Notes under the pieces: model-generated | Databases searched by the model: none | Told to the model about the DNA's origin: nothing | What the model saw: only the letters and a program-made list of their open reading frames with translations | NCBI GenBank assembly: GCA_009993045.1 | Contig: JAACUG010000070.1 | Location: 1-52,441, forward strand | Reading direction: 5' to 3' | DNA: 52,441 nucleotides | Source of the DNA: Cyanobacteria bacterium CG_2015-22_32_23 | GTDB taxonomy: Bacteria > Cyanobacteriota > Cyanobacteriia > Cyanobacteriales > Cyanobacteriaceae | Position numbers and translations under genes: made by a program | Shown here: positions 1-52,441 of the stretch, piece by piece | Layout of the letters: every line of letters starts with the position of its first letter | Numbering within the stretch: position 1 is the first letter of the stretch

Positions 1-1
1 A

Positions 2-121
2 TTAATTATTAGTAAAGAAGTAAAAATAATTGAAAATATTGAATGGATAGATTTAGCAATAAATAAGGTAAATGAGGTACAAGCGTTATTTGTTTCCACG
101 ATTAATAAATTAGATAAATAA
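2..121 (+). CDS. 3' end of an unidentified gene, cut by the window edge
   Basis: An open frame runs from the first bases to a TAA at 119-121 and gives about 39 residues, rich in Ile, Lys, Asn and Val, ending in NKLDK. No start lies inside the window, so this is the C-terminus of a longer protein. I do not recognise the family. The fragment has no membrane segment or cysteine. Its composition resembles the eroded TA and remnant region that follows, so it may belong to the same accessory patch, but this is a guess. Confidence 0.4.
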   Translation, partial: LIISKEVKIIENIEWIDLAINKVNEVQALFVSTINKLDK

Positions 122-152
122 CCTTTGCCCTTTGCCCATTTAACTTTGCCCT
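122..152. repeat. short degenerate CTTTGCC heptamer run
   Basis: Directly after the stop codon of the left-edge gene are two or three degenerate copies of CTTTGCC. This is the reverse complement of the GGGCAAA/GGGCAAG heptamer that recurs at 1075-1092 and 44774-44825. It is too short to be bounded as an element here. Confidence 0.5.
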
Positions 153-180
153 CATAAACTCCTCCCAACCAAAATTTCGT

Positions 181-387
181 TCACCTAGCTAATAGTGCTG
201 ATAAACTTGTTATTACTCCTGTTTTTTCTAAGCTACCAATTAAAACAAAGATAGACATAAAAAAAATCAGTGTACTCCAATCTATATCTCTTAAAATATT
301 ATGGAGAGTATCAATTTTACTATGATGCGCCAATAATAACGCCAAAGCAGCCCCCCTACGAAATATAATGAAAGATGATCTTAAAAA
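181..387 (-). pseudogene. remnant of an ArsB/NhaD (SLC13-like) ion permease
   Basis: The minus strand reads an open frame of about 69 codons ending in TGA at 183-181. The residues WSTLIFFMSIFVLIGSLEKT, followed by GVI, match the conserved mid-protein membrane segment of ArsB/NhaD/CitT-type permeases, where a W.TLLFF..LF.LVG.LE.TGVI pattern is typical. A real permease has over 400 residues, so this is only an internal piece. There is no start codon, and upstream the frame runs straight into the stop codon of the YoeB-type toxin (TAA at 390-388, same frame). The protein is therefore truncated at both ends. Its junction with the TA pair suggests that rearrangement joined the two. Confidence 0.6.
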
Positions 388-648
388 TTATTCATAATGA
401 GTCCACATCATTAATATTTTTACTCTTTTTTTCTCGTTATCTACCTCATAAACTAAACGATGTTGAATATTTATTCTTCTTGAATACATCCCTTCTAAAT
501 CTCCTGTTAATTTTTCATAAGAAGGCGGATTTTGATAAGGATTAACTTTTAAGATTTCTATCAGTTTTTCGACTTTGTTTTTTAATCCAGAATTATTAAT
601 TTTTTTAGCATCTTTTAAAGCTCTTTTTGTTAAAGCTATATACCACAT
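388..648 (-). CDS. YoeB/Txe-family mRNA-interferase toxin
   Basis: An 86-residue basic protein from ATG at 648. A TTG two codons upstream is possible, but the ATG overlaps the antitoxin stop by one base (TAATG), which is typical translational coupling, so I prefer it. The pattern W-x8-ALKDAKKI, then LTGDLEGMYSRRINIQHRLVYEV in part and an aromatic end (MMWTHYE), is that of YoeB/Txe toxins. The C-terminal His-Tyr pair corresponds to the conserved active-site tail. Known family members cut mRNA at the ribosomal A site, and the paired antitoxin neutralises them. The gene is complete and looks functional. Confidence 0.85.
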   Translation of the reverse strand: MWYIALTKRALKDAKKINNSGLKNKVEKLIEILKVNPYQNPPSYEKLTGDLEGMYSRRINIQHRLVYEVDNEKKRVKILMMWTHYE

Positions 649-914
649 TACCAATCTAATTTATCTATAGGTAAACATTCTTCCCAAGGGGTGTTTTTTC
701 CTTCAATTAAGTCATCTTTAACAGTGGGAATGGAGATTAAATATAAAGTTTCTTGAATGGACTTCCATTCTTCTAAAGATATTAAAACAGCCTGTTTATT
801 ATCATCAACAGTAATAATTGTCGCTTGGTTAGATTGATTAACTTGCTCAATTAAATTAGAAAGAGTAGAGTTTTTTTCTTCAACAATGATACTTTTAGTT
901 TTTGTTATTGTCAT
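648..914 (-). CDS. YefM/Phd-family antitoxin
   Basis: An 88-residue protein just upstream of the YoeB-type toxin and overlapping it by one base. The N-terminal half has the Phd/YefM layout, with a short beta-rich segment followed by NLIEQVNQSNQATIITVDDN and AVLISLEEWKSIQETLYLI; the AVLIS.EEW.S..ETLYL block is a hallmark. The acidic C-terminus ending in KLDW is the usual toxin-binding tail. In this family the antitoxin and the complex repress their own promoter. The start at 914 is an ATG. The region upstream holds a PIN-toxin remnant and an inverted-repeat element, not a second functional gene. Confidence 0.85.
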   Translation of the reverse strand: MTITKTKSIIVEEKNSTLSNLIEQVNQSNQATIITVDDNKQAVLISLEEWKSIQETLYLISIPTVKDDLIEGKNTPWEECLPIDKLDW

Positions 915-929
915 CGCAATATAATTATT

Positions 930-1050
930 AAAAACTTTTAATATTAGTTTGATTATAGCACAGTTTTATTTTGTCAATTAATTGCTTTCCAATTAAAAAG
1001 CTAATCCAAAGATTAGTATCAATAATTACCTTAATCTCAGATTTTGCACC
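930..1050 (-). pseudogene. beheaded PIN-domain toxin fragment
   Basis: The minus strand encodes IKVIIDTNLWISFLIGKQLI within a frame of roughly 30-36 codons. This is the first strand of a PIN-domain ribonuclease (K.I.DTN..ISFL, including the first catalytic Asp), of the COG1569 type. There is no ATG: the codons before Ile-Lys-Val lie in the inverted-repeat end of the element at 1031-1178, and a stop (TAG) is in frame just upstream. The frame ends soon after, so the remaining three acidic residues of the active site are missing. It looks like a toxin gene cut at its start by insertion and then deleted at its 3' side. Confidence 0.55.
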
Positions 1051-1178
1051 CTATTTCCATTAACTGGTAATGGTAGGGCAAGGGGCAAAGGGATTAAAAT
1101 TGACTTAAACTATACTAAAATTGATTTTTTTACTTTTGCTTATTAAGTATTAATGTACTGATGCAAGATCTGAGTTAA
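1031..1178. mobile_element. MITE-like inverted-repeat element, family C copy 1
   Basis: The ends are imperfect inverted repeats. TTAATCTCAGATTTTGCACC lies at 1031-1050, and the right end reads GATGCAAGATCTGAGTTAA at 1160-1178. About 17 of 19 positions pair. Between them are GGGCAAG-type heptamers (1075-1092) and an AT-rich stretch with CTTATTAAGTATT. There is no ORF. A related copy lies at 44731-44870. The left end abuts the first codons of the PIN fragment, which suggests insertion into that gene. Confidence 0.55.
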
Positions 1179-1220
1179 TAAAATATCACAAAAAGTTGCC
1201 CAATCAATGATGTCAGTATT

Positions 1221-1237
1221 GGTGGGCATTGCCCACC
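1221..1237. repeat. GGTGGGCA/TGCCCACC hairpin repeat
   Basis: A perfect 8-bp inverted repeat around a single T, just past the 3' end of leuB. It resembles the dispersed GGTGGGCA-TGCCCACC hairpins common in cyanobacterial genomes. In the direction of leuB transcription no T-run follows, so it is not a clear intrinsic terminator, though it could protect the mRNA 3' end. Confidence 0.5.
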
Positions 1238-1245
1238 CTACAAAA

Positions 1246-2331
1246 TTATGATTGTAAAACTTCTAGTAATATTTCACCGATTTCTCGGCATCCCACAGGT
1301 TGACATCCTTCGGACATAATATCCCCCGTGCGATACCCTAAATCTAATACTTTTAATACTGCTGATTCAATTTTATTAGCGGCTACAGGCTCATTTAATC
1401 CATATCGTAACATCATCGCTGCACTTAACACTTGCGCTAAAGGATTGGCTTTATTCTGCCCTGCAATGTCAGGTGCTGAACCGTGTACAGGCTCAAATAA
1501 ACCTGGGCGATCGCTACCTAAACTGGCAGAAGGTAACATTCCAATACTACCTGTTAACATCGCTGCGGCATCGGAAAGAATATCACCGAATAAGTTACCC
1601 GTCACGATGGTATCAAATTGTTTGGGATTGCGTACTAATTGCATCGCTGCATTATCAACATACATATGAGTTAACTCTACGTCGGGATATTCTTCTGACA
1701 TTTTTATTACACGATCTCGCCACAATTGAGATACATCTAATACATTGGCTTTATCTACAGAACATAACCGCTTTTGACGTTTTTGAGCGGTTTCAAAGGC
1801 AACTCTGGCAATACGATCAATTTCTGATTCGCTATAAACCATGGTGTTTACTCCTCGTTTTTCCCCTGTTTCTGTGGTAAAAATGCCCTTCGGTTGTCCG
1901 AAATAAATACCCCCTGTTAATTCTCGTACTACCATAATATCAACTCCTTCGACGACTTCTTTTTTTAAGCTAGAAGCGTCAATTAATTGTGGTAAAATTG
2001 TGGCAGGACGTAAATTAGCAAATAACCCTAAAGCCGCACGAATCCCTAATAAGCCCGTTTCTGGCCGTTGCTCACGGGGTAAGTTATCCCATTTATAACC
2101 CCCGATGGCTGCTAATAACACGGAATCACTCTGACGACACATTTCGACGGTTTCTGACGGTAAAGGATTTCCCGTTGCATCAATAGCTACCCCCCCAATT
2201 AAAGCCTCTTGAAAATCAAATTCTAAATCACATTGTTGCGCAACTACTTTTAACACTTTCACAGTTACCGCCATAATTTCTGGCCCGATACCATCTCCTG
2301 AGAGTAAAGTAATAGAATATTTATTAGTCAT
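1246..2331 (-). CDS. leuB: 3-isopropylmalate dehydrogenase
   Basis: The 361-residue product is full length for LeuB, which oxidatively decarboxylates 3-isopropylmalate with NAD+ in leucine biosynthesis (cytosol). It opens with [16 protein letters not shown], the usual beta-decarboxylating dehydrogenase start. The substrate loop [16 protein letters not shown], the [15 protein letters not shown] segment (catalytic Tyr) and the GSAPDIAGQ motif of the cofactor site are all visible, as is the DNAAMQLV segment. LeuB is separated from isocitrate and tartrate dehydrogenases by this loop pattern. It is monocistronic here, with leuA, leuC and leuD not in the window. Confidence 0.95.
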
Positions 2332-2455
2332 TATTTATCTCTATTTTAAACAACATTTCATCATATCAGGTTCGTTAATAGTTCATCGTTGATGGTGAAT
2401 CTCAGGTTAAAATAATAATAGTTTTTCGTATTTTTTAATCAGGAAGTAAAATAAT

Positions 2456-3079
2456 TTGGAGATTCAAAATTTTATTGAAATTGGTACTATTGTTGCACCT
2501 CAAGGATTACAAGGAGAATTAAAAATTACTACGGATTCTGATTTTCCTGAACGTTTTGAAACACCGGGTAATCGATGGTTACAAATTCAACCTCAGCAAC
2601 AACCTCAACCCATAGAGTTACTTAAAGGAAAACAAATTCCGGGTAAAAATGTTTTTATTATTAAACTAGCTGGTATTAATGATCGTAATCAAGCTGAAAG
2701 TCTGCGCGGTAGTAAGTTATTTGTGGAAAAAGGCGATCGCCCGTACTTAGATGAAGAAGAATATCACGTTGCGGATTTAGTAAATTTACAAGTTTATAAC
2801 CAACAAACAGGAGAAAATATCGGCATTGTAACCAACATTTTTACCGCAGGTAACGATATTTTAGAAGTTACTTTACATCGCCAACCAGAATTACAACCTG
2901 ATATTATTCCTGATTTAGATAAAATTAGTCGAGTTTCTAAAAAAAGAAAATTCAAGGTAAAAAAACAAAAACTGATTACGGTATTAATTCCTTTTGTCCG
3001 TGATATTGTACCAGTGGTTGACTTAAAAAAAGGGATAATGGAAATTAATCCACCAGAAGGATTATTCGATTTAGAATGA
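2456..3079 (+). CDS. rimM: 16S rRNA processing protein RimM
   Basis: A 207-residue protein with the RimM N-terminal domain (FIEIGTIVAPQGLQGELKI) and a C-terminal PRC-barrel segment ending in IPFVRDIVPVVDL and INPPEGL. RimM assists maturation of the 30S head by binding S19 and 16S rRNA. The start is a TTG at 2456 with an AGGAAG Shine-Dalgarno about 10 bases upstream; no ATG fits the conserved N-terminus. A lysine-rich insert (about residues 155-172, SKKRKFKVKKQ) precedes the last strand and makes the protein longer than the E. coli form. Cyanobacterial RimM proteins commonly carry such an insert. Confidence 0.9.
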   Translation: MEIQNFIEIGTIVAPQGLQGELKITTDSDFPERFETPGNRWLQIQPQQQPQPIELLKGKQIPGKNVFIIKLAGINDRNQAESLRGSKLFVEKGDRPYLDEEEYHVADLVNLQVYNQQTGENIGIVTNIFTAGNDILEVTLHRQPELQPDIIPDLDKISRVSKKRKFKVKKQKLITVLIPFVRDIVPVVDLKKGIMEINPPEGLFDLE

Positions 3080-3250
3080 TTTATTTATCTAGCTAAAATA
3101 TAATCAAAAATACACTTTTGATACAGAATTTGATGTTCATCAATTTTTAAACTACGATTATGATTAAGTATTATTTTCCTTGATAGTTGTTAATATTACA
3201 AATATAATACTTATTATAAATAATTATTGTTTTTCCTCAACACCTTCTAT

Positions 3251-6200
3251 ATGATAGATTCAACTATTCAATTATCGAAGTTATCTTCTTTATTAAATAA
3301 TCTACCCGCTATTGTCTATCAGTGTCGAAATGATGAACAATGGACAATGGAATATCTTAGTGATAATTGTTGGGATTTAACAGGTTATGAGACTAATGAT
3401 TTACTCTATAATCATAATTATTCTTATAGTAGTTTAATTTATCCTTCAGATCGACACTTAGTTTGGCAAGAAATTCAAGAGGCTATTGCTTCTCATACTA
3501 TTTTCGAGGTTGAATATAGAATAGTTCATCGTTCAGGAGAAATCAAGTGGGTATGGGAAAAAGGAAAAGGTGTTTATTCCTCTAGGGGAGAGTTATTATT
3601 TTTACAAGGATTCATACTTGATATTACCAATAAAAGAAAAATAGAGCAGGAAAAATCTTTATTATTAGATATTACTCAGGTTATTACTTCCTCCGTAGAT
3701 TTTGAAACTGCCTTACTATACACTTTACAAAAAATATGTCAGCTTACTGATTGGGATTTTGGCGAGGCTTGGTTGCCTGAGAAATGCGGCGAATTTTTTA
3801 GTTATTCTACGGCATGGTTTAACCCTGAAAAAAACTATCGAGATTCAGATACTTTATCCCTAGCTGAATTTAAACAACATAGTTTCGATTTTCACTTTCA
3901 TTTAACTATCGGATTACCCGGAAAAGTTTGGCGAGAAAAAAAAGTTATTTGGTTAAAAGATGTCTCCCAAGAAAACTTATTTTTACGAAAACATTTAGCC
4001 TTTCAATGTGGCTTAAAAACAGGTTTTGGTGTACCCATTTTGGCAGGGGAAGAAGTGGTGGCAATCTTAGTCTTTTTCTGTCGTCAATGTTTTCCTACGG
4101 ATAATAATTTACTAACTCTAGTGGAAACCGTTGCCTATCAATTAGGTACAGTTTTTAAACATAAACAAATGGAAATACAGCTAAATCAAAGTCAAAGAGA
4201 GTTAGCTACTATTGTTGAATCAACTTCTGGAGTTTTTTTTCGTATTAGTTATGATGATAATTGGGCAAAAGATTATATTAATGATAAATGTCTATCTTTA
4301 ACGGGTTATTCCGCTTCTGAATTATTAATAAATGGGAAAATTAATTTAGCAAAAATTACTCATCCTTTAGATTTACAAAGAGTTTTAGAAGTTATCAAAA
4401 ATAATATTAATCAAGGTAATAAATATACTGTTGAATATCGTATTTTTACTAAAGATAATCAAGAAAAATGGTTACGAGAAAAAGGTAAAGGAATTTTTGA
4501 TAAAGAAGGTAAAATTTTAGGTATCGAAGGATTAATAACAGATGTAAGTAAACGCAAGGAAATGGAAGAGGCTTTATGTCAAGCAGAAAATAAATACCGT
4601 AATTTTTTTGAAAATGCTATTGAAGGAATCTTTCAAACTTCTCCCGATGGTTATTATTTAACCGCTAATAAGGCTTTAGCTAGAATTTATGGTTATGATA
4701 ATCCTTCACAATTAATCGACAATCTTAATGATATTGAAAACTCTTTATATGTAGAAAAGAAAAGACGTAAAAAATTTATCAGTTTATTAGAAAAAAATGA
4801 GGTAATTACTAATTTTGAATCTCAAGTTTATCGCAAAGATAAAAGTATCATTTGGATTTCAGAAAATGCTCGTGAAGTCAGAAATATTCATGGAGATTTA
4901 CTTTATTATGAAGGTACAGTAGAAGATATTACTAAGTATAAAGAAGCTCAAGAAAAATTAAGTTATCAAGCATTTTATGACAATTTAACTCAATTACCTA
5001 ATCGTACTCTTTTTTTACAACATCTTAGCAATAGTCTTGATAAATTAAAAGAGTTTTCTGACTCTAATTATCAGTTTAGTGTTTTATTTATTGATTGTGA
5101 TCGTTTTAAAGCTGTTAATGATAGTTTAGGGCATAGTGTAGGAGATTTACTATTAATTGCCATTGGAGAAAGATTACAAAATTGTTTGGAAGAAAAGCAA
5201 TTAGTTGCTAGATTAGGTGGCGATGAATTTACGATTTTATGTAATGATATTTCCGAAATTAAGGAAATCATAAAATTAGCAGAAAAAATTAATTTAGCAT
5301 TTCAATCACCTTTTTTAATTAACCAACATCAATTATTTTGTGGTGTTAGTATGGGTATTTTTTTTAGTAGTAGTATTAGTTTTTTAGAATACAATAAATT
5401 AACCCCCGCACAAGTTTTACAATATGCCGATACTGCACTTTATAAAGCTAAATCTCAAAAAAGAGGCTATTATCAAATATTTCAAGGAGAAATGCACAAT
5501 GAAGCCTTAGCGGAATTGCAATTAGAAAATGAAATTAGACACGGTTTAATCGAAGAAGAATTTTTGCTTCATTATCAACCCATAATTACCATCGCCACTG
5601 GTAAAATTAAAGGATTTGAGAGTTTAATTCGTTGGAATCATCCCCAAAGAGGATTAGTCACCCCTAATGATTTTATCAATTTAGCTGAACAAACGGGCTT
5701 AATTATTCCTCTGGGTTTTTGGGTATTAAAACAAGCCTGTCAACAACTTAAACAATGGCATGATAAAATACGTCAACTTCAACCTAATTCCCCACAATTA
5801 CCCATTTTAAGTATTAATTTATCTTGTCAAGAATTTAATACCGAAAACTTTTTACCACAATTAGATAATATTATTGAAGAAACGGGAATAAATCCTGAAT
5901 ATATTAAATTAGAAATTACCGAAAGTTGTTGTATTTTTCAAGAAGAATTTAGTGTTGATATTTTACAAGGAATTCTTAACCGTAAATTACAATTATGGAT
6001 TGATGATTTCGGCACAGGATATTCTAGTTTAAGCTATTTACATAAATTACCTATTAGTGGATTAAAATTAGATCGTTTTTTTGTCTCTAATATAGATAAA
6101 GATAACACTAAATCAAAGATTGTTAAAGCAATTTTATCTTTAGCGCAAGACTTAAATTTAGAAGTAATAGTCGAAGGCATTGAAACGGAAAATCAGTTAA

Positions 6201-6331
6201 AAGTTTTACAAGATATAGGGTGTAAATTTGGACAAGGTTATTTATTTTCTCGTCCTTTATCTTCTGAAAATGCTTATAATCTTATTAATAATTCTAGTGG
6301 TGTTTATAATTTTAACAATATTTGTAACTAA
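3251..6331 (+). CDS. PAS-GAF-PAS-PAS-GGDEF-EAL cyclic-di-GMP protein
   Basis: About 1026 residues from ATG at 3251; a TTG eight codons upstream is possible, and neither has a strong ribosome site. Approximate order: PAS with PAC (10-130), GAF (140-305), PAS/PAC (325-445), PAS/PAC (450-570), GGDEF (580-745), EAL (760-1015). The diguanylate cyclase site is intact (RLGGDEF). In the phosphodiesterase domain the first motif reads ESL, and KLEITES and the DDFGTGYSSL loop are present, so both activities look possible. No membrane segment is seen, so it is probably a cytosolic sensor. Its stop codon overlaps that of the convergent glycosyltransferase gene by three bases. The GAF domain has no clear bilin-binding Cys in the expected position, so a light sensor is not claimed. 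Confidence 0.9.
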   Translation: MIDSTIQLSKLSSLLNNLPAIVYQCRNDEQWTMEYLSDNCWDLTGYETNDLLYNHNYSYSSLIYPSDRHLVWQEIQEAIASHTIFEVEYRIVHRSGEIKWVWEKGKGVYSSRGELLFLQGFILDITNKRKIEQEKSLLLDITQVITSSVDFETALLYTLQKICQLTDWDFGEAWLPEKCGEFFSYSTAWFNPEKNYRDSDTLSLAEFKQHSFDFHFHLTIGLPGKVWREKKVIWLKDVSQENLFLRKHLAFQCGLKTGFGVPILAGEEVVAILVFFCRQCFPTDNNLLTLVETVAYQLGTVFKHKQMEIQLNQSQRELATIVESTSGVFFRISYDDNWAKDYINDKCLSLTGYSASELLINGKINLAKITHPLDLQRVLEVIKNNINQGNKYTVEYRIFTKDNQEKWLREKGKGIFDKEGKILGIEGLITDVSKRKEMEEALCQAENKYRNFFENAIEGIFQTSPDGYYLTANKALARIYGYDNPSQLIDNLNDIENSLYVEKKRRKKFISLLEKNEVITNFESQVYRKDKSIIWISENAREVRNIHGDLLYYEGTVEDITKYKEAQEKLSYQAFYDNLTQLPNRTLFLQHLSNSLDKLKEFSDSNYQFSVLFIDCDRFKAVNDSLGHSVGDLLLIAIGERLQNCLEEKQLVARLGGDEFTILCNDISEIKEIIKLAEKINLAFQSPFLINQHQLFCGVSMGIFFSSSISFLEYNKLTPAQVLQYADTALYKAKSQKRGYYQIFQGEMHNEALAELQLENEIRHGLIEEEFLLHYQPIITIATGKIKGFESLIRWNHPQRGLVTPNDFINLAEQTGLIIPLGFWVLKQACQQLKQWHDKIRQLQPNSPQLPILSINLSCQEFNTENFLPQLDNIIEETGINPEYIKLEITESCCIFQEEFSVDILQGILNRKLQLWIDDFGTGYSSLSYLHKLPISGLKLDRFFVSNIDKDNTKSKIVKAILSLAQDLNLEVIVEGIETENQLKVLQDIGCKFGQGYLFSRPLSSENAYNLINNSSGVYNFNNICN

Positions 6332-8079
6332 AAACTCTTTTTACTAATTCTAATTAATTTATATGCTCCTTTTTCTGATACTAATTCATAGTTAGTTTTT
6401 TGTAAATCACTATCTTTTAAATAATTAGATTCTGCTAAAACTAAAATACTATTTACCTGTCTTGGGTTTTCTGCTAAATATTGTTTTATCTCTGAAGAAT
6501 CATCTACAAAATTAACAGGGTGTTGACTATAATAAACAATACTATAACGAGTAAATCCGATTAAAAATATTTCTTCTTCTGGCTTAATTTGTTGTTGAAT
6601 TTCTATAGATAACTCTCGAAAAGATAATTGTCTTTCTTTATCTAAAAGAGGGATTAAAGTCGGAAAACTAAAAGTAACAAAAGCAAAAAAGGCGAATAAA
6701 TTTACACTCCATAGCCAACGCCATAAACGTTTTTTACATAACAGTAAAATTCCGATAAATCCACCTAATCCCCATGATATAGAAGCAATTATTGGTATTC
6801 CTGATTTTACTAAATTATCGGCTAAAGTCGGCGCAGAAGAATCTTCTCCAATTAAATTACCACTAATAGCTGATGCCATGGCTAAAACTATCAAAATAAC
6901 TATGTTAAAAATACCACTAATCAAAAAAAACTTTTGATGTTGATTATTTGATGATATTTTACTAAATTTGTCTCCCCAAAATAAGGCAATGATAATTATT
7001 ACCGCAGGAATAACGGGAAGAATATAACCCGGAAGTTTTGTGGCTGCCGCCGAAAAAAAGATAAAAGTAGTAATAAACCAACATAAAGCAAATAAACCTA
7101 ATTGAGATTCCCGTGAAGATTCTCTTACTTTTCTCCATCGCCAACAAGAAAGATTGGTAATGCTTAGAGGAAAATACACAGACCAAGGTAACATTAATAC
7201 TGTACCCCAAATGAGATAATAATACCAAGGACCAGGATGATTAAAAACTACATTAGTAAAACGCTTAAAGTTACTAACTGCTAAAAATTCATTAACAAAT
7301 ACTTCACCGTCAATAATAGTAGCTGCAATATACCAAGGCAATGCAACGGCAGAAAAAAGAAGAATCGTGCGAAAGGGGTTGATTTCCTTAAAAATTTCCC
7401 AAAATTTCCCTACATATAATAAAAAACTACCAATTCCTAATATCGGCAATAAAATTCCAATAGGCCCTTTGACTAATACAGCGATGGCTAGTAGAATGGG
7501 GAATATAGAATAGTATAACTGTTGAGTTTTTGGCTTTTGTGGTTGTGCGTAGCCAAGAAAAAACACCAACATCCCCAAGGCAATCATGGATGATAATAAC
7601 ATATCCGATACTGCTACTCTTCCCCAAGCAATCCAAGCTGGATTTAATGCCATCATACCGCCGCCAATCCATGCCGTTAACCATAACTGCCAAGAATTAT
7701 TATCGGGTTTGTTGTGAATAAAACCAAAATAACGAAGAGTATAAAACACTAAAAATACTACCGCAATTGCACTTAAAGCAACGGGAAATCTTGCCGCCCA
7801 TTCTGTAACACCAAAGATTTTAAAACTTAAGGCTAAAAACCAATAACCCCCCGCAGGATAAGAGTAAAAATAATTATCATTCCAATGAGGACTAATCCAA
7901 TTATTACTTAAAATCATTTGCCGAGCAACTTCTACATATAATGCTTCAGTTTTATCTATTAAGCCAATATTGCCGAGATTCCACAAAAAAGCAACCCAGC
8001 AAATTATCCCTAAACCAACCATAGACGCAATCCATAATTGTTGTGGTTTTTGATGCCATAATTTCTCATTCAATTTCAT
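6328..8079 (-). CDS. ArnT-like (GT39/PMT-type) membrane glycosyltransferase
   Basis: A 583-residue polytopic protein with about a dozen hydrophobic segments. The first periplasmic loop carries LIDKTEALYVEVARQM, matching the acidic catalytic loop (D/E-x-E-A-x-Y) of ArnT/PMT-family transferases. AARFPVALSAIAVVFLVF and the later FFSAAATKLPGYILP are also typical. This family moves a sugar from a polyprenyl phosphate to lipid A, protein or another acceptor on the outer face of the membrane; the acceptor cannot be told from the sequence. The next gene on the same strand, 150 bp upstream, is a PAP2 phosphatase that could recycle polyprenyl carriers. C-terminal residues after about 480 are soluble. 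Confidence 0.8.
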   Translation of the reverse strand: MKLNEKLWHQKPQQLWIASMVGLGIICWVAFLWNLGNIGLIDKTEALYVEVARQMILSNNWISPHWNDNYFYSYPAGGYWFLALSFKIFGVTEWAARFPVALSAIAVVFLVFYTLRYFGFIHNKPDNNSWQLWLTAWIGGGMMALNPAWIAWGRVAVSDMLLSSMIALGMLVFFLGYAQPQKPKTQQLYYSIFPILLAIAVLVKGPIGILLPILGIGSFLLYVGKFWEIFKEINPFRTILLFSAVALPWYIAATIIDGEVFVNEFLAVSNFKRFTNVVFNHPGPWYYYLIWGTVLMLPWSVYFPLSITNLSCWRWRKVRESSRESQLGLFALCWFITTFIFFSAAATKLPGYILPVIPAVIIIIALFWGDKFSKISSNNQHQKFFLISGIFNIVILIVLAMASAISGNLIGEDSSAPTLADNLVKSGIPIIASISWGLGGFIGILLLCKKRLWRWLWSVNLFAFFAFVTFSFPTLIPLLDKERQLSFRELSIEIQQQIKPEEEIFLIGFTRYSIVYYSQHPVNFVDDSSEIKQYLAENPRQVNSILVLAESNYLKDSDLQKTNYELVSEKGAYKLIRISKKSF

Positions 8080-8229
8080 TAATTTTTCTTCCTAATTGAA
8101 TATCTTTATTTATTAAATTATCAAATATTTTTGACTAAATTTCGCTTCTATAATTTATACATAATTCCACAAAAAAAATAACTTAAATTATCAGTATTTT
8201 TGTTAATATTGTTGATAAATCAATAATAA

Positions 8230-8886
8230 TTAATTATTTTCACTGCTTTTAAGTAAAGTAATAGAAAAAATAAACATAATATATCCGATAGAATAAGAAG
8301 CTAAAATATCACTTACCCAATGTACTCTTAAATAAGCACTACTTACACCCATTAAAATAATTAAAAAAGTCGCCAGAGAGTAAAAATAAACTTTAAACTT
8401 AGGAAAAGATTGAGAAAGAATATAAGCTAATAAAAAGTATAATAATAAATTACCAGAAGCATGACCACTAGGAAAACTTTTCCCAAAAGCATTTTCTACT
8501 AAACGATTAATCGGGCGAGGAATTGCAAATAAAGGCTTGAAAATTTTATCAATTAAAATTAAAATTGAAAGAGTAGATAAAGCTAAAACTTGTGCCTCAT
8601 TCCAGTATTTTTTCCACACTAAAAATCCTAGGGTAAAAATTACAATCCAAACTGCAACTTCTGCTTCTCCTATAAAGTAAGAAGTTTTTGCAATATATAT
8701 AAACCAATTCGGTAAAGTTGTATGAATTTTCGTCAATAAATTATCATCAAATGTCTTTAGTTTTCCCGTTACTACTAAACTACTTAAAATGATAAAAAAA
8801 GATAGTGCTAAAGTAGCAAAAAAAAGATTTATTCTATTGAGATGTTTAAAAAAATTTCTAGGTTTTAATAAATATTTAATTTTCAT
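8230..8886 (-). CDS. PAP2-superfamily membrane phosphatase
   Basis: A 218-residue protein with about six hydrophobic segments. Motif 1 K-x6-RP is at 117-125 (KPLFAIPRP) and motif 2 PSGH at 139-142. Motif 3 reads SSAYLRVHWVSD (182-193): the catalytic His189 and Asp193 are present, but the Arg of the usual S-R-x5-H-x3-D pattern is Ser183. PAP2 enzymes remove phosphate from lipid phosphates such as undecaprenyl diphosphate, phosphatidylglycerol phosphate or phosphatidate; the substrate here is unknown. The gene lies upstream of the ArnT-like transferase on the same strand, with a 150-bp gap that may hold a separate promoter. Confidence 0.85.
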   Translation of the reverse strand: MKIKYLLKPRNFFKHLNRINLFFATLALSFFIILSSLVVTGKLKTFDDNLLTKIHTTLPNWFIYIAKTSYFIGEAEVAVWIVIFTLGFLVWKKYWNEAQVLALSTLSILILIDKIFKPLFAIPRPINRLVENAFGKSFPSGHASGNLLLYFLLAYILSQSFPKFKVYFYSLATFLIILMGVSSAYLRVHWVSDILASYSIGYIMFIFSITLLKSSENN

Positions 8887-9069
8887 TGAAATTTAATTAA
8901 CTGTGCTTTTGCCATAAAAGATATACCAACTCTAAATCACTTTTCAATCAATAACTAATAAATAGTTAGACTAAGATAATAACATAAAACTTATATTCAT
9001 CAAATAGAATAAAAAAAGAAAATAATTCTCAATCAATATCGACAATTTAATTGGTTTTTATTTATATTA

Positions 9070-9618
9070 TTAATCCCCAGAGAAAATATTAAATAAAAAA
9101 ACTCCTATACTAAAAGCACCTAATGCTAAGATTAAGGTTAGAAAAAATATTTGCCATCCTTTATAATTAGATTTTTCTAAGTCTATACGCAATAAAATAT
9201 TAGTTGAAGTGATTACTAATAAATCTGCAAAATAATCAAAAGAACAAAAAATAAACACTAATAATACAGACCAAAATAAAATAGCTAAAAATGCTTTTAA
9301 ATCAGAGTTAATACTCTCTTCAAAAATAAAACTAATTAAAGCCAGAGGAGAACTTAAAATTAAAGAAGCTACAATAGTTGTGATTAAGATAAATAATTTA
9401 ATGATTAATAGTAATATATTTTGTTGAATTAATAAATGAATAGCAATACTTTGCTCATTAATTATATCTACCCAATCATCAACAATATTCGCTATGGACC
9501 ACCCTAATATACTATAAGTACAGAAAAAAATACTTAAGGAGATTAAAAAATTTTTATCTACCCAAGAAGATTGTTTTTCGACATCATTCCAAGATTTTTT
9601 TCTTGCCATAGCCATCAA
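9070..9618 (-). CDS. unrecognised four-helix membrane protein
   Basis: A 182-residue protein I do not recognise. The N-terminus is basic (MARKKSWNDVEKQSSW), followed by hydrophobic segments at about 25-47, 62-95, 104-125 and 156-177; the second may span as a long helix or a pair. There is no signal-peptidase site or cysteine cluster. It lies 47 bp downstream of apcD on the same strand, so it could be co-transcribed with it, but no functional link to phycobilisomes can be read from the sequence. Confidence 0.65.
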   Translation of the reverse strand: MMAMARKKSWNDVEKQSSWVDKNFLISLSIFFCTYSILGWSIANIVDDWVDIINEQSIAIHLLIQQNILLLIIKLFILITTIVASLILSSPLALISFIFEESINSDLKAFLAILFWSVLLVFIFCSFDYFADLLVITSTNILLRIDLEKSNYKGWQIFFLTLILALGAFSIGVFLFNIFSGD

Positions 9619-9665
9619 CTATTAATAATTCCATGACAACCATCAACTACCAACTATTAAAGATA

Positions 9666-10151
9666 TTAAGACATAAACTGGACAATATAGTCAAAATATG
9701 GTGCGGTTTCGTCAGCTTCTTCTTTACTGAGTAAACCTAATGATGCTTCTTTTAGACAACGAATAGACTCTACCATTCCCGCAAGAGGTACTCCTAAAGA
9801 ATTATACATCTCTTTAACCCCAATTAAACCAATTTTTTCGATAGGTTCTTTATCCCCAGCTAAAACACCATAAGTTGCCAAGCGCAAATACCAAGTAAAA
9901 TCCCTTAAACATTGATTATACTGTTTTTGTCCTGCCGCATTACCTCCTTGCGCTCTAAAATCAGGGCGTTTTTTAAATAACTCCTGACTCGCTCTTTCCA
10001 CAATTTTTTTTTCGTTTTCGGCTAAGGTTTCAGCAATTTTCAATCTTTGTAAACCACTATCTAAAAAAGATTTAATTCCTTGTAATTCGCCACTGCTAGG
10101 GTAGCGTAATTCATTATCTGCTTTGAGAATAACTTGACTAACTATGCTCAT
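9666..10151 (-). CDS. apcD: allophycocyanin-B alpha-type subunit
   Basis: The 161-residue length equals the phycobiliprotein alpha family. It begins [20 protein letters not shown] and carries [14 protein letters not shown], the chromophore region with Cys81 in [13 protein letters not shown], and [16 protein letters not shown]. The [20 protein letters not shown] stretch and the end in FDYIVQFMS fit ApcD better than ApcA. ApcD carries the far-red phycocyanobilin that passes phycobilisome energy to photosystem I (and II). It stands alone, as apcD usually does, apart from the apcABC operon. Confidence 0.9.
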
Positions 10152-10268
10152 TTTATTAACCAGTTTTATCTATTTATTTATATGATTAGTTTAACCTAAT
10201 TTGGATTCATTCTTCCTAAAAAAAAATGTTACAAATTGTTGAAAAAAAACATAAATCTTAATATTTAA

Positions 10269-10682
10269 TTAGTCATAGAATAATTGAAATACATCCCTCG
10301 AAAAAAGTTTAAGTTTATCCTTAATCTCCTCATAGGGTAAAGATTTTCCCTCTATCTGCCAATTATCAATGGTTGAAAGTCGCCACACTTCCCCACCATG
10401 ATTAAACCCAGCGGTTTCCATTCCAATTAAACGATATTCTTCATCTAATGAATGAAATCTTATCTGTATCAAAATACTTCTTGCTTGAATTTTATGACTC
10501 CATCCGGGGAAATGAAATCCAATATCAATGGAATCAGGATCAACTAAATTAATAGTATCAGGATCATTATGCCAAGGTTTTAAATCTCCTTTTGCATCAG
10601 GAAAATACTCTTTAAACAAATTGACAATAGAAGCTATTTTGCTAGTAATTTCTAAGCCTTTTGCCTTTTCAGATGCGTTCAT
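10269..10682 (-). CDS. conserved-looking hypothetical protein
   Basis: A 137-residue soluble protein without signal peptide or membrane segment. I do not recognise the family. It has a beta-rich middle (SIDIGFHFPGWSHKIQARSI, then LIQIRFHS) and several Trp and His residues, which suggests a compact alpha/beta fold. It lies 117 bp upstream of apcD on the same strand. Codon use matches its neighbours, so it is likely a native gene and not recently acquired. No function is assigned. Confidence 0.6.
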   Translation of the reverse strand: MNASEKAKGLEITSKIASIVNLFKEYFPDAKGDLKPWHNDPDTINLVDPDSIDIGFHFPGWSHKIQARSILIQIRFHSLDEEYRLIGMETAGFNHGGEVWRLSTIDNWQIEGKSLPYEEIKDKLKLFSRDVFQLFYD

Positions 10683-10778
10683 AAATTAATCCCTTTTTCG
10701 CTATAATTTCCCCAGAATAAAGTTTCTTCCCAAATTTAACCGTTATTTTCGTGACTATTTGTTACAAAGTTGCTCATC

Positions 10779-11651
10779 TTATTCCAAAGGAATTTCTGAT
10801 TTGGGTTTTTTCCCCACTAAAGGCGCTATGGCAGAATTTTCAAAAAACTTCGTTGTATCTGTTAGTAGTTTATCACCCCATAAATTTTCTTTTAAAAACT
10901 CTAAATCTCCGTAACTATTGTCAATTTTTAGCGCTTTTATTCCTAACTCGATTCCTTCTTGTTTTTTTCCTTGATGATATAACCCTACGGCCATCGCCAA
11001 AATTGGTTCAGCTTGATTTTCATCAATAGCTAAAGCCTTACGCCAAGTTTCAATAGCATTATTGATTTTACCTTGTTCATATTCAATTAAACCAGTATTA
11101 TTCAAAGCAGGCCAGAATTCACCTTGTAACTTAAAAGCCTGTTGATAAGCGGCTATAGCTTCAGAATACTTAGTTAACTTAAAATAAGCATTTCCTAAAT
11201 CAAAATAAGCCTGTGGCACTTCCCGATTAAGTTTTAAACCAGCCTGTAACTCCGTTACCGCCGAAGTATAATCTCCTGACTGAAAATAAGAATTACCCAA
11301 AGAAAATAAAACCTCAGACTCTTGTGGTGCTAATCTTTTAGCCTCTTGTAAAGCCTTAATACCAGCAGGTATATCTTCAGCCTGAATATTTAAAGTACCT
11401 AAAATAAACCAAGGTTCATAATGATTAGGAGATAATTGTACCGCTAATTTTGCCCGTGATAAAGCCAAATCAAACTCTCGAAGACGAATTAATTGCACTG
11501 CGTCTTGTAATAATTGAGAACCATAAGAATCTAAATATTCCCCAGTTAACTCAGGAGTATAAGGCAACAAAGATTGTGCTTTAACCCCTGAAGAAAAACT
11601 CAAAAAACTCAAAAAAACCAAGAAAGAGATTAAATAACGACTAAATAACAC
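10779..11651 (-). CDS. exported tetratricopeptide-repeat protein
   Basis: 290 residues from a GTG start. An N-terminal signal peptide (LISFLVFLSFLSFSSGVKAQ, cleavage likely after VKA) is followed by about six TPR units between residues 55 and 255, with motifs such as SEVLFSLGNSYFQSGDYTSA, PQAYFDLGNAYFKLTKYSEA and PALNNTGLIEYEQGKINNA. TPR domains hold protein partners, and here the site would be periplasm or thylakoid lumen. The partner is unknown. The 5' region faces the repeat element at 11723-11860, about 70 bp upstream, so its promoter must lie between them or read through the element. Confidence 0.8.
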   Translation of the reverse strand: MLFSRYLISFLVFLSFLSFSSGVKAQSLLPYTPELTGEYLDSYGSQLLQDAVQLIRLREFDLALSRAKLAVQLSPNHYEPWFILGTLNIQAEDIPAGIKALQEAKRLAPQESEVLFSLGNSYFQSGDYTSAVTELQAGLKLNREVPQAYFDLGNAYFKLTKYSEAIAAYQQAFKLQGEFWPALNNTGLIEYEQGKINNAIETWRKALAIDENQAEPILAMAVGLYHQGKKQEGIELGIKALKIDNSYGDLEFLKENLWGDKLLTDTTKFFENSAIAPLVGKKPKSEIPLE

Positions 11652-11722
11652 TATTTTTTAAACAAATAATTAAACACAATAACAATATTAGCAATATTTA
11701 TAAAATTTAAACCAAGACTCAA

Positions 11723-11860
11723 TAGACTTCTTGCAGAAGTGGAGTAATGAGCAATGAGTAATGAGTAATGAGTAATGAGTAATGAGTAATGAGTAACAGT
11801 TAAGAAATTAACGTTTTCCATCCTAAAATAGATTTTACTTTTTATTTTGCAAGAGGTCTA
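11723..11860. mobile_element. MITE-like element, family A copy 1, with GAGTAAT heptamers
   Basis: 138 bp bounded by TAGACTTCTTGCA and TGCAAGAGGTCTA, which pair at 12 of 13 positions. Inside are eight near-perfect 7-bp units (GAGTAAT, variants GAGCAAT and GAGTAAC) and a unique part with GTTAAGAAATTAACG and TCCTAAAATAGATTTTAC. A second copy in opposite orientation lies at 24543-24653. It differs in length by 27 bp, which is explained by the heptamer number. There is no coding capacity. It fills most of the 317-bp gap between the TPR gene and glcF; the rest is AT-rich with no other recognisable feature. Confidence 0.75.
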
Positions 11861-11968
11861 TTTTTAATGACTGATTAAAAATTAACCATCAAATTAAGGT
11901 AACGTAGAAAAAGTCTAATTTATTGAACTACAGAAAACTCTATTATTCCTATAGATAAAAATAAATTC

Positions 11969-13321
11969 ATGAATATCCCTAACACCTCAGAATTTAAAAA
12001 TAACCCTGAAGAAAATATTATCAAAGGTTTTGACTTTAAAAATCCACCATCACAATCTCTAGTAGATCAATGTGTACATTGTGGATTCTGTTTGTCAACT
12101 TGCCCAAGTTATCGAATAATGGGTAAAGAAATGGATTCCCCTAGGGGAAGAATTTATTTAATGAATGCCATTAACAAAGGAGAAGCGAATTTAGATGATA
12201 CCACAGCCCCACATTTTGATAGTTGTTTAGGGTGTTTAGCCTGTGTAAGTACCTGTCCATCTGGGGTTCAATACGATCAATTAATTGCAGCGGTACGCCC
12301 TCAAGTAGAAAGAAATCAACCCCGTAACCTATGGGAAAAATTCCTTCGTAGTATTATCTTTAATTTATTTCCTTATGCCCAAAGATTAAAGATTTTTTTA
12401 CCATTATTATGGTTTTATCAAGTATCAGGATTACAAACCCTTGTCAAAAAAATAGGATTCTTAAAATATTTTCCTCGCATTGCCTCCATGGAATCAATAT
12501 TGCCTCCTATTAACCTTAAATCTCTTAACAAAAAATACCCTGATATTATCCCCTCCAAAGGTGAAAAAAAATATCGAGTCGGAGTAGTTTTAGGATGTGT
12601 ACAAAGATTATTTTTTGACTCCGTAAATGAAGCCACCGTAAGAGTTTTAACCGCTAACGGTTGTGAAGTAGTGATTCCCAAAACTCAAGGATGTTGTGCT
12701 GCTTTACCTGCTCATCAAGGGCAAGAAAATCAAGCCCAAAGTCTTGCTCGTCAAATGATTGATAGTTTTGCAGATACTGAAGTTGATTATATTATCATCA
12801 ATGCCGCAGGATGTGGTCATACCCTCAAAGAATATCATCATATTTTAGCCGATGATCCACAATATTTAAGTAAAGCAAAAGATTTTGTTAGCAAAGTAAA
12901 GGATATTCATGAATTTTTAGCACAAATAGAGTTTACTGCTCAATTATCACCGATTACCACGGATCAAGTTAAAGTAGTTTATCAAGATGCTTGTCATCTC
13001 TTACATGGACAAAAAATTAGCTTACAACCTCGTCAATTATTACAAAAGATACCTAATTTAGAGTTAAAAGAACCTTTAGATAATGCCTTATGTTGCGGAA
13101 GCGCTGGAGTGTATAACCTTTTACAACCAGAGGTTGCCAATGAATTAGGAGAGCAAAAAGTTCGTAACTTATTAAATACAGGAGCAGAAATTATTGCTTC
13201 ACCTAACCCCGGATGTTCATTACAAATAATGAAGCATTTACAGTTACAAGAAAAGAATATTAAAGTTATTCACCCCATTGAATTATTAGATTATGCCATC
13301 AGAGGGCAAATGCTTCAATAA
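11969..13321 (+). CDS. glcF: glycolate oxidase/dehydrogenase iron-sulfur subunit
   Basis: 450 residues. Two 4Fe-4S motifs of the C-x2-C-x2-C-x3-C type occupy Cys35/38/41/45 (CVHCGFCLSTCP) and Cys86/89/92/96 (CLGCLACVSTCP). Two CCG-type domains follow, with GCVQRLFF..GCCAALPAHQG near 200-240 and ALCCGSAGVYNLLQPE near 375. This is the GlcF layout: electrons from glycolate oxidised by GlcD/GlcE pass through these clusters. In cyanobacteria glycolate comes from photorespiration. The partner glcD is not in the window. The upstream 108 bp after the repeat element are AT-rich and probably hold the promoter. Confidence 0.9.
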   Translation: MNIPNTSEFKNNPEENIIKGFDFKNPPSQSLVDQCVHCGFCLSTCPSYRIMGKEMDSPRGRIYLMNAINKGEANLDDTTAPHFDSCLGCLACVSTCPSGVQYDQLIAAVRPQVERNQPRNLWEKFLRSIIFNLFPYAQRLKIFLPLLWFYQVSGLQTLVKKIGFLKYFPRIASMESILPPINLKSLNKKYPDIIPSKGEKKYRVGVVLGCVQRLFFDSVNEATVRVLTANGCEVVIPKTQGCCAALPAHQGQENQAQSLARQMIDSFADTEVDYIIINAAGCGHTLKEYHHILADDPQYLSKAKDFVSKVKDIHEFLAQIEFTAQLSPITTDQVKVVYQDACHLLHGQKISLQPRQLLQKIPNLELKEPLDNALCCGSAGVYNLLQPEVANELGEQKVRNLLNTGAEIIASPNPGCSLQIMKHLQLQEKNIKVIHPIELLDYAIRGQMLQ

Positions 13322-13438
13322 TAATTTTTTAGTAAGATAAATGGAATGATTTTTTTTAATAATCAATAATTTTTTATCTAAATTTTAATTATAAAAACTA
13401 TAATTTTTAAAATTTAATAACTTTTAATCTACTATTAT

Positions 13439-14026
13439 TTAAGGGTAAATAAGAGGATAATTTTCAGGAGAAATATAAACCTCGTCGCAATCTTTTTTGT
13501 AACGATATTCTTTTAACTCAAATTGATTATTTGTCCAATTATATCTAGCAAAACTACCACAGTCTCCCATTCCCCTAGATTTAGTGATTAAAATTAAAGT
13601 CTGATTAGTTAGCTCAAAATCCGTCATCCCATTTAAAGTATTAGTTTTGATTAACTTTAAATTATCAGTACTGTTATCAAAAGTATCAAAATTTATTACT
13701 TCTATTTTGCCTAAATTTTGATCAAAAAATAGATATTGATAATTACTTTGATAAGCACCTAAAAAACAAATAATTTCTATTAAATATTGTTGATTATTTA
13801 ATGGATATATATTAGCAGAATCTTTTGATAATCCTTTATCTTGTTGTTGATTACATAAATTTAAACTTTTTTGTTGAGTATAAACTTTATCAATAATCTC
13901 TTGTTTATTTTTAGGCTCAATCTTGACTACATTATCAGACTTTTTCATCCCTTCTTGACAGCTTAAAATACTTACTATTAAGGCATAAATAATAAATTTA
14001 AGAATTTTAAAAGAGAAATTAGACAA
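13439..14026 (-). CDS. putative lipoprotein of unknown function
   Basis: 195 residues with a lipoprotein-type N-terminus: hydrophobic FKILKFIIYALIVSILSC with a lipobox-like L-S-C (Cys at about 23), followed by a charged linker. The mature part is soluble with four more cysteines (LCNQQQ, IICFLG, GDCGSF, KDCDEV), which could form two disulfides in the periplasm. I do not recognise the family; the ILITKSRGMGDCGSFARYNW stretch resembles DUF1176-type proteins, but only weakly. It is divergent from metK with a 94-bp shared region. Confidence 0.6.
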   Translation of the reverse strand: MSNFSFKILKFIIYALIVSILSCQEGMKKSDNVVKIEPKNKQEIIDKVYTQQKSLNLCNQQQDKGLSKDSANIYPLNNQQYLIEIICFLGAYQSNYQYLFFDQNLGKIEVINFDTFDNSTDNLKLIKTNTLNGMTDFELTNQTLILITKSRGMGDCGSFARYNWTNNQFELKEYRYKKDCDEVYISPENYPLIYP

Positions 14027-14120
14027 ATTATTTAGAGGAAAAATTTTTTAATAGTTTGCTCTACAGCAATGTTAACTTATATGATATAAAATCAGATCAA
14101 AATTTATCGAGGGAAAAAAA

Positions 14121-15377
14121 TTGAGTCGTAACTATCTATTTACGTCCGAGTCCGTTACAGAGGGGCATCCGGACAAAATCTGTGATCAAATATCTGATAC
14201 CATTTTAGATGCTTTATTAACTCAAGATCAATCTAGCCGAGTGGCTGCAGAAGTAGTAGTCAATACAGGTTTAGTTTTGATTACTGGTGAAGTTTCATCA
14301 AAAGCACAAGTTAATTATATTGATTTAGCTCGTAAAAAAATTGCTGATATTGGTTATACTGACGCAGGAAATGGATTTTCTGCCGATAGTTGCTCCGTTT
14401 TAATCGCTTTAGACGAACAATCCGCCGATATTGCTCAAGGAGTTGATCAAGCACAAGAACAAAGAGAAAATCTTAGTGATGATGAACTTGACCAAATTGG
14501 GGCTGGAGATCAAGGTATTATGTTCGGTTTTGCTTGTAACGAAACCCCTGAATTAATGCCTTTACCCATTAGTGTAGCTCATCGTACCGCTAGACGTTTA
14601 GCTTTAGTCAGAAAATCAGGAGAATTGCCCTATTTAGGTCCTGATGGTAAAACTCAAGTTACCATTGCCTATGAAAATGATCAACCTGTAGGTATTGATA
14701 CTATTTTAATCTCTACACAACATACCCCTACCATTGGTAATATTAGCGAGAATAAAGCAATTCAAGCAATTCTCAGAGATGCCATTCAAGAAGTAGTGGT
14801 TAATCCTGTTTTTCATGATTTAGCCATTAAACCTACCGATAAAACTCGTTTCTTACTCAATCCGACTGGTAAATTCGTTATTGGTGGCCCTCAAGGAGAT
14901 TCAGGATTAACAGGGCGTAAAATCATTATTGATACCTATGGCGGTTATTCTCGTCACGGCGGTGGTGCTTTTTCAGGAAAAGATCCTACAAAAGTAGATC
15001 GTAGTGCTTCTTATGCTTGTCGTTATGTTGCTAAAAATATTGTTGCCGCTGGTTTAGCTACTAAATGCGAAGTACAAGTTAGTTATGCCATTGGTGTTGC
15101 TCAACCCGTCAGTATTCTTATCGAAACCTTTGGTACTTCTATCGTCCCTGAAGAAAAACTATTACCCCTAGTTAAAGCTCATTTTGACTTACGCCCTGCT
15201 GGAATTATCAAAATGTTCAATTTATGCTCATTACCTTCCCAAAGAAATGGGCGTTTTTATCAAGATGTCGCCGCTTATGGTCATTTTGGCAGAACAGATT
15301 TAGATTTACCTTGGGAAAAAACAGATAAAGCCCCTTTACTTAAAGATGCTCTTGGAATCAAATCCCTTGTCTCTTAA
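14121..15377 (+). CDS. metK: S-adenosylmethionine synthetase
   Basis: 418 residues, full length. It starts at TTG (14121) with GAGGGA about 6 bases upstream; the start is fixed by the conserved opening [32 protein letters not shown] (ATP-binding hexapeptide) and the P-loop-like [15 protein letters not shown] are intact. MetK makes AdoMet from methionine and ATP in the cytosol. No riboswitch-like structure is visible in the short leader. A stable hairpin follows the stop. Confidence 0.95.
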
Positions 15378-15407
15378 AAATTCTTAGGCAAGTATATTAT
15401 ATTGTAG

Positions 15408-15427
15408 GGGCTTAACCTATTAAGCCC
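15408..15427 (+). terminator. hairpin 30 bp after metK
   Basis: GGGCTTAA and TTAAGCCC form a perfect 8-bp stem around the loop CCTA, followed by TTATTG. The T-run is weak, so it may be a terminator or an mRNA-stabilising stem. It is well placed to end metK transcription. Confidence 0.6.
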
Positions 15428-15515
15428 TTATTGTGACTGACGAAGCTGAAATTAATAAAAATGAAAAAATCTTTAACTGATGTTACGCAAAAATAGAATT
15501 AATTGTTGGTTTGAA

Positions 15516-15634
15516 GTGTCAGGTGTTAGGTGTCAGGTGTCGGGTGTCAGGTGTCGGGTGTCAGGTGTTAGGTGTCGGGTGTTAGGTGTCGGGTGTCAGG
15601 TGTCGGGTGTTAGGTGTCGGGTGTCGGGTGTTAG
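15516..15634. repeat. 17-unit GTGTCGG/GTGTCAG/GTGTTAG heptamer array
   Basis: Seventeen uninterrupted 7-bp units, each GTGTCAG, GTGTCGG or GTGTTAG. The units vary only at positions 5 and 6, a pattern expected of slippage plus unit homogenisation. This is the longest array in the window and sits inside the family B element. Confidence 0.85.
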
Positions 15635-15780
15635 GTTAAAGAATTGACAAGAAACTTATATTTATTGATTTTCTTCTTTTTCTTCTTTTTCTTCTTGTAC
15701 AAGAGTCTATTGATGGAAGGGTTGTATTCGAAATATCGAAGTAAATCCTTTGACTGACGAATCAATGTTTGAGGGTTTTA

Positions 15781-15850
15781 AACCTGAAACCTGCTACCTG
15801 CTACCTGCTACCTGAAACCTGTTACCTGCTATCTGCTACCTGAAACCTCT
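15781..15850. repeat. about ten TACCTGC/AACCTGA heptamers
   Basis: About ten 7-bp units of the form TACCTGC, AACCTGA or TACCTGA with a few variants. It sits inside the same inverted-repeat-bounded element as the GTGTCGG array. A decayed relative, GGTTTCAGGTAGTAG on the opposite strand, is visible near 24487-24502. Confidence 0.8.
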
Positions 15851-15935
15851 CTTAACTTAACATTTGAATTAGTGCGTAACGTCAGATCTTAATAGAAAAG
15901 GTGCAAAAAGAGCGCTAAATAAGAGCTTTTGTGAA

Positions 15936-17417
15936 TTACCCCCCATTTTCTTCTTCTTCGCTAATATTCATGGGATTTCCCGGCATCGCTACCACAATGG
16001 CATCAATCACTTTTCCTACGGTAACAATTTCTAAGCCTATATCTGTAGAATATGTTTGTCCTTTAGGTACAATGGCCCGTTTAAAGCCTAATTTTGCTGC
16101 TTCTTTTAATCTTAATTCCATTTGCGATACTAAACGTACTTGTCCTCCTAATCCTATTTCTCCAATTAATACTGTACGAGGATCAACCATCCGATCTCGA
16201 AAACTAGCTACAATGGCGATCGCCATACCTAAATCTGCGGCTGGTTCTTCTACTGCCAAGCCTCCAGCCGATGCTACATAAGCATCTAACTTAGAAAGGG
16301 GAATACCAACTCTTTTTTCTAATACAGCTAAAATTTGTTGTAATCTATTATAATCAACTCCTGTGGTAGCACGACGAGGAGAAGTATAACTGGTGGGGCT
16401 TACGAGGGCTTGTAATTCAACGACAAGAGATCTTGTTCCTTCACAGGATACAATGGTAGCTGTACCCGGTGCTAATTCATCCCGACTGCTTAAAAATAAC
16501 TCCGAAGGGTTAGAAACCTCATCCAAACCATGATCTACCATTTCAAAAATACCGATTTCATGGGTAGCACCAAAACGATTTTTCACAGATCTTAACAAAC
16601 GATGGGAAGCATAGCGATCGCCTTCAAAATATAACACCGTATCTACTAAATGTTCTAAGACTCTAGGGCCTGCGATCGCCCCTTCTTTAGTAACATGACC
16701 GACAATAAAAAGAGTTATGTTTTCTCGCTTTGCCACCTGCATTAAAGCAGAAGTACATTCTCTTACTTGAGATACAGAACCGGGTGCAGAATTTAGAGTA
16801 GCATAGTTGAGAGTTTGAATACTATCGATAATGGCAACTTGAGGTTTAAGAGACTCTAATTCTCGCAAAATTTCTTCTAAATCAGTTTCTGCCAAAATGT
16901 ATAAATTGGGTTCAAATACCTCTTTTTCTCCGTTGTCGTCATTCTCTTTTGTTATACCAACCCCTAAACGAGAAGCGCGTAACTTGATTTGTTGCCCTGA
17001 TTCCTCTCCCGAAACATAAAGAATGCGAGGAAAACGCAAAGATAATTGATTCGCAGTTTGTAATAATAAAGTTGATTTACCGATACCCGGATCTCCTCCG
17101 ATTAGTACTAAAGAACCGGGTACAATACCACCACCTAAAACCCGATCTAATTCATGATAACCTGATAACATCCGTGGCTGTTCTTGTTCGGTTATGTCAG
17201 AAAATTTGACAGATATTCTCGGTTGTGGCGTGGTAGGTTTGCGATTATTATTATTACTTTGAGACTGCCAACCTGCTCGGTTATTACCGTTAGCATTACC
17301 GTTGAGAATCTGCTCTTCTAAAGTACCATAAACATGACAACTAGGACATTTACCAAACCACTGAGAAGATTCTGTACCACAAGTATTACAGATATAAACG
17401 GTTCTGGTTTTTGCCAT
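15936..17417 (-). CDS. radA: DNA repair protein RadA
   Basis: 493 residues in the classic RadA order: an N-terminal zinc motif C-x2-C-x10-C-x2-C (Cys10, 13, 24, 27); a RecA-like ATPase with Walker A GGDPGIGKST; the RadA-specific KNRFG motif; and a C-terminal Lon-protease-like domain (GVDYNRLQQILAVLEKRVG onward). RadA is a helicase-like factor that drives branch migration in recombination and supports repair and transformation. The Asn-rich linker after the zinc motif (about residues 40-60) is specific to this lineage. The gene is monocistronic, ending 50 bp from the family B element. Confidence 0.95.
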   Translation of the reverse strand: MAKTRTVYICNTCGTESSQWFGKCPSCHVYGTLEEQILNGNANGNNRAGWQSQSNNNNRKPTTPQPRISVKFSDITEQEQPRMLSGYHELDRVLGGGIVPGSLVLIGGDPGIGKSTLLLQTANQLSLRFPRILYVSGEESGQQIKLRASRLGVGITKENDDNGEKEVFEPNLYILAETDLEEILRELESLKPQVAIIDSIQTLNYATLNSAPGSVSQVRECTSALMQVAKRENITLFIVGHVTKEGAIAGPRVLEHLVDTVLYFEGDRYASHRLLRSVKNRFGATHEIGIFEMVDHGLDEVSNPSELFLSSRDELAPGTATIVSCEGTRSLVVELQALVSPTSYTSPRRATTGVDYNRLQQILAVLEKRVGIPLSKLDAYVASAGGLAVEEPAADLGMAIAIVASFRDRMVDPRTVLIGEIGLGGQVRLVSQMELRLKEAAKLGFKRAIVPKGQTYSTDIGLEIVTVGKVIDAIVVAMPGNPMNISEEEENGG

Positions 17418-17527
17418 AGTGTTTCTATGTCCTATTGTTTTATGATTACATTACAATCTTATCAAAAAAAATTTTTTTCAATCATTAAAATTAGTAACTA
17501 TTAGATTTAATTATTTATTATTCATTC

Positions 17528-18319
17528 TTATCCAAATCTACCGCTTACATAATCTTCAGTAGATTGTTGACTTGGGTTACTAAAAATTTTGTCAGTTTCA
17601 TCAAATTCGACTAAATAACCAACTTTACTACCTTTTCCCACAGCTTCAGCATTGAAAAAAGCAGTCATATCAGCAACTCTGGTGGCTTGTTGCATATTAT
17701 GAGTCACAATAACGATGGTGTAATTTTCTTTTAATTCTTGCATCAATTCTTCTATTTTGATGGTAGAAATGGGATCAAGAGCAGAACAAGGTTCATCCAT
17801 TAATACTACTTCTGGTTGTGCGGCGATAGTTCTTGCAATACATAACCTTTGTTGTTGTCCTCCAGATAAGGAAAAACCACTTTCCCCTAACTTATCTTTG
17901 ACTTCATCCCATAAAACGGCACGACGGAGGGAAGTTTCTACTAATTCGTCTAAATCCTTCTTATAGCCATTAACTCTAGCACCGTAGGCAACATTATCAT
18001 AAATAGTTTTTGGAAAAGGATTAGGTCTTTGAAATACCATTCCTATACGTTTTCTTACTTCTACGGGATCAATATCTTTAGCATATAAATTTTGTCCGTG
18101 ATAAGTAACACTACCTTTTATTTTAAAAGAACTAATTAAGTCATTTAAACGGTTTAAACATCGCAAAATAGTACTTTTCCCACAGCCCGAAGGCCCAATA
18201 AAAGCAGTTATTTTTTTTTCTGGAATATCGAGATTTACTTCTCTAACGGCTTTGTTACTACCATAGAAAATATCAACATCTCTCAACTCAAACACTGAAT
18301 TCCTTAAAGATTCTTCCAT
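17528..18319 (-). CDS. pstB: phosphate ABC transporter ATP-binding protein
   Basis: 263 residues from ATG at 18319 with AGGA about 8 bases upstream. An in-frame TTG 12 codons earlier has no better site, so I prefer the ATG. Walker [10 protein letters not shown], the Q-loop [10 protein letters not shown], the signature [16 protein letters not shown] and Walker [17 protein letters not shown] are intact. [20 protein letters not shown] is diagnostic for PstB. It powers high-affinity phosphate import through PstA/PstC and is the last gene of the pstS-pstS-pstC-pstA-pstB order on the minus strand, 72 bp after pstA. Confidence 0.95.
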
Positions 18320-18391
18320 GATTTTTTTCCTATTTAATTTAATAGAATAATTCAATTTTATGGTTAATAATCAACCAACATTTATTTGTCA

Positions 18392-19276
18392 TTAATACAG
18401 TTTTCTACGGGTAGCTAAACGAGCTAAAATACTGGTACTTAATACTAAGAATACCAAAATTAATGATCCAGCCCACGCTAATTCTTGTTGTGGTTTAAAG
18501 GGTAAAATCGCAAAGTTATAGACTAATACGGATAAAGTAGCGATGGGCTCGGCTAAACCTTGAGCTGAGACGTTAGGCCAAAAGTTAGAGAATAAAGCCG
18601 TAAAAATTAAAGGTGCTGTTTCCCCTGCTGCCCGTGCGATGGCTAAAGTAACACCTGTAACAATACCGGGTAAAGCCGCAGGAAGGACGATTTGGACGAC
18701 AGTTTGATAGTTATAAGCACCAACTCCTAAAGCTGCCCAACGAATTTCTTGAGGCACAATTTTTAAAGCCTCATCTGTGGTACGAATAATAGTCGGTAAC
18801 ATTAACACCGCTAAAGAAACACCCCCAGCAATGGCGGAAAAACCTACGATACCACTTGATACTAATAAACCAAAAGCGAAAATCCCCGCAATAATAGAAG
18901 GAACACCACTTAGTACGTTAGTAGCAAATCGAATACTGGTAGCAAACTTATTACCGTGACTAAATTCTGAGAGGTAAACCGCCGCCAATACTCCAATGGG
19001 TACGGCTAAAATTACGGCGATACCAACCACCACAAGAGTTCCAATAATAGCATTGGCTAAACCTCCTTCATCTAAACCCGGAGGGGGTGGTAATTGAGTA
19101 AATAAATCAATATTGATACGACTAAAACCCTGTACAAGTACGAAGAAAAGTACTGCTATCAAAGGAATTAAAGTGACAATCATACACAAGCCACTTAATC
19201 CCGTCATTACTGATCCTAGTATAATTCTAGGACTGGAAGACTTCTTTTTTAAACTGCCAATAGTTGAAACAACCAT
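18392..19276 (-). CDS. pstA: phosphate ABC transporter permease PstA
   Basis: 294 residues, six predicted membrane segments. The N-terminal block (LANAIIGTLVVVGIAVILAV) and the permease EAA-type loop (AALGVGAYNYQTVVQIVLPA, followed by ALPGI) match PstA. SVPSIIAGIFAFGL-like residues are also present. It forms the inner-membrane channel with PstC. It is separated from pstC by 216 bp holding a heptamer array, unusually long for this operon. Confidence 0.93.
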   Translation of the reverse strand: MVVSTIGSLKKKSSSPRIILGSVMTGLSGLCMIVTLIPLIAVLFFVLVQGFSRINIDLFTQLPPPPGLDEGGLANAIIGTLVVVGIAVILAVPIGVLAAVYLSEFSHGNKFATSIRFATNVLSGVPSIIAGIFAFGLLVSSGIVGFSAIAGGVSLAVLMLPTIIRTTDEALKIVPQEIRWAALGVGAYNYQTVVQIVLPAALPGIVTGVTLAIARAAGETAPLIFTALFSNFWPNVSAQGLAEPIATLSVLVYNFAILPFKPQQELAWAGSLILVFLVLSTSILARLATRRKLY

Positions 19277-19492
19277 ATAAATTAATTAGGAATTAGGAAT
19301 TAGAAATTAGAAATTAGAAATTAGAGATTAAATGGGGAAAATGCTACTAAATAGTCAAGTTTGGGGACTTTTTTCTTAATATGCCCCTAAATCCCCAAGT
19401 ATGGGGGTAGAGGGCAAACCAAAGTTGGGTGTAGGGAGATAAAATTATAATTTTTTTAACGAACTTGATATTAAGTAATATTCCCATTAAAT
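19277..19492. other. pstC-pstA spacer with G-rich imperfect stem
   Basis: Beyond the heptamer array the spacer has TTGGGGA (near 19360) and TCCCCAA (near 19393), which could pair, plus AT-rich sequence. There is no ORF. In an operon this could act as an internal processing or attenuation site, or simply be inserted repeat DNA. Confidence 0.4.
19285..19333. repeat. seven-unit ATTAGGA/ATTAGAA heptamer array
   Basis: Seven consecutive 7-bp units (ATTAGGA twice, ATTAGAA three times, ATTAGAG, ATTAAAT), immediately upstream of the pstA start. The reverse complement of the same unit (AATTCCT) forms the array at 39569-39603. No clear inverted-repeat boundaries were found for either one. Confidence 0.8.
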
Positions 19493-20455
19493 CTACTCAT
19501 ACTTAGCTTTAACTTGATTAACGATATATTCCGCAAGAATATTGACAATTAAAGTTAGTAACATTAACACTAAACCTGCATACATCAAAGCCGAAATTTG
19601 TAACCCACTAGCTTCAGCAAATTGGTTAGCAATTAAAGAAGCAATGGTATTAGCTGGATCTAAAATAGAGATACTTAGACGGTTTGAGTTACCGATAATC
19701 ATGGTTGCCGCCATAGTTTCACCCATAGCACGACCTAAAGCTAACATAACACCGCCCATGATGCCCGAAATCGCCGCCGGAATTAAAACTCGAAAAATGG
19801 TTTCCCAACGAGTCGCACCCAATCCTAAAGAGGCTTGACGTAAATCAGGAGGTAATGAAGCTAAAGAGTCACGGGAAATAGCAATAATAATCGGTAAAAC
19901 CATGATAGATAAAACTATACCTGCAGGTAACATACCTGGTCCTGCTGGTTCGCTACTAAATAAAGGAAACCAACCAAAATTACCATGAAGCCAAGTTCCA
20001 AAAACGGTAGTAATTGGTATTAAAACAAAAATACCCCACAATCCATAAACTACGCTAGGGATAGCGGCTAATAATTCCACTAAAAAGACTAACACTGTAC
20101 GGATTTGATCAGGAATAAAGTCTTCACTTAAAAATACTGCTGCACCAACTCCTAAAGGAATAGCAATAATAAGAGCAATTAATGAAGAGACGATAGTTCC
20201 GTAAACTACAGCTATCACTCCATATTCATCAGTAACAGGATTCCAATTACTATTAGTAAAGAAGCCAAAATTAAATTGTTTAATAGCAGGAAAAGCACCA
20301 ACAGCAATAATAATTGCTACACTGATTAAAATTAAACCAATACTAAGGGCAAAAGCAAAAGTTAGCCATTTAAACCCATTATCTAAGGTTTTTTCTAAGG
20401 GTGATCTTCCCCCCGTCATGAGATTATCTGTATTAGAAGAATCGGACTGTGTCAT
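19493..20455 (-). CDS. pstC: phosphate ABC transporter permease PstC
   Basis: 320 residues with six membrane segments after a longer hydrophilic N-terminus (TQSDSSNTDNLMTGGRSPLE). AIPSVVYGLWGIFVLIP and the EAA loop ASLGLGATRWETIFRVLIPA are characteristic of PstC. It pairs with PstA in the inner membrane. It lies 228 bp downstream of the second pstS, with a stable hairpin in the gap. Confidence 0.94.
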   Translation of the reverse strand: MTQSDSSNTDNLMTGGRSPLEKTLDNGFKWLTFAFALSIGLILISVAIIIAVGAFPAIKQFNFGFFTNSNWNPVTDEYGVIAVVYGTIVSSLIALIIAIPLGVGAAVFLSEDFIPDQIRTVLVFLVELLAAIPSVVYGLWGIFVLIPITTVFGTWLHGNFGWFPLFSSEPAGPGMLPAGIVLSIMVLPIIIAISRDSLASLPPDLRQASLGLGATRWETIFRVLIPAAISGIMGGVMLALGRAMGETMAATMIIGNSNRLSISILDPANTIASLIANQFAEASGLQISALMYAGLVLMLLTLIVNILAEYIVNQVKAKYE

Positions 20456-20594
20456 CTTAACTTTTAGTTATACTTTTATGAGTATTAACACAATTAAAAA
20501 AGTTATTATTTACTTATTAATCGTGGTTTCGATTTTCAATATAATTTTTTGTAGCAATTGTTACTAGATTAACATTAACAAGTATTTATACCTG

Positions 20595-20634
20595 AAGGAA
20601 AGTTGATCAAAATAGCTGATTTTCGTCTTTCCTT
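20595..20634 (-). promoter_or_regulatory. intercistronic stem-loop between pstS and pstC
   Basis: AAGGAAAG (20595-20602) and CTTTCCTT (20627-20634) pair perfectly. The loop has a further short stem (AAAAT/ATTTT). No T-run follows in the transcribed direction. A stem here would stabilise the upstream pstS mRNA or attenuate the permease genes; this is inferred from position. Confidence 0.5.
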
Positions 20635-20683
20635 ACCTAGTTCACAAATTACTCTTTATAACCTAGACTATCAAGGTTAAATT

Positions 20684-21805
20684 TTAGTTAACAGTGATGG
20701 TGAAATCTGGACTAATTTGATCCGCTACATTTGCTACCGTTTCAATCACATTTTGTGGTAATGGTATATAACCTAATTGCGACGCTACATCTTGCCCATA
20801 GGTTAAAGCATATTGAATCATCGCTTCCATGGCGATCGCCTTATTGGGATCATCATATTTTTGATAAGCTAAAATCCAAGTATAAGTAACAATAGGATAG
20901 GAATTTTCCCCAGGAGGATCAGTTATAAAAGCTCGTAAATTTTCAGGTAACTCCACGTTAGCTAAGGCATTAGTACCAGTTTCTTCCGATGGAGTAATAA
21001 AATTACCTTCTTTATTTTCGAGAATCGCCATAGGAATATTATTTTTCTTGGCAAAACCGTATTCTACATAACCGATTGAACCTTGATTTTGTTGAATGAT
21101 AGCAGTAACACCTTCATTACCTCTACCTCCTAAAAATCTACCGCCCATAGGCCCCCATTGAACCGCCGTACCTTGACCAACTTTTTTTAACCAATCTTCA
21201 CTAATGTCCGCTAAATGTTTGGTAAATACTCCCGTTGTACCGCTACCATCAGAACGATGGACAAAAGTAATGGCACTATCAGGTAAAGTTAAATCAGGGT
21301 TATCACCGACAATTTTAGGATCATTCCAACGAGTTATTTTTCCTAAAGCAATATCAACATAAGTTTCTCTGCTTAATTTTAAACCTTCAACTCCTTGTAA
21401 GTTATAAGCAAAAACAATCGAACCAGCCGTCACAGGTAAAAGAATAACTCCTCGACTAACGGCTTTAATTTGTTCATCAGTCATGGCAACATCACTAGCA
21501 CCAAAATCAACGGTATTTCTAGTAAACTGTTCAATCCCCGCACCACTGCCAACGGATTGATAATTAACTTGTAATCGAGGTACTAAACGATTTAGTAATA
21601 CAAACCAATTTTGATATAAAGGGGCAGGAAAAGTTGCCCCAGCTCCAGTTATAGTAAGATTACTTTCAAAAGGAACTGTAATACTAGGAGGTTCGCCGTT
21701 TTTGCCTACTCCTTCTCTACTTTGATTATTACCACAAGCGTTTAAACTCAAGGCAAAGGTAAGGAAGACAAAAGATTTAATTAATCTACTTTTGATGATG
21801 ACCAT
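20684..21805 (-). CDS. pstS: phosphate-binding lipoprotein PstS, second copy
   Basis: 373 residues; lipobox L-N-A-C at about residue 24. TITGAGATFPAPLYQNWF, YQSVGSGAGIEQF, DFGASD and HRSDGSGTTGVFTKHL are the PstS phosphate-contact motifs. It is clearly homologous along its whole length to the gene just upstream (both share, for example, LPENLRAFITDP and KAIAxEAMIQYALT), so the pair arose by tandem duplication. It delivers phosphate to PstC/PstA from the periplasm. It starts 56 bp after the first copy and is likely in the same transcript. Confidence 0.93.
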   Translation of the reverse strand: MVIIKSRLIKSFVFLTFALSLNACGNNQSREGVGKNGEPPSITVPFESNLTITGAGATFPAPLYQNWFVLLNRLVPRLQVNYQSVGSGAGIEQFTRNTVDFGASDVAMTDEQIKAVSRGVILLPVTAGSIVFAYNLQGVEGLKLSRETYVDIALGKITRWNDPKIVGDNPDLTLPDSAITFVHRSDGSGTTGVFTKHLADISEDWLKKVGQGTAVQWGPMGGRFLGGRGNEGVTAIIQQNQGSIGYVEYGFAKKNNIPMAILENKEGNFITPSEETGTNALANVELPENLRAFITDPPGENSYPIVTYTWILAYQKYDDPNKAIAMEAMIQYALTYGQDVASQLGYIPLPQNVIETVANVADQISPDFTITVN

Positions 21806-21861
21806 GATTTTTAACTATCAAGTTGTTTTCTCCCTATAAACTAAAGGACGAAGATTAAATT

Positions 21862-23007
21862 CTAGTTAACGTTAATAGTAAAATCGGGAGTAATTTGATC
21901 GGCAACGGCGGCTACTTTTTCTACTACCGTAGCTGGTAAAGGCACATAACCTAAAGCTGGTGCTGATTTTTGACCTTCTGTTAAAGCATATTGAATCATA
22001 GCTTCCACGGCGATCGCCTTATTAGGATCATCGTATTTAGGAAAAGCTAAAATCCAACTATAAGTAACAATAGGATAGGATGTTTCACCTTCGGGATCAG
22101 TAATAAAAGCGCGTAAATTTTCGGGTAACTCCACGTTAGCTAAAGTTTCCGAAGCCGCTTCATCGGTAGGAGGAATAAATTGTCCTGCTTTATTTTGAAT
22201 CGCAGCCATATGTAGTTTATTATTTTTAGCGTAGCCATACTCTACATAGCCGATAGCCCCTTCATTTTGCATAATAGTAGCGGTTACACCCTCGTTACCT
22301 TTACCACCGAGGAATTTACCGCCATCGGGTCCCCATTGAACAGTTTTGCCTTCTCCGACTTTGGTTTTCCAATCTTCACTAATGGCGGATAAATGTTTAG
22401 TAAATACGCCTGTTGTACCACTACCATCAGAACGATGAACAAAAGTAATGGGTTTATCAGGTAAAGTTAAATCTGGATTATCAGCGACAATTTTGGGATC
22501 ATTCCATTTAGTTATTTTACCCAATGCAATGTCCACATAGGTTTCCCTACTTAACTTCAAACCTTCCACCCCGGGTAAATTATAGGCAAAAACGATAGAA
22601 CCAGCAGTAACAGGTAACATTAAAGCACCCTTGCTTACTTTCGCAATTTCTTCATCTTTCATGGCGGTGTCACTAGCACCAAAATCCACCGTACCGGCCG
22701 TAAACTGTTCAACTCCAGCACCACTACCCACCGATTGATAATTTACCTGTAATTTAGGTACTTTTTGATTTAAAGCGACAAACCAATTTTGATATAGAGG
22801 AGCAGGAAAACTTGCTCCAGCACCAGTTAAAGCTACAGTATTTTCAAAAGGTACAGTAATAGATGCACTACTTTCTTGAGTTTCACCTTCTGTGGGAGTT
22901 TTTGTTGTAGTTGTTTCCTTCGTACCACCGCCACAAGCCGTTAAACTTAACCCTAAAGCTAGGATTGATAAAGATCCTGCGAGTTTATTTTTACTTTTAA
23001 TTATCAT
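21862..23007 (-). CDS. pstS: phosphate-binding lipoprotein PstS, first copy
   Basis: 381 residues; lipobox L-T-A-C near residue 25 followed by a Thr/Glu-rich linker. ALTGAGASFPAPLYQNWF and HRSDGSGTTGVFTKHL mark it as PstS. It is the first gene of the minus-strand pst operon, and a Pho-box-like repeat lies about 70 bp upstream of its ATG, as expected for a phosphate-starvation promoter. The two tandem copies may differ in affinity or expression, as reported for paired PstS proteins in other cyanobacteria; that is inference for this organism. Confidence 0.94.
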   Translation of the reverse strand: MIIKSKNKLAGSLSILALGLSLTACGGGTKETTTTKTPTEGETQESSASITVPFENTVALTGAGASFPAPLYQNWFVALNQKVPKLQVNYQSVGSGAGVEQFTAGTVDFGASDTAMKDEEIAKVSKGALMLPVTAGSIVFAYNLPGVEGLKLSRETYVDIALGKITKWNDPKIVADNPDLTLPDKPITFVHRSDGSGTTGVFTKHLSAISEDWKTKVGEGKTVQWGPDGGKFLGGKGNEGVTATIMQNEGAIGYVEYGYAKNNKLHMAAIQNKAGQFIPPTDEAASETLANVELPENLRAFITDPEGETSYPIVTYSWILAFPKYDDPNKAIAVEAMIQYALTEGQKSAPALGYVPLPATVVEKVAAVADQITPDFTINVN

Positions 23008-23076
23008 ATTTTGGAAATATTATTTTTATTTTGAGACTGTTTGGGATTTAATAATAATATGAATTAGACTTTTTTT

Positions 23077-23106
23077 AGGTAAAGAAAAGGTTAAGAACTT
23101 ATTTCC
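23077..23106 (-). promoter_or_regulatory. Pho-box-like operator for the pst operon
   Basis: On the minus strand, CTTAACCT and CTTTACCT are separated by exactly three bases (plus strand AGGTAAAG-AAA-AGGTTAAG, 23077-23095). A weaker third unit, TTATTTCC, follows at the same spacing. This matches the cyanobacterial Pho box: 8-bp direct repeats at 11-bp steps bound by the SphR/PhoB response regulator. It ends 70 bp upstream of pstS. Confidence 0.75.
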
Positions 23107-23191
23107 TTGAAAGGAAAGATTCATTTTTATGGATATTTAAAGGCTTATAAGTAATAAATATTAAGATTTTTTACCTTAATAAAAAACAAGA

Positions 23192-23210
23192 AGGTTAAGA
23201 ATAAATTAAG
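23192..23210. promoter_or_regulatory. second Pho-box-like repeat in the pstS-sphX region
   Basis: AGGTTAAG and AAATTAAG separated by three bases; on the other strand CTTAATTT-ATT-CTTAACCT. It lies 185 bp from pstS and 188 bp from sphX in the 390-bp divergent region, so it could serve sphX, the pst operon, or both. The rest of that region is AT-rich with no other motif I can support. Confidence 0.6.
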
Positions 23211-23397
23211 GATTTTTATTTAGAATTGATATATAATTTGTTTAGAAAAAATTAAACTATGAGCGTTATCTTTTTTGGTTAATATTCTTTAAAAAGTTTT
23301 AATCATTCTTAATAAAATTGACTAATAACATTGATATTAAATAAAGATAACGACAGTTTATCTAAACTTTTTGTTGAAAAATATTAACTAATAATTT

Positions 23398-24441
23398 ATG
23401 ATTAATAAGTATTCATTACTTAAGAAAAAAATTTTCTTACCAGTAGTTATTTTATCTACTATATTATCTGCTTGTGGTGGTACTAAAACTGAACAATCAC
23501 AAAATATAACCATAGATGGATCAAGTACGGTTTATCCTATCACTAATTCAATTGTCGAAAAATTTAACGCATCCAACAAAACAAATATCGAGGCAAAATC
23601 TGGTTTTTCAGGTTCAATCGGTGGATTTAGAAAATTTTGTCAAGGTGAAACTGAGATAAATAATTCTTCTGTGCCTATTCCTCAAACTTTCATGGATGAA
23701 TGTAAGAAAAATGGTATTGCTTATATAGAATTACCCGTTGCTTTTGATGCTTTAACCGTAGTAACTAACCCTAAAAATGATTGGGCAAAAATCATTACCG
23801 TAGAAGAATTAAAAAATATGTGGCAACCATCGGCAGAAAATAAAGTTACCCGTTGGAATCAAGTTAATAGTGAATGGGCAGATAAACCATTAAATTTATT
23901 TGGTGCTGGTAGAGATTCTGGTACATTTGAATATTTCACCGTGGCTATCATTGGGGAAGAAAATAGTCGTAATGATTATGTATTTAGTGAAGATGATAAC
24001 GCTTTAGTTCAAGGGGTAATACAAGATCCTAACGCTCTGGGTTATTTCGGTTATGCTTACTATTCTCAAAATAAAGATAAGTTACAAGCCGTAGCCATCG
24101 ATAACGGTAACGGAGGAATTTTACCCTCCGATGAAACCATCAAAAATAATAGCTATCGCCCCTTAACTCGCCCTTTATTTATCTATGTCAACGCTAAAAA
24201 AGCTCAAAAAAATAAAGCCTTAACCCAATTTATCAAATTTTATTTAGATAATGCTTCTAAAGTTGTTCATGAAGTAGGTTATTTACCCTTACCAGATTCT
24301 GCTTATAAAATTGCCTTAATTCATTTCAATAAAAATCAAGTAGGCACAGTATTTAATGGTAAACCTGAACTTAATGCCACTATTAATGAATTACTCAATA
24401 GGACTTATGCTTCTGACAATAAAGAGGGTTATGTATTTTAA
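23398..24441 (+). CDS. sphX: SphX-type phosphate-binding lipoprotein
   Basis: 347 residues; lipobox L-S-A-C near residue 25. ITIDGSSTVYPITNSIVEKF, KSGFSGSIGGFRKFCQGE and GAGRDSGTFEYF are the phosphate-site motifs of the SphX/PstS-like branch, distinct from the two true PstS genes on the other strand (TGAGATFPAP, GSGTTGVF). In Synechococcus and Synechocystis, SphX is made under phosphate limitation and sits beside pst genes; the divergent placement with Pho-box-like repeats fits that here. Confidence 0.85.
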   Translation: MINKYSLLKKKIFLPVVILSTILSACGGTKTEQSQNITIDGSSTVYPITNSIVEKFNASNKTNIEAKSGFSGSIGGFRKFCQGETEINNSSVPIPQTFMDECKKNGIAYIELPVAFDALTVVTNPKNDWAKIITVEELKNMWQPSAENKVTRWNQVNSEWADKPLNLFGAGRDSGTFEYFTVAIIGEENSRNDYVFSEDDNALVQGVIQDPNALGYFGYAYYSQNKDKLQAVAIDNGNGGILPSDETIKNNSYRPLTRPLFIYVNAKKAQKNKALTQFIKFYLDNASKVVHEVGYLPLPDSAYKIALIHFNKNQVGTVFNGKPELNATINELLNRTYASDNKEGYVF

Positions 24442-24542
24442 CGAGAAATAAACTGAATTTACCTCACTTCGATGCTTTGAATATTTTATGGGAGTAGGTT
24501 TCAGGTAGTAGATTTTAAGTAATGAGTTGATAGATTATTTAA

Positions 24543-24653
24543 TAGACCTCTTGCAAAACAAAAAGTAAAATCTATTTTAGGATGGAAAACGTTAATTTCT
24601 TAACTCATTACTCATTACTCATTACTCATTACTCCACTTCTGCAAAAAGTCTA
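24543..24653. mobile_element. MITE-like element, family A copy 2; its end supplies a stop codon
   Basis: 111 bp in inverted orientation to the copy at 11723-11860. The ends are TAGACCTCTTGCA (24543) and TGCAAAAAGTCTA (to 24653). The core (GTAAAATCTATTTTAGGATG, GGAAAACGTTAATTTC) is nearly identical to copy 1. It has four intact heptamers against eight, giving the 27-bp length difference. The last three bases (CTA on plus, TAG on minus) are the stop codon of the ABC exporter gene. Confidence 0.75.
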
Positions 24654-26468
24654 ATATAAGTCTCCCGTTTCTTGTAAAGAGTGTAATCTTTGATAAATAC
24701 CTTTTTTAGCCAATAATTCTTCATGGTTGCCAACTTCTGCAATTTTTCCTTGATTTAACACTACAATTTTATCCGCTTCTCTCACAGTACTTAAACGATG
24801 GGCGATTATAATCGTAGTACGAGTGCCGAAAATTGATCTCATGGCTAATTGAATCTCTCTCTCTGACTCATAATCAAGGCTAGAAGTGGCTTCGTCAAAG
24901 ATTAATACATCGGGATTCATTATTAATGCTCTGGCAATGCCTAGCCTTTGTTTTTGCCCTCCTGAAAGCCTTACACCTCTTTCCCCTACAACGGTATGAT
25001 ATTTTTCAGGTAAATCTTTAATAAATTCATCAACTCTGGCGATGGCACAAGCCTGTTGTACTTCTTGTAAACTAACATGAGGATTGCCATAGATTAAGTT
25101 ATCAAAAATTGTGCCATTAAACATATCAACTTCTTGATGCACAATAGCTAAACGACGACGATAACCAGAAATATCGAGGTTTTTAATATTAATTCCATCT
25201 AACAAAATTTCTCCATTTAAAGGTTCAAAATAACGATATAAAAGTTTAACTAAAGTTGATTTTCCAGAGCCAGATCTCCCTACTAAAGCCAGTGTTTCAT
25301 AAGGTTGAATTAAGAGGTTAATATTATCAATAACTAAAGAATTATCACTATAACCAAAAGCTATATTTTTTAACTCTATTTTCCCACTAAATTTATAATT
25401 ATTTTCAATAATATTTTGAGGATTTAAAGTTGAAGCATCTTCCCCTAAAGGTAAATTCATAAACTCATGAAAACGAATCATCGAAGCATAGCGACGAGCA
25501 AAAACTTCTGATAAATTACTAATAGGTTCAATTTCTCCATAAGCCATACTTGCTACAGTATAAATAGTAATAAAATGACCGATAGAAATTTCTTGTTTTA
25601 CGGTAGGAATTAAGATCGATAAAAAGATTAAAAATAAAGATAATTGTACAATAGTTCTTGACCAAGTCGCTAGTTTTACATAACCCAAATGGATACGATT
25701 AATGACTACTTTATATTCTCTATTTAAGCGCTTTTTTTGTCTAATTAATTCTTGAGATTCCGTCGCAAAAGCCTTAACTGTTTTAATATTAGTAATAATT
25801 TCTGAGGTTCGACTTTCTGTATTTTCTTGATGTTTATCTAATAACTCCTCCTGTTTAATTAATTTTTTGAGGTAGATTAAAGTGAAAATTAAAATAGAAA
25901 TAAAGGAAATAATAAAACCAATAGCTATCTTTTTTTCTAACAATAAAATAACAAAAAATATCCCTAAAACTCGAATTAATTTAGGTAATAACTGTCCTGC
26001 TATTTCAGGATAAGTCCATGTATGATTTGCAATACCTCTAGCCACTCTTCCTGCAATTCTACCCGGATTATTTTCGTCATAAAAACTTAGAGGTAAACTC
26101 AATATTTTTTCAATAACTTTTTGAGAATAATCTCGACGAGTTTTAAGAGTAATTTCCCAATGAAACCACGAACCAATCCAAGGTTGAAGAGGCGCTCTAA
26201 CTACGGTAATAATAAAAATTATGGTGACTAAAACAGTTAAAGATAAGGTTTGACTATCACTATTAATATTAACAATATTTCTGATATTTGCGATAATTAT
26301 TTGTAAGAAATCATCAACTTTTTGTCCTGATATTACATTTAATATTTGCCCTATTAAATAGGGAACAATTAAATCAATTAACTCAAATAAACCTGCCGCA
26401 CCTATACTTAAAAAAACTGTTAATTTATAGTCATCATAATATTTAATTAAATCTTTAAAAGAAGCCAT
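24651..26468 (-). CDS. ABC exporter, fused permease and ATPase
   Basis: 605 residues: a six-helix type IV permease domain (about 1-325) and a nucleotide-binding domain (about 360-590) with Walker A GRSGSGKST, signature LSGGQKQRLGIARA, Walker B VLIFDEATSSLD and the H-loop IIAHRLST. This is the MsbA/MDR-type exporter family (lipids, peptides or drugs); the substrate cannot be inferred. The stop TAG is formed by the end of the repeat element downstream, so the last residues (ETGDLY) may differ from the ancestral C-terminus. All catalytic motifs precede this point, so activity should be kept. Confidence 0.9.
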   Translation of the reverse strand: MASFKDLIKYYDDYKLTVFLSIGAAGLFELIDLIVPYLIGQILNVISGQKVDDFLQIIIANIRNIVNINSDSQTLSLTVLVTIIFIITVVRAPLQPWIGSWFHWEITLKTRRDYSQKVIEKILSLPLSFYDENNPGRIAGRVARGIANHTWTYPEIAGQLLPKLIRVLGIFFVILLLEKKIAIGFIISFISILIFTLIYLKKLIKQEELLDKHQENTESRTSEIITNIKTVKAFATESQELIRQKKRLNREYKVVINRIHLGYVKLATWSRTIVQLSLFLIFLSILIPTVKQEISIGHFITIYTVASMAYGEIEPISNLSEVFARRYASMIRFHEFMNLPLGEDASTLNPQNIIENNYKFSGKIELKNIAFGYSDNSLVIDNINLLIQPYETLALVGRSGSGKSTLVKLLYRYFEPLNGEILLDGINIKNLDISGYRRRLAIVHQEVDMFNGTIFDNLIYGNPHVSLQEVQQACAIARVDEFIKDLPEKYHTVVGERGVRLSGGQKQRLGIARALIMNPDVLIFDEATSSLDYESEREIQLAMRSIFGTRTTIIIAHRLSTVREADKIVVLNQGKIAEVGNHEELLAKKGIYQRLHSLQETGDLY

Positions 26469-26509
26469 AAAATAATTAAAATTTAAAATTAGTCATGAGT
26501 AATTTAAGG

Positions 26510-27745
26510 TTACTTGTTACTTTCATTTTTTTGTTTTATATACGTTGGTTTAAAGTTTTTTTTGTCATCTTTATTATAATTATTTTTTTTATCATCTTTA
26601 TTATAATTACTTTTATTATCATCTTTTCTAAACCCTTTAGGATCAGGTTTATATCTAGGACAAGCATAAGGTATTACTTTTTTTATTTCCAAAGTACCTC
26701 CTTTTCTTTGACATAAAATTTTATAGACATATCCTGTCCATAATTTTTTATTTTTCACCCAATCAAAACTATTAATAAAAGTATATTTAAACTTCTTAAT
26801 AAAACCTGTTTCTTTAGCAACTTTACGCACATCTTCCATCATCATGGAACGTTGTACAGTTATGTTCTTTTGTGCAGTCCATACTCCTGTAAATTCCCAA
26901 GTTTCAAATCCTCTCGGATTACTAGGCATATCTTTATCCCAAGCAATAATTTGCAGACAAACTAACTTATCATCCTTCATTTTAGGATAACCCCTAAACC
27001 AGTGAGAGCCTAACATTATTTGTTGGTTACAAGCAATCCAATGTAATCGAGGATTTTTGAAAGTTACTTCTAATTGAAAACCATCAGGTAAAATCAATAA
27101 AAAAGGTTTCTCTGCCTCCGAAGGCGGTACTAATATACCTTGTACTTCAGCAATAGCCTGATGACAACCATTTCCTGCTAAAATTTTATAACGTTTTTTC
27201 TCGACTTTCTCAACTTTCTCAACTTTCTCAACCTTCTCAACTTTCTGGACTTTCTCAACCTTTTTAGAAGAAGATTTTTCTTGTTTTTTAGTAGTTGAAT
27301 TAACTTTAGTTTTTTCCTTAGAATTTAGATTTTTAGATTTATTCTCTCTAGTTTTTTCTTTTTCAATACTGATAGAATCTTGATTAACTTCTTTTTTAAT
27401 ACTGATGGAATCTTGGTTAACTTCTTTTTTAATACTGATAGAATCTTGGTTAACTTCTTCTGCAATCTTTTCCGATTCAACGGGTTGAATTGATACTGTG
27501 ATAGTTTCTTTTTCTTCTGAGGAGATTATGGGTAAATCCTTAGTCTTTTCTGATGATATTACTTCTAAAGGACAACAAAAACGACAAGGTGAATAACCTT
27601 TTTCGATTCCTTTAGGAAAAGACTCTAATACTTGCCAACCATCTTTTTCGTGATGACAGTGACGACAATGTTGAGCATGAATTTTATTAGTAGGTGAGAC
27701 GTAAAAAATAGTTTCGGTTGGTTTTTTCTTGGTTTCCCTTGTCAT
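26510..27745 (-). CDS. repeat-rich protein with N-terminal Cys/His cluster
   Basis: 411 residues; family not recognised. An N-terminal CRHCHH ... CRFCC cluster (about residues 27-57) looks able to bind metal. Three copies of KEVNQDSISIK follow (about 95-130), then a Lys/Glu tract with repeated VEK triplets (about 165-187), which may form a charged helix. A structured domain (about 188-345; ILPDGFQLEVTFKNPRLHWI, GFETWEFTGVWTAQ) and a basic Asn/Asp/Lys tail end the protein. The VEK and KEVNQ repeats are direct repeats in the DNA as well. It is divergent from the Ycf66-family gene, 235 bp away. Confidence 0.65.
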   Translation of the reverse strand: MTRETKKKPTETIFYVSPTNKIHAQHCRHCHHEKDGWQVLESFPKGIEKGYSPCRFCCPLEVISSEKTKDLPIISSEEKETITVSIQPVESEKIAEEVNQDSISIKKEVNQDSISIKKEVNQDSISIEKEKTRENKSKNLNSKEKTKVNSTTKKQEKSSSKKVEKVQKVEKVEKVEKVEKVEKKRYKILAGNGCHQAIAEVQGILVPPSEAEKPFLLILPDGFQLEVTFKNPRLHWIACNQQIMLGSHWFRGYPKMKDDKLVCLQIIAWDKDMPSNPRGFETWEFTGVWTAQKNITVQRSMMMEDVRKVAKETGFIKKFKYTFINSFDWVKNKKLWTGYVYKILCQRKGGTLEIKKVIPYACPRYKPDPKGFRKDDNKSNYNKDDKKNNYNKDDKKNFKPTYIKQKNESNK

Positions 27746-27980
27746 GGCTTCTCGGAAATAAGTGTTTTTTTTTGATTAGTGATTTATTAATAGTGTTTCA
27801 TTTTAAATGGTTTTTCCTCTCTTATACAGATTTTCTTGATATTCTCTGGAATTTTTCTGTCTCTATAATGAGTTTTTAATAAAAATTGTTAAATATTCAT
27901 CAGTTTGTGTTTAATTCTGAAGATAATAAAACCGCTTCAAGTATAATAGTCAAGAGAAATATATATATGGAGAACAAGCA

Positions 27981-29552
27981 ATGTTAGCTTACTTTCTCGC
28001 CACAATTATGGCTATTATTAGCTTAACACTATATCTGAATGCTTTTATTCGTCCTAAATTTCACCGACAGGATGACTTTTTATGGAGTGGGTTGGGGTTA
28101 TTTTACTCCTTAACTCTTTGGATATGTGCAGGTAGAATTACAGGGGCTGTATTATTAGGACAATTTGCGGTAACTTTTATCGCTATTGCTTTTATTTGGG
28201 AAAATCGTCAATTAAGAAAAGTTATTACGGCTAACGCAGATTCTAATCAAGTTTTAGAAGGATTTTCCGTTTTAAGTTTGATGCTTACTTCTTTGAGTAA
28301 ACTATCAGAATTGACAAAGAAAAAACCTCCCATTATCAATAAAACAAAAATTAATAATCAAGATAATAGTAACTTAAAAGAAAAAACCGAAACTGTTACC
28401 CAAAAAATACCAACACCACAACCTCAAGAAATTGTTTCTCCAGAAGTAACTACAGAATCTGTTTCTATTCCAGCAGTAGCCCAAGAGATTATCCTCTCAG
28501 AAAATGACACAAAAGACGAGGCAAAAGAAGCTGATAAAGTTATCAACAACATTGCTACTAATGAGGAGGAAAAAGAAGAAGCAATACCATCATCTATGGA
28601 TTCTCCTGAAATATCTTCCTCTCCTATGGAAGAAAAACCTTCAGTAATAAATATTGTAGATGTTGAGGAAACAAACTTAGATGACGATTTTGATATTGAT
28701 TCTCTTGGTTTATCTCCCTCTTCAGAAAATCAACCTTTACCTCCCAAATCCTATTTTGGCAAAATTTTTGCCGCTTTGGGTAAACCATTTCAACGTAAAG
28801 CAACTCCTCCCCCAAAATCTCCAGATTTAATCGTTAATCAAGAAGTTGATGATAATGAAGAATCTGTTATTCATACTGATATAGTGGAAATTGATCCTAA
28901 AACTACCGCTACTGAAGTAGAAGAGGCGATCGCTAATTGTGATATATTAGATTCTAAAAATAATATGTCTGAGGAAGAGGAAACTATTAACCCTGAAACG
29001 GAAATGGAAATAGATATAGTTACTCAAAATCAAGAGGAAACTATTAACCCTGAAACGGAAATGGAAATAGATATAGTTACTTTAAATCAAGAAGAAACTA
29101 TCAACCCTGAAACGGAAATGGAAATAGATATAGTTACTTTAAATCAAGAAGAAACTATCAACCCTGAAACGGAAATGGATATAGGTATAGTTACTCAAAA
29201 TCAAGAAGAAACTATTAACCCTGAAACTGAAACAGAAACTGAAACAGAAACGGAAACTGAAATGGATATAGTTACTCAAAATCAAGAAGAAACTATTAAC
29301 CCTGAAATGGAAACCGACATAGTTACTTTAAATCAAGAAGAAACTATCAACCCTGAAATGGAAACCGACATAGTTACTCACAATCAAGAGGAAACTATTA
29401 ATAATCAAGAGGAAAAAATAGAAGAAGAATTATTCTCTGAAAAATCCTCTGACGTAGATGATATTAACTCTCAAGATATTCCTGAAGAAGATATAATTGA
29501 CACTTTATCTGATTTATTTCCAGTCACAAAAACCACTAATCAAGAATCATAA
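27981..29552 (+). CDS. Ycf66-family protein with long acidic repeat tail
   Basis: 523 residues. Residues 1-85 match the Ycf66 N-terminal domain: two or three membrane segments with FIRPKFHRQDDFLWSGLGLF and GAVLLGQFAVTFIAIAFIWE. Ycf66 is encoded in plastids and cyanobacteria; its function is not established. The rest is highly acidic and disordered-looking, with seven tandem copies of a 17-27 residue unit (EETINPETEMEIDIVTQNQ) at about 333-473 and a Glu-Thr run inside one copy. The tail is probably cytoplasmic. The start has GGAG about 10 bases upstream. Confidence 0.85.
   Translation: MLAYFLATIMAIISLTLYLNAFIRPKFHRQDDFLWSGLGLFYSLTLWICAGRITGAVLLGQFAVTFIAIAFIWENRQLRKVITANADSNQVLEGFSVLSLMLTSLSKLSELTKKKPPIINKTKINNQDNSNLKEKTETVTQKIPTPQPQEIVSPEVTTESVSIPAVAQEIILSENDTKDEAKEADKVINNIATNEEEKEEAIPSSMDSPEISSSPMEEKPSVINIVDVEETNLDDDFDIDSLGLSPSSENQPLPPKSYFGKIFAALGKPFQRKATPPPKSPDLIVNQEVDDNEESVIHTDIVEIDPKTTATEVEEAIANCDILDSKNNMSEEEETINPETEMEIDIVTQNQEETINPETEMEIDIVTLNQEETINPETEMEIDIVTLNQEETINPETEMDIGIVTQNQEETINPETETETETETETEMDIVTQNQEETINPEMETDIVTLNQEETINPEMETDIVTHNQEETINNQEEKIEEELFSEKSSDVDDINSQDIPEEDIIDTLSDLFPVTKTTNQES
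28978..29400 (+). repeat. in-frame tandem repeats in the Ycf66-family gene
   Basis: About seven direct repeats of roughly 51-57 bp with a conserved GAAACTATTAACCCTGAAAC core (T/C variants), plus a nested 6-bp GAAACT/GAAACA run near 29221-29260 that encodes Glu-Thr. Lengths stay in frame. Such a region should vary in copy number between strains and is a likely place for assembly errors. Confidence 0.85.
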
Positions 29553-29576
29553 ACATCTCATTAATTAACTTAAAAA

Positions 29577-30569
29577 ATGACTAAAAAATATAACGTCTAT
29601 GGCATAGGAAATGCTTTAGTTGATATGGAATTTAAAGTAACTTCAGAGTTACTCAGTGATTTAGCCATAGATAAAGGGGTAATGACTTTAATGGATGAAA
29701 CCCAGCAACACAAAATTATCCAACAATTACCTAATCCTTGTAAAAAATGTTCAGGAGGTTCTGCTGCCAATACATTAGTAGCTATAAGCCAACTCGGCGG
29801 AAAAGGTTTTTATTCTTGCAAAGTTGCGGATGATGACGAGGGTATTTTCTACCTTGAAGATTTACTCCGTTGTGGTTTAGATACTAATTTAACTCTTGAT
29901 AATCGCCTAACAGGAATAACAGGTAAATGCTTAGTATTAGTAACTCCTGATGCAGATCGCACTATGAACACTTTTTTGGGGATTACAGGAGATTTAACTC
30001 CCCAAGAATTAAATGAAACAGCTTTACAAAATTCAGAATATCTCTACATCGAAGGTTATTTAGTTTCTTCTCCTACCGCAAAAAATACCGCCATTCTTGC
30101 TAAAAATATCGCTCAAAAAGCAGGAGTAAAAACTGCCTTTTCTTTATCTGATCCTAATATGGTAGAATTTTTCCGAGATGGTATTTTAGAAATTATTGGT
30201 GATGGGGTTGATTTATTATTTGCTAACGAAACTGAAGCCTCAACCATGGCGAAGACTGATAATTTAGAAACTATAATCACCCATTTTAAAACTTTAGCAC
30301 GAACTTTCGCTATTACTCGTGGTAAAGAAGGTTCTCTTATTTTTGATGGCGAAAACTTACATGAAATTCCTGCTTTTCCCGTTACCGCCGTAGATACCGT
30401 TGGGGCAGGAGATATGTATGCTGCTTGTATATTGTATGGTGTCACTAATGGTTTAACTTGGAATGATGCTGGTAAATTAGCCTCTGTCGCTTGTGCTAAA
30501 TTAGTAACCAATTTTGGTGCTAGGCTAGAAACTAATACTTTACAATCTCTCTTAACTCAAGTTTTGTAA
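29577..30569 (+). CDS. PfkB-family sugar/nucleoside kinase, adenosine-kinase-like
   Basis: 330 residues with the PfkB start GIGNALVDMEFKV, the substrate-site CSGGSAANTLVAISQLGG and the catalytic DTVGAGDMYAA (Asp base, anion hole). The N-terminal GNALVDM and C-x2-C-S-GGSAANT patterns resemble bacterial adenosine kinase-like proteins more than fructokinases. It phosphorylates a sugar or nucleoside hydroxyl with ATP; substrate is uncertain. It begins 24 bp after the Ycf66-family stop and 48 bp before the next gene, so it may be co-transcribed with both. Confidence 0.8.
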   Translation: MTKKYNVYGIGNALVDMEFKVTSELLSDLAIDKGVMTLMDETQQHKIIQQLPNPCKKCSGGSAANTLVAISQLGGKGFYSCKVADDDEGIFYLEDLLRCGLDTNLTLDNRLTGITGKCLVLVTPDADRTMNTFLGITGDLTPQELNETALQNSEYLYIEGYLVSSPTAKNTAILAKNIAQKAGVKTAFSLSDPNMVEFFRDGILEIIGDGVDLLFANETEASTMAKTDNLETIITHFKTLARTFAITRGKEGSLIFDGENLHEIPAFPVTAVDTVGAGDMYAACILYGVTNGLTWNDAGKLASVACAKLVTNFGARLETNTLQSLLTQVL

Positions 30570-30617
30570 ACCCTAAAATAGAGCAAAACTCAAGAATTAA
30601 CTCTCAATTATTTAAAG

Positions 30618-31715
30618 ATGACTAAAATTATAATTATAGGTAGCGGTATTGTCGGTAGTACTATTGCTTATGAGTTAAGCCATTATCCTCATTTAGATAT
30701 TACCTTAATTGATGAAAAAAATCCGGGTACTGGTTCAACAGGCGCTGCTTTAGGCATTTTAATGGGTATCATTAGCCATAAAACTAAAGGTAGAGCATGG
30801 CGATTAAGAGAGTCAAGTTTACAACGCTATCAAACCTTAATTCCTGAATTAGAAAGTTTGACAGGTTTGCATATTCCCTGTAATAATGATGGCCTTGTTA
30901 AATTACTTTTTCCTGATGATGACTTAACCAAATGGGAAAAACTTGCTCAAATTCGTTCGGATCAAGGTTATAATCTCCATATTTGGGATCAGTCTCTGTT
31001 AAAATATCATTGTCCTGAAGTTGATGTTTCCTCTTTATTAGGTGCTATTTATTCCCCTTGCGATCGCCAAATTAGCCCCACATTTTTAACCAAAGCCTTA
31101 GTCAAAGGAGCATCTTTAAAAGGGGTAAAATGTTTATTTGGGGTAAAAGTCGAAAATCTAAAGATTGTTAAAAACCATGAAGGAAATAATAGCCATTGTC
31201 AACAAGTACAATTAGGAAATGAATCATTATCCGCCGACTGGGTAATCTTAGCCACTGCCTTGGGTACATCTTCTATTTTGCAAACATTAGGATCAAATAT
31301 AGCTATTAAACCAGTTTTAGGACAAGCATTACTACTTAAACATACCAGTTGGCAAACTAAAGATAATTTTAACCCAGTAATTACGGGAAATGATATTCAT
31401 ATTGCTCCTATGGGAAACGATGAATTTTGGTTAGGTGCAACTCTTGAATTTCCTGATAATCAAGATCAAATAATACCTGATGAAGAGCTTTTAATTAATT
31501 TACAACAACAAGCCATCAGTTTTTGTCCTAGTTTAAGGAATGCACCTACAATGTTATCATGGACAGGGAAAAGACCACGCCCCGAAGGAAAATCAGCACC
31601 AGTTATAGAAAAACTAGCGGACTACGATAATATTATCTTAGCCACAGGACATTATCGTAATGGAATATTACTCGCACCAGCTACAGCATTGTCAGTATTA
31701 GAGTTAATAAACTAA
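30618..31715 (+). CDS. FAD-dependent oxidoreductase of the DAO/DadA family
   Basis: 365 residues with an N-terminal dinucleotide-binding fold (IIIGSGIVGSTIAYELSH, then acidic end of strand 2 in LIDEK). The C-terminus SWTGKRPRPEGKSAPVIEKL and ILATGHYRNGILLAPATA matches the glycine/D-amino-acid oxidase and ThiO/MnmC-type branch. It oxidises an amine or amino acid using FAD. Without a thi gene nearby I do not assign thiO. It sits 48 bp after the kinase gene on the same strand. Confidence 0.8.
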   Translation: MTKIIIIGSGIVGSTIAYELSHYPHLDITLIDEKNPGTGSTGAALGILMGIISHKTKGRAWRLRESSLQRYQTLIPELESLTGLHIPCNNDGLVKLLFPDDDLTKWEKLAQIRSDQGYNLHIWDQSLLKYHCPEVDVSSLLGAIYSPCDRQISPTFLTKALVKGASLKGVKCLFGVKVENLKIVKNHEGNNSHCQQVQLGNESLSADWVILATALGTSSILQTLGSNIAIKPVLGQALLLKHTSWQTKDNFNPVITGNDIHIAPMGNDEFWLGATLEFPDNQDQIIPDEELLINLQQQAISFCPSLRNAPTMLSWTGKRPRPEGKSAPVIEKLADYDNIILATGHYRNGILLAPATALSVLELIN

Positions 31716-31812
31716 AAAAGTGTTTAAGATTTATTTAATTTTTTTCTAAAAAGTAATCCAAATCCCAATGGAGTTATATTAAGATTTTATACTAATAAGG
31801 TAGTAATAACAT

Positions 31813-32145
31813 TTATGTTCCTAAAGCAAAAGATAAACCACAACTACAGTGATTTTTAATATCTGGATTTTTAAACTGAAATGCACCTCCCATCAGATCT
31901 TCTGTATAATCAATGGTAAGATTTTTTAGATATGGATAGCTTTGAGGATCAATAATTACCGTCATAGCTGAATTTATTTTAAACTGATAGTCTTCGGGTT
32001 GAAGTGAAGAATTAAAGTTTAATTGATATATATATTCAACGCAACCGCCTTTTTTTATTTCTATTCTCACATTAGAATTTTCTAACTCAAAAGAAGATTT
32101 AAGTCTCTTCACTTCTTCTATGGCCATGGATGTAAGATTTATCAT
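31813..32145 (-). CDS. IscA/SufA-like A-type Fe-S protein
   Basis: 110 residues; the three A-type cysteines are present at Cys35 (KKGGCVEY) and Cys100/Cys102 (NHCSCGLSFALG). IDYTEDLMGGAFQFKNPD is typical. A-type proteins carry Fe-S clusters or iron to apoproteins. The end CSCGLSF fits the IscA-related branch. It lies 25 bp downstream of the cupin gene on the same strand. Confidence 0.88.
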   Translation of the reverse strand: MINLTSMAIEEVKRLKSSFELENSNVRIEIKKGGCVEYIYQLNFNSSLQPEDYQFKINSAMTVIIDPQSYPYLKNLTIDYTEDLMGGAFQFKNPDIKNHCSCGLSFALGT

Positions 32146-32170
32146 AATTATTTATTATATTTTGAACTCT

Positions 32171-32569
32171 TTATTGTCTTGCATAATCATCCTGAAAACG
32201 AATAATATCATCTTCTCCTAAATATTCACCATTTTGAACTTCGATTAAAATTAATTTAATTACTCCGGGGTTTTCGAGACGATGAGAGGTACACTGAGGT
32301 ACATAAGTTGATTGATTTGCTGCTAAAATTTTAACTTCTTCTCCACATTCTACTTTTGCAGTGCCTGAAACTACAATCCAATGTTCACTGCGATGATGGT
32401 GCATTTGTAAACTAAGACGGTGGCCAGGGTTAACTTCGATGCGTTTAATTTTATATCCTAAACCTTCTTCAAGGGTAGTAAAAGATCCCCAAGGGCGAGT
32501 TTCTGTGATATGATTTTCAACGGAATAGCCTTTTGTTGTTATATTCGATTGATCTTGAAGTTTAATCAT
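32171..32569 (-). CDS. cupin of the mannose-6-phosphate isomerase type II family
   Basis: 132 residues, one cupin domain: RPWGSFTTLEEGLGYKIKRI, PGHRLSLQMHHHRSEHWIVV and the second motif (VPQCTSHRLENPG). This equals the C-terminal domain of ManC-type bifunctional proteins, here as a stand-alone protein. The metal-binding His residues (HHHRSEHW, SHRLENPG) are intact. It probably interconverts mannose-6-phosphate and fructose-6-phosphate for GDP-mannose, but stand-alone cupins of this type are often assigned by similarity only. Confidence 0.8.
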   Translation of the reverse strand: MIKLQDQSNITTKGYSVENHITETRPWGSFTTLEEGLGYKIKRIEVNPGHRLSLQMHHHRSEHWIVVSGTAKVECGEEVKILAANQSTYVPQCTSHRLENPGVIKLILIEVQNGEYLGEDDIIRFQDDYARQ

Positions 32570-32757
32570 AAAAGTATTTAAGTAAAATGAATGGCTAATT
32601 ATCAGAAATGATAAATATTTTTGCAGTTATCTTAACTTAAAATAACAATAGTTTGACTTAAATAACAAACTTAGTAGTGAACTTGAGAAAAGTTACAAGA
32701 GGTTAAAGTTTTTCTGATAGGACTTTTGATCTAAAATATGCTTTATTTGAAAAAATT

Positions 32758-33498
32758 ATGGAATTGCATTTATCTACTTGGACAGAAGTCGAAATTTATC
32801 TTCAAGATCATGATAGTGTGATTATACCCATCGGATCAACGGAACAACATGGGCCTACGGGGTTAATTGGTACAGATGCTATTTGTGCCGAAAAAGTTGC
32901 TAAAGGGGTATCAGAAACAACTCAAGCTATGTTAGCACCAACTATTAATGTGGGGATGGCTCTTCATCATACTTCCTTCCCTGGTACAATTAGTTTACGT
33001 CCTACCACTTTAATTTTATATCTTCAAGATTATATTACTTCTTTGGCTAAAGCTGGTTTTCGGAAGTTCTTTTTTATTAATGGTCATGGTGGTAATATTG
33101 CCACATTAAAGGCGGCTTTCTCACAAATTTATGATCATTTAGATAGCTTAAATTTAGCTGATAGTCACCAAGTTAAATGTCATGTAGCTAATTGGTTTAT
33201 GAGTCGGGAAGTTTATCTATTAGCAAAAAATCTATATGGTGAGGAAGAAGGATCTCATGCTACTCCTTCTGAAGTTGCTTTAACTCAATTTGTTTATCCT
33301 GATTTGATTAAAAAATTTCCCTTAAGTGAAACCGTCGGCAAAGGACATTCAATTTATGGAGCAAAGAACTTTCGACACTGCTACCCTGATGGTAGAATGG
33401 GATCAAATCCTGCTTTAGCGACTCCAGAACACGGTCAACAGTTCTATGAGTTAGCGGTAAAAGAACTAACAAATAGTTATCTTGAATTTATCCGTTAG
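32758..33498 (+). CDS. creatininase-family amidohydrolase
   Basis: 246 residues with the family marks IPIGSTEQHGPTGLIGTDAI (metal ligands Glu and His), NGHGGNIATLKAAF and the acidic EEGSHATPSEVALT. The creatininase family includes creatininase, the MftE mycofactocin protease and FAPy deformylase, so the substrate is open. It is followed after 39 bp by a nitrilase-family gene on the same strand, which hints at a two-step C-N hydrolysis of one compound; this is inference. Confidence 0.82.
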   Translation: MELHLSTWTEVEIYLQDHDSVIIPIGSTEQHGPTGLIGTDAICAEKVAKGVSETTQAMLAPTINVGMALHHTSFPGTISLRPTTLILYLQDYITSLAKAGFRKFFFINGHGGNIATLKAAFSQIYDHLDSLNLADSHQVKCHVANWFMSREVYLLAKNLYGEEEGSHATPSEVALTQFVYPDLIKKFPLSETVGKGHSIYGAKNFRHCYPDGRMGSNPALATPEHGQQFYELAVKELTNSYLEFIR

Positions 33499-33537
33499 AC
33501 AGGCTGTAAAATCTTATTTTTCTATATCAAATCACCC

Positions 33538-34356
33538 ATGAAATCATATCTTGCGGCGGCAGTTTGCATGACTAGCACTCCTGATGTTGACAAAAATTTA
33601 ACTCAGGCAGAGGAATTAATTGAATTAGCGGTTAATCAAGGAGCGAAATTAATTGGTTTACCTGAAAATTTTTCGTTTTTAGGTAATGATCAAGAAAAAA
33701 TTACTCAAGTGGAAACTATTGCCCTCAAGAGTGAAAAATTCTTGATTCGTATGGCGCAACGTTTTCAAATTACCATTTTAGGCGGTGGTTTTTCCACTTC
33801 TTATACTGAGGATAAATCTAAGGTTTATAATACTGCTATTTTAATTGACCCTAATGGATTAGAGTTAAGTCGTTATCATAAAGTACATTTATTTGATGTT
33901 AACGTGCCTGATGGTAATAATTATCATGAATCTAACACTGTTAAAGCTGGTTCTAGTTTGCCTCCCGTTTATGATGGTGGTGATTTAGGTAAATTAGGAT
34001 TATCTATTTGTTATGATGTGCGTTTTCCAGAGGTTTATCGTCATTTATCTCGTGAAGGGGCAGAAATTCTCTTTATTCCTGCTGCTTTTACTGCCTATAC
34101 TGGTAAAGATCATTGGCAAGTTTTGTTACAAGCAAGAGCCATTGAAAATACTTGTTATGTCATTGCTCCTGCTCAAACTGGTAATCATTATGCTCGTCGT
34201 TTTACCCATGGTCATGGTATGATTATCGATCCTTGGGGCTCGATTTTGGCTTCTACTGGTTCTGATATTGGTGTGGCGATCGCTGAAATAAATCCGCAAA
34301 GATTACAACAAGTAAGGCAACAGATGCCATCTTTACAACATCGAGTATTTTATTAA
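33538..34356 (+). CDS. carbon-nitrogen hydrolase, Nit/omega-amidase type
   Basis: 272 residues with the Glu-Lys-Cys catalytic triad: Glu43 (LPENFSFLG), Lys115 (YHKVHLFDV) and Cys158 (SICYDVRFPEVYR). The RYHKVHLFDVNVPDG segment is typical of the Nit branch, known to include deaminated-glutathione amidase and omega-amidase. It ends with a GC-rich hairpin before the convergent carbonic-anhydrase-like gene. Confidence 0.85.
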   Translation: MKSYLAAAVCMTSTPDVDKNLTQAEELIELAVNQGAKLIGLPENFSFLGNDQEKITQVETIALKSEKFLIRMAQRFQITILGGGFSTSYTEDKSKVYNTAILIDPNGLELSRYHKVHLFDVNVPDGNNYHESNTVKAGSSLPPVYDGGDLGKLGLSICYDVRFPEVYRHLSREGAEILFIPAAFTAYTGKDHWQVLLQARAIENTCYVIAPAQTGNHYARRFTHGHGMIIDPWGSILASTGSDIGVAIAEINPQRLQQVRQQMPSLQHRVFY

Positions 34357-34372
34357 TTTAAAGTTTAAAACC

Positions 34373-34388
34373 TCCCCTTTTAAGGGGA
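34373..34388. terminator. hairpin between convergent genes
   Basis: TCCCCTT and AAGGGGA face each other across TT, giving a practical stem of five bases with a six-base loop. It is followed by TTTT in the minus direction and A-run in the plus direction. It lies between the nitrilase-family gene and the carbonic-anhydrase-like gene and may serve the minus-strand operon best. Confidence 0.45.
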
Positions 34389-34417
34389 AAAAAACAAAAA
34401 ATTTTGATATTGGAGAA

Positions 34418-34954
34418 TTAAATTTCTTCTACTTTACCGTCAAGATGGACAAAATATAATTCTACTTCTAAATTAGAATATTTCTCTTTGATAATAGACT
34501 TTGCTTGACTTAAATATTGACGATGAGTTTGTAATTCTTTCTCTGGATTTTCACTTAATTTAGCATCAATTTTACTAGCATAAGCTCCACAGTCTTGATG
34601 ATCTAAAATAATCACTTTTTCGATATGATGTAACTTATAAGATAAGGCTAATTGTTCCCAAAAAACTTCTGTATCAGCATGGGAAGGAAAATCATTTAAA
34701 GCTAATGAAGCACCAGCTAAACTTAACCAATCAAATTCATGATCTAAATTACTATTTATCAAAAAATTTTGCTCGAAATCCACAAAACGAAAATCAATGC
34801 AACTCAATACTAAGGCTTTTGCTTTATGATCTGCTTTTGCCGATAAAGGAGAAGATAACCAAAAAGATAAGCCTAAACTTCCTGTTAATAATAATTTAGT
34901 AAAATCTCGTCTTTTACAAGTACAAATATTTAATTTATTTTCTTTTTTATTCAT
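34418..34954 (-). CDS. Tat-exported beta-carbonic-anhydrase-like protein
   Basis: 178 residues. A twin-arginine signal is clear: KRRDFTK (Arg15-Arg16) followed by a hydrophobic stretch (LLLTGSLGLSFWLSSPLSA) with likely cleavage after AKA. The mature part has the beta-carbonic-anhydrase zinc set: Cys52-x-Asp54-x-Arg56 (SCIDFRF) and His119-x2-Cys122 (LDHQDCGAY). All four metal-site residues and the Asp/Arg dyad are kept, so hydration of CO2 is plausible, but the protein is short and some family members have other activities. It is last in the minus-strand run after the SulP transporter and the receiver. Confidence 0.75.
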   Translation of the reverse strand: MNKKENKLNICTCKRRDFTKLLLTGSLGLSFWLSSPLSAKADHKAKALVLSCIDFRFVDFEQNFLINSNLDHEFDWLSLAGASLALNDFPSHADTEVFWEQLALSYKLHHIEKVIILDHQDCGAYASKIDAKLSENPEKELQTHRQYLSQAKSIIKEKYSNLEVELYFVHLDGKVEEI

Positions 34955-34991
34955 TATTAATAGTAAATTTTGATAGATTAAATAAGATTAA

Positions 34992-35360
34992 TTATATATT
35001 AAGTAACGCTTTTTCAATAATATTAATTAAGGTGTTAGGTTTGATCATTTTATTAAAAAATAAACTAATTCCTAATTCCCAAATTTTAAGACAACTTTCT
35101 CCATAGATTTGATTATATAGAAGTATAATCGGTATTTTTTGACTAAAAATTAATTCTCTTATTGTCTTTAAATTGCGATAATTTTTTTCTTGATTAATAT
35201 CTAGATCTGTGATAATTATATCAGGATATTGCTCACTAATTAATTTAATTCCTTCTTGATAATTAAAAGTAGTAATTATATGAAAATTTGTTAAATTTGA
35301 ACAATTAACTAGATGATTATTTAAAGTGCAATCTTCGCTAATTATCAAAATATTTTTCAT
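34992..35360 (-). CDS. stand-alone response-regulator receiver domain
   Basis: 122 residues, receiver only. Acidic pair Glu9/Asp10, phosphoacceptor Asp52 (IITDLDI) and Lys107 (MIKP) are present. The usual Thr/Ser switch residue is replaced (IILLYNQ, Tyr82), so signalling may be altered. There is no output domain and no kinase in the window. It lies 37 bp before the carbonic-anhydrase-like gene and 76 bp after the SulP gene, on the same strand. Confidence 0.75.
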   Translation of the reverse strand: MKNILIISEDCTLNNHLVNCSNLTNFHIITTFNYQEGIKLISEQYPDIIITDLDINQEKNYRNLKTIRELIFSQKIPIILLYNQIYGESCLKIWELGISLFFNKMIKPNTLINIIEKALLNI

Positions 35361-35436
35361 GGTAATTACTATATTATTTAAAATCGATTAAATTCCCAAT
35401 AATAGAAACTTTGAAACAAAGGTTATTTTCTTTTAC

Positions 35437-37101
35437 TTAAACTTCTGATAATTCTTTATCTTGGGTTTCTAAAATTGGCAAATGAGGATGTATAGCGTAA
35501 ATTGCTTGAGTGGTGGTATCAAAACAATTATCGCTACCAATTTTATCTAATAATCCTGTGCGATTTAAAATTTCTTTAACTTCTGGTTGTAAACCTGTTA
35601 ACATTAGACGGCAATCATGACGTTTCAAGTCTCGGTAAATATCTTCTAAGGCTACTAATCCCGTAGTATCAATATTTGGCACGAAACGCAAACGTAAGAT
35701 GAGATATTTTACTTCGGGTTCGTCTCTCAAAAAAGTGACAAATCTTTCTGCTGCTCCAAAAAATACAGGGCCATCCACACGATATACAGCTATTTCTTGG
35801 GTTAATTCTAAAGGGATACCTTCTGGAAAAACCTCTGTTTCAGGGATTTTAGCTAAACTTAAGTCACTCATGCGTTTGATAAATAATGCCCCCGCAGCGA
35901 TTAAGCCTATTTCTACCGCTAAAACTAAGTCAAATATGATAGTAACTGACCATGTTAAAAGCATTACCGCTAAATCAGAATACGTTGCTCTTAATAATAA
36001 ACCAATGGCTTCCCATTCAATCATTCTGATACTTGTTACCATGAGGATTCCCGCCAGTGCAGCAAGGGGAATTTGGGCAGCATAAGGGGCAAAGATTAAG
36101 ATAATCAATGCTAAAGCGATACCATGAATAACTCCTGAAACTCTTGTTTTACCACCTGAGCGCACATTAACAGCAGTACGAGCGATCGCACCAGTAGCAG
36201 GAATACCGCCGAAAAATGGTACAACCATATTAGCAATACCTTGCCCAATTAATTCTCTGTTACTGTTGTGTTTTTCACTAACTGTCATACCATCAGCAAC
36301 TACCGCCGATAATAATGATTCGATACTACCTAAAGCAGCTAAAGCTAAAGCAGGGCGAAATAACTCCCGTAATAGTTGCGGATCATTCCAATGAGGAATA
36401 CCATGAGGTAAGGGTAAAGATTGGGGAATTGTGCCAATGGTGGGGATGTCAAAATGAAAACTTACTGTTACCACCGTTGCTAAAACTAAACCCACTAAAG
36501 AGGCTGGGATGGAAGGATAAATATAAGGCCAAATTAACTTAGTTACAATGACAATACCAGCGATAGCCATAGAATAAGGATTGATTAAATCAAGGTGATG
36601 GAAAGTCTGCCATAAATTCTCGAAAAAATGTTCTTGACGAGGTAATTGTAAGCCAAAAAAGTTATTAAGTTGTCCAAAAAAGATAATGATAGCGATACCA
36701 TTAGTAAAACCTGCGGTAACAGGGTAAGGAATAAACTTCACTAACTGCCCTAATTTAGCGATACCCAGAGCAATTTGGATAATACCTGCCATAACTCCAG
36801 CAATCCAAACTTTTTCAATGCCATATTGACTGACAATGCCAATTAACACCACTGCCATCGCCCCCGTGGGTCCTGTAATCTGTACAGGTGAACCACCACA
36901 AATAGATGCAACAATACCAGCAACAATTGCCGTATATAACCCAGCTTTCGGATCAACTCCACTAGCGACAGCAAAAGCCAAAGCTAAGGGTAAAGCAACG
37001 ATAGCCGCCGTTAAACCTCCCGTTAAATCACCTTTAAAAGAATGCCAATAACTAACTTTAGATAATGATAATTGAGGGGATAATTCCTCTGAAATTGCCA
37101 T
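35437..37101 (-). CDS. SulP-family anion transporter with STAS domain
   Basis: 554 residues: a SulP membrane domain with about 12-14 segments (GGLTAAIVALPLALAFAVAS at about 28-47, GPTGAMAVVLIGIV, PYPVTAGFTNGIAIIIFFGQ) and a C-terminal STAS domain (about 430-540; FVPNIDTTGLVALEDI). SulP proteins carry sulfate, bicarbonate or other anions; BicA is the known Na+-dependent bicarbonate member in cyanobacteria. The GPTGAMAVV block differs from the SEPTGPMTVV-like one I recall for BicA, so I leave the symbol blank. It lies 25 bp after the MBL-fold gene, in an operon-like series. Confidence 0.9.
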   Translation of the reverse strand: MAISEELSPQLSLSKVSYWHSFKGDLTGGLTAAIVALPLALAFAVASGVDPKAGLYTAIVAGIVASICGGSPVQITGPTGAMAVVLIGIVSQYGIEKVWIAGVMAGIIQIALGIAKLGQLVKFIPYPVTAGFTNGIAIIIFFGQLNNFFGLQLPRQEHFFENLWQTFHHLDLINPYSMAIAGIVIVTKLIWPYIYPSIPASLVGLVLATVVTVSFHFDIPTIGTIPQSLPLPHGIPHWNDPQLLRELFRPALALAALGSIESLLSAVVADGMTVSEKHNSNRELIGQGIANMVVPFFGGIPATGAIARTAVNVRSGGKTRVSGVIHGIALALIILIFAPYAAQIPLAALAGILMVTSIRMIEWEAIGLLLRATYSDLAVMLLTWSVTIIFDLVLAVEIGLIAAGALFIKRMSDLSLAKIPETEVFPEGIPLELTQEIAVYRVDGPVFFGAAERFVTFLRDEPEVKYLILRLRFVPNIDTTGLVALEDIYRDLKRHDCRLMLTGLQPEVKEILNRTGLLDKIGSDNCFDTTTQAIYAIHPHLPILETQDKELSEV

Positions 37102-37126
37102 AATTTTAAAACTCCAAAATAATTTT

Positions 37127-37960
37127 TTACAATGAATCTAAATAATGTGATAAACCTGATTGATGTTGAGTAGAAATATGTCTTAATCTATCTAAATATT
37201 TAGAAATTTTGATACCACCATCTTCATGGGTAGATAAAATTTTCTTGTTACTAATGCCTGATATTGAACCTTTAGCATGATTAGTATATATCTGTTTCAT
37301 TTCAGAAGTTAAAGGCAGATTATCTTTATTAGAAACAATGATAATTTCAGGATTACAGTAGTTAAAAACTTCTTTACAATATCCTTTTTCTTCCCCATGA
37401 TGTGAGGCAACAAATATATTTACTTTTTCTAATTGACGACGGAAATCATAACTTTTTAATAAGTTTTGCCATCCATTAGTATCTAAATCACTAGGGAAAA
37501 TAATATTAATATCAGCATAGTGTAAAAAAGTAACTAAACTAGCACTATATTTAGTACCAAAACTTGAAGTTTCATTCCAAAAAAAAGTTAATTTTAAATC
37601 ATCAATTTCCATAGTTTTACTATTTCCAATCGGATTATATAAACTATTAGCTAAGGGTAAAGGAAAAGGTTTTTTATTGGAAATTTGTTCGGGGTTTAAA
37701 CTCGGATTAAATACTAGAAAATGAATGGGAATATCATGTTGAAAAGATTGGGTAATTAAATCAGGAAAACCCGATAAATTATCTTCAGTATAAGCAGATA
37801 AAATTAAATAATCTAAATATTTACAATGCCTATGCCATACATATTGAGCAGGTTCAAAGTTTTTTCCCGCACCGCAATCAATTAAAATAGTATTGGAATT
37901 ACTAAGTTCAATGGCGGCACAAAATCCATGATCAACGTGAAAAATTTTAATGTCTATCAT
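37127..37960 (-). CDS. degenerate metallo-beta-lactamase-fold protein, ComEC-like
   Basis: 277 residues with the order of the soluble ComEC/MBL-fold domain: FHVDHGFCAAIELSNSNTIL, IDCGAGKN, then a metal-motif position, an Asp (FPSD, 158) and SHHGEEKG (His187-His188-Gly189). The main H-x-H-x-D-H motif is not kept: residues 56-61 read AYTEDN, so only the Asp remains. The protein is therefore probably inactive as a hydrolase, or uses fewer metals. It lies between the ArsR-type gene (17 bp) and the SulP gene (25 bp), so it likely acts with them, perhaps as a binding or sensor protein. Confidence 0.7.
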   Translation of the reverse strand: MIDIKIFHVDHGFCAAIELSNSNTILIDCGAGKNFEPAQYVWHRHCKYLDYLILSAYTEDNLSGFPDLITQSFQHDIPIHFLVFNPSLNPEQISNKKPFPLPLANSLYNPIGNSKTMEIDDLKLTFFWNETSSFGTKYSASLVTFLHYADINIIFPSDLDTNGWQNLLKSYDFRRQLEKVNIFVASHHGEEKGYCKEVFNYCNPEIIIVSNKDNLPLTSEMKQIYTNHAKGSISGISNKKILSTHEDGGIKISKYLDRLRHISTQHQSGLSHYLDSL

Positions 37961-37977
37961 AAATAGTTAATAATATT

Positions 37978-38298
37978 TTATTCCAGTTTTTGTAAAGCAT
38001 TTTTGACTTGCACTAAATGATTATTAAAAACTTCTTTTGCAGAGTCTAACACTTTAAAGATTGCTAATTCATTGATTGAATAAAAAATATAGTTACCCTG
38101 TCTGCGACTTTTTACTAAATGGTAGCGCCGCAAAATTGCTAACTGCTGAGATACAGAAGACGCTTCTATTTCCAACCACCCTGCAATATCATTAACACTA
38201 ATTTCTCCTTGTCTGAGAGTGTCTAAAATTTCTATCCTCACTGGATTAGAGAGAATTTTAAACAAATCAGCTTTAAAGTAACTTGGTTGAAAAGACAT
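37978..38298 (-). CDS. ArsR-family winged-helix regulator without metal cysteines
   Basis: 106 residues, ArsR/SmtB layout: LFKILSNPVRIEILDTLRQG, then the recognition helix EIEASSVSQQLAILRRYHLV and the wing KSRRQGNYIFYSI. The protein has no cysteine at all, so the classic alpha3N and thiol metal sites are missing; other ArsR proteins without Cys answer to sulfur species, redox or small molecules. First gene of the minus-strand series. A palindrome lies 45 bp upstream in the region shared with prk. Confidence 0.85.
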   Translation of the reverse strand: MSFQPSYFKADLFKILSNPVRIEILDTLRQGEISVNDIAGWLEIEASSVSQQLAILRRYHLVKSRRQGNYIFYSINELAIFKVLDSAKEVFNNHLVQVKNALQKLE

Positions 38299-38342
38299 CT
38301 GATTATCTGAGTATCTTAAAAGTTCTTCATATAGTTTAGCAC

Positions 38343-38357
38343 AACTTTTTAAAAGTT
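38343..38357. promoter_or_regulatory. palindrome between arsR-type gene and prk
   Basis: AACTTTTTAAAAGTT is a 15-base inverted repeat with a central T, lying 45 bp before the ArsR start and 118 bp before prk. A related half (TTAAAAGTTC) lies at 38316-38325. ArsR-type dimers bind such AT-rich dyads, so it is a candidate operator for auto-regulation; AT-richness means chance is not excluded. Confidence 0.45.
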
Positions 38358-38474
38358 AAAAATAATCAATTAACAGAATTAACTATAGATTAGTGTGCAT
38401 TTGACTGATAAGATAACAAACAATAGAAAAATTACTGATATAAGTAAAATTTAGTTTCAACTATAGAGGAAAAT

Positions 38475-39485
38475 ATGACTCAAGATAGAGTAGTTATTAT
38501 TGGCGTTGCGGGTGACTCTGGTTGTGGAAAGTCAACTTTTTTGCGCCGTTTAGAAGATTTATTTGGTAAAGAATTTATGACGGTTATCTGTCTTGATGAC
38601 TACCACTGTTTAGATCGTAAAGGCAGAAAAGAAGCAGGTGTAACCGCATTGAATCCTCGTGCTAACAATTTCGACTTAATGGCAGAACAAATTAAGGCGT
38701 TAAAAAATGGTCAAACTATTGATAAACCTATATATAATCATGAAACTGGAGAATTAGATCCTCCTGAAAAAATCGAACCTAATAAAGTAATTGTGATTGA
38801 AGGTTTACACCCTCTTTATGATGCAAGAGTTAGAGAATTAGTTGATTTCAGCGTTTATCTTGACATCAGCGAAGAAGTAAAAATTAACTGGAAAATTCAG
38901 CGTGACATGGCTGAAAGAGGTCATAGTTATGATGACGTGGTGGCTTCCATTATGTCCAGAAAACCTGACTTTACCGCTTATATTGAACCTCAAAAACAAT
39001 ATGCAGACATCGTTATTCAAGTATTACCTACTCAATTAATTAAAGACGAAAAAGAAGGTAAAATTTTACGAGTTCGTCTCATCGAAAAAGAAGGTATTGA
39101 ACATTTCGCTCCTACATACTTGTTTGATGAAGGTTCAACTATTGATTGGCGCCCTTGTGGACGTAAACTTACTTGTGCATTCCCCGGTCTTAAAATGTAT
39201 TATGGACCTGATAATTACATGGGTAATGAAGTTTCAATTCTTGAAGTTGATGGTCAATTCGATAACCTCGAAGAAATTTTATATATTGAAAGTCATTTAA
39301 GTCGCACTGGAACTAAATATCACGGTGAAATGACAGAGCTATTACTAAAACATAAAGATTACCCCGGTTCTAATAATGGTACTGGTTTATTCCAAGTTTT
39401 AGTTGGTTTAAAAATGCGTGAAACTTATGAACAATTAACAGGTATAAATGCAAATACAGAAGAGAAAGAAGTTGTAACGGTTTAA
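38475..39485 (+). CDS. prk: phosphoribulokinase
   Basis: 336 residues. P-loop GVAGDSGCGKST (10-21) with Cys17, and Cys39 (VICLDDYH), form the known thioredoxin-type pair; the C-terminal pair Cys228/Cys234 (RPCGRKLTCAFPG) binds CP12/GAPDH in the dark complex. It makes ribulose-1,5-bisphosphate from ribulose-5-phosphate in the Calvin cycle. It starts at ATG 38475 with AGAGGA upstream and ends before a strong hairpin. Confidence 0.97.
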   Translation: MTQDRVVIIGVAGDSGCGKSTFLRRLEDLFGKEFMTVICLDDYHCLDRKGRKEAGVTALNPRANNFDLMAEQIKALKNGQTIDKPIYNHETGELDPPEKIEPNKVIVIEGLHPLYDARVRELVDFSVYLDISEEVKINWKIQRDMAERGHSYDDVVASIMSRKPDFTAYIEPQKQYADIVIQVLPTQLIKDEKEGKILRVRLIEKEGIEHFAPTYLFDEGSTIDWRPCGRKLTCAFPGLKMYYGPDNYMGNEVSILEVDGQFDNLEEILYIESHLSRTGTKYHGEMTELLLKHKDYPGSNNGTGLFQVLVGLKMRETYEQLTGINANTEEKEVVTV

Positions 39486-39568
39486 GAATTCTAAATCAAT
39501 CATTGACTTTTTTTATTCTTTTCATGGTATAATCAGTAATTGAAAAAAGAAAAGAGTTTAAAATTCTC

Positions 39569-39603
39569 AATTCCTAATTCCTAATTCCTAATTCCTAATT
39601 CCT
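39569..39603. repeat. five perfect AATTCCT heptamers
   Basis: Five perfect 7-bp units, the reverse complement of the ATTAGGA unit near pstA. They lie between prk and its terminator hairpin, so the array is transcribed as part of the prk 3' end. No clear bounding inverted repeats were seen. Confidence 0.85.
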
Positions 39604-39606
39604 TCG

Positions 39607-39647
39607 GACTGTGGTTAATTTTTATGATTAATCGCAGTCATTTTTTA
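39607..39647 (+). terminator. intrinsic terminator of prk
   Basis: GACTGTGGTTAAT pairs with ATTAATCGCAGTC over 13 positions, two of them G-U, around a seven-base loop, followed by ATTTTTTATGG. Strong stem plus T-run in the plus direction. It ends prk and isolates the CHAD gene. Confidence 0.75.
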
Positions 39648-39697
39648 TGGCAACATTTATAATTAAGCAGTAATAATTAACTTGTAGAGGTTTAATC

Positions 39698-40675
39698 ATG
39701 TCTATTATCACTTTCAAAGACAATGCTATTACCCTCGCTGATTATAGTTATAATGCCATAGCGACACAAACTAAGAAAATTATTAAATACGAAGAAAAGA
39801 TATTAACAGAGGATAATCCAGAAAATTTGCATCAATTACGAGTTGCCATGAGAAAATTAAGAAGTATTTTAAGTGTATTTAATTCTACTTTAAAATTACC
39901 CTTAATTATTAATGATAAAAATATTGGTGATTTAGCTCGAATTTTAGGGAAACAAAGAGATTTAGATATTTTAAAAATTAATTTACAAGATAAATTTAAT
40001 CAAGGAATTTCTAATATAGAAACTCAGTTTATCGAAAAAATCATCGCTGATATTAATAAACCATCTTCTCAAGATACTCAAGAAATAAAGTTAATTTTAA
40101 GTACTAAAAAATATCATAAACTAAAAAAATCTCTTTTAAATTGGTTAGATAAACCTCAATTTAAGGGCATGGCTAATGTAAAAATTCAATCTATATTACC
40201 CTTTTTATTATTCCCACAAATTAGTTATTTTTATTTACAATCTGCTTGGTTTATCGGTACAACTATCAATGAAAATGGCGATATTTTAGTTAATAATTTA
40301 TCTAAGGAAGAAGTTAATTTATTAATTGATAAAGAAGGAAAAAATTTACATAAATTAAGAAAAGAAGCTAAAAAAACTCGCTATCAATTAGAGTTATTTA
40401 CTGATTTTTACCCCATTGAATATACAAAATACATTGATTTTATTAAAAATGGACAAGAAATTTTAGGAGTTATTCAGGATAATATTTGTTTGCAAGATTA
40501 TTTGAATAAAGAAATAGGTAAAAAGTGGTTAATTAAACTACTAAATTTATATAATTTAATTATTCAAGATCAATATATAATATGGCAAAAATGGCAGCAA
40601 TTACAGACTCAAATTTTTACTAAAGATTATCAAAATAATTTAATGTCAATAATTAATTTTACCTTTGAAAAATAG
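39698..40675 (+). CDS. CHAD-domain protein
   Basis: 325 residues, helical, with the paired CHAD signatures LHQLRVAMRKLRSIL (about 46-60) and LHKLRKEAKKTRYQLELF (about 222-239), whose conserved His and basic residues line a polyanion site. CHAD domains bind inorganic polyphosphate. No CYTH/triphosphatase domain is fused here. A binding role on polyphosphate granules is likely by family, not shown. The start follows TAGAGG. Confidence 0.85.
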   Translation: MSIITFKDNAITLADYSYNAIATQTKKIIKYEEKILTEDNPENLHQLRVAMRKLRSILSVFNSTLKLPLIINDKNIGDLARILGKQRDLDILKINLQDKFNQGISNIETQFIEKIIADINKPSSQDTQEIKLILSTKKYHKLKKSLLNWLDKPQFKGMANVKIQSILPFLLFPQISYFYLQSAWFIGTTINENGDILVNNLSKEEVNLLIDKEGKNLHKLRKEAKKTRYQLELFTDFYPIEYTKYIDFIKNGQEILGVIQDNICLQDYLNKEIGKKWLIKLLNLYNLIIQDQYIIWQKWQQLQTQIFTKDYQNNLMSIINFTFEK

Positions 40676-40840
40676 GGATAAAAATAACAGATAATAATTT
40701 CAAATAATTTTTCTTTAAAATAGTGGTGAAAGGTATTTATTTTTCCTAAGAATTTTATTGTTATTTCGACAAATTAATTTACTACTACTTTAAAATTTAT
40801 AGATTTAATCTATCCATCAGAAAAGGGAAATTACATTAAA

Positions 40841-40864
40841 ATACCTGCCAATCATGACAGGTAT
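40841..40864 (-). terminator. terminator of the hsp20 gene
   Basis: ATACCTG and CAGGTAT form a 7-bp stem around ten bases; in the minus direction TTTTAATG follows. It is placed 40 bp after the small heat-shock gene. The preceding spacer to the CHAD gene holds nothing else that I can support. Confidence 0.5.
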
Positions 40865-40903
40865 AAACATTGATTATTGATTAACTTAAGATTAGATAAA
40901 AAC

Positions 40904-41371
40904 TTAATTTGCCTCTAAAGTAGGATTAATTTCATCACTAAAATTAACTTTAAATACTTTATTTTTGACTTCTTCAACTCTAGGTAAAATTAAAGTTAAA
41001 ATACCATCGCTATAATCAGCTATTACTTTTTCATTCTGAATAGCTACAGGTAAATTAATTGTTCTTTCAAATTTACCATAATTAAATTCAGAAACATAAT
41101 AACCATTATCTTTATTTTCTTCTTGATGACGATATTCACCGCTAATTTTTACCGCTTCACGGGTAACGCTAATATCGAGATCTTTTTTATCAATACCGGG
41201 TATTAATACTCTTAAAGTTAAACTATCTTGATTGTCGAATAACTCAACAGCAGGTTTTAAAACAGTATTATTATTAGTATTATCCCACGCAGTAATTTCA
41301 TCAAAAAGTCGATTCATTTGACGATGTAAGGTATTAAGATCAGATAAGGGATAAAAACGAACTAAAGACAT
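40904..41371 (-). CDS. hspA: small heat-shock protein Hsp20
   Basis: 155 residues with an alpha-crystallin domain (about 40-140): VELFDNQDSLTLRVLIPGID, DISVTREAVKISGEY and the IADYSDGILTLILPRVEE strand, with the C-terminal partner motif INPTLEAN in place of a clear I-x-I. It holds unfolding proteins and thylakoid membranes in cyanobacteria. The start has a strong AGGAGG site. Upstream sequence can pair with this site (see the leader entry). Confidence 0.9.
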   Translation of the reverse strand: MSLVRFYPLSDLNTLHRQMNRLFDEITAWDNTNNNTVLKPAVELFDNQDSLTLRVLIPGIDKKDLDISVTREAVKISGEYRHQEENKDNGYYVSEFNYGKFERTINLPVAIQNEKVIADYSDGILTLILPRVEEVKNKVFKVNFSDEINPTLEAN

Positions 41372-41379
41372 AATTTATT

Positions 41380-41456
41380 GCCTCCTAATTAATAACGATT
41401 TATTTAACCTTTATTGTTATTTTTATAATGTCATAAAATTATTTTTACAAGAAGGC
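41380..41456 (-). promoter_or_regulatory. possible RNA thermometer in the hsp20 leader
   Basis: In the minus-strand transcript, GCCTTCT (41456-41450) can pair with the Shine-Dalgarno AGGAGGC (41386-41380) over seven bases with one G-U. The segment between is AU-rich. Masking of the ribosome site by such a stem is how the Synechocystis hsp17 thermometer works, but there the stem is shorter in reach; pairing here spans about 64 bases. Confidence 0.35.
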
Positions 41457-41587
41457 GGTAAACCGAAAATAATTAGTAGGGTTTCCTAATAAATTATCTC
41501 TAGCAATCCTCAATTATTAGGAATTAATCAAAGATTCAAAAATAAATCTTAGAATATCTCAGCCCATTAACACCGTTTTATATCCAC

Positions 41588-42949
41588 TTAATTTTTAACT
41601 AATTTAAGAATTTGTGTGGTAATTACCATACTTTCTTGGTAAAGAACATCTTTGCCCCAACGCTGTAACTGTTGACTTAATAAAGTTTCTGTACTTTGAT
41701 CTGCTAAAGAAGTTACTTGTTGAATACGACAAGATTGACCTCCTCCTCCAGCTTCCATACGCATACATCCTGTAGTTTCAGAACAAAGTACTGTACAACA
41801 ATCAGCATTAAGATTAGTAGAGGTTAATTTTAAGCTAATTAAATCTCCTAAAACTTCACCCCAATCTGCAATGGGTACTCCAGCTAATTCTACTTTGATG
41901 TCTTTACCTTCAAGGTTAATTAACTTGACGGTGGTAATGTTATAATCTCCTTCCTCATAGCTGTATTCAACAGGTTGCCAATTCAAACGACTAGCTAACC
42001 AACCTAAATACATTAAGGCTTGACTGGGATTTCCTTTTTCGTAGTCGATGGTAACTTGATCAACTTCTAATATAGAATTTCTACGTTCAGGAGGATCAAA
42101 TGCTTCTGCCGTCAATTCTTGCCATGGTGATATTCTTGCCCAATTTAAGTCAATTAAAGGCAAATCTTGCTCTAATAGTTTCCCAATTTTGAATAATTCT
42201 TCCTCTGGTTGACTAAAAATACTGGAATCGACAATTAGGCGATCGCATTCAGCAACTAATCGTTGAAAAAGAGGATAATCTTCATCAATACCAGCTTTCC
42301 ACCAGATAAACTTAGGTAAGTCTGGAATCATCAACTCAGAGAGAACTCCGCCAACCCGTTCAAAAGCAGAAGAAACCCCCGTTATGGTGATATACTCACA
42401 ACAGATTAAACTATTAGCAGAACGTTTATTAACAGGGCAATAAGCGGATACTTGAGCCTTTACCCCTTCATCTTCCCCCGTAGTGGGGCAAAGGGTAATA
42501 ATGCGACAAGGATTAATAGAGGCAATAGCATCAGCCATTCCAGCACCTTCTATATCAGGGGAATATTGTCTGAGGTTGGCTAATTCCGCTAAATCAATTT
42601 TTCCTTTGGCTTGTTTGACATCAAATTCGGCTTTTAATCGAGTTAATAATTCAGGGGTAGAAATTCCTGTTACTTCTAATTTATAGGCTTTTTGAGCTGC
42701 CTTAATAGCAGAAGTGGTACGAGGACCACCAATACCATCTACAGGGCCAGTATAAAAACCTAAAGAAGCAAGTAATGGCTGTGTAGCTTCTGGTTCATAA
42801 ACTAAAAAACTAAAGGTAGAAGCCCTTGTGGCGGCCAAACCATCTCCTACACCACTGTAGGTTTGCCAAATTTCTCGTAATTCACGATCAATATACTCTA
42901 AATCAACATCTTTGGGGGCTTGTAAAGAAACGAGGGGAGTTGTTTTCAT
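41588..42949 (-). CDS. opcA: glucose-6-phosphate dehydrogenase assembly protein OpcA
   Basis: 453 residues. A peptidoglycan-binding-like insert near residues 53-110 (LASLGFYTGPVDGIGGPRT) precedes the OpcA core (PDLPKFIWWKAG, DCCTVLCSETTGCMRM). OpcA activates Zwf under redox control; the cysteine-rich C-terminal part (CC..C....C near 380-395) fits the thiol switch reported in cyanobacteria. It lies 197 bp downstream of zwf on the same strand, the usual order. Confidence 0.93.
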   Translation of the reverse strand: MKTTPLVSLQAPKDVDLEYIDRELREIWQTYSGVGDGLAATRASTFSFLVYEPEATQPLLASLGFYTGPVDGIGGPRTTSAIKAAQKAYKLEVTGISTPELLTRLKAEFDVKQAKGKIDLAELANLRQYSPDIEGAGMADAIASINPCRIITLCPTTGEDEGVKAQVSAYCPVNKRSANSLICCEYITITGVSSAFERVGGVLSELMIPDLPKFIWWKAGIDEDYPLFQRLVAECDRLIVDSSIFSQPEEELFKIGKLLEQDLPLIDLNWARISPWQELTAEAFDPPERRNSILEVDQVTIDYEKGNPSQALMYLGWLASRLNWQPVEYSYEEGDYNITTVKLINLEGKDIKVELAGVPIADWGEVLGDLISLKLTSTNLNADCCTVLCSETTGCMRMEAGGGGQSCRIQQVTSLADQSTETLLSQQLQRWGKDVLYQESMVITTQILKLVKN

Positions 42950-43146
42950 GGTTTTTTATATTTGAGAATAATCTAGGGTTGTTTATAGAAAATTTGATTA
43001 AGTATTAAAGCAAAATAGATTGTATATTTTAAAATTAATAAAAATAACTAATAATCTTCATTGCATAAGTGGGTGAGGGCCTTTGATAAAGTAAACATAC
43101 AAATAATTTTGCCTACTGACTTATGATCATTTTCTATTATCATTGT

Positions 43147-44676
43147 TTAAAGTCGTCGCCATTTTCTACCATCTCGATTAAGCAAAAACTCCGCTTCAGG
43201 AGGTTGCCATGTACCTGCTTCGTATAAAGGAATAGAATCAGGAGCTGATGGTGCATCCCATGCGGTTAAAGCAGGAGTGACAATACGCCATGCTTCCTCC
43301 ACTTCATCGGCACGAGTGAACAAAGTTTGATCTCCTAACATACAATCTAAAAGTAAACGATGATAAGCGTCTGATGTTGCGACACCAAAAGATGAACCGT
43401 AGCTGAAATCCATATCAACGGTACGAGTGCGTAATTCAGAGCCTGGCACTTTTGCTTCAAATCGTAAAGAAATCCCCTCATTAGGTTGAATCCGTAAAGC
43501 GAGAATATTCGGATTTGTTTGTTGTGCCGCAGAAGGGAAAATAGTTAAAGGTACATCTCGAAATTGAATAGCAATCTCAGAAACTTTTTTCGGTAATCGC
43601 TTACCTGTACGCAAGTAGAAAGGGACACCTTGCCAACGCCAATTATCCACCATTAATTTTAAAGCCACAAAAGTAGGAGTTGTGGAGTCTGGATTTACGT
43701 CTTTTTCATCCCGATAACTGGGAATGGGCTTTCCTTTCATCCATCCAGCGCTATATTGTCCCCTAATAGCACTTTTTTCGAGGTTTTTTAAATCTGCCAA
43801 TCGAGTTGACTGTAAAACCTTGACTTTTTCACCCCTGATACTATCAGCATTGACTCCATTAGGGGCATCCATTGCCGTTAAACAAAACAGTTGTAAAAGA
43901 TGATTTTGCACCATATCTCGCAGAGCTCCTGCGGTTTCATAGTAACCAGCTCTTTCTTCTACTCCAACGGTTTCGGCTACGGTTATTTGAATATTATCCA
44001 CATAATTGCGATTCCACAAAGGCTCAAAAATAGCATTGGCAAAACGAAACACCATCAAATTTTGTACTGTTTCCTTACCTAAATAATGATCAATACGATA
44101 AACTTGTTCTTCTTTACAAACTTTTTGTACAATGCGGTTTAAAACTTGAGCGCTGCTTAAATCTTTGCCGAAAGGTTTTTCAATAACTAAACGATGTTTC
44201 AAGGGATCTTCTAACATACTTGCCGCCCCTAATTGTTTAATCGCTGGGGGGAAAAATTTAGGAGAAACCGCTAGATAAAAAACCCGATTACCTCTTGTAC
44301 CTCTTTTACCGTCTAATTCGTCGAGAAATACTTTTAATTTTTGATAGCTTTCTCCTTCATCCATGTTTCCTGCACAGTAAAAAAGTCCGTCAGCAAAATC
44401 CTGCCATAAATCTTCTGTACCGATACCGTCAGAAAATTCTTCGATACCTTCTCGCATTTGTTCTCGAAAATAGTCATGACTCCATTCTCGACGTGCTACG
44501 CCAACAATGGTCATTTCTGGAGGTAATCGCCCTTCTTTTTTCAATTGATACAAAGCGGGAACTAATTTCCGTTGGGTTAAATCTCCCGAAGCCCCAAAAA
44601 TCACCATTATTAATGGTTCTGGGGTTTTAGCCTGTTTTAAACCAACTCTGAGAGGATTTTCTAGTAGTGTCAACAT
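43147..44676 (-). CDS. zwf: glucose-6-phosphate 1-dehydrogenase
   Basis: 509 residues, full length. NADP-binding [18 protein letters not shown], the active-site [14 protein letters not shown] and the [14 protein letters not shown] core are intact. First step of the oxidative pentose phosphate pathway, giving NADPH in the dark; OpcA downstream is its activator. The upstream region includes the family C repeat element, about 55 bp from the start. Confidence 0.96.
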
Positions 44677-44730
44677 TTAATTCTATTCTTGAACAACCAC
44701 TTTCATTCTAGTTTCTCTGTCAAAATGTGA

Positions 44731-44870
44731 TTAATTTTTTTTTGCACCCATAACGTTTTGTAACGAATTTTTCGGGCAAGGGGCAAAGGGCAAGGGGCAA
44801 GGGGCAAGGGGCAAAGGGCAAAGGGATTAAAATTTACTTATTAAGTATTTTTGATCTGATGCAAGATCTC
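44731..44870. mobile_element. MITE-like element, family C copy 2
   Basis: Left end TTAATTTTTTTTTGCACCC, right end GATGCAAGATCT (44858-44869), decayed forms of the ends seen at 1031-1178. The middle holds the GGGCAAG/GGGCAAA array and ATTAAAATT, then CTTATTAAGTATT, as in copy 1. It lies between zwf and the toxin gene of the second TA pair. Confidence 0.5.
44774..44825. repeat. seven-unit GGGCAAG/GGGCAAA heptamer array
   Basis: Seven 7-bp units (GGGCAAG four times, GGGCAAA three times), ending in GGG and ATTAAAATT. The same unit occurs twice at 1075-1092 and, on the other strand, at 122-152. Confidence 0.85.
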
Positions 44871-44892
44871 CGTTTATTCTACATTGTCAAAC

Positions 44893-45186
44893 TTATTCGG
44901 TTAAGTACAACAATCTTTTACCGTGAATTAAGGCGGCAATGGTGACAGTATCCGACTCAATGCGATAAATTAATCGATAACTATAGGCAAATTGTTCAAT
45001 AATGGTAGATTCCTCTATTTCAGGGATTAATCTTCCATTTTTGGCATCGGTGGATAATTTACTACTAATTTCTATCACTCTCTGCACCACGGCGGCGGCG
45101 TAAGACGGTGAATCTCGGGCAATATAAGCGGCGACGGCTTCTACATCTTCCACTGCTTTAGGAGACCAAACTACTCGATAAGCCAT
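44893..45186 (-). CDS. RelE/ParE-family toxin
   Basis: 97 residues: VVWSPKAVEDVEAVAAYIAR, NGRLIPEIEESTIIEQFAYS and YRLIYRIESDTVTIAALIHGKRLL are the ParE/RelE superfamily layout, ParE branch (GR..PE......RE....YR..Y pattern). Probably a gyrase- or ribosome-directed toxin; the target cannot be told. It overlaps the upstream small gene by 16 bp and so forms a TA pair with it. The higher GC of the 5' part (gcggcggcg) differs from neighbours and hints at transfer. Confidence 0.8.
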   Translation of the reverse strand: MAYRVVWSPKAVEDVEAVAAYIARDSPSYAAAVVQRVIEISSKLSTDAKNGRLIPEIEESTIIEQFAYSYRLIYRIESDTVTIAALIHGKRLLYLTE

Positions 45187-45359
45187 TTACTTAACAATCC
45201 CTCTACTTCTGCTTGTTGTAAAATCCCTTCAGAGTCAGCAACTTGTAAACCTTGACGCACTTTGCCTAAAACATATAAATGATATTGTATATCTTCAATG
45301 GTGCAATCGTCGGGCAACTTCCTCAACATTGACTCAACTTTTTCTTTTGTAGAACTCAT
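45171..45359 (-). CDS. antitoxin-like small protein paired with the ParE-type toxin
   Basis: 62 residues: KLPDDCTIEDIQYHLYVLGK then VRQGLQVADSEGILQQAEVE. This matches the short antitoxin-like proteins (LP..ctied..y.lyv...i..gl.......s.ee) that go with ParE/RelE toxins in cyanobacteria. No clear DNA-binding ribbon-helix-helix, so it may only neutralise. Confidence 0.75.
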   Translation of the reverse strand: MSSTKEKVESMLRKLPDDCTIEDIQYHLYVLGKVRQGLQVADSEGILQQAEVEGLLSKWLIE

Positions 45360-45491
45360 AAAATAATAGTCATTAGCAATTAATTTCTATCTTAGTTTTC
45401 TAATGATAAAGTACATTAACGTAACAGATATTTAAAATTATCGTCAATACCAAAAATTATCAGTTTTTGATTCTCGATTTTTAATTCTACA

Positions 45492-45764
45492 TTATGGACC
45501 AGAAAAAACAGCATCTTCAATATCTCGCCGAGAAAGAGAATAACGAAACGCCCTTTTTATATCACTGCCATCGGCTCCTGCTTTAAGATAATTAACATTG
45601 AGATCTTCTGTTTCTAAAGTTATTTGCGCCTCCCATCCTTCTCTTTTCACATACCAACAATTAAGTGCCTGTGAGTTTTGTTGACATCCCATCTGTTTTA
45701 ACCAATTTTCAATTTCAGGCAAGGGAAAACTATATAAAGGGCTATTCGAGGTTAATTTGGGCAT
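45492..45764 (-). CDS. DUF3143-family protein
   Basis: 90 residues: SPLYSFPLPEIENWLKQMGC, CWYVKREGWEAQITLETEDL and NYLKAGADGSDIKRAFRYSL match DUF3143, a cyanobacterial/plastid-lineage family of unknown function. It lies 51 bp downstream of the J-domain gene on the same strand and was probably co-transcribed with it. The pairing of DUF3143 with a J protein suggests joint action at membranes. Confidence 0.85.
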   Translation of the reverse strand: MPKLTSNSPLYSFPLPEIENWLKQMGCQQNSQALNCWYVKREGWEAQITLETEDLNVNYLKAGADGSDIKRAFRYSLSRRDIEDAVFSGP

Positions 45765-45815
45765 TATTTTCTAGAAAATCAGGAAACAATAGAATTTGAG
45801 ATTAACAAATATATA

Positions 45816-46292
45816 CTATATACTAGAAGCTCTCAACCAAGCAACCGTTATCGCTAAAAACATACAACCTACAATAGTTATTCCCATTAATAATAGAGCA
45901 AATAATTCTCCACTAGATAAAGGTCGATCATTCGTATCTAAGTACTCTAATGTTCCATGGGAATCTTCGGGGGATGATCCTGATGGTGTAAAATCATAAG
46001 AACTTTGAATCACATTCCATCGAGAATAACCAATTTGTAAATCATAAAGAGATCGCCTTTGAGGATTAGCTAAAACTCCATAAGCCTCATTTAATCGTTG
46101 AAATTTTTGTTTCGCCTCTTCTAACGGTAAATTAGTGGTGTCAGGATGGTATAGTTTACTTAATTCTCGGTAAGCTCTTCTAATCTCAATAACAGAAGCA
46201 TTCGGATGTAAATTTAACAGTCCATAATGGGTATGAGCAAAATATCCTTTAAGTTGAGATGGAGATTGAAAATTATTCCGATTAGAATTCAC
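45816..46292 (-). CDS. membrane-anchored J-domain protein
   Basis: 158 residues. N-terminal J domain (about 19-85) with HPD at 49-51, KFQRLNEAYGVLANPQRRSLYD, then a linker and a C-terminal membrane segment (LLLMGITIVGCMFLAITVAW, about 133-152). It would tether DnaK to a membrane. Neighbours are DUF3143 and, across a divergent region, the exported thioredoxin-like gene and vipp1. Confidence 0.88.
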   Translation of the reverse strand: MNSNRNNFQSPSQLKGYFAHTHYGLLNLHPNASVIEIRRAYRELSKLYHPDTTNLPLEEAKQKFQRLNEAYGVLANPQRRSLYDLQIGYSRWNVIQSSYDFTPSGSSPEDSHGTLEYLDTNDRPLSSGELFALLLMGITIVGCMFLAITVAWLRASSI

Positions 46293-46372
46293 GGTTTTTT
46301 AACTCAAGATCTGTTTCAATATTCTATTACATGATCTTATTTTTTTGTATCCCATTTATCAAACTTTAACTT

Positions 46373-46948
46373 ATGTTAGCCACTCGGTTTTATTCTGCTT
46401 TAAAACGTATTTTTATTATTTTCTTTTGTACTTTAACCCTTTGGTTTAGTTACTCTGATGTTAGTCGTGCAGATATTAATAATGATCGCTACGATGGTAA
46501 TATTTTTGTTGTCTATGCGGGTAATGGTTCTTTAGTACCCTCAAAACTAACTTTAAAACAATCTTTAGATCGAAAAATGCCCGTGATTTTAGTTTATTAT
46601 CTAGATGACAATAGTGATTCTAAACAATATGCTTTTATTGTCTCTCGTTTTCAAGAATTTTATGGTCGTGCAGCTAGTCTCATTGCTACTACAGTGGACA
46701 CCATTCCCCCTAAAGATCAATATCAACCCGATGAGCTAGGTTACTATTATAAAGGTGGTATTCCCCAAACTGTGGTACTAGATCAAGAAGGTAATGTGGT
46801 TTTTGATCAAATCGGACAATCAAGATTTGAAGACGTGGACGATGTATTACGGAAAGTTTTTGATTTATTACCTCGTTCAGAATCAGTGGAATTAAAACGC
46901 AAAACTTTCAATGAATTTAACAGCGAATTAGTACCCGTTAATAAATAA
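46373..46948 (+). CDS. exported thioredoxin-like protein, PSI-accumulation-factor type
   Basis: 191 residues; signal-anchor (IFIIFFCTLTLWFSYSDVSRA) then a thioredoxin-like fold: NIFVVYAGNGSLVPSKLTL, PVILVYYLDDNSDSKQYAFI, GGIPQTVVLDQEGNVVFDQIG. No CxxC is present, so it is not a redox enzyme. It resembles cyanobacterial thylakoid proteins named for photosystem I accumulation; that name rests on my recall of the family. It is divergent from the J-domain gene (80 bp) and convergent with vipp1. Confidence 0.65.
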   Translation: MLATRFYSALKRIFIIFFCTLTLWFSYSDVSRADINNDRYDGNIFVVYAGNGSLVPSKLTLKQSLDRKMPVILVYYLDDNSDSKQYAFIVSRFQEFYGRAASLIATTVDTIPPKDQYQPDELGYYYKGGIPQTVVLDQEGNVVFDQIGQSRFEDVDDVLRKVFDLLPRSESVELKRKTFNEFNSELVPVNK

Positions 46949-46959
46949 AACAATTAATT

Positions 46960-46995
46960 GATAGGATAAATAGTTAGTAATTTCTATCTCCTATC
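46960..46995. terminator. hairpin between convergent genes
   Basis: GATAGGA and TCCTATC pair perfectly around 22 bases, in which AAATAG/CTATC can extend the pairing. It lies 12 bp past the thioredoxin-like gene and 11 bp from the end of vipp1, so it could act for both directions. No strong T-run. Confidence 0.4.
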
Positions 46996-47005
46996 TTCCA
47001 ATTAT

Positions 47006-47809
47006 TTAACTTTTTCTTAATTGCTCCCGTAATTTTTCTAATTCATCATCCATAAATGCTCCACTTGAAGCTGGGGAAGAAGTTGCAGAAGTAGGATTAT
47101 CCATACCTTGAGGTAAAGCAGTAGTTGGTTGAGGTGTACCAGATAGGGGAATACCTGATAATTGTGCTTTCATCATCGCTAACTCATCTTCTACCTCGCT
47201 ACCCCCTTCTAATGCTGCCCATTTAGAATCACCCCCTATTCCTGCTAATTCTCCTTCAGCACCAGAAATAGCTTCCATTTGTACAACTTTGTCTTCCATA
47301 CGTTCAAAAGCTGCCATAGCAGAGTTAGTATTTAAACTACTAATGGTACTTTGTAACTGTTGGTTAGCTTTAGCCGCACTCATACGAGCTTTGAGCATAT
47401 CTTTCTTGGTTTTTGCTTCAGAAATTTTACTCTCTAAGCCAGTGAGATTACGACGTAAAGCGTCAATTTGACCTACTTGCCCATCTAATTGAGCTTTTAA
47501 AGTAGCTGCGGTGTCGGCATGGGTTTTTTTCCGCACCAAGGCTTCTCGGGCTAAAGTTTCTTCTCCTTTGGTTAAAGCTAATTGAGCCCGTTGTTGCCAC
47601 ATATTAGCTTCGGAAACATTTTTTTGGTACTGTTGTTCTGTTCTTTTTTGAGCAGCAATAGCTTGTGCTACCGCTTGACGCATTTTAACTAAATCATCGC
47701 CCATTTCACGAAGGCTTTGCTCTAGGACTTTTTCAGGATCTTCAGCTTTATCAATCATATCATTGACATTAGCTCTGACTACTCTACTGATGCGATCAAA
47801 AATTCCCAT
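47006..47809 (-). CDS. vipp1: Vipp1/IM30 thylakoid membrane-remodelling protein
   Basis: 267 residues. PspA-type helical core (MGIFDRISRVVRANVNDMID amphipathic helix; EDPEKVLEQSLREM; long coiled coil to about 190) plus the Vipp1-only C-terminal extension (DDELEKLREQLRKS). ESCRT-III-like rings or spirals of Vipp1 support thylakoid formation and repair. The extension separates it from plain PspA. Cluster with a J protein recalls the VIPP1-HSP70-J protein link known in Chlamydomonas. Confidence 0.92.
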   Translation of the reverse strand: MGIFDRISRVVRANVNDMIDKAEDPEKVLEQSLREMGDDLVKMRQAVAQAIAAQKRTEQQYQKNVSEANMWQQRAQLALTKGEETLAREALVRKKTHADTAATLKAQLDGQVGQIDALRRNLTGLESKISEAKTKKDMLKARMSAAKANQQLQSTISSLNTNSAMAAFERMEDKVVQMEAISGAEGELAGIGGDSKWAALEGGSEVEDELAMMKAQLSGIPLSGTPQPTTALPQGMDNPTSATSSPASSGAFMDDELEKLREQLRKS

Positions 47810-47894
47810 AATAATTTTAACCTTTTTTCTACTTCTATATTTATATTACTTTATCACTTTCGACTTTGTTCTATTTTAAGTTCATCTTTTAATG

Positions 47895-49112
47895 TTAAAT
47901 GAGATTTTTTTTGAGAAGATTTGTTTTTAAATATTGCAAAATTATCATTCCTATTAAAACACTTATAGCTAGAATCAGCCAAAAATGATTAGCATAAATT
48001 ATACCTTGATCTAACACCCAACCCCCTAAAGGAGGCCCAATTAAATATCCTATGGCCCAACATTGAGAGTTAATGGCAAAATAAATTCCTCGTAAAGAAA
48101 TAGGTGCTAAATCTACGATTAAAGCCGATGCTGGTGGATTATAGGTGATCATGGCGATCGCCCCCATCAAAACAGCGAATAAAGCGTAATAAAAGGAAAA
48201 TTGAGTTATATTACCCGTCACCCAAATAAGAATAAAAGTTACACCCCAAATGGATAAAGAAAAAGTTAATCCTTGAATACGAGTAAGACGATTAAGAATC
48301 CGTAACATTGGTAACTGAAAAATGGCAGCAAAAATAATGTGAAAGCTAAATAAATTACTAATATTACTAATAGAAAATTGATTATCCACAGTAAAGTTAG
48401 TTAAATATAAAGGTAAAGTAGTTTGAATTTGAGATAGATAAGTAGTAAACATGACATTAACTATGCAAAAAATCCATAAACTTTTATCTTTTAAAGCCAA
48501 ACTCCAGCCATGATATTTGCTTTGATGATTGGTTTCAAGAGGATAAATTTCCGTGATGGTAAAATAAATTACAATATAGAATACAAGAAAAGAAAAACCA
48601 TCGATGATAAATAAAAGACGGTAATTATTAGTAATGGCAATAATCCAACCACCGATAATAATTCCCAACCCTAAACCTAAATTATCCGCTAAACGACTGA
48701 TGGCAAAAGCGGAATTTCGTTGACTTGGTGTCGTTAAATCGGCTACTAATGCTTCTGCTGGAGGCCAATAAAGTCCAATACCGAAACCCATTAATACATT
48801 ACCTAATAATAAAAATGAAAAATCAGAAGCGGAAGCTAAAAACACATCAGCTATAGCAGAAATAACCGCCGATAATAAAAGAATTTTCTTTCTTCCCCAA
48901 TCAGGAGAATCACTACCACTTCCACCTAAAAAACGCCCTAAAATTCCTGATACTGATGCACTACCAAGGGCGATACCTACCATTGTCGGGGAAAAACCGA
49001 GTTGATTAACAAAAAAAATTGGGGCATAAAATAAGGTAAAACCTGTCCCAAATTGTAATAATAACCTTCCTCCTGCCAATATCCAAATCTGAGAATTAAG
49101 ATTATTGATCAC
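47895..49112 (-). CDS. MFS transporter
   Basis: 405 residues from a GTG start, 12 predicted segments. The loop GSDSPDWGRKKILLLSAV is the MFS A-motif (D..GRK) and GFGIGLYWPPAEALVADL fits the drug/sugar-exporter type. Substrate unknown. It ends 85 bp before vipp1 on the same strand, but the spacing does not show an operon. Confidence 0.82.
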   Translation of the reverse strand: MINNLNSQIWILAGGRLLLQFGTGFTLFYAPIFFVNQLGFSPTMVGIALGSASVSGILGRFLGGSGSDSPDWGRKKILLLSAVISAIADVFLASASDFSFLLLGNVLMGFGIGLYWPPAEALVADLTTPSQRNSAFAISRLADNLGLGLGIIIGGWIIAITNNYRLLFIIDGFSFLVFYIVIYFTITEIYPLETNHQSKYHGWSLALKDKSLWIFCIVNVMFTTYLSQIQTTLPLYLTNFTVDNQFSISNISNLFSFHIIFAAIFQLPMLRILNRLTRIQGLTFSLSIWGVTFILIWVTGNITQFSFYYALFAVLMGAIAMITYNPPASALIVDLAPISLRGIYFAINSQCWAIGYLIGPPLGGWVLDQGIIYANHFWLILAISVLIGMIILQYLKTNLLKKNLI

Positions 49113-49661
49113 AACTGATTAAGAGAGAATAGTTAATGGAGACGTTTTATTACTTTCTGAAAACATATAATTACTGTTTTTTTTCTTAAGATATATAACT
49201 TTTGCTGAATTTTTGGGCATCATTAATGTTATAGAGGTTTGATGTAGAAATCTCTTGAGTATCATCTATAATATAATTACATAAAAACTTTTAATACTCT
49301 AACATTTTGAGAATTATTTATTCTCCGTGTCCATGATTGAATGCCTCAAACCTTACTGTCAAGTTCGGTGATTACGCATTAACTCTACTAACAATTATAT
49401 TTTTAATCCGTCATCATAGGAATTAATAGCTAAATAGTCTGACCACTATCTTAACTTTAATCTATTGTAATTAATACATTATCAAAAAATAAAATTTTAA
49501 TAGTGAACTTTTATTAACAAACTAACGTCTAAATAGAATGTAAAATGTTAACAAGAGTAAGTAAAAGTCATAATGACTTCGATTAAATGTAAAAATTGCT
49601 TGTAGAAACAATCTTATTTACAAAATCATAGTTCGCTTGAAGTTAGGAGAATATAACCCTT
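49113..49661 (+). promoter_or_regulatory. 549-bp upstream region of the group 2 sigma gene
   Basis: No ORF of note. A 15-base palindrome AAGTCATAATGACTT lies at 49565-49579, 83 bp before the start codon, and looks like a dimer-binding operator. A less AT-rich stretch at 49322-49390 (TCCGTGTCCATGATTGAATG, then CTTACTGTCAAGTTCGGTG) stands out and could be a short RNA. The Shine-Dalgarno TTAGGAG precedes the ATG. Confidence 0.45.
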
Positions 49662-50660
49662 ATGTCAACCGCCAAAGTTACCGCTAGAATAAACGACATT
49701 GATAAAAGAAAGGCCACTACTGTAGATATGGTGCGTACTTATCTGCAAGAAATTGGGAAAGTTCCTCTTTTAAGTCATGAACAAGAGATTGTTTTTGGAA
49801 AACAAGTACAAAAAATGATGGCTTTGTATGGTAAGAAAGAAATATTAGCTGAAGAATTAGATCGTGAACCAACAGAAGTAGAATGGGCTAATGTGGTTGA
49901 TTTATCCCCTAGTGAACTTAAAAAAATTATTCATCAGGGAAAAAGAGCAAAACAAAAAATGATTGAGGCGAATTTACGCTTAGTAGTAGCGATCGCCAAG
50001 AAATATCAAAAAAGAAATATGGAGTTTTTGGATTTAATTCAAGAAGGAAGTTTAGGCTTGGAAAGAGGAGTAGAAAAATTTGATCCCACAAAAGGCTTTA
50101 AATTTTCCACTTATGCTTACTGGTGGATTCGTCAAGCCATTACTCGTGCTATTGCCCAACAAGCTAGAACCATAAGATTACCCATTCATATTACAGAAAA
50201 ACTGAATAAAATCAAAAAAACCCAGAGAGAATTATCTCAAAAACTAGGCAGAAGTCCATCTCCCAATGAAATAGCTTCGGCGTTAGAATTAGAACCAGCT
50301 CAAATTCGGGAGTATTTTAGTATTGCCCGTCAACCCATTTCTTTAGATGTAAAAGTGGGAGATAATCAAGATACTGAATTGTCCGAATTACTCGAAGATA
50401 GTGGTATTTCCCCTGATACTTATATTACTCAAGAATTGATGCGTCAAGATTTACATAAATTGCTGGGAGAATTAACACCTCAACAGCAACAAGTGGTAAA
50501 ACTAAGATTTGGCTTAGAAGACGGAAGAGAATTGTCTTTAGCTAAAATTGGACAAAGAATGAGTATTAGTAGAGAAAGAGTACGACAATTAGAACAACAA
50601 GCCTTAGCTCATTTACGAAAAAAACGTAGTAGTGTTAAAGAATATATTGTTGCTCTGTAA
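49662..50660 (+). CDS. group 2 sigma factor, SigB/SigD type
   Basis: 332 residues, sigma-70 regions 1.2-4.2: VDMVRTYLQEIGKVPLLSHE (1.2), EANLRLVVAIAKKYQKRNME and LDLIQEGSLGLERGVEKFDP (2.1-2.2), KFSTYAYWWIRQAITRAIAQ (2.3-2.4), region 3, and LRFGLEDGRELSLAKIGQRM (4) with the final helix ISRERVRQLEQQALAHLRKK. It lacks the long region 1.1 of the main sigma factor, so it is a non-essential group 2 factor for stress, dark or carbon responses. Which of SigB-E is not settled from the sequence. A terminator-like hairpin follows. Confidence 0.9.
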   Translation: MSTAKVTARINDIDKRKATTVDMVRTYLQEIGKVPLLSHEQEIVFGKQVQKMMALYGKKEILAEELDREPTEVEWANVVDLSPSELKKIIHQGKRAKQKMIEANLRLVVAIAKKYQKRNMEFLDLIQEGSLGLERGVEKFDPTKGFKFSTYAYWWIRQAITRAIAQQARTIRLPIHITEKLNKIKKTQRELSQKLGRSPSPNEIASALELEPAQIREYFSIARQPISLDVKVGDNQDTELSELLEDSGISPDTYITQELMRQDLHKLLGELTPQQQQVVKLRFGLEDGRELSLAKIGQRMSISRERVRQLEQQALAHLRKKRSSVKEYIVAL

Positions 50661-50709
50661 CTGGTGATAAGTTCACTAACGAATCCCTTAAAAATAAGTT
50701 TTTTTCAAG

Positions 50710-50756
50710 AAGCCTAAGCTGTAATCACTGATTTAGCCTAGGTTGTTTATTTTTTG
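50710..50756 (+). terminator. terminator of the group 2 sigma gene
   Basis: AAGCCTAAGCT and AGCCTAGGTT pair imperfectly around about 14 bases, followed by GTTTATTTTTTG. The stem and T-run lie 50-96 bp after the stop in the plus direction. Confidence 0.55.
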
Positions 50757-50757
50757 T

Positions 50758-50961
50758 TTAGGAAAAATCATCGGGAATAATCCATTTAGGTGGGGAGGTT
50801 ATTTTTTTAAATCGAGCAATTTCTGCCATTTCTAGTATTTTGTCTAAAGAAGTATTTTCGATAAATTTAGTAGTTTCTTGGGCAAATTTCTGGTTCGGAC
50901 ATTCTTGACCTAAAATACAACCATTAACGCATTCTATTTGACAATTTACTGTTCTAGTCAT
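50758..50961 (-). CDS. small cysteine-rich protein
   Basis: 67 residues from ATG at 50961, with GAGGGG upstream; a start 17 codons earlier lacks a better site. Cys-x3-Cys-x3-Cys-x5-Cys (CQIECVNGCILGQECPN, residues 7-22) is followed by a helical middle and an aromatic, acidic end (PPKWIIPDDFS). Four close cysteines suggest metal binding or an Fe-S site, but not a standard ferredoxin spacing. Family not recognised; it is divergent from sigG by 209 bp. Confidence 0.65.
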   Translation of the reverse strand: MTRTVNCQIECVNGCILGQECPNQKFAQETTKFIENTSLDKILEMAEIARFKKITSPPKWIIPDDFS

Positions 50962-51170
50962 AAAAATTTTACCCCTCTTTTGACTCAATATCCTAGGTTG
51001 ACATTGTAGCAATTAATGGGGCGAAAATGCTAGTTTTGATGGCGAATATCACTTTAAGTTTAATCCTAGTCTTTAAGCTGTTAGGAGGTAAATTTTGATG
51101 GGGGGAACTTTTTTGAAGAGAAATAGTCAAATTAATTAACAACTATTTTTAAATCAGCATAGAATATATT

Positions 51171-51836
51171 ATGGTATCATCTAGTTCTCTATCTTGGTCT
51201 AATTTTTCTATTCCATTTATACAGCAAAGAGTGAAAGTTGAACAATTATCTAATCCTGATTTAATTTTAAAGTGTCAGCAAGGCATTCAACCTGATAGGT
51301 TAGCTTTTTCTGAATTATTACGTCGCCATCAAGGTTATGTGGATAAGATTTTGTATAACTTAGCGCCCGATTGGCAAGATAGAGGAGATATATCTCAAGA
51401 AGTTTGGATTAGAGTATATAAAAAAATTAAGAGCTTACAAGATCCGAATAAGTTTAAAGGTTGGTTAAGTCGTATTGCTACTAATTTATTTTATGATCAA
51501 CTACGGAAAAAGAAAAGATTTGCCACGCCTTTATCTTTAGATGCTTCCATCATGACAGAAGAGAATGAGATAAAATGGGAAATAGCGTCAGACTTACCTT
51601 TACCTGATGAAAATTTGACTACTGTAGAATTTTATGATCAATTAAGACAAGCTATTGCTGATTTACCTGATACTTTTCGTACCACTATAGTATTAAGAGA
51701 AATACAAGGTCTGAGCTATGAAGAAATTGCAGAAATTACCCAAGTATCCCTTGGTACGGTAAAATCAAGAATAGCAAGAGCAAGAAATAGATTGCAATTA
51801 TTGTTACAACCTTATCTCGATAATCACCATAATTAA
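51171..51836 (+). CDS. sigG: ECF sigma factor, SigG type
   Basis: 221 residues with sigma2 (about 50-115; YLFSELLRR-like start, GDISQEVWIRVYKKIKSL) and sigma4 (about 155-210; LPDTFRTTIVLREIQGLSYE, VSLGTVKSRIARARNRL). Extra N-terminal residues and the partner gene downstream fit SigG (slr1545 type in Synechocystis), an essential envelope-stress ECF factor. 36 bp to the anti-sigma-like gene. Confidence 0.82.
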   Translation: MVSSSSLSWSNFSIPFIQQRVKVEQLSNPDLILKCQQGIQPDRLAFSELLRRHQGYVDKILYNLAPDWQDRGDISQEVWIRVYKKIKSLQDPNKFKGWLSRIATNLFYDQLRKKKRFATPLSLDASIMTEENEIKWEIASDLPLPDENLTTVEFYDQLRQAIADLPDTFRTTIVLREIQGLSYEEIAEITQVSLGTVKSRIARARNRLQLLLQPYLDNHHN

Positions 51837-51872
51837 TTTTTTTATTTCACTAAGTTAAGAAGAGACGATACC

Positions 51873-52373
51873 ATGACTAATCATTCTTACCCTCCTGATA
51901 AATGTACTTTTGAACTTTTAAGCGCTTATTTAGACGGTGAAGTAACTGCCGAGCAACGTAAAGAAGTACAAGAGTTATTATCTAATAGTGAGGAAATTCA
52001 AGGTTTATACACCAGATTATTATACTTACGTCAAGAAATAAATAGTTTACCAACTCCTCAACCTGAATATTCGGCAAAACAACTTTCTGATGCAGTTTTT
52101 GCTAAAGTAGATCAACAAAATAAACAACGTAAAATATGGTTATGGGGTGGCGGTGCTATGGCCGCAGTTTTATTGACAGCAGTGGGTAGTCTTATGAATG
52201 AGAATAGAACACCTTTACTACAAATGGCTCAAGAAAATTCATCTACATCAAATAAAGAAAGTTTAGTTATTGCTTTAAATGAACCTATAATTGAGATGCC
52301 TGTAGAAAATAATCAAGAAACATTAATGATTCCTTTAGATCATTCTTTAATAGATTTGAGTGAGAATAAATAA
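51873..52373 (+). CDS. putative membrane anti-sigma factor, partner of SigG
   Basis: 166 residues. N-terminal helical region (FELLSAYLDGEVTAEQRKEV) of the anti-sigma type, a membrane segment (IWLWGGGAMAAVLLTAVGSL, about 90-110) and an extracytoplasmic tail. The zinc motif H-x3-C-x2-C of ZAS anti-sigma factors is absent: only Cys12 is near. It resembles slr1546-type partners of SigG. It would hold SigG at the membrane until stress. Confidence 0.72.
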   Translation: MTNHSYPPDKCTFELLSAYLDGEVTAEQRKEVQELLSNSEEIQGLYTRLLYLRQEINSLPTPQPEYSAKQLSDAVFAKVDQQNKQRKIWLWGGGAMAAVLLTAVGSLMNENRTPLLQMAQENSSTSNKESLVIALNEPIIEMPVENNQETLMIPLDHSLIDLSENK

Positions 52374-52389
52374 AAAGTATTGACATTCT

Positions 52390-52420
52390 CCCATCACCAA
52401 ATCAAAGATTATGGTGAGGG
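52390..52420. mobile_element. hairpin like an IS200/IS605-type end
   Basis: TTGACATTCTCCC precedes a hairpin (CCC, TCACCA / TGGTGA, GGG) and GGGATTCTAACTTC follows. In cyanobacteria TTGACATTCTCCC-hairpin-GGGATTCT is common at the ends of IS200/IS605 elements and solo remnants. The window ends 21 bases later, so whether an element lies beyond cannot be seen. Confidence 0.5.
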
Positions 52421-52441
52421 ATTCTAACTTCAACCACCTAA

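Follow-up and report, generated by a model that had tools for sequence, protein, structure and literature searches.

The window, as we call the whole stretch of 52,441 nucleotides from Cyanobacteria bacterium CG_2015-22_32_23 that was analysed, contains five open reading frames that follow one another on the minus strand between positions 34418 and 38298, with intergenic gaps of 17, 25, 76 and 37 bp (Table 1). The first-pass annotation of this DNA had placed the same five genes on one strand, encoding an ArsR-type regulator, an MBL-fold protein, a SulP transporter, a receiver domain and a beta-carbonic anhydrase (CA)-like protein, and the gaps it gave are exact. Rfam at the gathering threshold found no match within the window.

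Table 1. Genes and predicted regulatory site of the locus (positions in the window)
Feature	Position	Strand	Remarks
Predicted ArsR operator and promoter -10	38312..38340	-	29-bp conserved site; PWM score 34.4 bits
ArsR/SmtB-type repressor	37978..38298	-	106 aa; winged helix, PF01022 and NF033788 both above cut-off
MBL-fold protein	37127..37960	-	277 aa; weak PF16661 match below cut-off
SulP/SLC26 anion transporter with STAS domain	35437..37101	-	554 aa; PF00916 (Sulfate_transp, E 3.8e-89) and PF01740 (STAS, E 7.6e-21) above cut-off
Stand-alone receiver domain	34992..35360	-	122 aa; PF00072 above cut-off (E 7.7e-9)
Beta-CA-like protein with RRDF leader	34418..34954	-	178 aa; PF20393 Pro_CA_2 above cut-off
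prk (phosphoribulokinase), divergent neighbour	38475..39485	+	Pfam PRK, PF00485

Close relatives of the SulP gene were found at 65 loci, in which count one contig may bear two locus names. An ArsR orthologue (61-85% where full-length) is present in 22 of them, in one case (L070) through fragments only, a CA-like protein in 15, an MBL-fold protein in 14 and a receiver match in eight. All 14 loci with the MBL gene also hold ArsR, and each of the eight with a receiver also holds the MBL gene. Many Nostoc loci have a SulP gene without any of the four partners. Culturable carriers include Hydrococcus rivularis NIES-593 and Anabaena catenula FACHB-362. As for the expectation that the gene order would be conserved across cyanobacteria, the families do recur, but their order varies, and only L031 has the order of the window, with an in-frame stop in its CA gene.

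The co-occurrence of these genes in 388 cyanobacterial genomes displays a similar picture. SulP and MBL are shared by 14 genomes (2.1 expected) and SulP and CA by 18 (4.0 expected), kinship being ignored in both figures. The MBL gene follows ArsR; it is present in 14 of the 28 SulP genomes with ArsR versus none of the 15 without, and ArsR is present in 16 of the 17 MBL genomes examined (19 in total, G351 and G352 being left out of this check). The CA gene does not follow ArsR (10 of 28 versus eight of 15). Judged by these distributions, the five genes belong to a genuine cyanobacterial module that is patchily inherited.

The arsR gene is preceded by a predicted operator with a palindromic core (38312-38333), which overlaps a -10 element, TAAACT (38333-38338); a weak -35 element, TTTAAC, lies at 38355-38360, both elements being called by eye. 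The site scores 34.4 bits with the PWM, compared to 9.1 for the next best site within the window, and it is the sole strong match in its own genome (E 6.5e-5, next 0.08), the site itself being in the training set. A mean of 6.7 of 11 pairs match across the palindrome versus 4.0 in shuffled sites. Predicted operators are present at 24 of 26 ArsR copies (the ArsR of L080 starts at a contig end) and at 12 SulP genes that have no ArsR next to them (L091, with short upstream sequence, was left out of the SulP count), and 38 of the 39 predicted sites lie at arsR or sulP, over the promoter of either or both; some of the loci and genomes counted had also served to train the PWM and model R1.

Of the 388 genomes, 18 have a site that counts as strong (E up to 2e-3), and 16 of these are SulP genomes with the site 43-1211 bp from SulP. 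Among the 32 genomes in which ArsR is matched at E up to 1e-30 (the pseudogene of G001 included), 17 have a strong site and 15 lack one, versus one with such a site among the 24 that have no ArsR match. Thirty-nine SulP loci lack a nearby site, including L031 and L033, which have one before the ArsR of the operon, and 36 of the 65 have neither a full ArsR nor a site. Because the conserved predicted operator recurs over the arsR and sulP promoters, the earlier claim of ArsR control is supported, and we consider a module under such control to be very probable.

The MBL-fold protein has a fold match to 9ic4 (E 3.9e-15), and its HxHxDH motif is replaced by AYTEDN (residues 56-61). Counting that of the window, the family has 26 non-redundant members, none of which has the full motif; in many of them, the final [DE]H is all that is left of it (non-redundant sets were merged at 90% identity, 92% for SulP). 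Since the metal motif is absent and the gene follows ArsR, the protein is probably a regulatory partner, and the ArsR/pseudo-MBL pair may represent an undescribed sensing arrangement. The protein is also homologous to the PADLOC candidate PDC-M48B over residues 3-252 (E 3.4e-29); a role in defence is not preferred, the recurring partners being ArsR, SulP and CA. The receiver has a candidate phospho-Asp in the motif TDLDI (51-55). As seen by eye, Ser replaces this Asp in three loci, which weakens the suggestion that the receiver provides input by phosphorylation.

Of the earlier claim that the SulP protein is a bicarbonate carrier, the assignment to the SulP family holds, but a carrier like BicA is not supported. 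The protein misses the cut-off of the BicA model NF050096 (299.9 of 880 bits) and is 33% identical to the true BicA that its own genome encodes on contig C23 (957.8 bits to the same model). According to an excerpt of PMC13249358, the Na+ ligands of BicA are Asp258, Thr262, Gly300 and Thr302. Residues E261, S265, I306 and R308 of the window SulP occupy the positions of BicA Asp258, Thr262, Thr302 and Gly304, and Gly300 is kept as G304. The Glu and Ile are present in all 27 aligned SulP orthologues and the Ser in 26, L164 having Ala. Both proteins are cyanobacterial SulP/SLC26 members with a STAS domain, and the equivalents of BicA Thr69 and Ala301 are kept. Given the replaced ligands, the separate BicA and the intact CA genes near decayed SulP genes (see below), bicarbonate as the main cargo is plausible, with the balance tipping slightly against it. 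Excerpts of two papers mention genes named bicA2 or bicA3, slr0096 (PMC9120777) and one in L. boryana (PMC10536570).

The CA-like protein scores 46.6 bits against PF20393, Pro_CA_2 (cut-off 30, E 4.9e-12), which all 13 aligned family members match, and misses the cut-off of PF00484, Pro_CA (22.3 of 25.7 bits). It has the zinc ligands C52, H119 and C122 and the dyad D54/R56; the beta-CA catalytic motifs and the twin-arginine leader motif are both present in 33 of 33 non-redundant members. Its structural model resembles the beta-CA fold (3las, Z 13.3, rmsd 2.3, 111 residues aligned). From motifs and model, the protein is likely to be an active and exported enzyme, and the earlier annotation of a protein of the beta-CA type near SulP, with a leader predicted to direct its export, holds. 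As a strict partner of SulP it is more doubtful: of the 36 genomes with the CA gene, 18 give no SulP match at E 1e-200, a threshold that misses partial copies such as that beside the CA of G099 (L119), and intact CA genes lie near SulP remnants in four genomes (G001, G030, G170 and G400). The reverse, a full SulP beside a broken CA, is seen in L031, L043 and L078. In all 18 genomes that have both genes, though, the two are within 1.5 kb of each other.

Among the loci examined, many of which have short flanks, none outside the window's genus has prk next to the module; the two genomes that do are the window's own and G001 (L214). Its position is therefore a local placement, and the tie that had been drawn through prk between carbon supply and carbon fixation is rejected.

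How might these proteins act together? The explanation that we prefer, to which we give about an even chance, is an ArsR-repressed module for anion transport and external CO2/HCO3- handling. At arsR, the palindrome overlaps the -10 element and the start region, and an ArsR dimer bound there would, in the window, control the whole operon; the same palindrome sits at sulP in other genomes, and its position suggests that ArsR keeps the genes off. A signal, probably sensed by ArsR together with the degenerate MBL-fold protein, would release repression, and in some genomes the receiver may join in signal uptake. The SulP protein would then move an anion across the inner membrane, its mechanism being of the SLC26 type but lacking the sodium site of BicA. 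Beyond that membrane, the exported beta-CA would presumably equilibrate CO2 with HCO3- and so feed or recapture HCO3-, or buffer the pH.

A more specific version is unlikely as a whole. In it, cyanobacteria would have an additional inorganic-carbon system under ArsR, separate from BicA, SbtA and BCT1, in which the dead MBL protein would free ArsR from its operator on a metabolite or redox cue. This would switch on a SulP that carries bicarbonate independently of Na+, along with an exported Pro_CA_2 carbonic anhydrase that recaptures leaked CO2. If SulP does carry bicarbonate, the locus would be one more regulated cyanobacterial module for carbon uptake, unusual in its repressor and with its CA exported, and would bear on carbon-concentrating mechanisms. 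For any cargo, the predicted operator makes the regulation directly testable by one DNA-binding assay.

The same genes could serve sulfur metabolism, which we regard as rather unlikely, though less so than the other alternatives. SulP would be a proton-coupled carrier of sulfate or divalent anions, the CA-fold protein would be COS/CS2-hydrolase-like or accessory, and ArsR would sense sulfur status. The sulfate transporter SULTR4;1 couples to protons through Glu347, and the SulP protein has Glu in place of Asp258 of BicA, as well as Arg at the position of SULTR4;1 Arg393. However, prestin has this Arg too, as do cyanobacterial SulP proteins in which the Asp of BicA is intact (L006-L016), and therefore it is not a mark of sulfate carriers. 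The COS hydrolase 3vrk (Z 13.2) and the CS2 hydrolase 3ten (Z 12.5) tie with the CAs as matches to the CA model. ArsR matches the sulfur regulator BigR, yet below the cut-off (55.1 of 155). Sulfur-responsive ArsR proteins of the BigR/SqrR type sense through cysteines; the window ArsR has none, so such a thiol switch is unlikely and was set aside. Sixteen of the 21 non-redundant ArsR proteins, the window's included, are likewise free of cysteine, and the other five have one or two. Furthermore, no sulfur-assimilation gene was noticed by eye among 40 neighbour clusters.

Alternatively, the locus might consist of two loosely coupled units, a CA that acts alone in recapturing leaked CO2 or in controlling the pH of the periplasm or lumen, and a SulP that acts alone in anion or pH homeostasis, their clustering reflecting joint regulation only. 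The CA has been kept where SulP decayed in four genomes, with the reverse in three loci, the CA dN/dS between the window and G001 is 0.21, and ten stand-alone CA loci (L152-L161) have no operator site above 17 bits; the partnerless Nostoc SulP genes also fit. The excess of shared SulP and CA genes and their constant proximity argue against this explanation, and we consider it quite improbable. Finally, a chance cluster of unrelated genes beside prk would agree with L031 being the only locus with the same order, its CA interrupted, but it is contradicted by the recurrence of the families in varied orders in many cyanobacteria, by the shared operator and by both co-occurrence values, and it is extremely improbable.

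The preferred reading, an ArsR-repressed module, can be compared with several known systems. Among the matches listed in literature searches on SulP, ArsR, MBL and carbonic anhydrase in cyanobacteria, no title pointed to a description of the module. The MBL protein shares its fold type with the beta-lactamase-like domain of ComEC, and it differs from its homolog PDC-M48B by the lost HxHxDH motif and the pairing with ArsR. EcaB (PMC9865033), as described in an excerpt, is an exported cyanobacterial beta-CA, like the window protein predicted to be outside the cytoplasm; the latter differs in missing the Pro_CA cut-off and in belonging to an ArsR cluster. On the Cohnella herbarum plasmid NZ_CP051681, SulP lies between two ArsR-type genes, and some 2.5 kb upstream there is a gene annotated as carbonic anhydrase, but the SulP is only about 45% identical and the stretch has no annotated MBL gene.

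Close parallels are SulP genes beside beta-CA genes in other bacteria, for which excerpts of PMC6458275 and PMC2621215 propose bicarbonate exchange or uptake; for sulP-can clusters and SulP-CA fusions, PMC2621215 cites Felce and Saier (2004). In the can2-sulP cluster of A. ferrooxidans, the can2 transcript drops at high CO2 (PMC6458275, excerpt). The window has the same adjacency, with the receiver gene in between. As far as those excerpts describe them, the CA of the sulP-can clusters is predicted to be cytoplasmic, whereas that of the window is a Pro_CA_2 protein with a twin-arginine leader motif, and the window adds ArsR, its predicted operator, the MBL-fold protein and the receiver. Thus, SulP-CA clusters are already known, and it is the predicted ArsR operator, the pseudo-MBL protein and the predicted exported CA that set this module apart from them.

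The five genes lie on the minus strand with intergenic gaps of 17, 25, 76 and 37 bp, so that the same-strand arrangement and spacing described in the first-pass annotation are borne out by the ORF coordinates. HTH_5, Sulfate_transp plus STAS, Response_reg and Pro_CA_2 were above the cut-off in a Pfam scan of the window proteins. The MBL-fold protein had a weak Pfam match; its structure model matched the beta-lactamase-like domain of ComEC (9ic4, E 3.9e-15), and the protein matched PDC-M48B, a candidate defence protein (E 3.4e-29). The window makes up contig C58 of a cyanobacterial genome of 3.27 Mb. Elsewhere in the window are three PstS-like phosphate-binding genes near pst transporter genes (families by eye), of which one lies on the opposite strand from the tandem pair formed by the others, and two adjoining genes with long low-complexity repeats.

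Coordinates of the module, its predicted operator and other features mentioned in the text
Feature	Position	Strand	Remark
ArsR	38298-37978	minus	
MBL-fold	37960-37127	minus	
SulP	37101-35437	minus	
Receiver	35360-34992	minus	
CA	34954-34418	minus	
prk	38475-39485	plus	
Operator	38312-38340	minus	13 bp before arsR
Predicted promoter elements at operator (by eye)			-10 TAAACT, weak -35 TTTAAC, spacer 16 bp
PstS-like genes	20684-24441		
Repeat genes	26510-29552		units KVEKVEK and EETINPETEMEIDIVT
Thioredoxin_3-type gene	L078:9507-9755		
~72-aa ORF	L055:6567-6782	minus	
Distant MBL relative	L151:4133-4951		genome G351
PepSY_TM gene	L210:4728-5309		genome G002

The cyanobacterial module is genuine and its distribution is patchy. 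Five of 60 genomes, its own included, have a SulP relative with at least 78% identity across most of its length. When named genomes were scanned, 65 loci were obtained (SulP identity 74-85%). Of these, 22 have ArsR nearby (one as fragments alone), 15 have CA, 14 have MBL and eight have a receiver (E <1e-5); ArsR is present in all 14 MBL loci and MBL in all eight receiver loci. The other neighbour families that are about as frequent (10-15 loci) derive nearly all from Nostoc-like loci, going by the organism names in the scan. Among 388 genomes of the class, CA is present in 36, SulP (E up to 1e-200) in 43 and MBL (E up to 1e-15) in 19. By a test that ignores relatedness, SulP and CA overlap in 18 genomes vs 4.0 expected, SulP and MBL in 14 vs 2.1, and CA and MBL in seven vs 1.8. 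In all 18 genomes holding both (17 plus G240), CA is at most 1.5 kb from SulP.

A search of cyanobacterial genomes for a conserved gene order had been suggested in the first-pass annotation. The families do recur together, all five being found in loci L031, L043, L078, L082, L084, L085 and L094, but the window order was found again solely in L031, a Gomphosphaeria MAG, and there an in-frame stop interrupts the CA. In L033 the first four genes keep this order; the MBL match is split over two frames and the contig stops after the receiver. The CA is a fragment in L043 and two ORFs in L078. In other loci an MBL-ArsR unit, which in some includes a receiver, is often oriented divergently to SulP or ArsR-SulP.

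We predict that the module is under ArsR control, as the first-pass annotation proposed, and this has good support from a putative 29-bp operator at ArsR and SulP genes. The site (consensus GTTAAACTATCTGCAAGACTTTGAAGATA) recurs upstream of non-redundant ArsR copies. The 22 bp on its right are imperfectly palindromic, with on average 6.7 of 11 pairs matching vs 4.0 after shuffling. Its left part resembles a -10 element and, by eye, many loci have a TTGCC-like -35 element about 17 bp before it. With a PWM of the operator, the window site scored 34.4 vs 9.1 for the next best in the window, and shuffled upstream regions reached at most 12.7 in 1050 trials. Among loci L031-L095, the operator is within 160 bp of 24 of the 26 full ArsR copies, the others being in L071 and, at a contig end, L080; all but one of the 39 sites that score above 17 bits are at ArsR or SulP. 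Twelve SulP genes in these loci without ArsR directly upstream have the operator, six of them in loci without a full ArsR. Because sequences upstream of ArsR served to train the PWM, the sites at SulP give the more independent evidence.

A second operator model, R1, built partly on sites from several of the 18 strong-site genomes (the window's included), found sites in 92 of the 388 genomes at E up to 0.1, mostly weak, and in those 18 at E up to 2e-3. Sixteen of these have SulP, at a distance of 43-1211 bp from a site, and the remaining two, G002 and G020, both have ArsR. Among 56 genomes picked because they hold SulP, MBL or CA, a strong site is present in 17 of the 32 that have an ArsR match (in G001 a pseudogene) vs one of 24 without; no strong site was found in the other 15 ArsR genomes. 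The sole strong-site genome without an ArsR match, G376, keeps the site at SulP.

We infer that the MBL-fold protein is a regulatory partner, because the complete HxHxDH motif is present in none of 26 non-redundant members, MBL tracks ArsR, and two loci (L149, L150) pair MBL with ArsR where SulP is absent. ArsR is present in 16 of 17 MBL genomes examined (19 in total), and MBL in 14 of 28 SulP genomes with ArsR vs none of 15 without. An ORF of about 72 aa lies 5' of the MBL gene in many loci, with matches in 29 (duplicates counted); a scanned copy had no Pfam match. In L151, where a gene for a small membrane-like protein precedes a distant MBL relative, the surroundings differ from other loci and the contig is possibly a contaminant. 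The window receiver has the candidate phospho-Asp. By eye, receivers between SulP and CA in L043, L084 and L094 have Ser there, and L043 also has a second receiver that keeps the Asp.

The SulP cargo may be bicarbonate, sulfate or another anion. With positions assigned by motif and BicA ligands taken from PMC13249358, section 13, T79 and A305 preserve the HCO3- contacts Thr69 and Ala301, the Na+ ligands Asp258, Thr262 and Thr302 are E261, S265 and I306, and R308 is at the position of Gly304. Aligned orthologues have the E, I and R in 27/27 and the S in 26/27. Arg is also the aligned residue at the R308 position in SULTR4;1 and prestin. Eleven other cyanobacterial SulP proteins (L006-L016) have the Arg too, yet keep BicA's Asp, Thr and Thr, and so the Arg alone is barely informative. 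Five carriers of other phyla (43-46% identity) share the window pattern. A true BicA is encoded separately in the window's genome, as is a canonical beta-CA.

In the CA, residues C52, D54, R56, H119 and C122 are invariant in a 13-member alignment, and 33 of 33 members have both the catalytic motifs and the RR leader. An AlphaFold2 model of the protein, in which mean pLDDT is 74 and the leader is disordered, matches enzymes of the beta-CA fold at Z values as high as 13.3, COS and CS2 hydrolases tying. Conserved cysteines stand just ahead of the twin arginines (residues 11-13), C11 being invariant and C13 present in at least 90% of the 13 sequences of alignment A1, which is odd in a Tat leader. 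In four loci (L078, L082, L093, L107) SulP or CA has a small gene of the Thioredoxin_3 type in its vicinity, Pfam-checked for L078 and L093.

The CA can outlive the SulP carrier, because it is intact beside SulP remnants in G001, G030, G400 and G170 (4 kb apart in the last). In G001, of the window's genus, prk (95%) has next to it the remnant of SulP, a CA that is still intact (79%) and ArsR as a pseudogene interrupted by two stops; a search of this locus for MBL and receiver found neither. Between the window and G001, dN/dS is 0.21 for CA and 0.06 for prk. G002, of the same genus, has ArsR and a near-consensus operator at a different place, before a PepSY_TM gene (Pfam), and no close SulP was found in it. 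The proposed tie between the module and prk is weakened: among the loci compared, many of them with short flanks, the adjacency is common to the genus only. PepSY_TM relatives also occur near ArsR, SulP and CA genes in L083, L084 and L094.

SulP-CA clusters and fusions are already known, and passages of PMC6458275 and PMC2621215 propose them as bicarbonate or sulfate/carbonate systems. The ArsR operator, the MBL partner lacking the metal motif and the predicted exported Pro_CA_2 variant were not found in the literature among the matches listed. A Cohnella plasmid carries an ArsR-SulP-ArsR group and, nearby, a CA gene. Four other non-cyanobacterial SulP neighbourhoods inspected had no ArsR annotated within the stretch.
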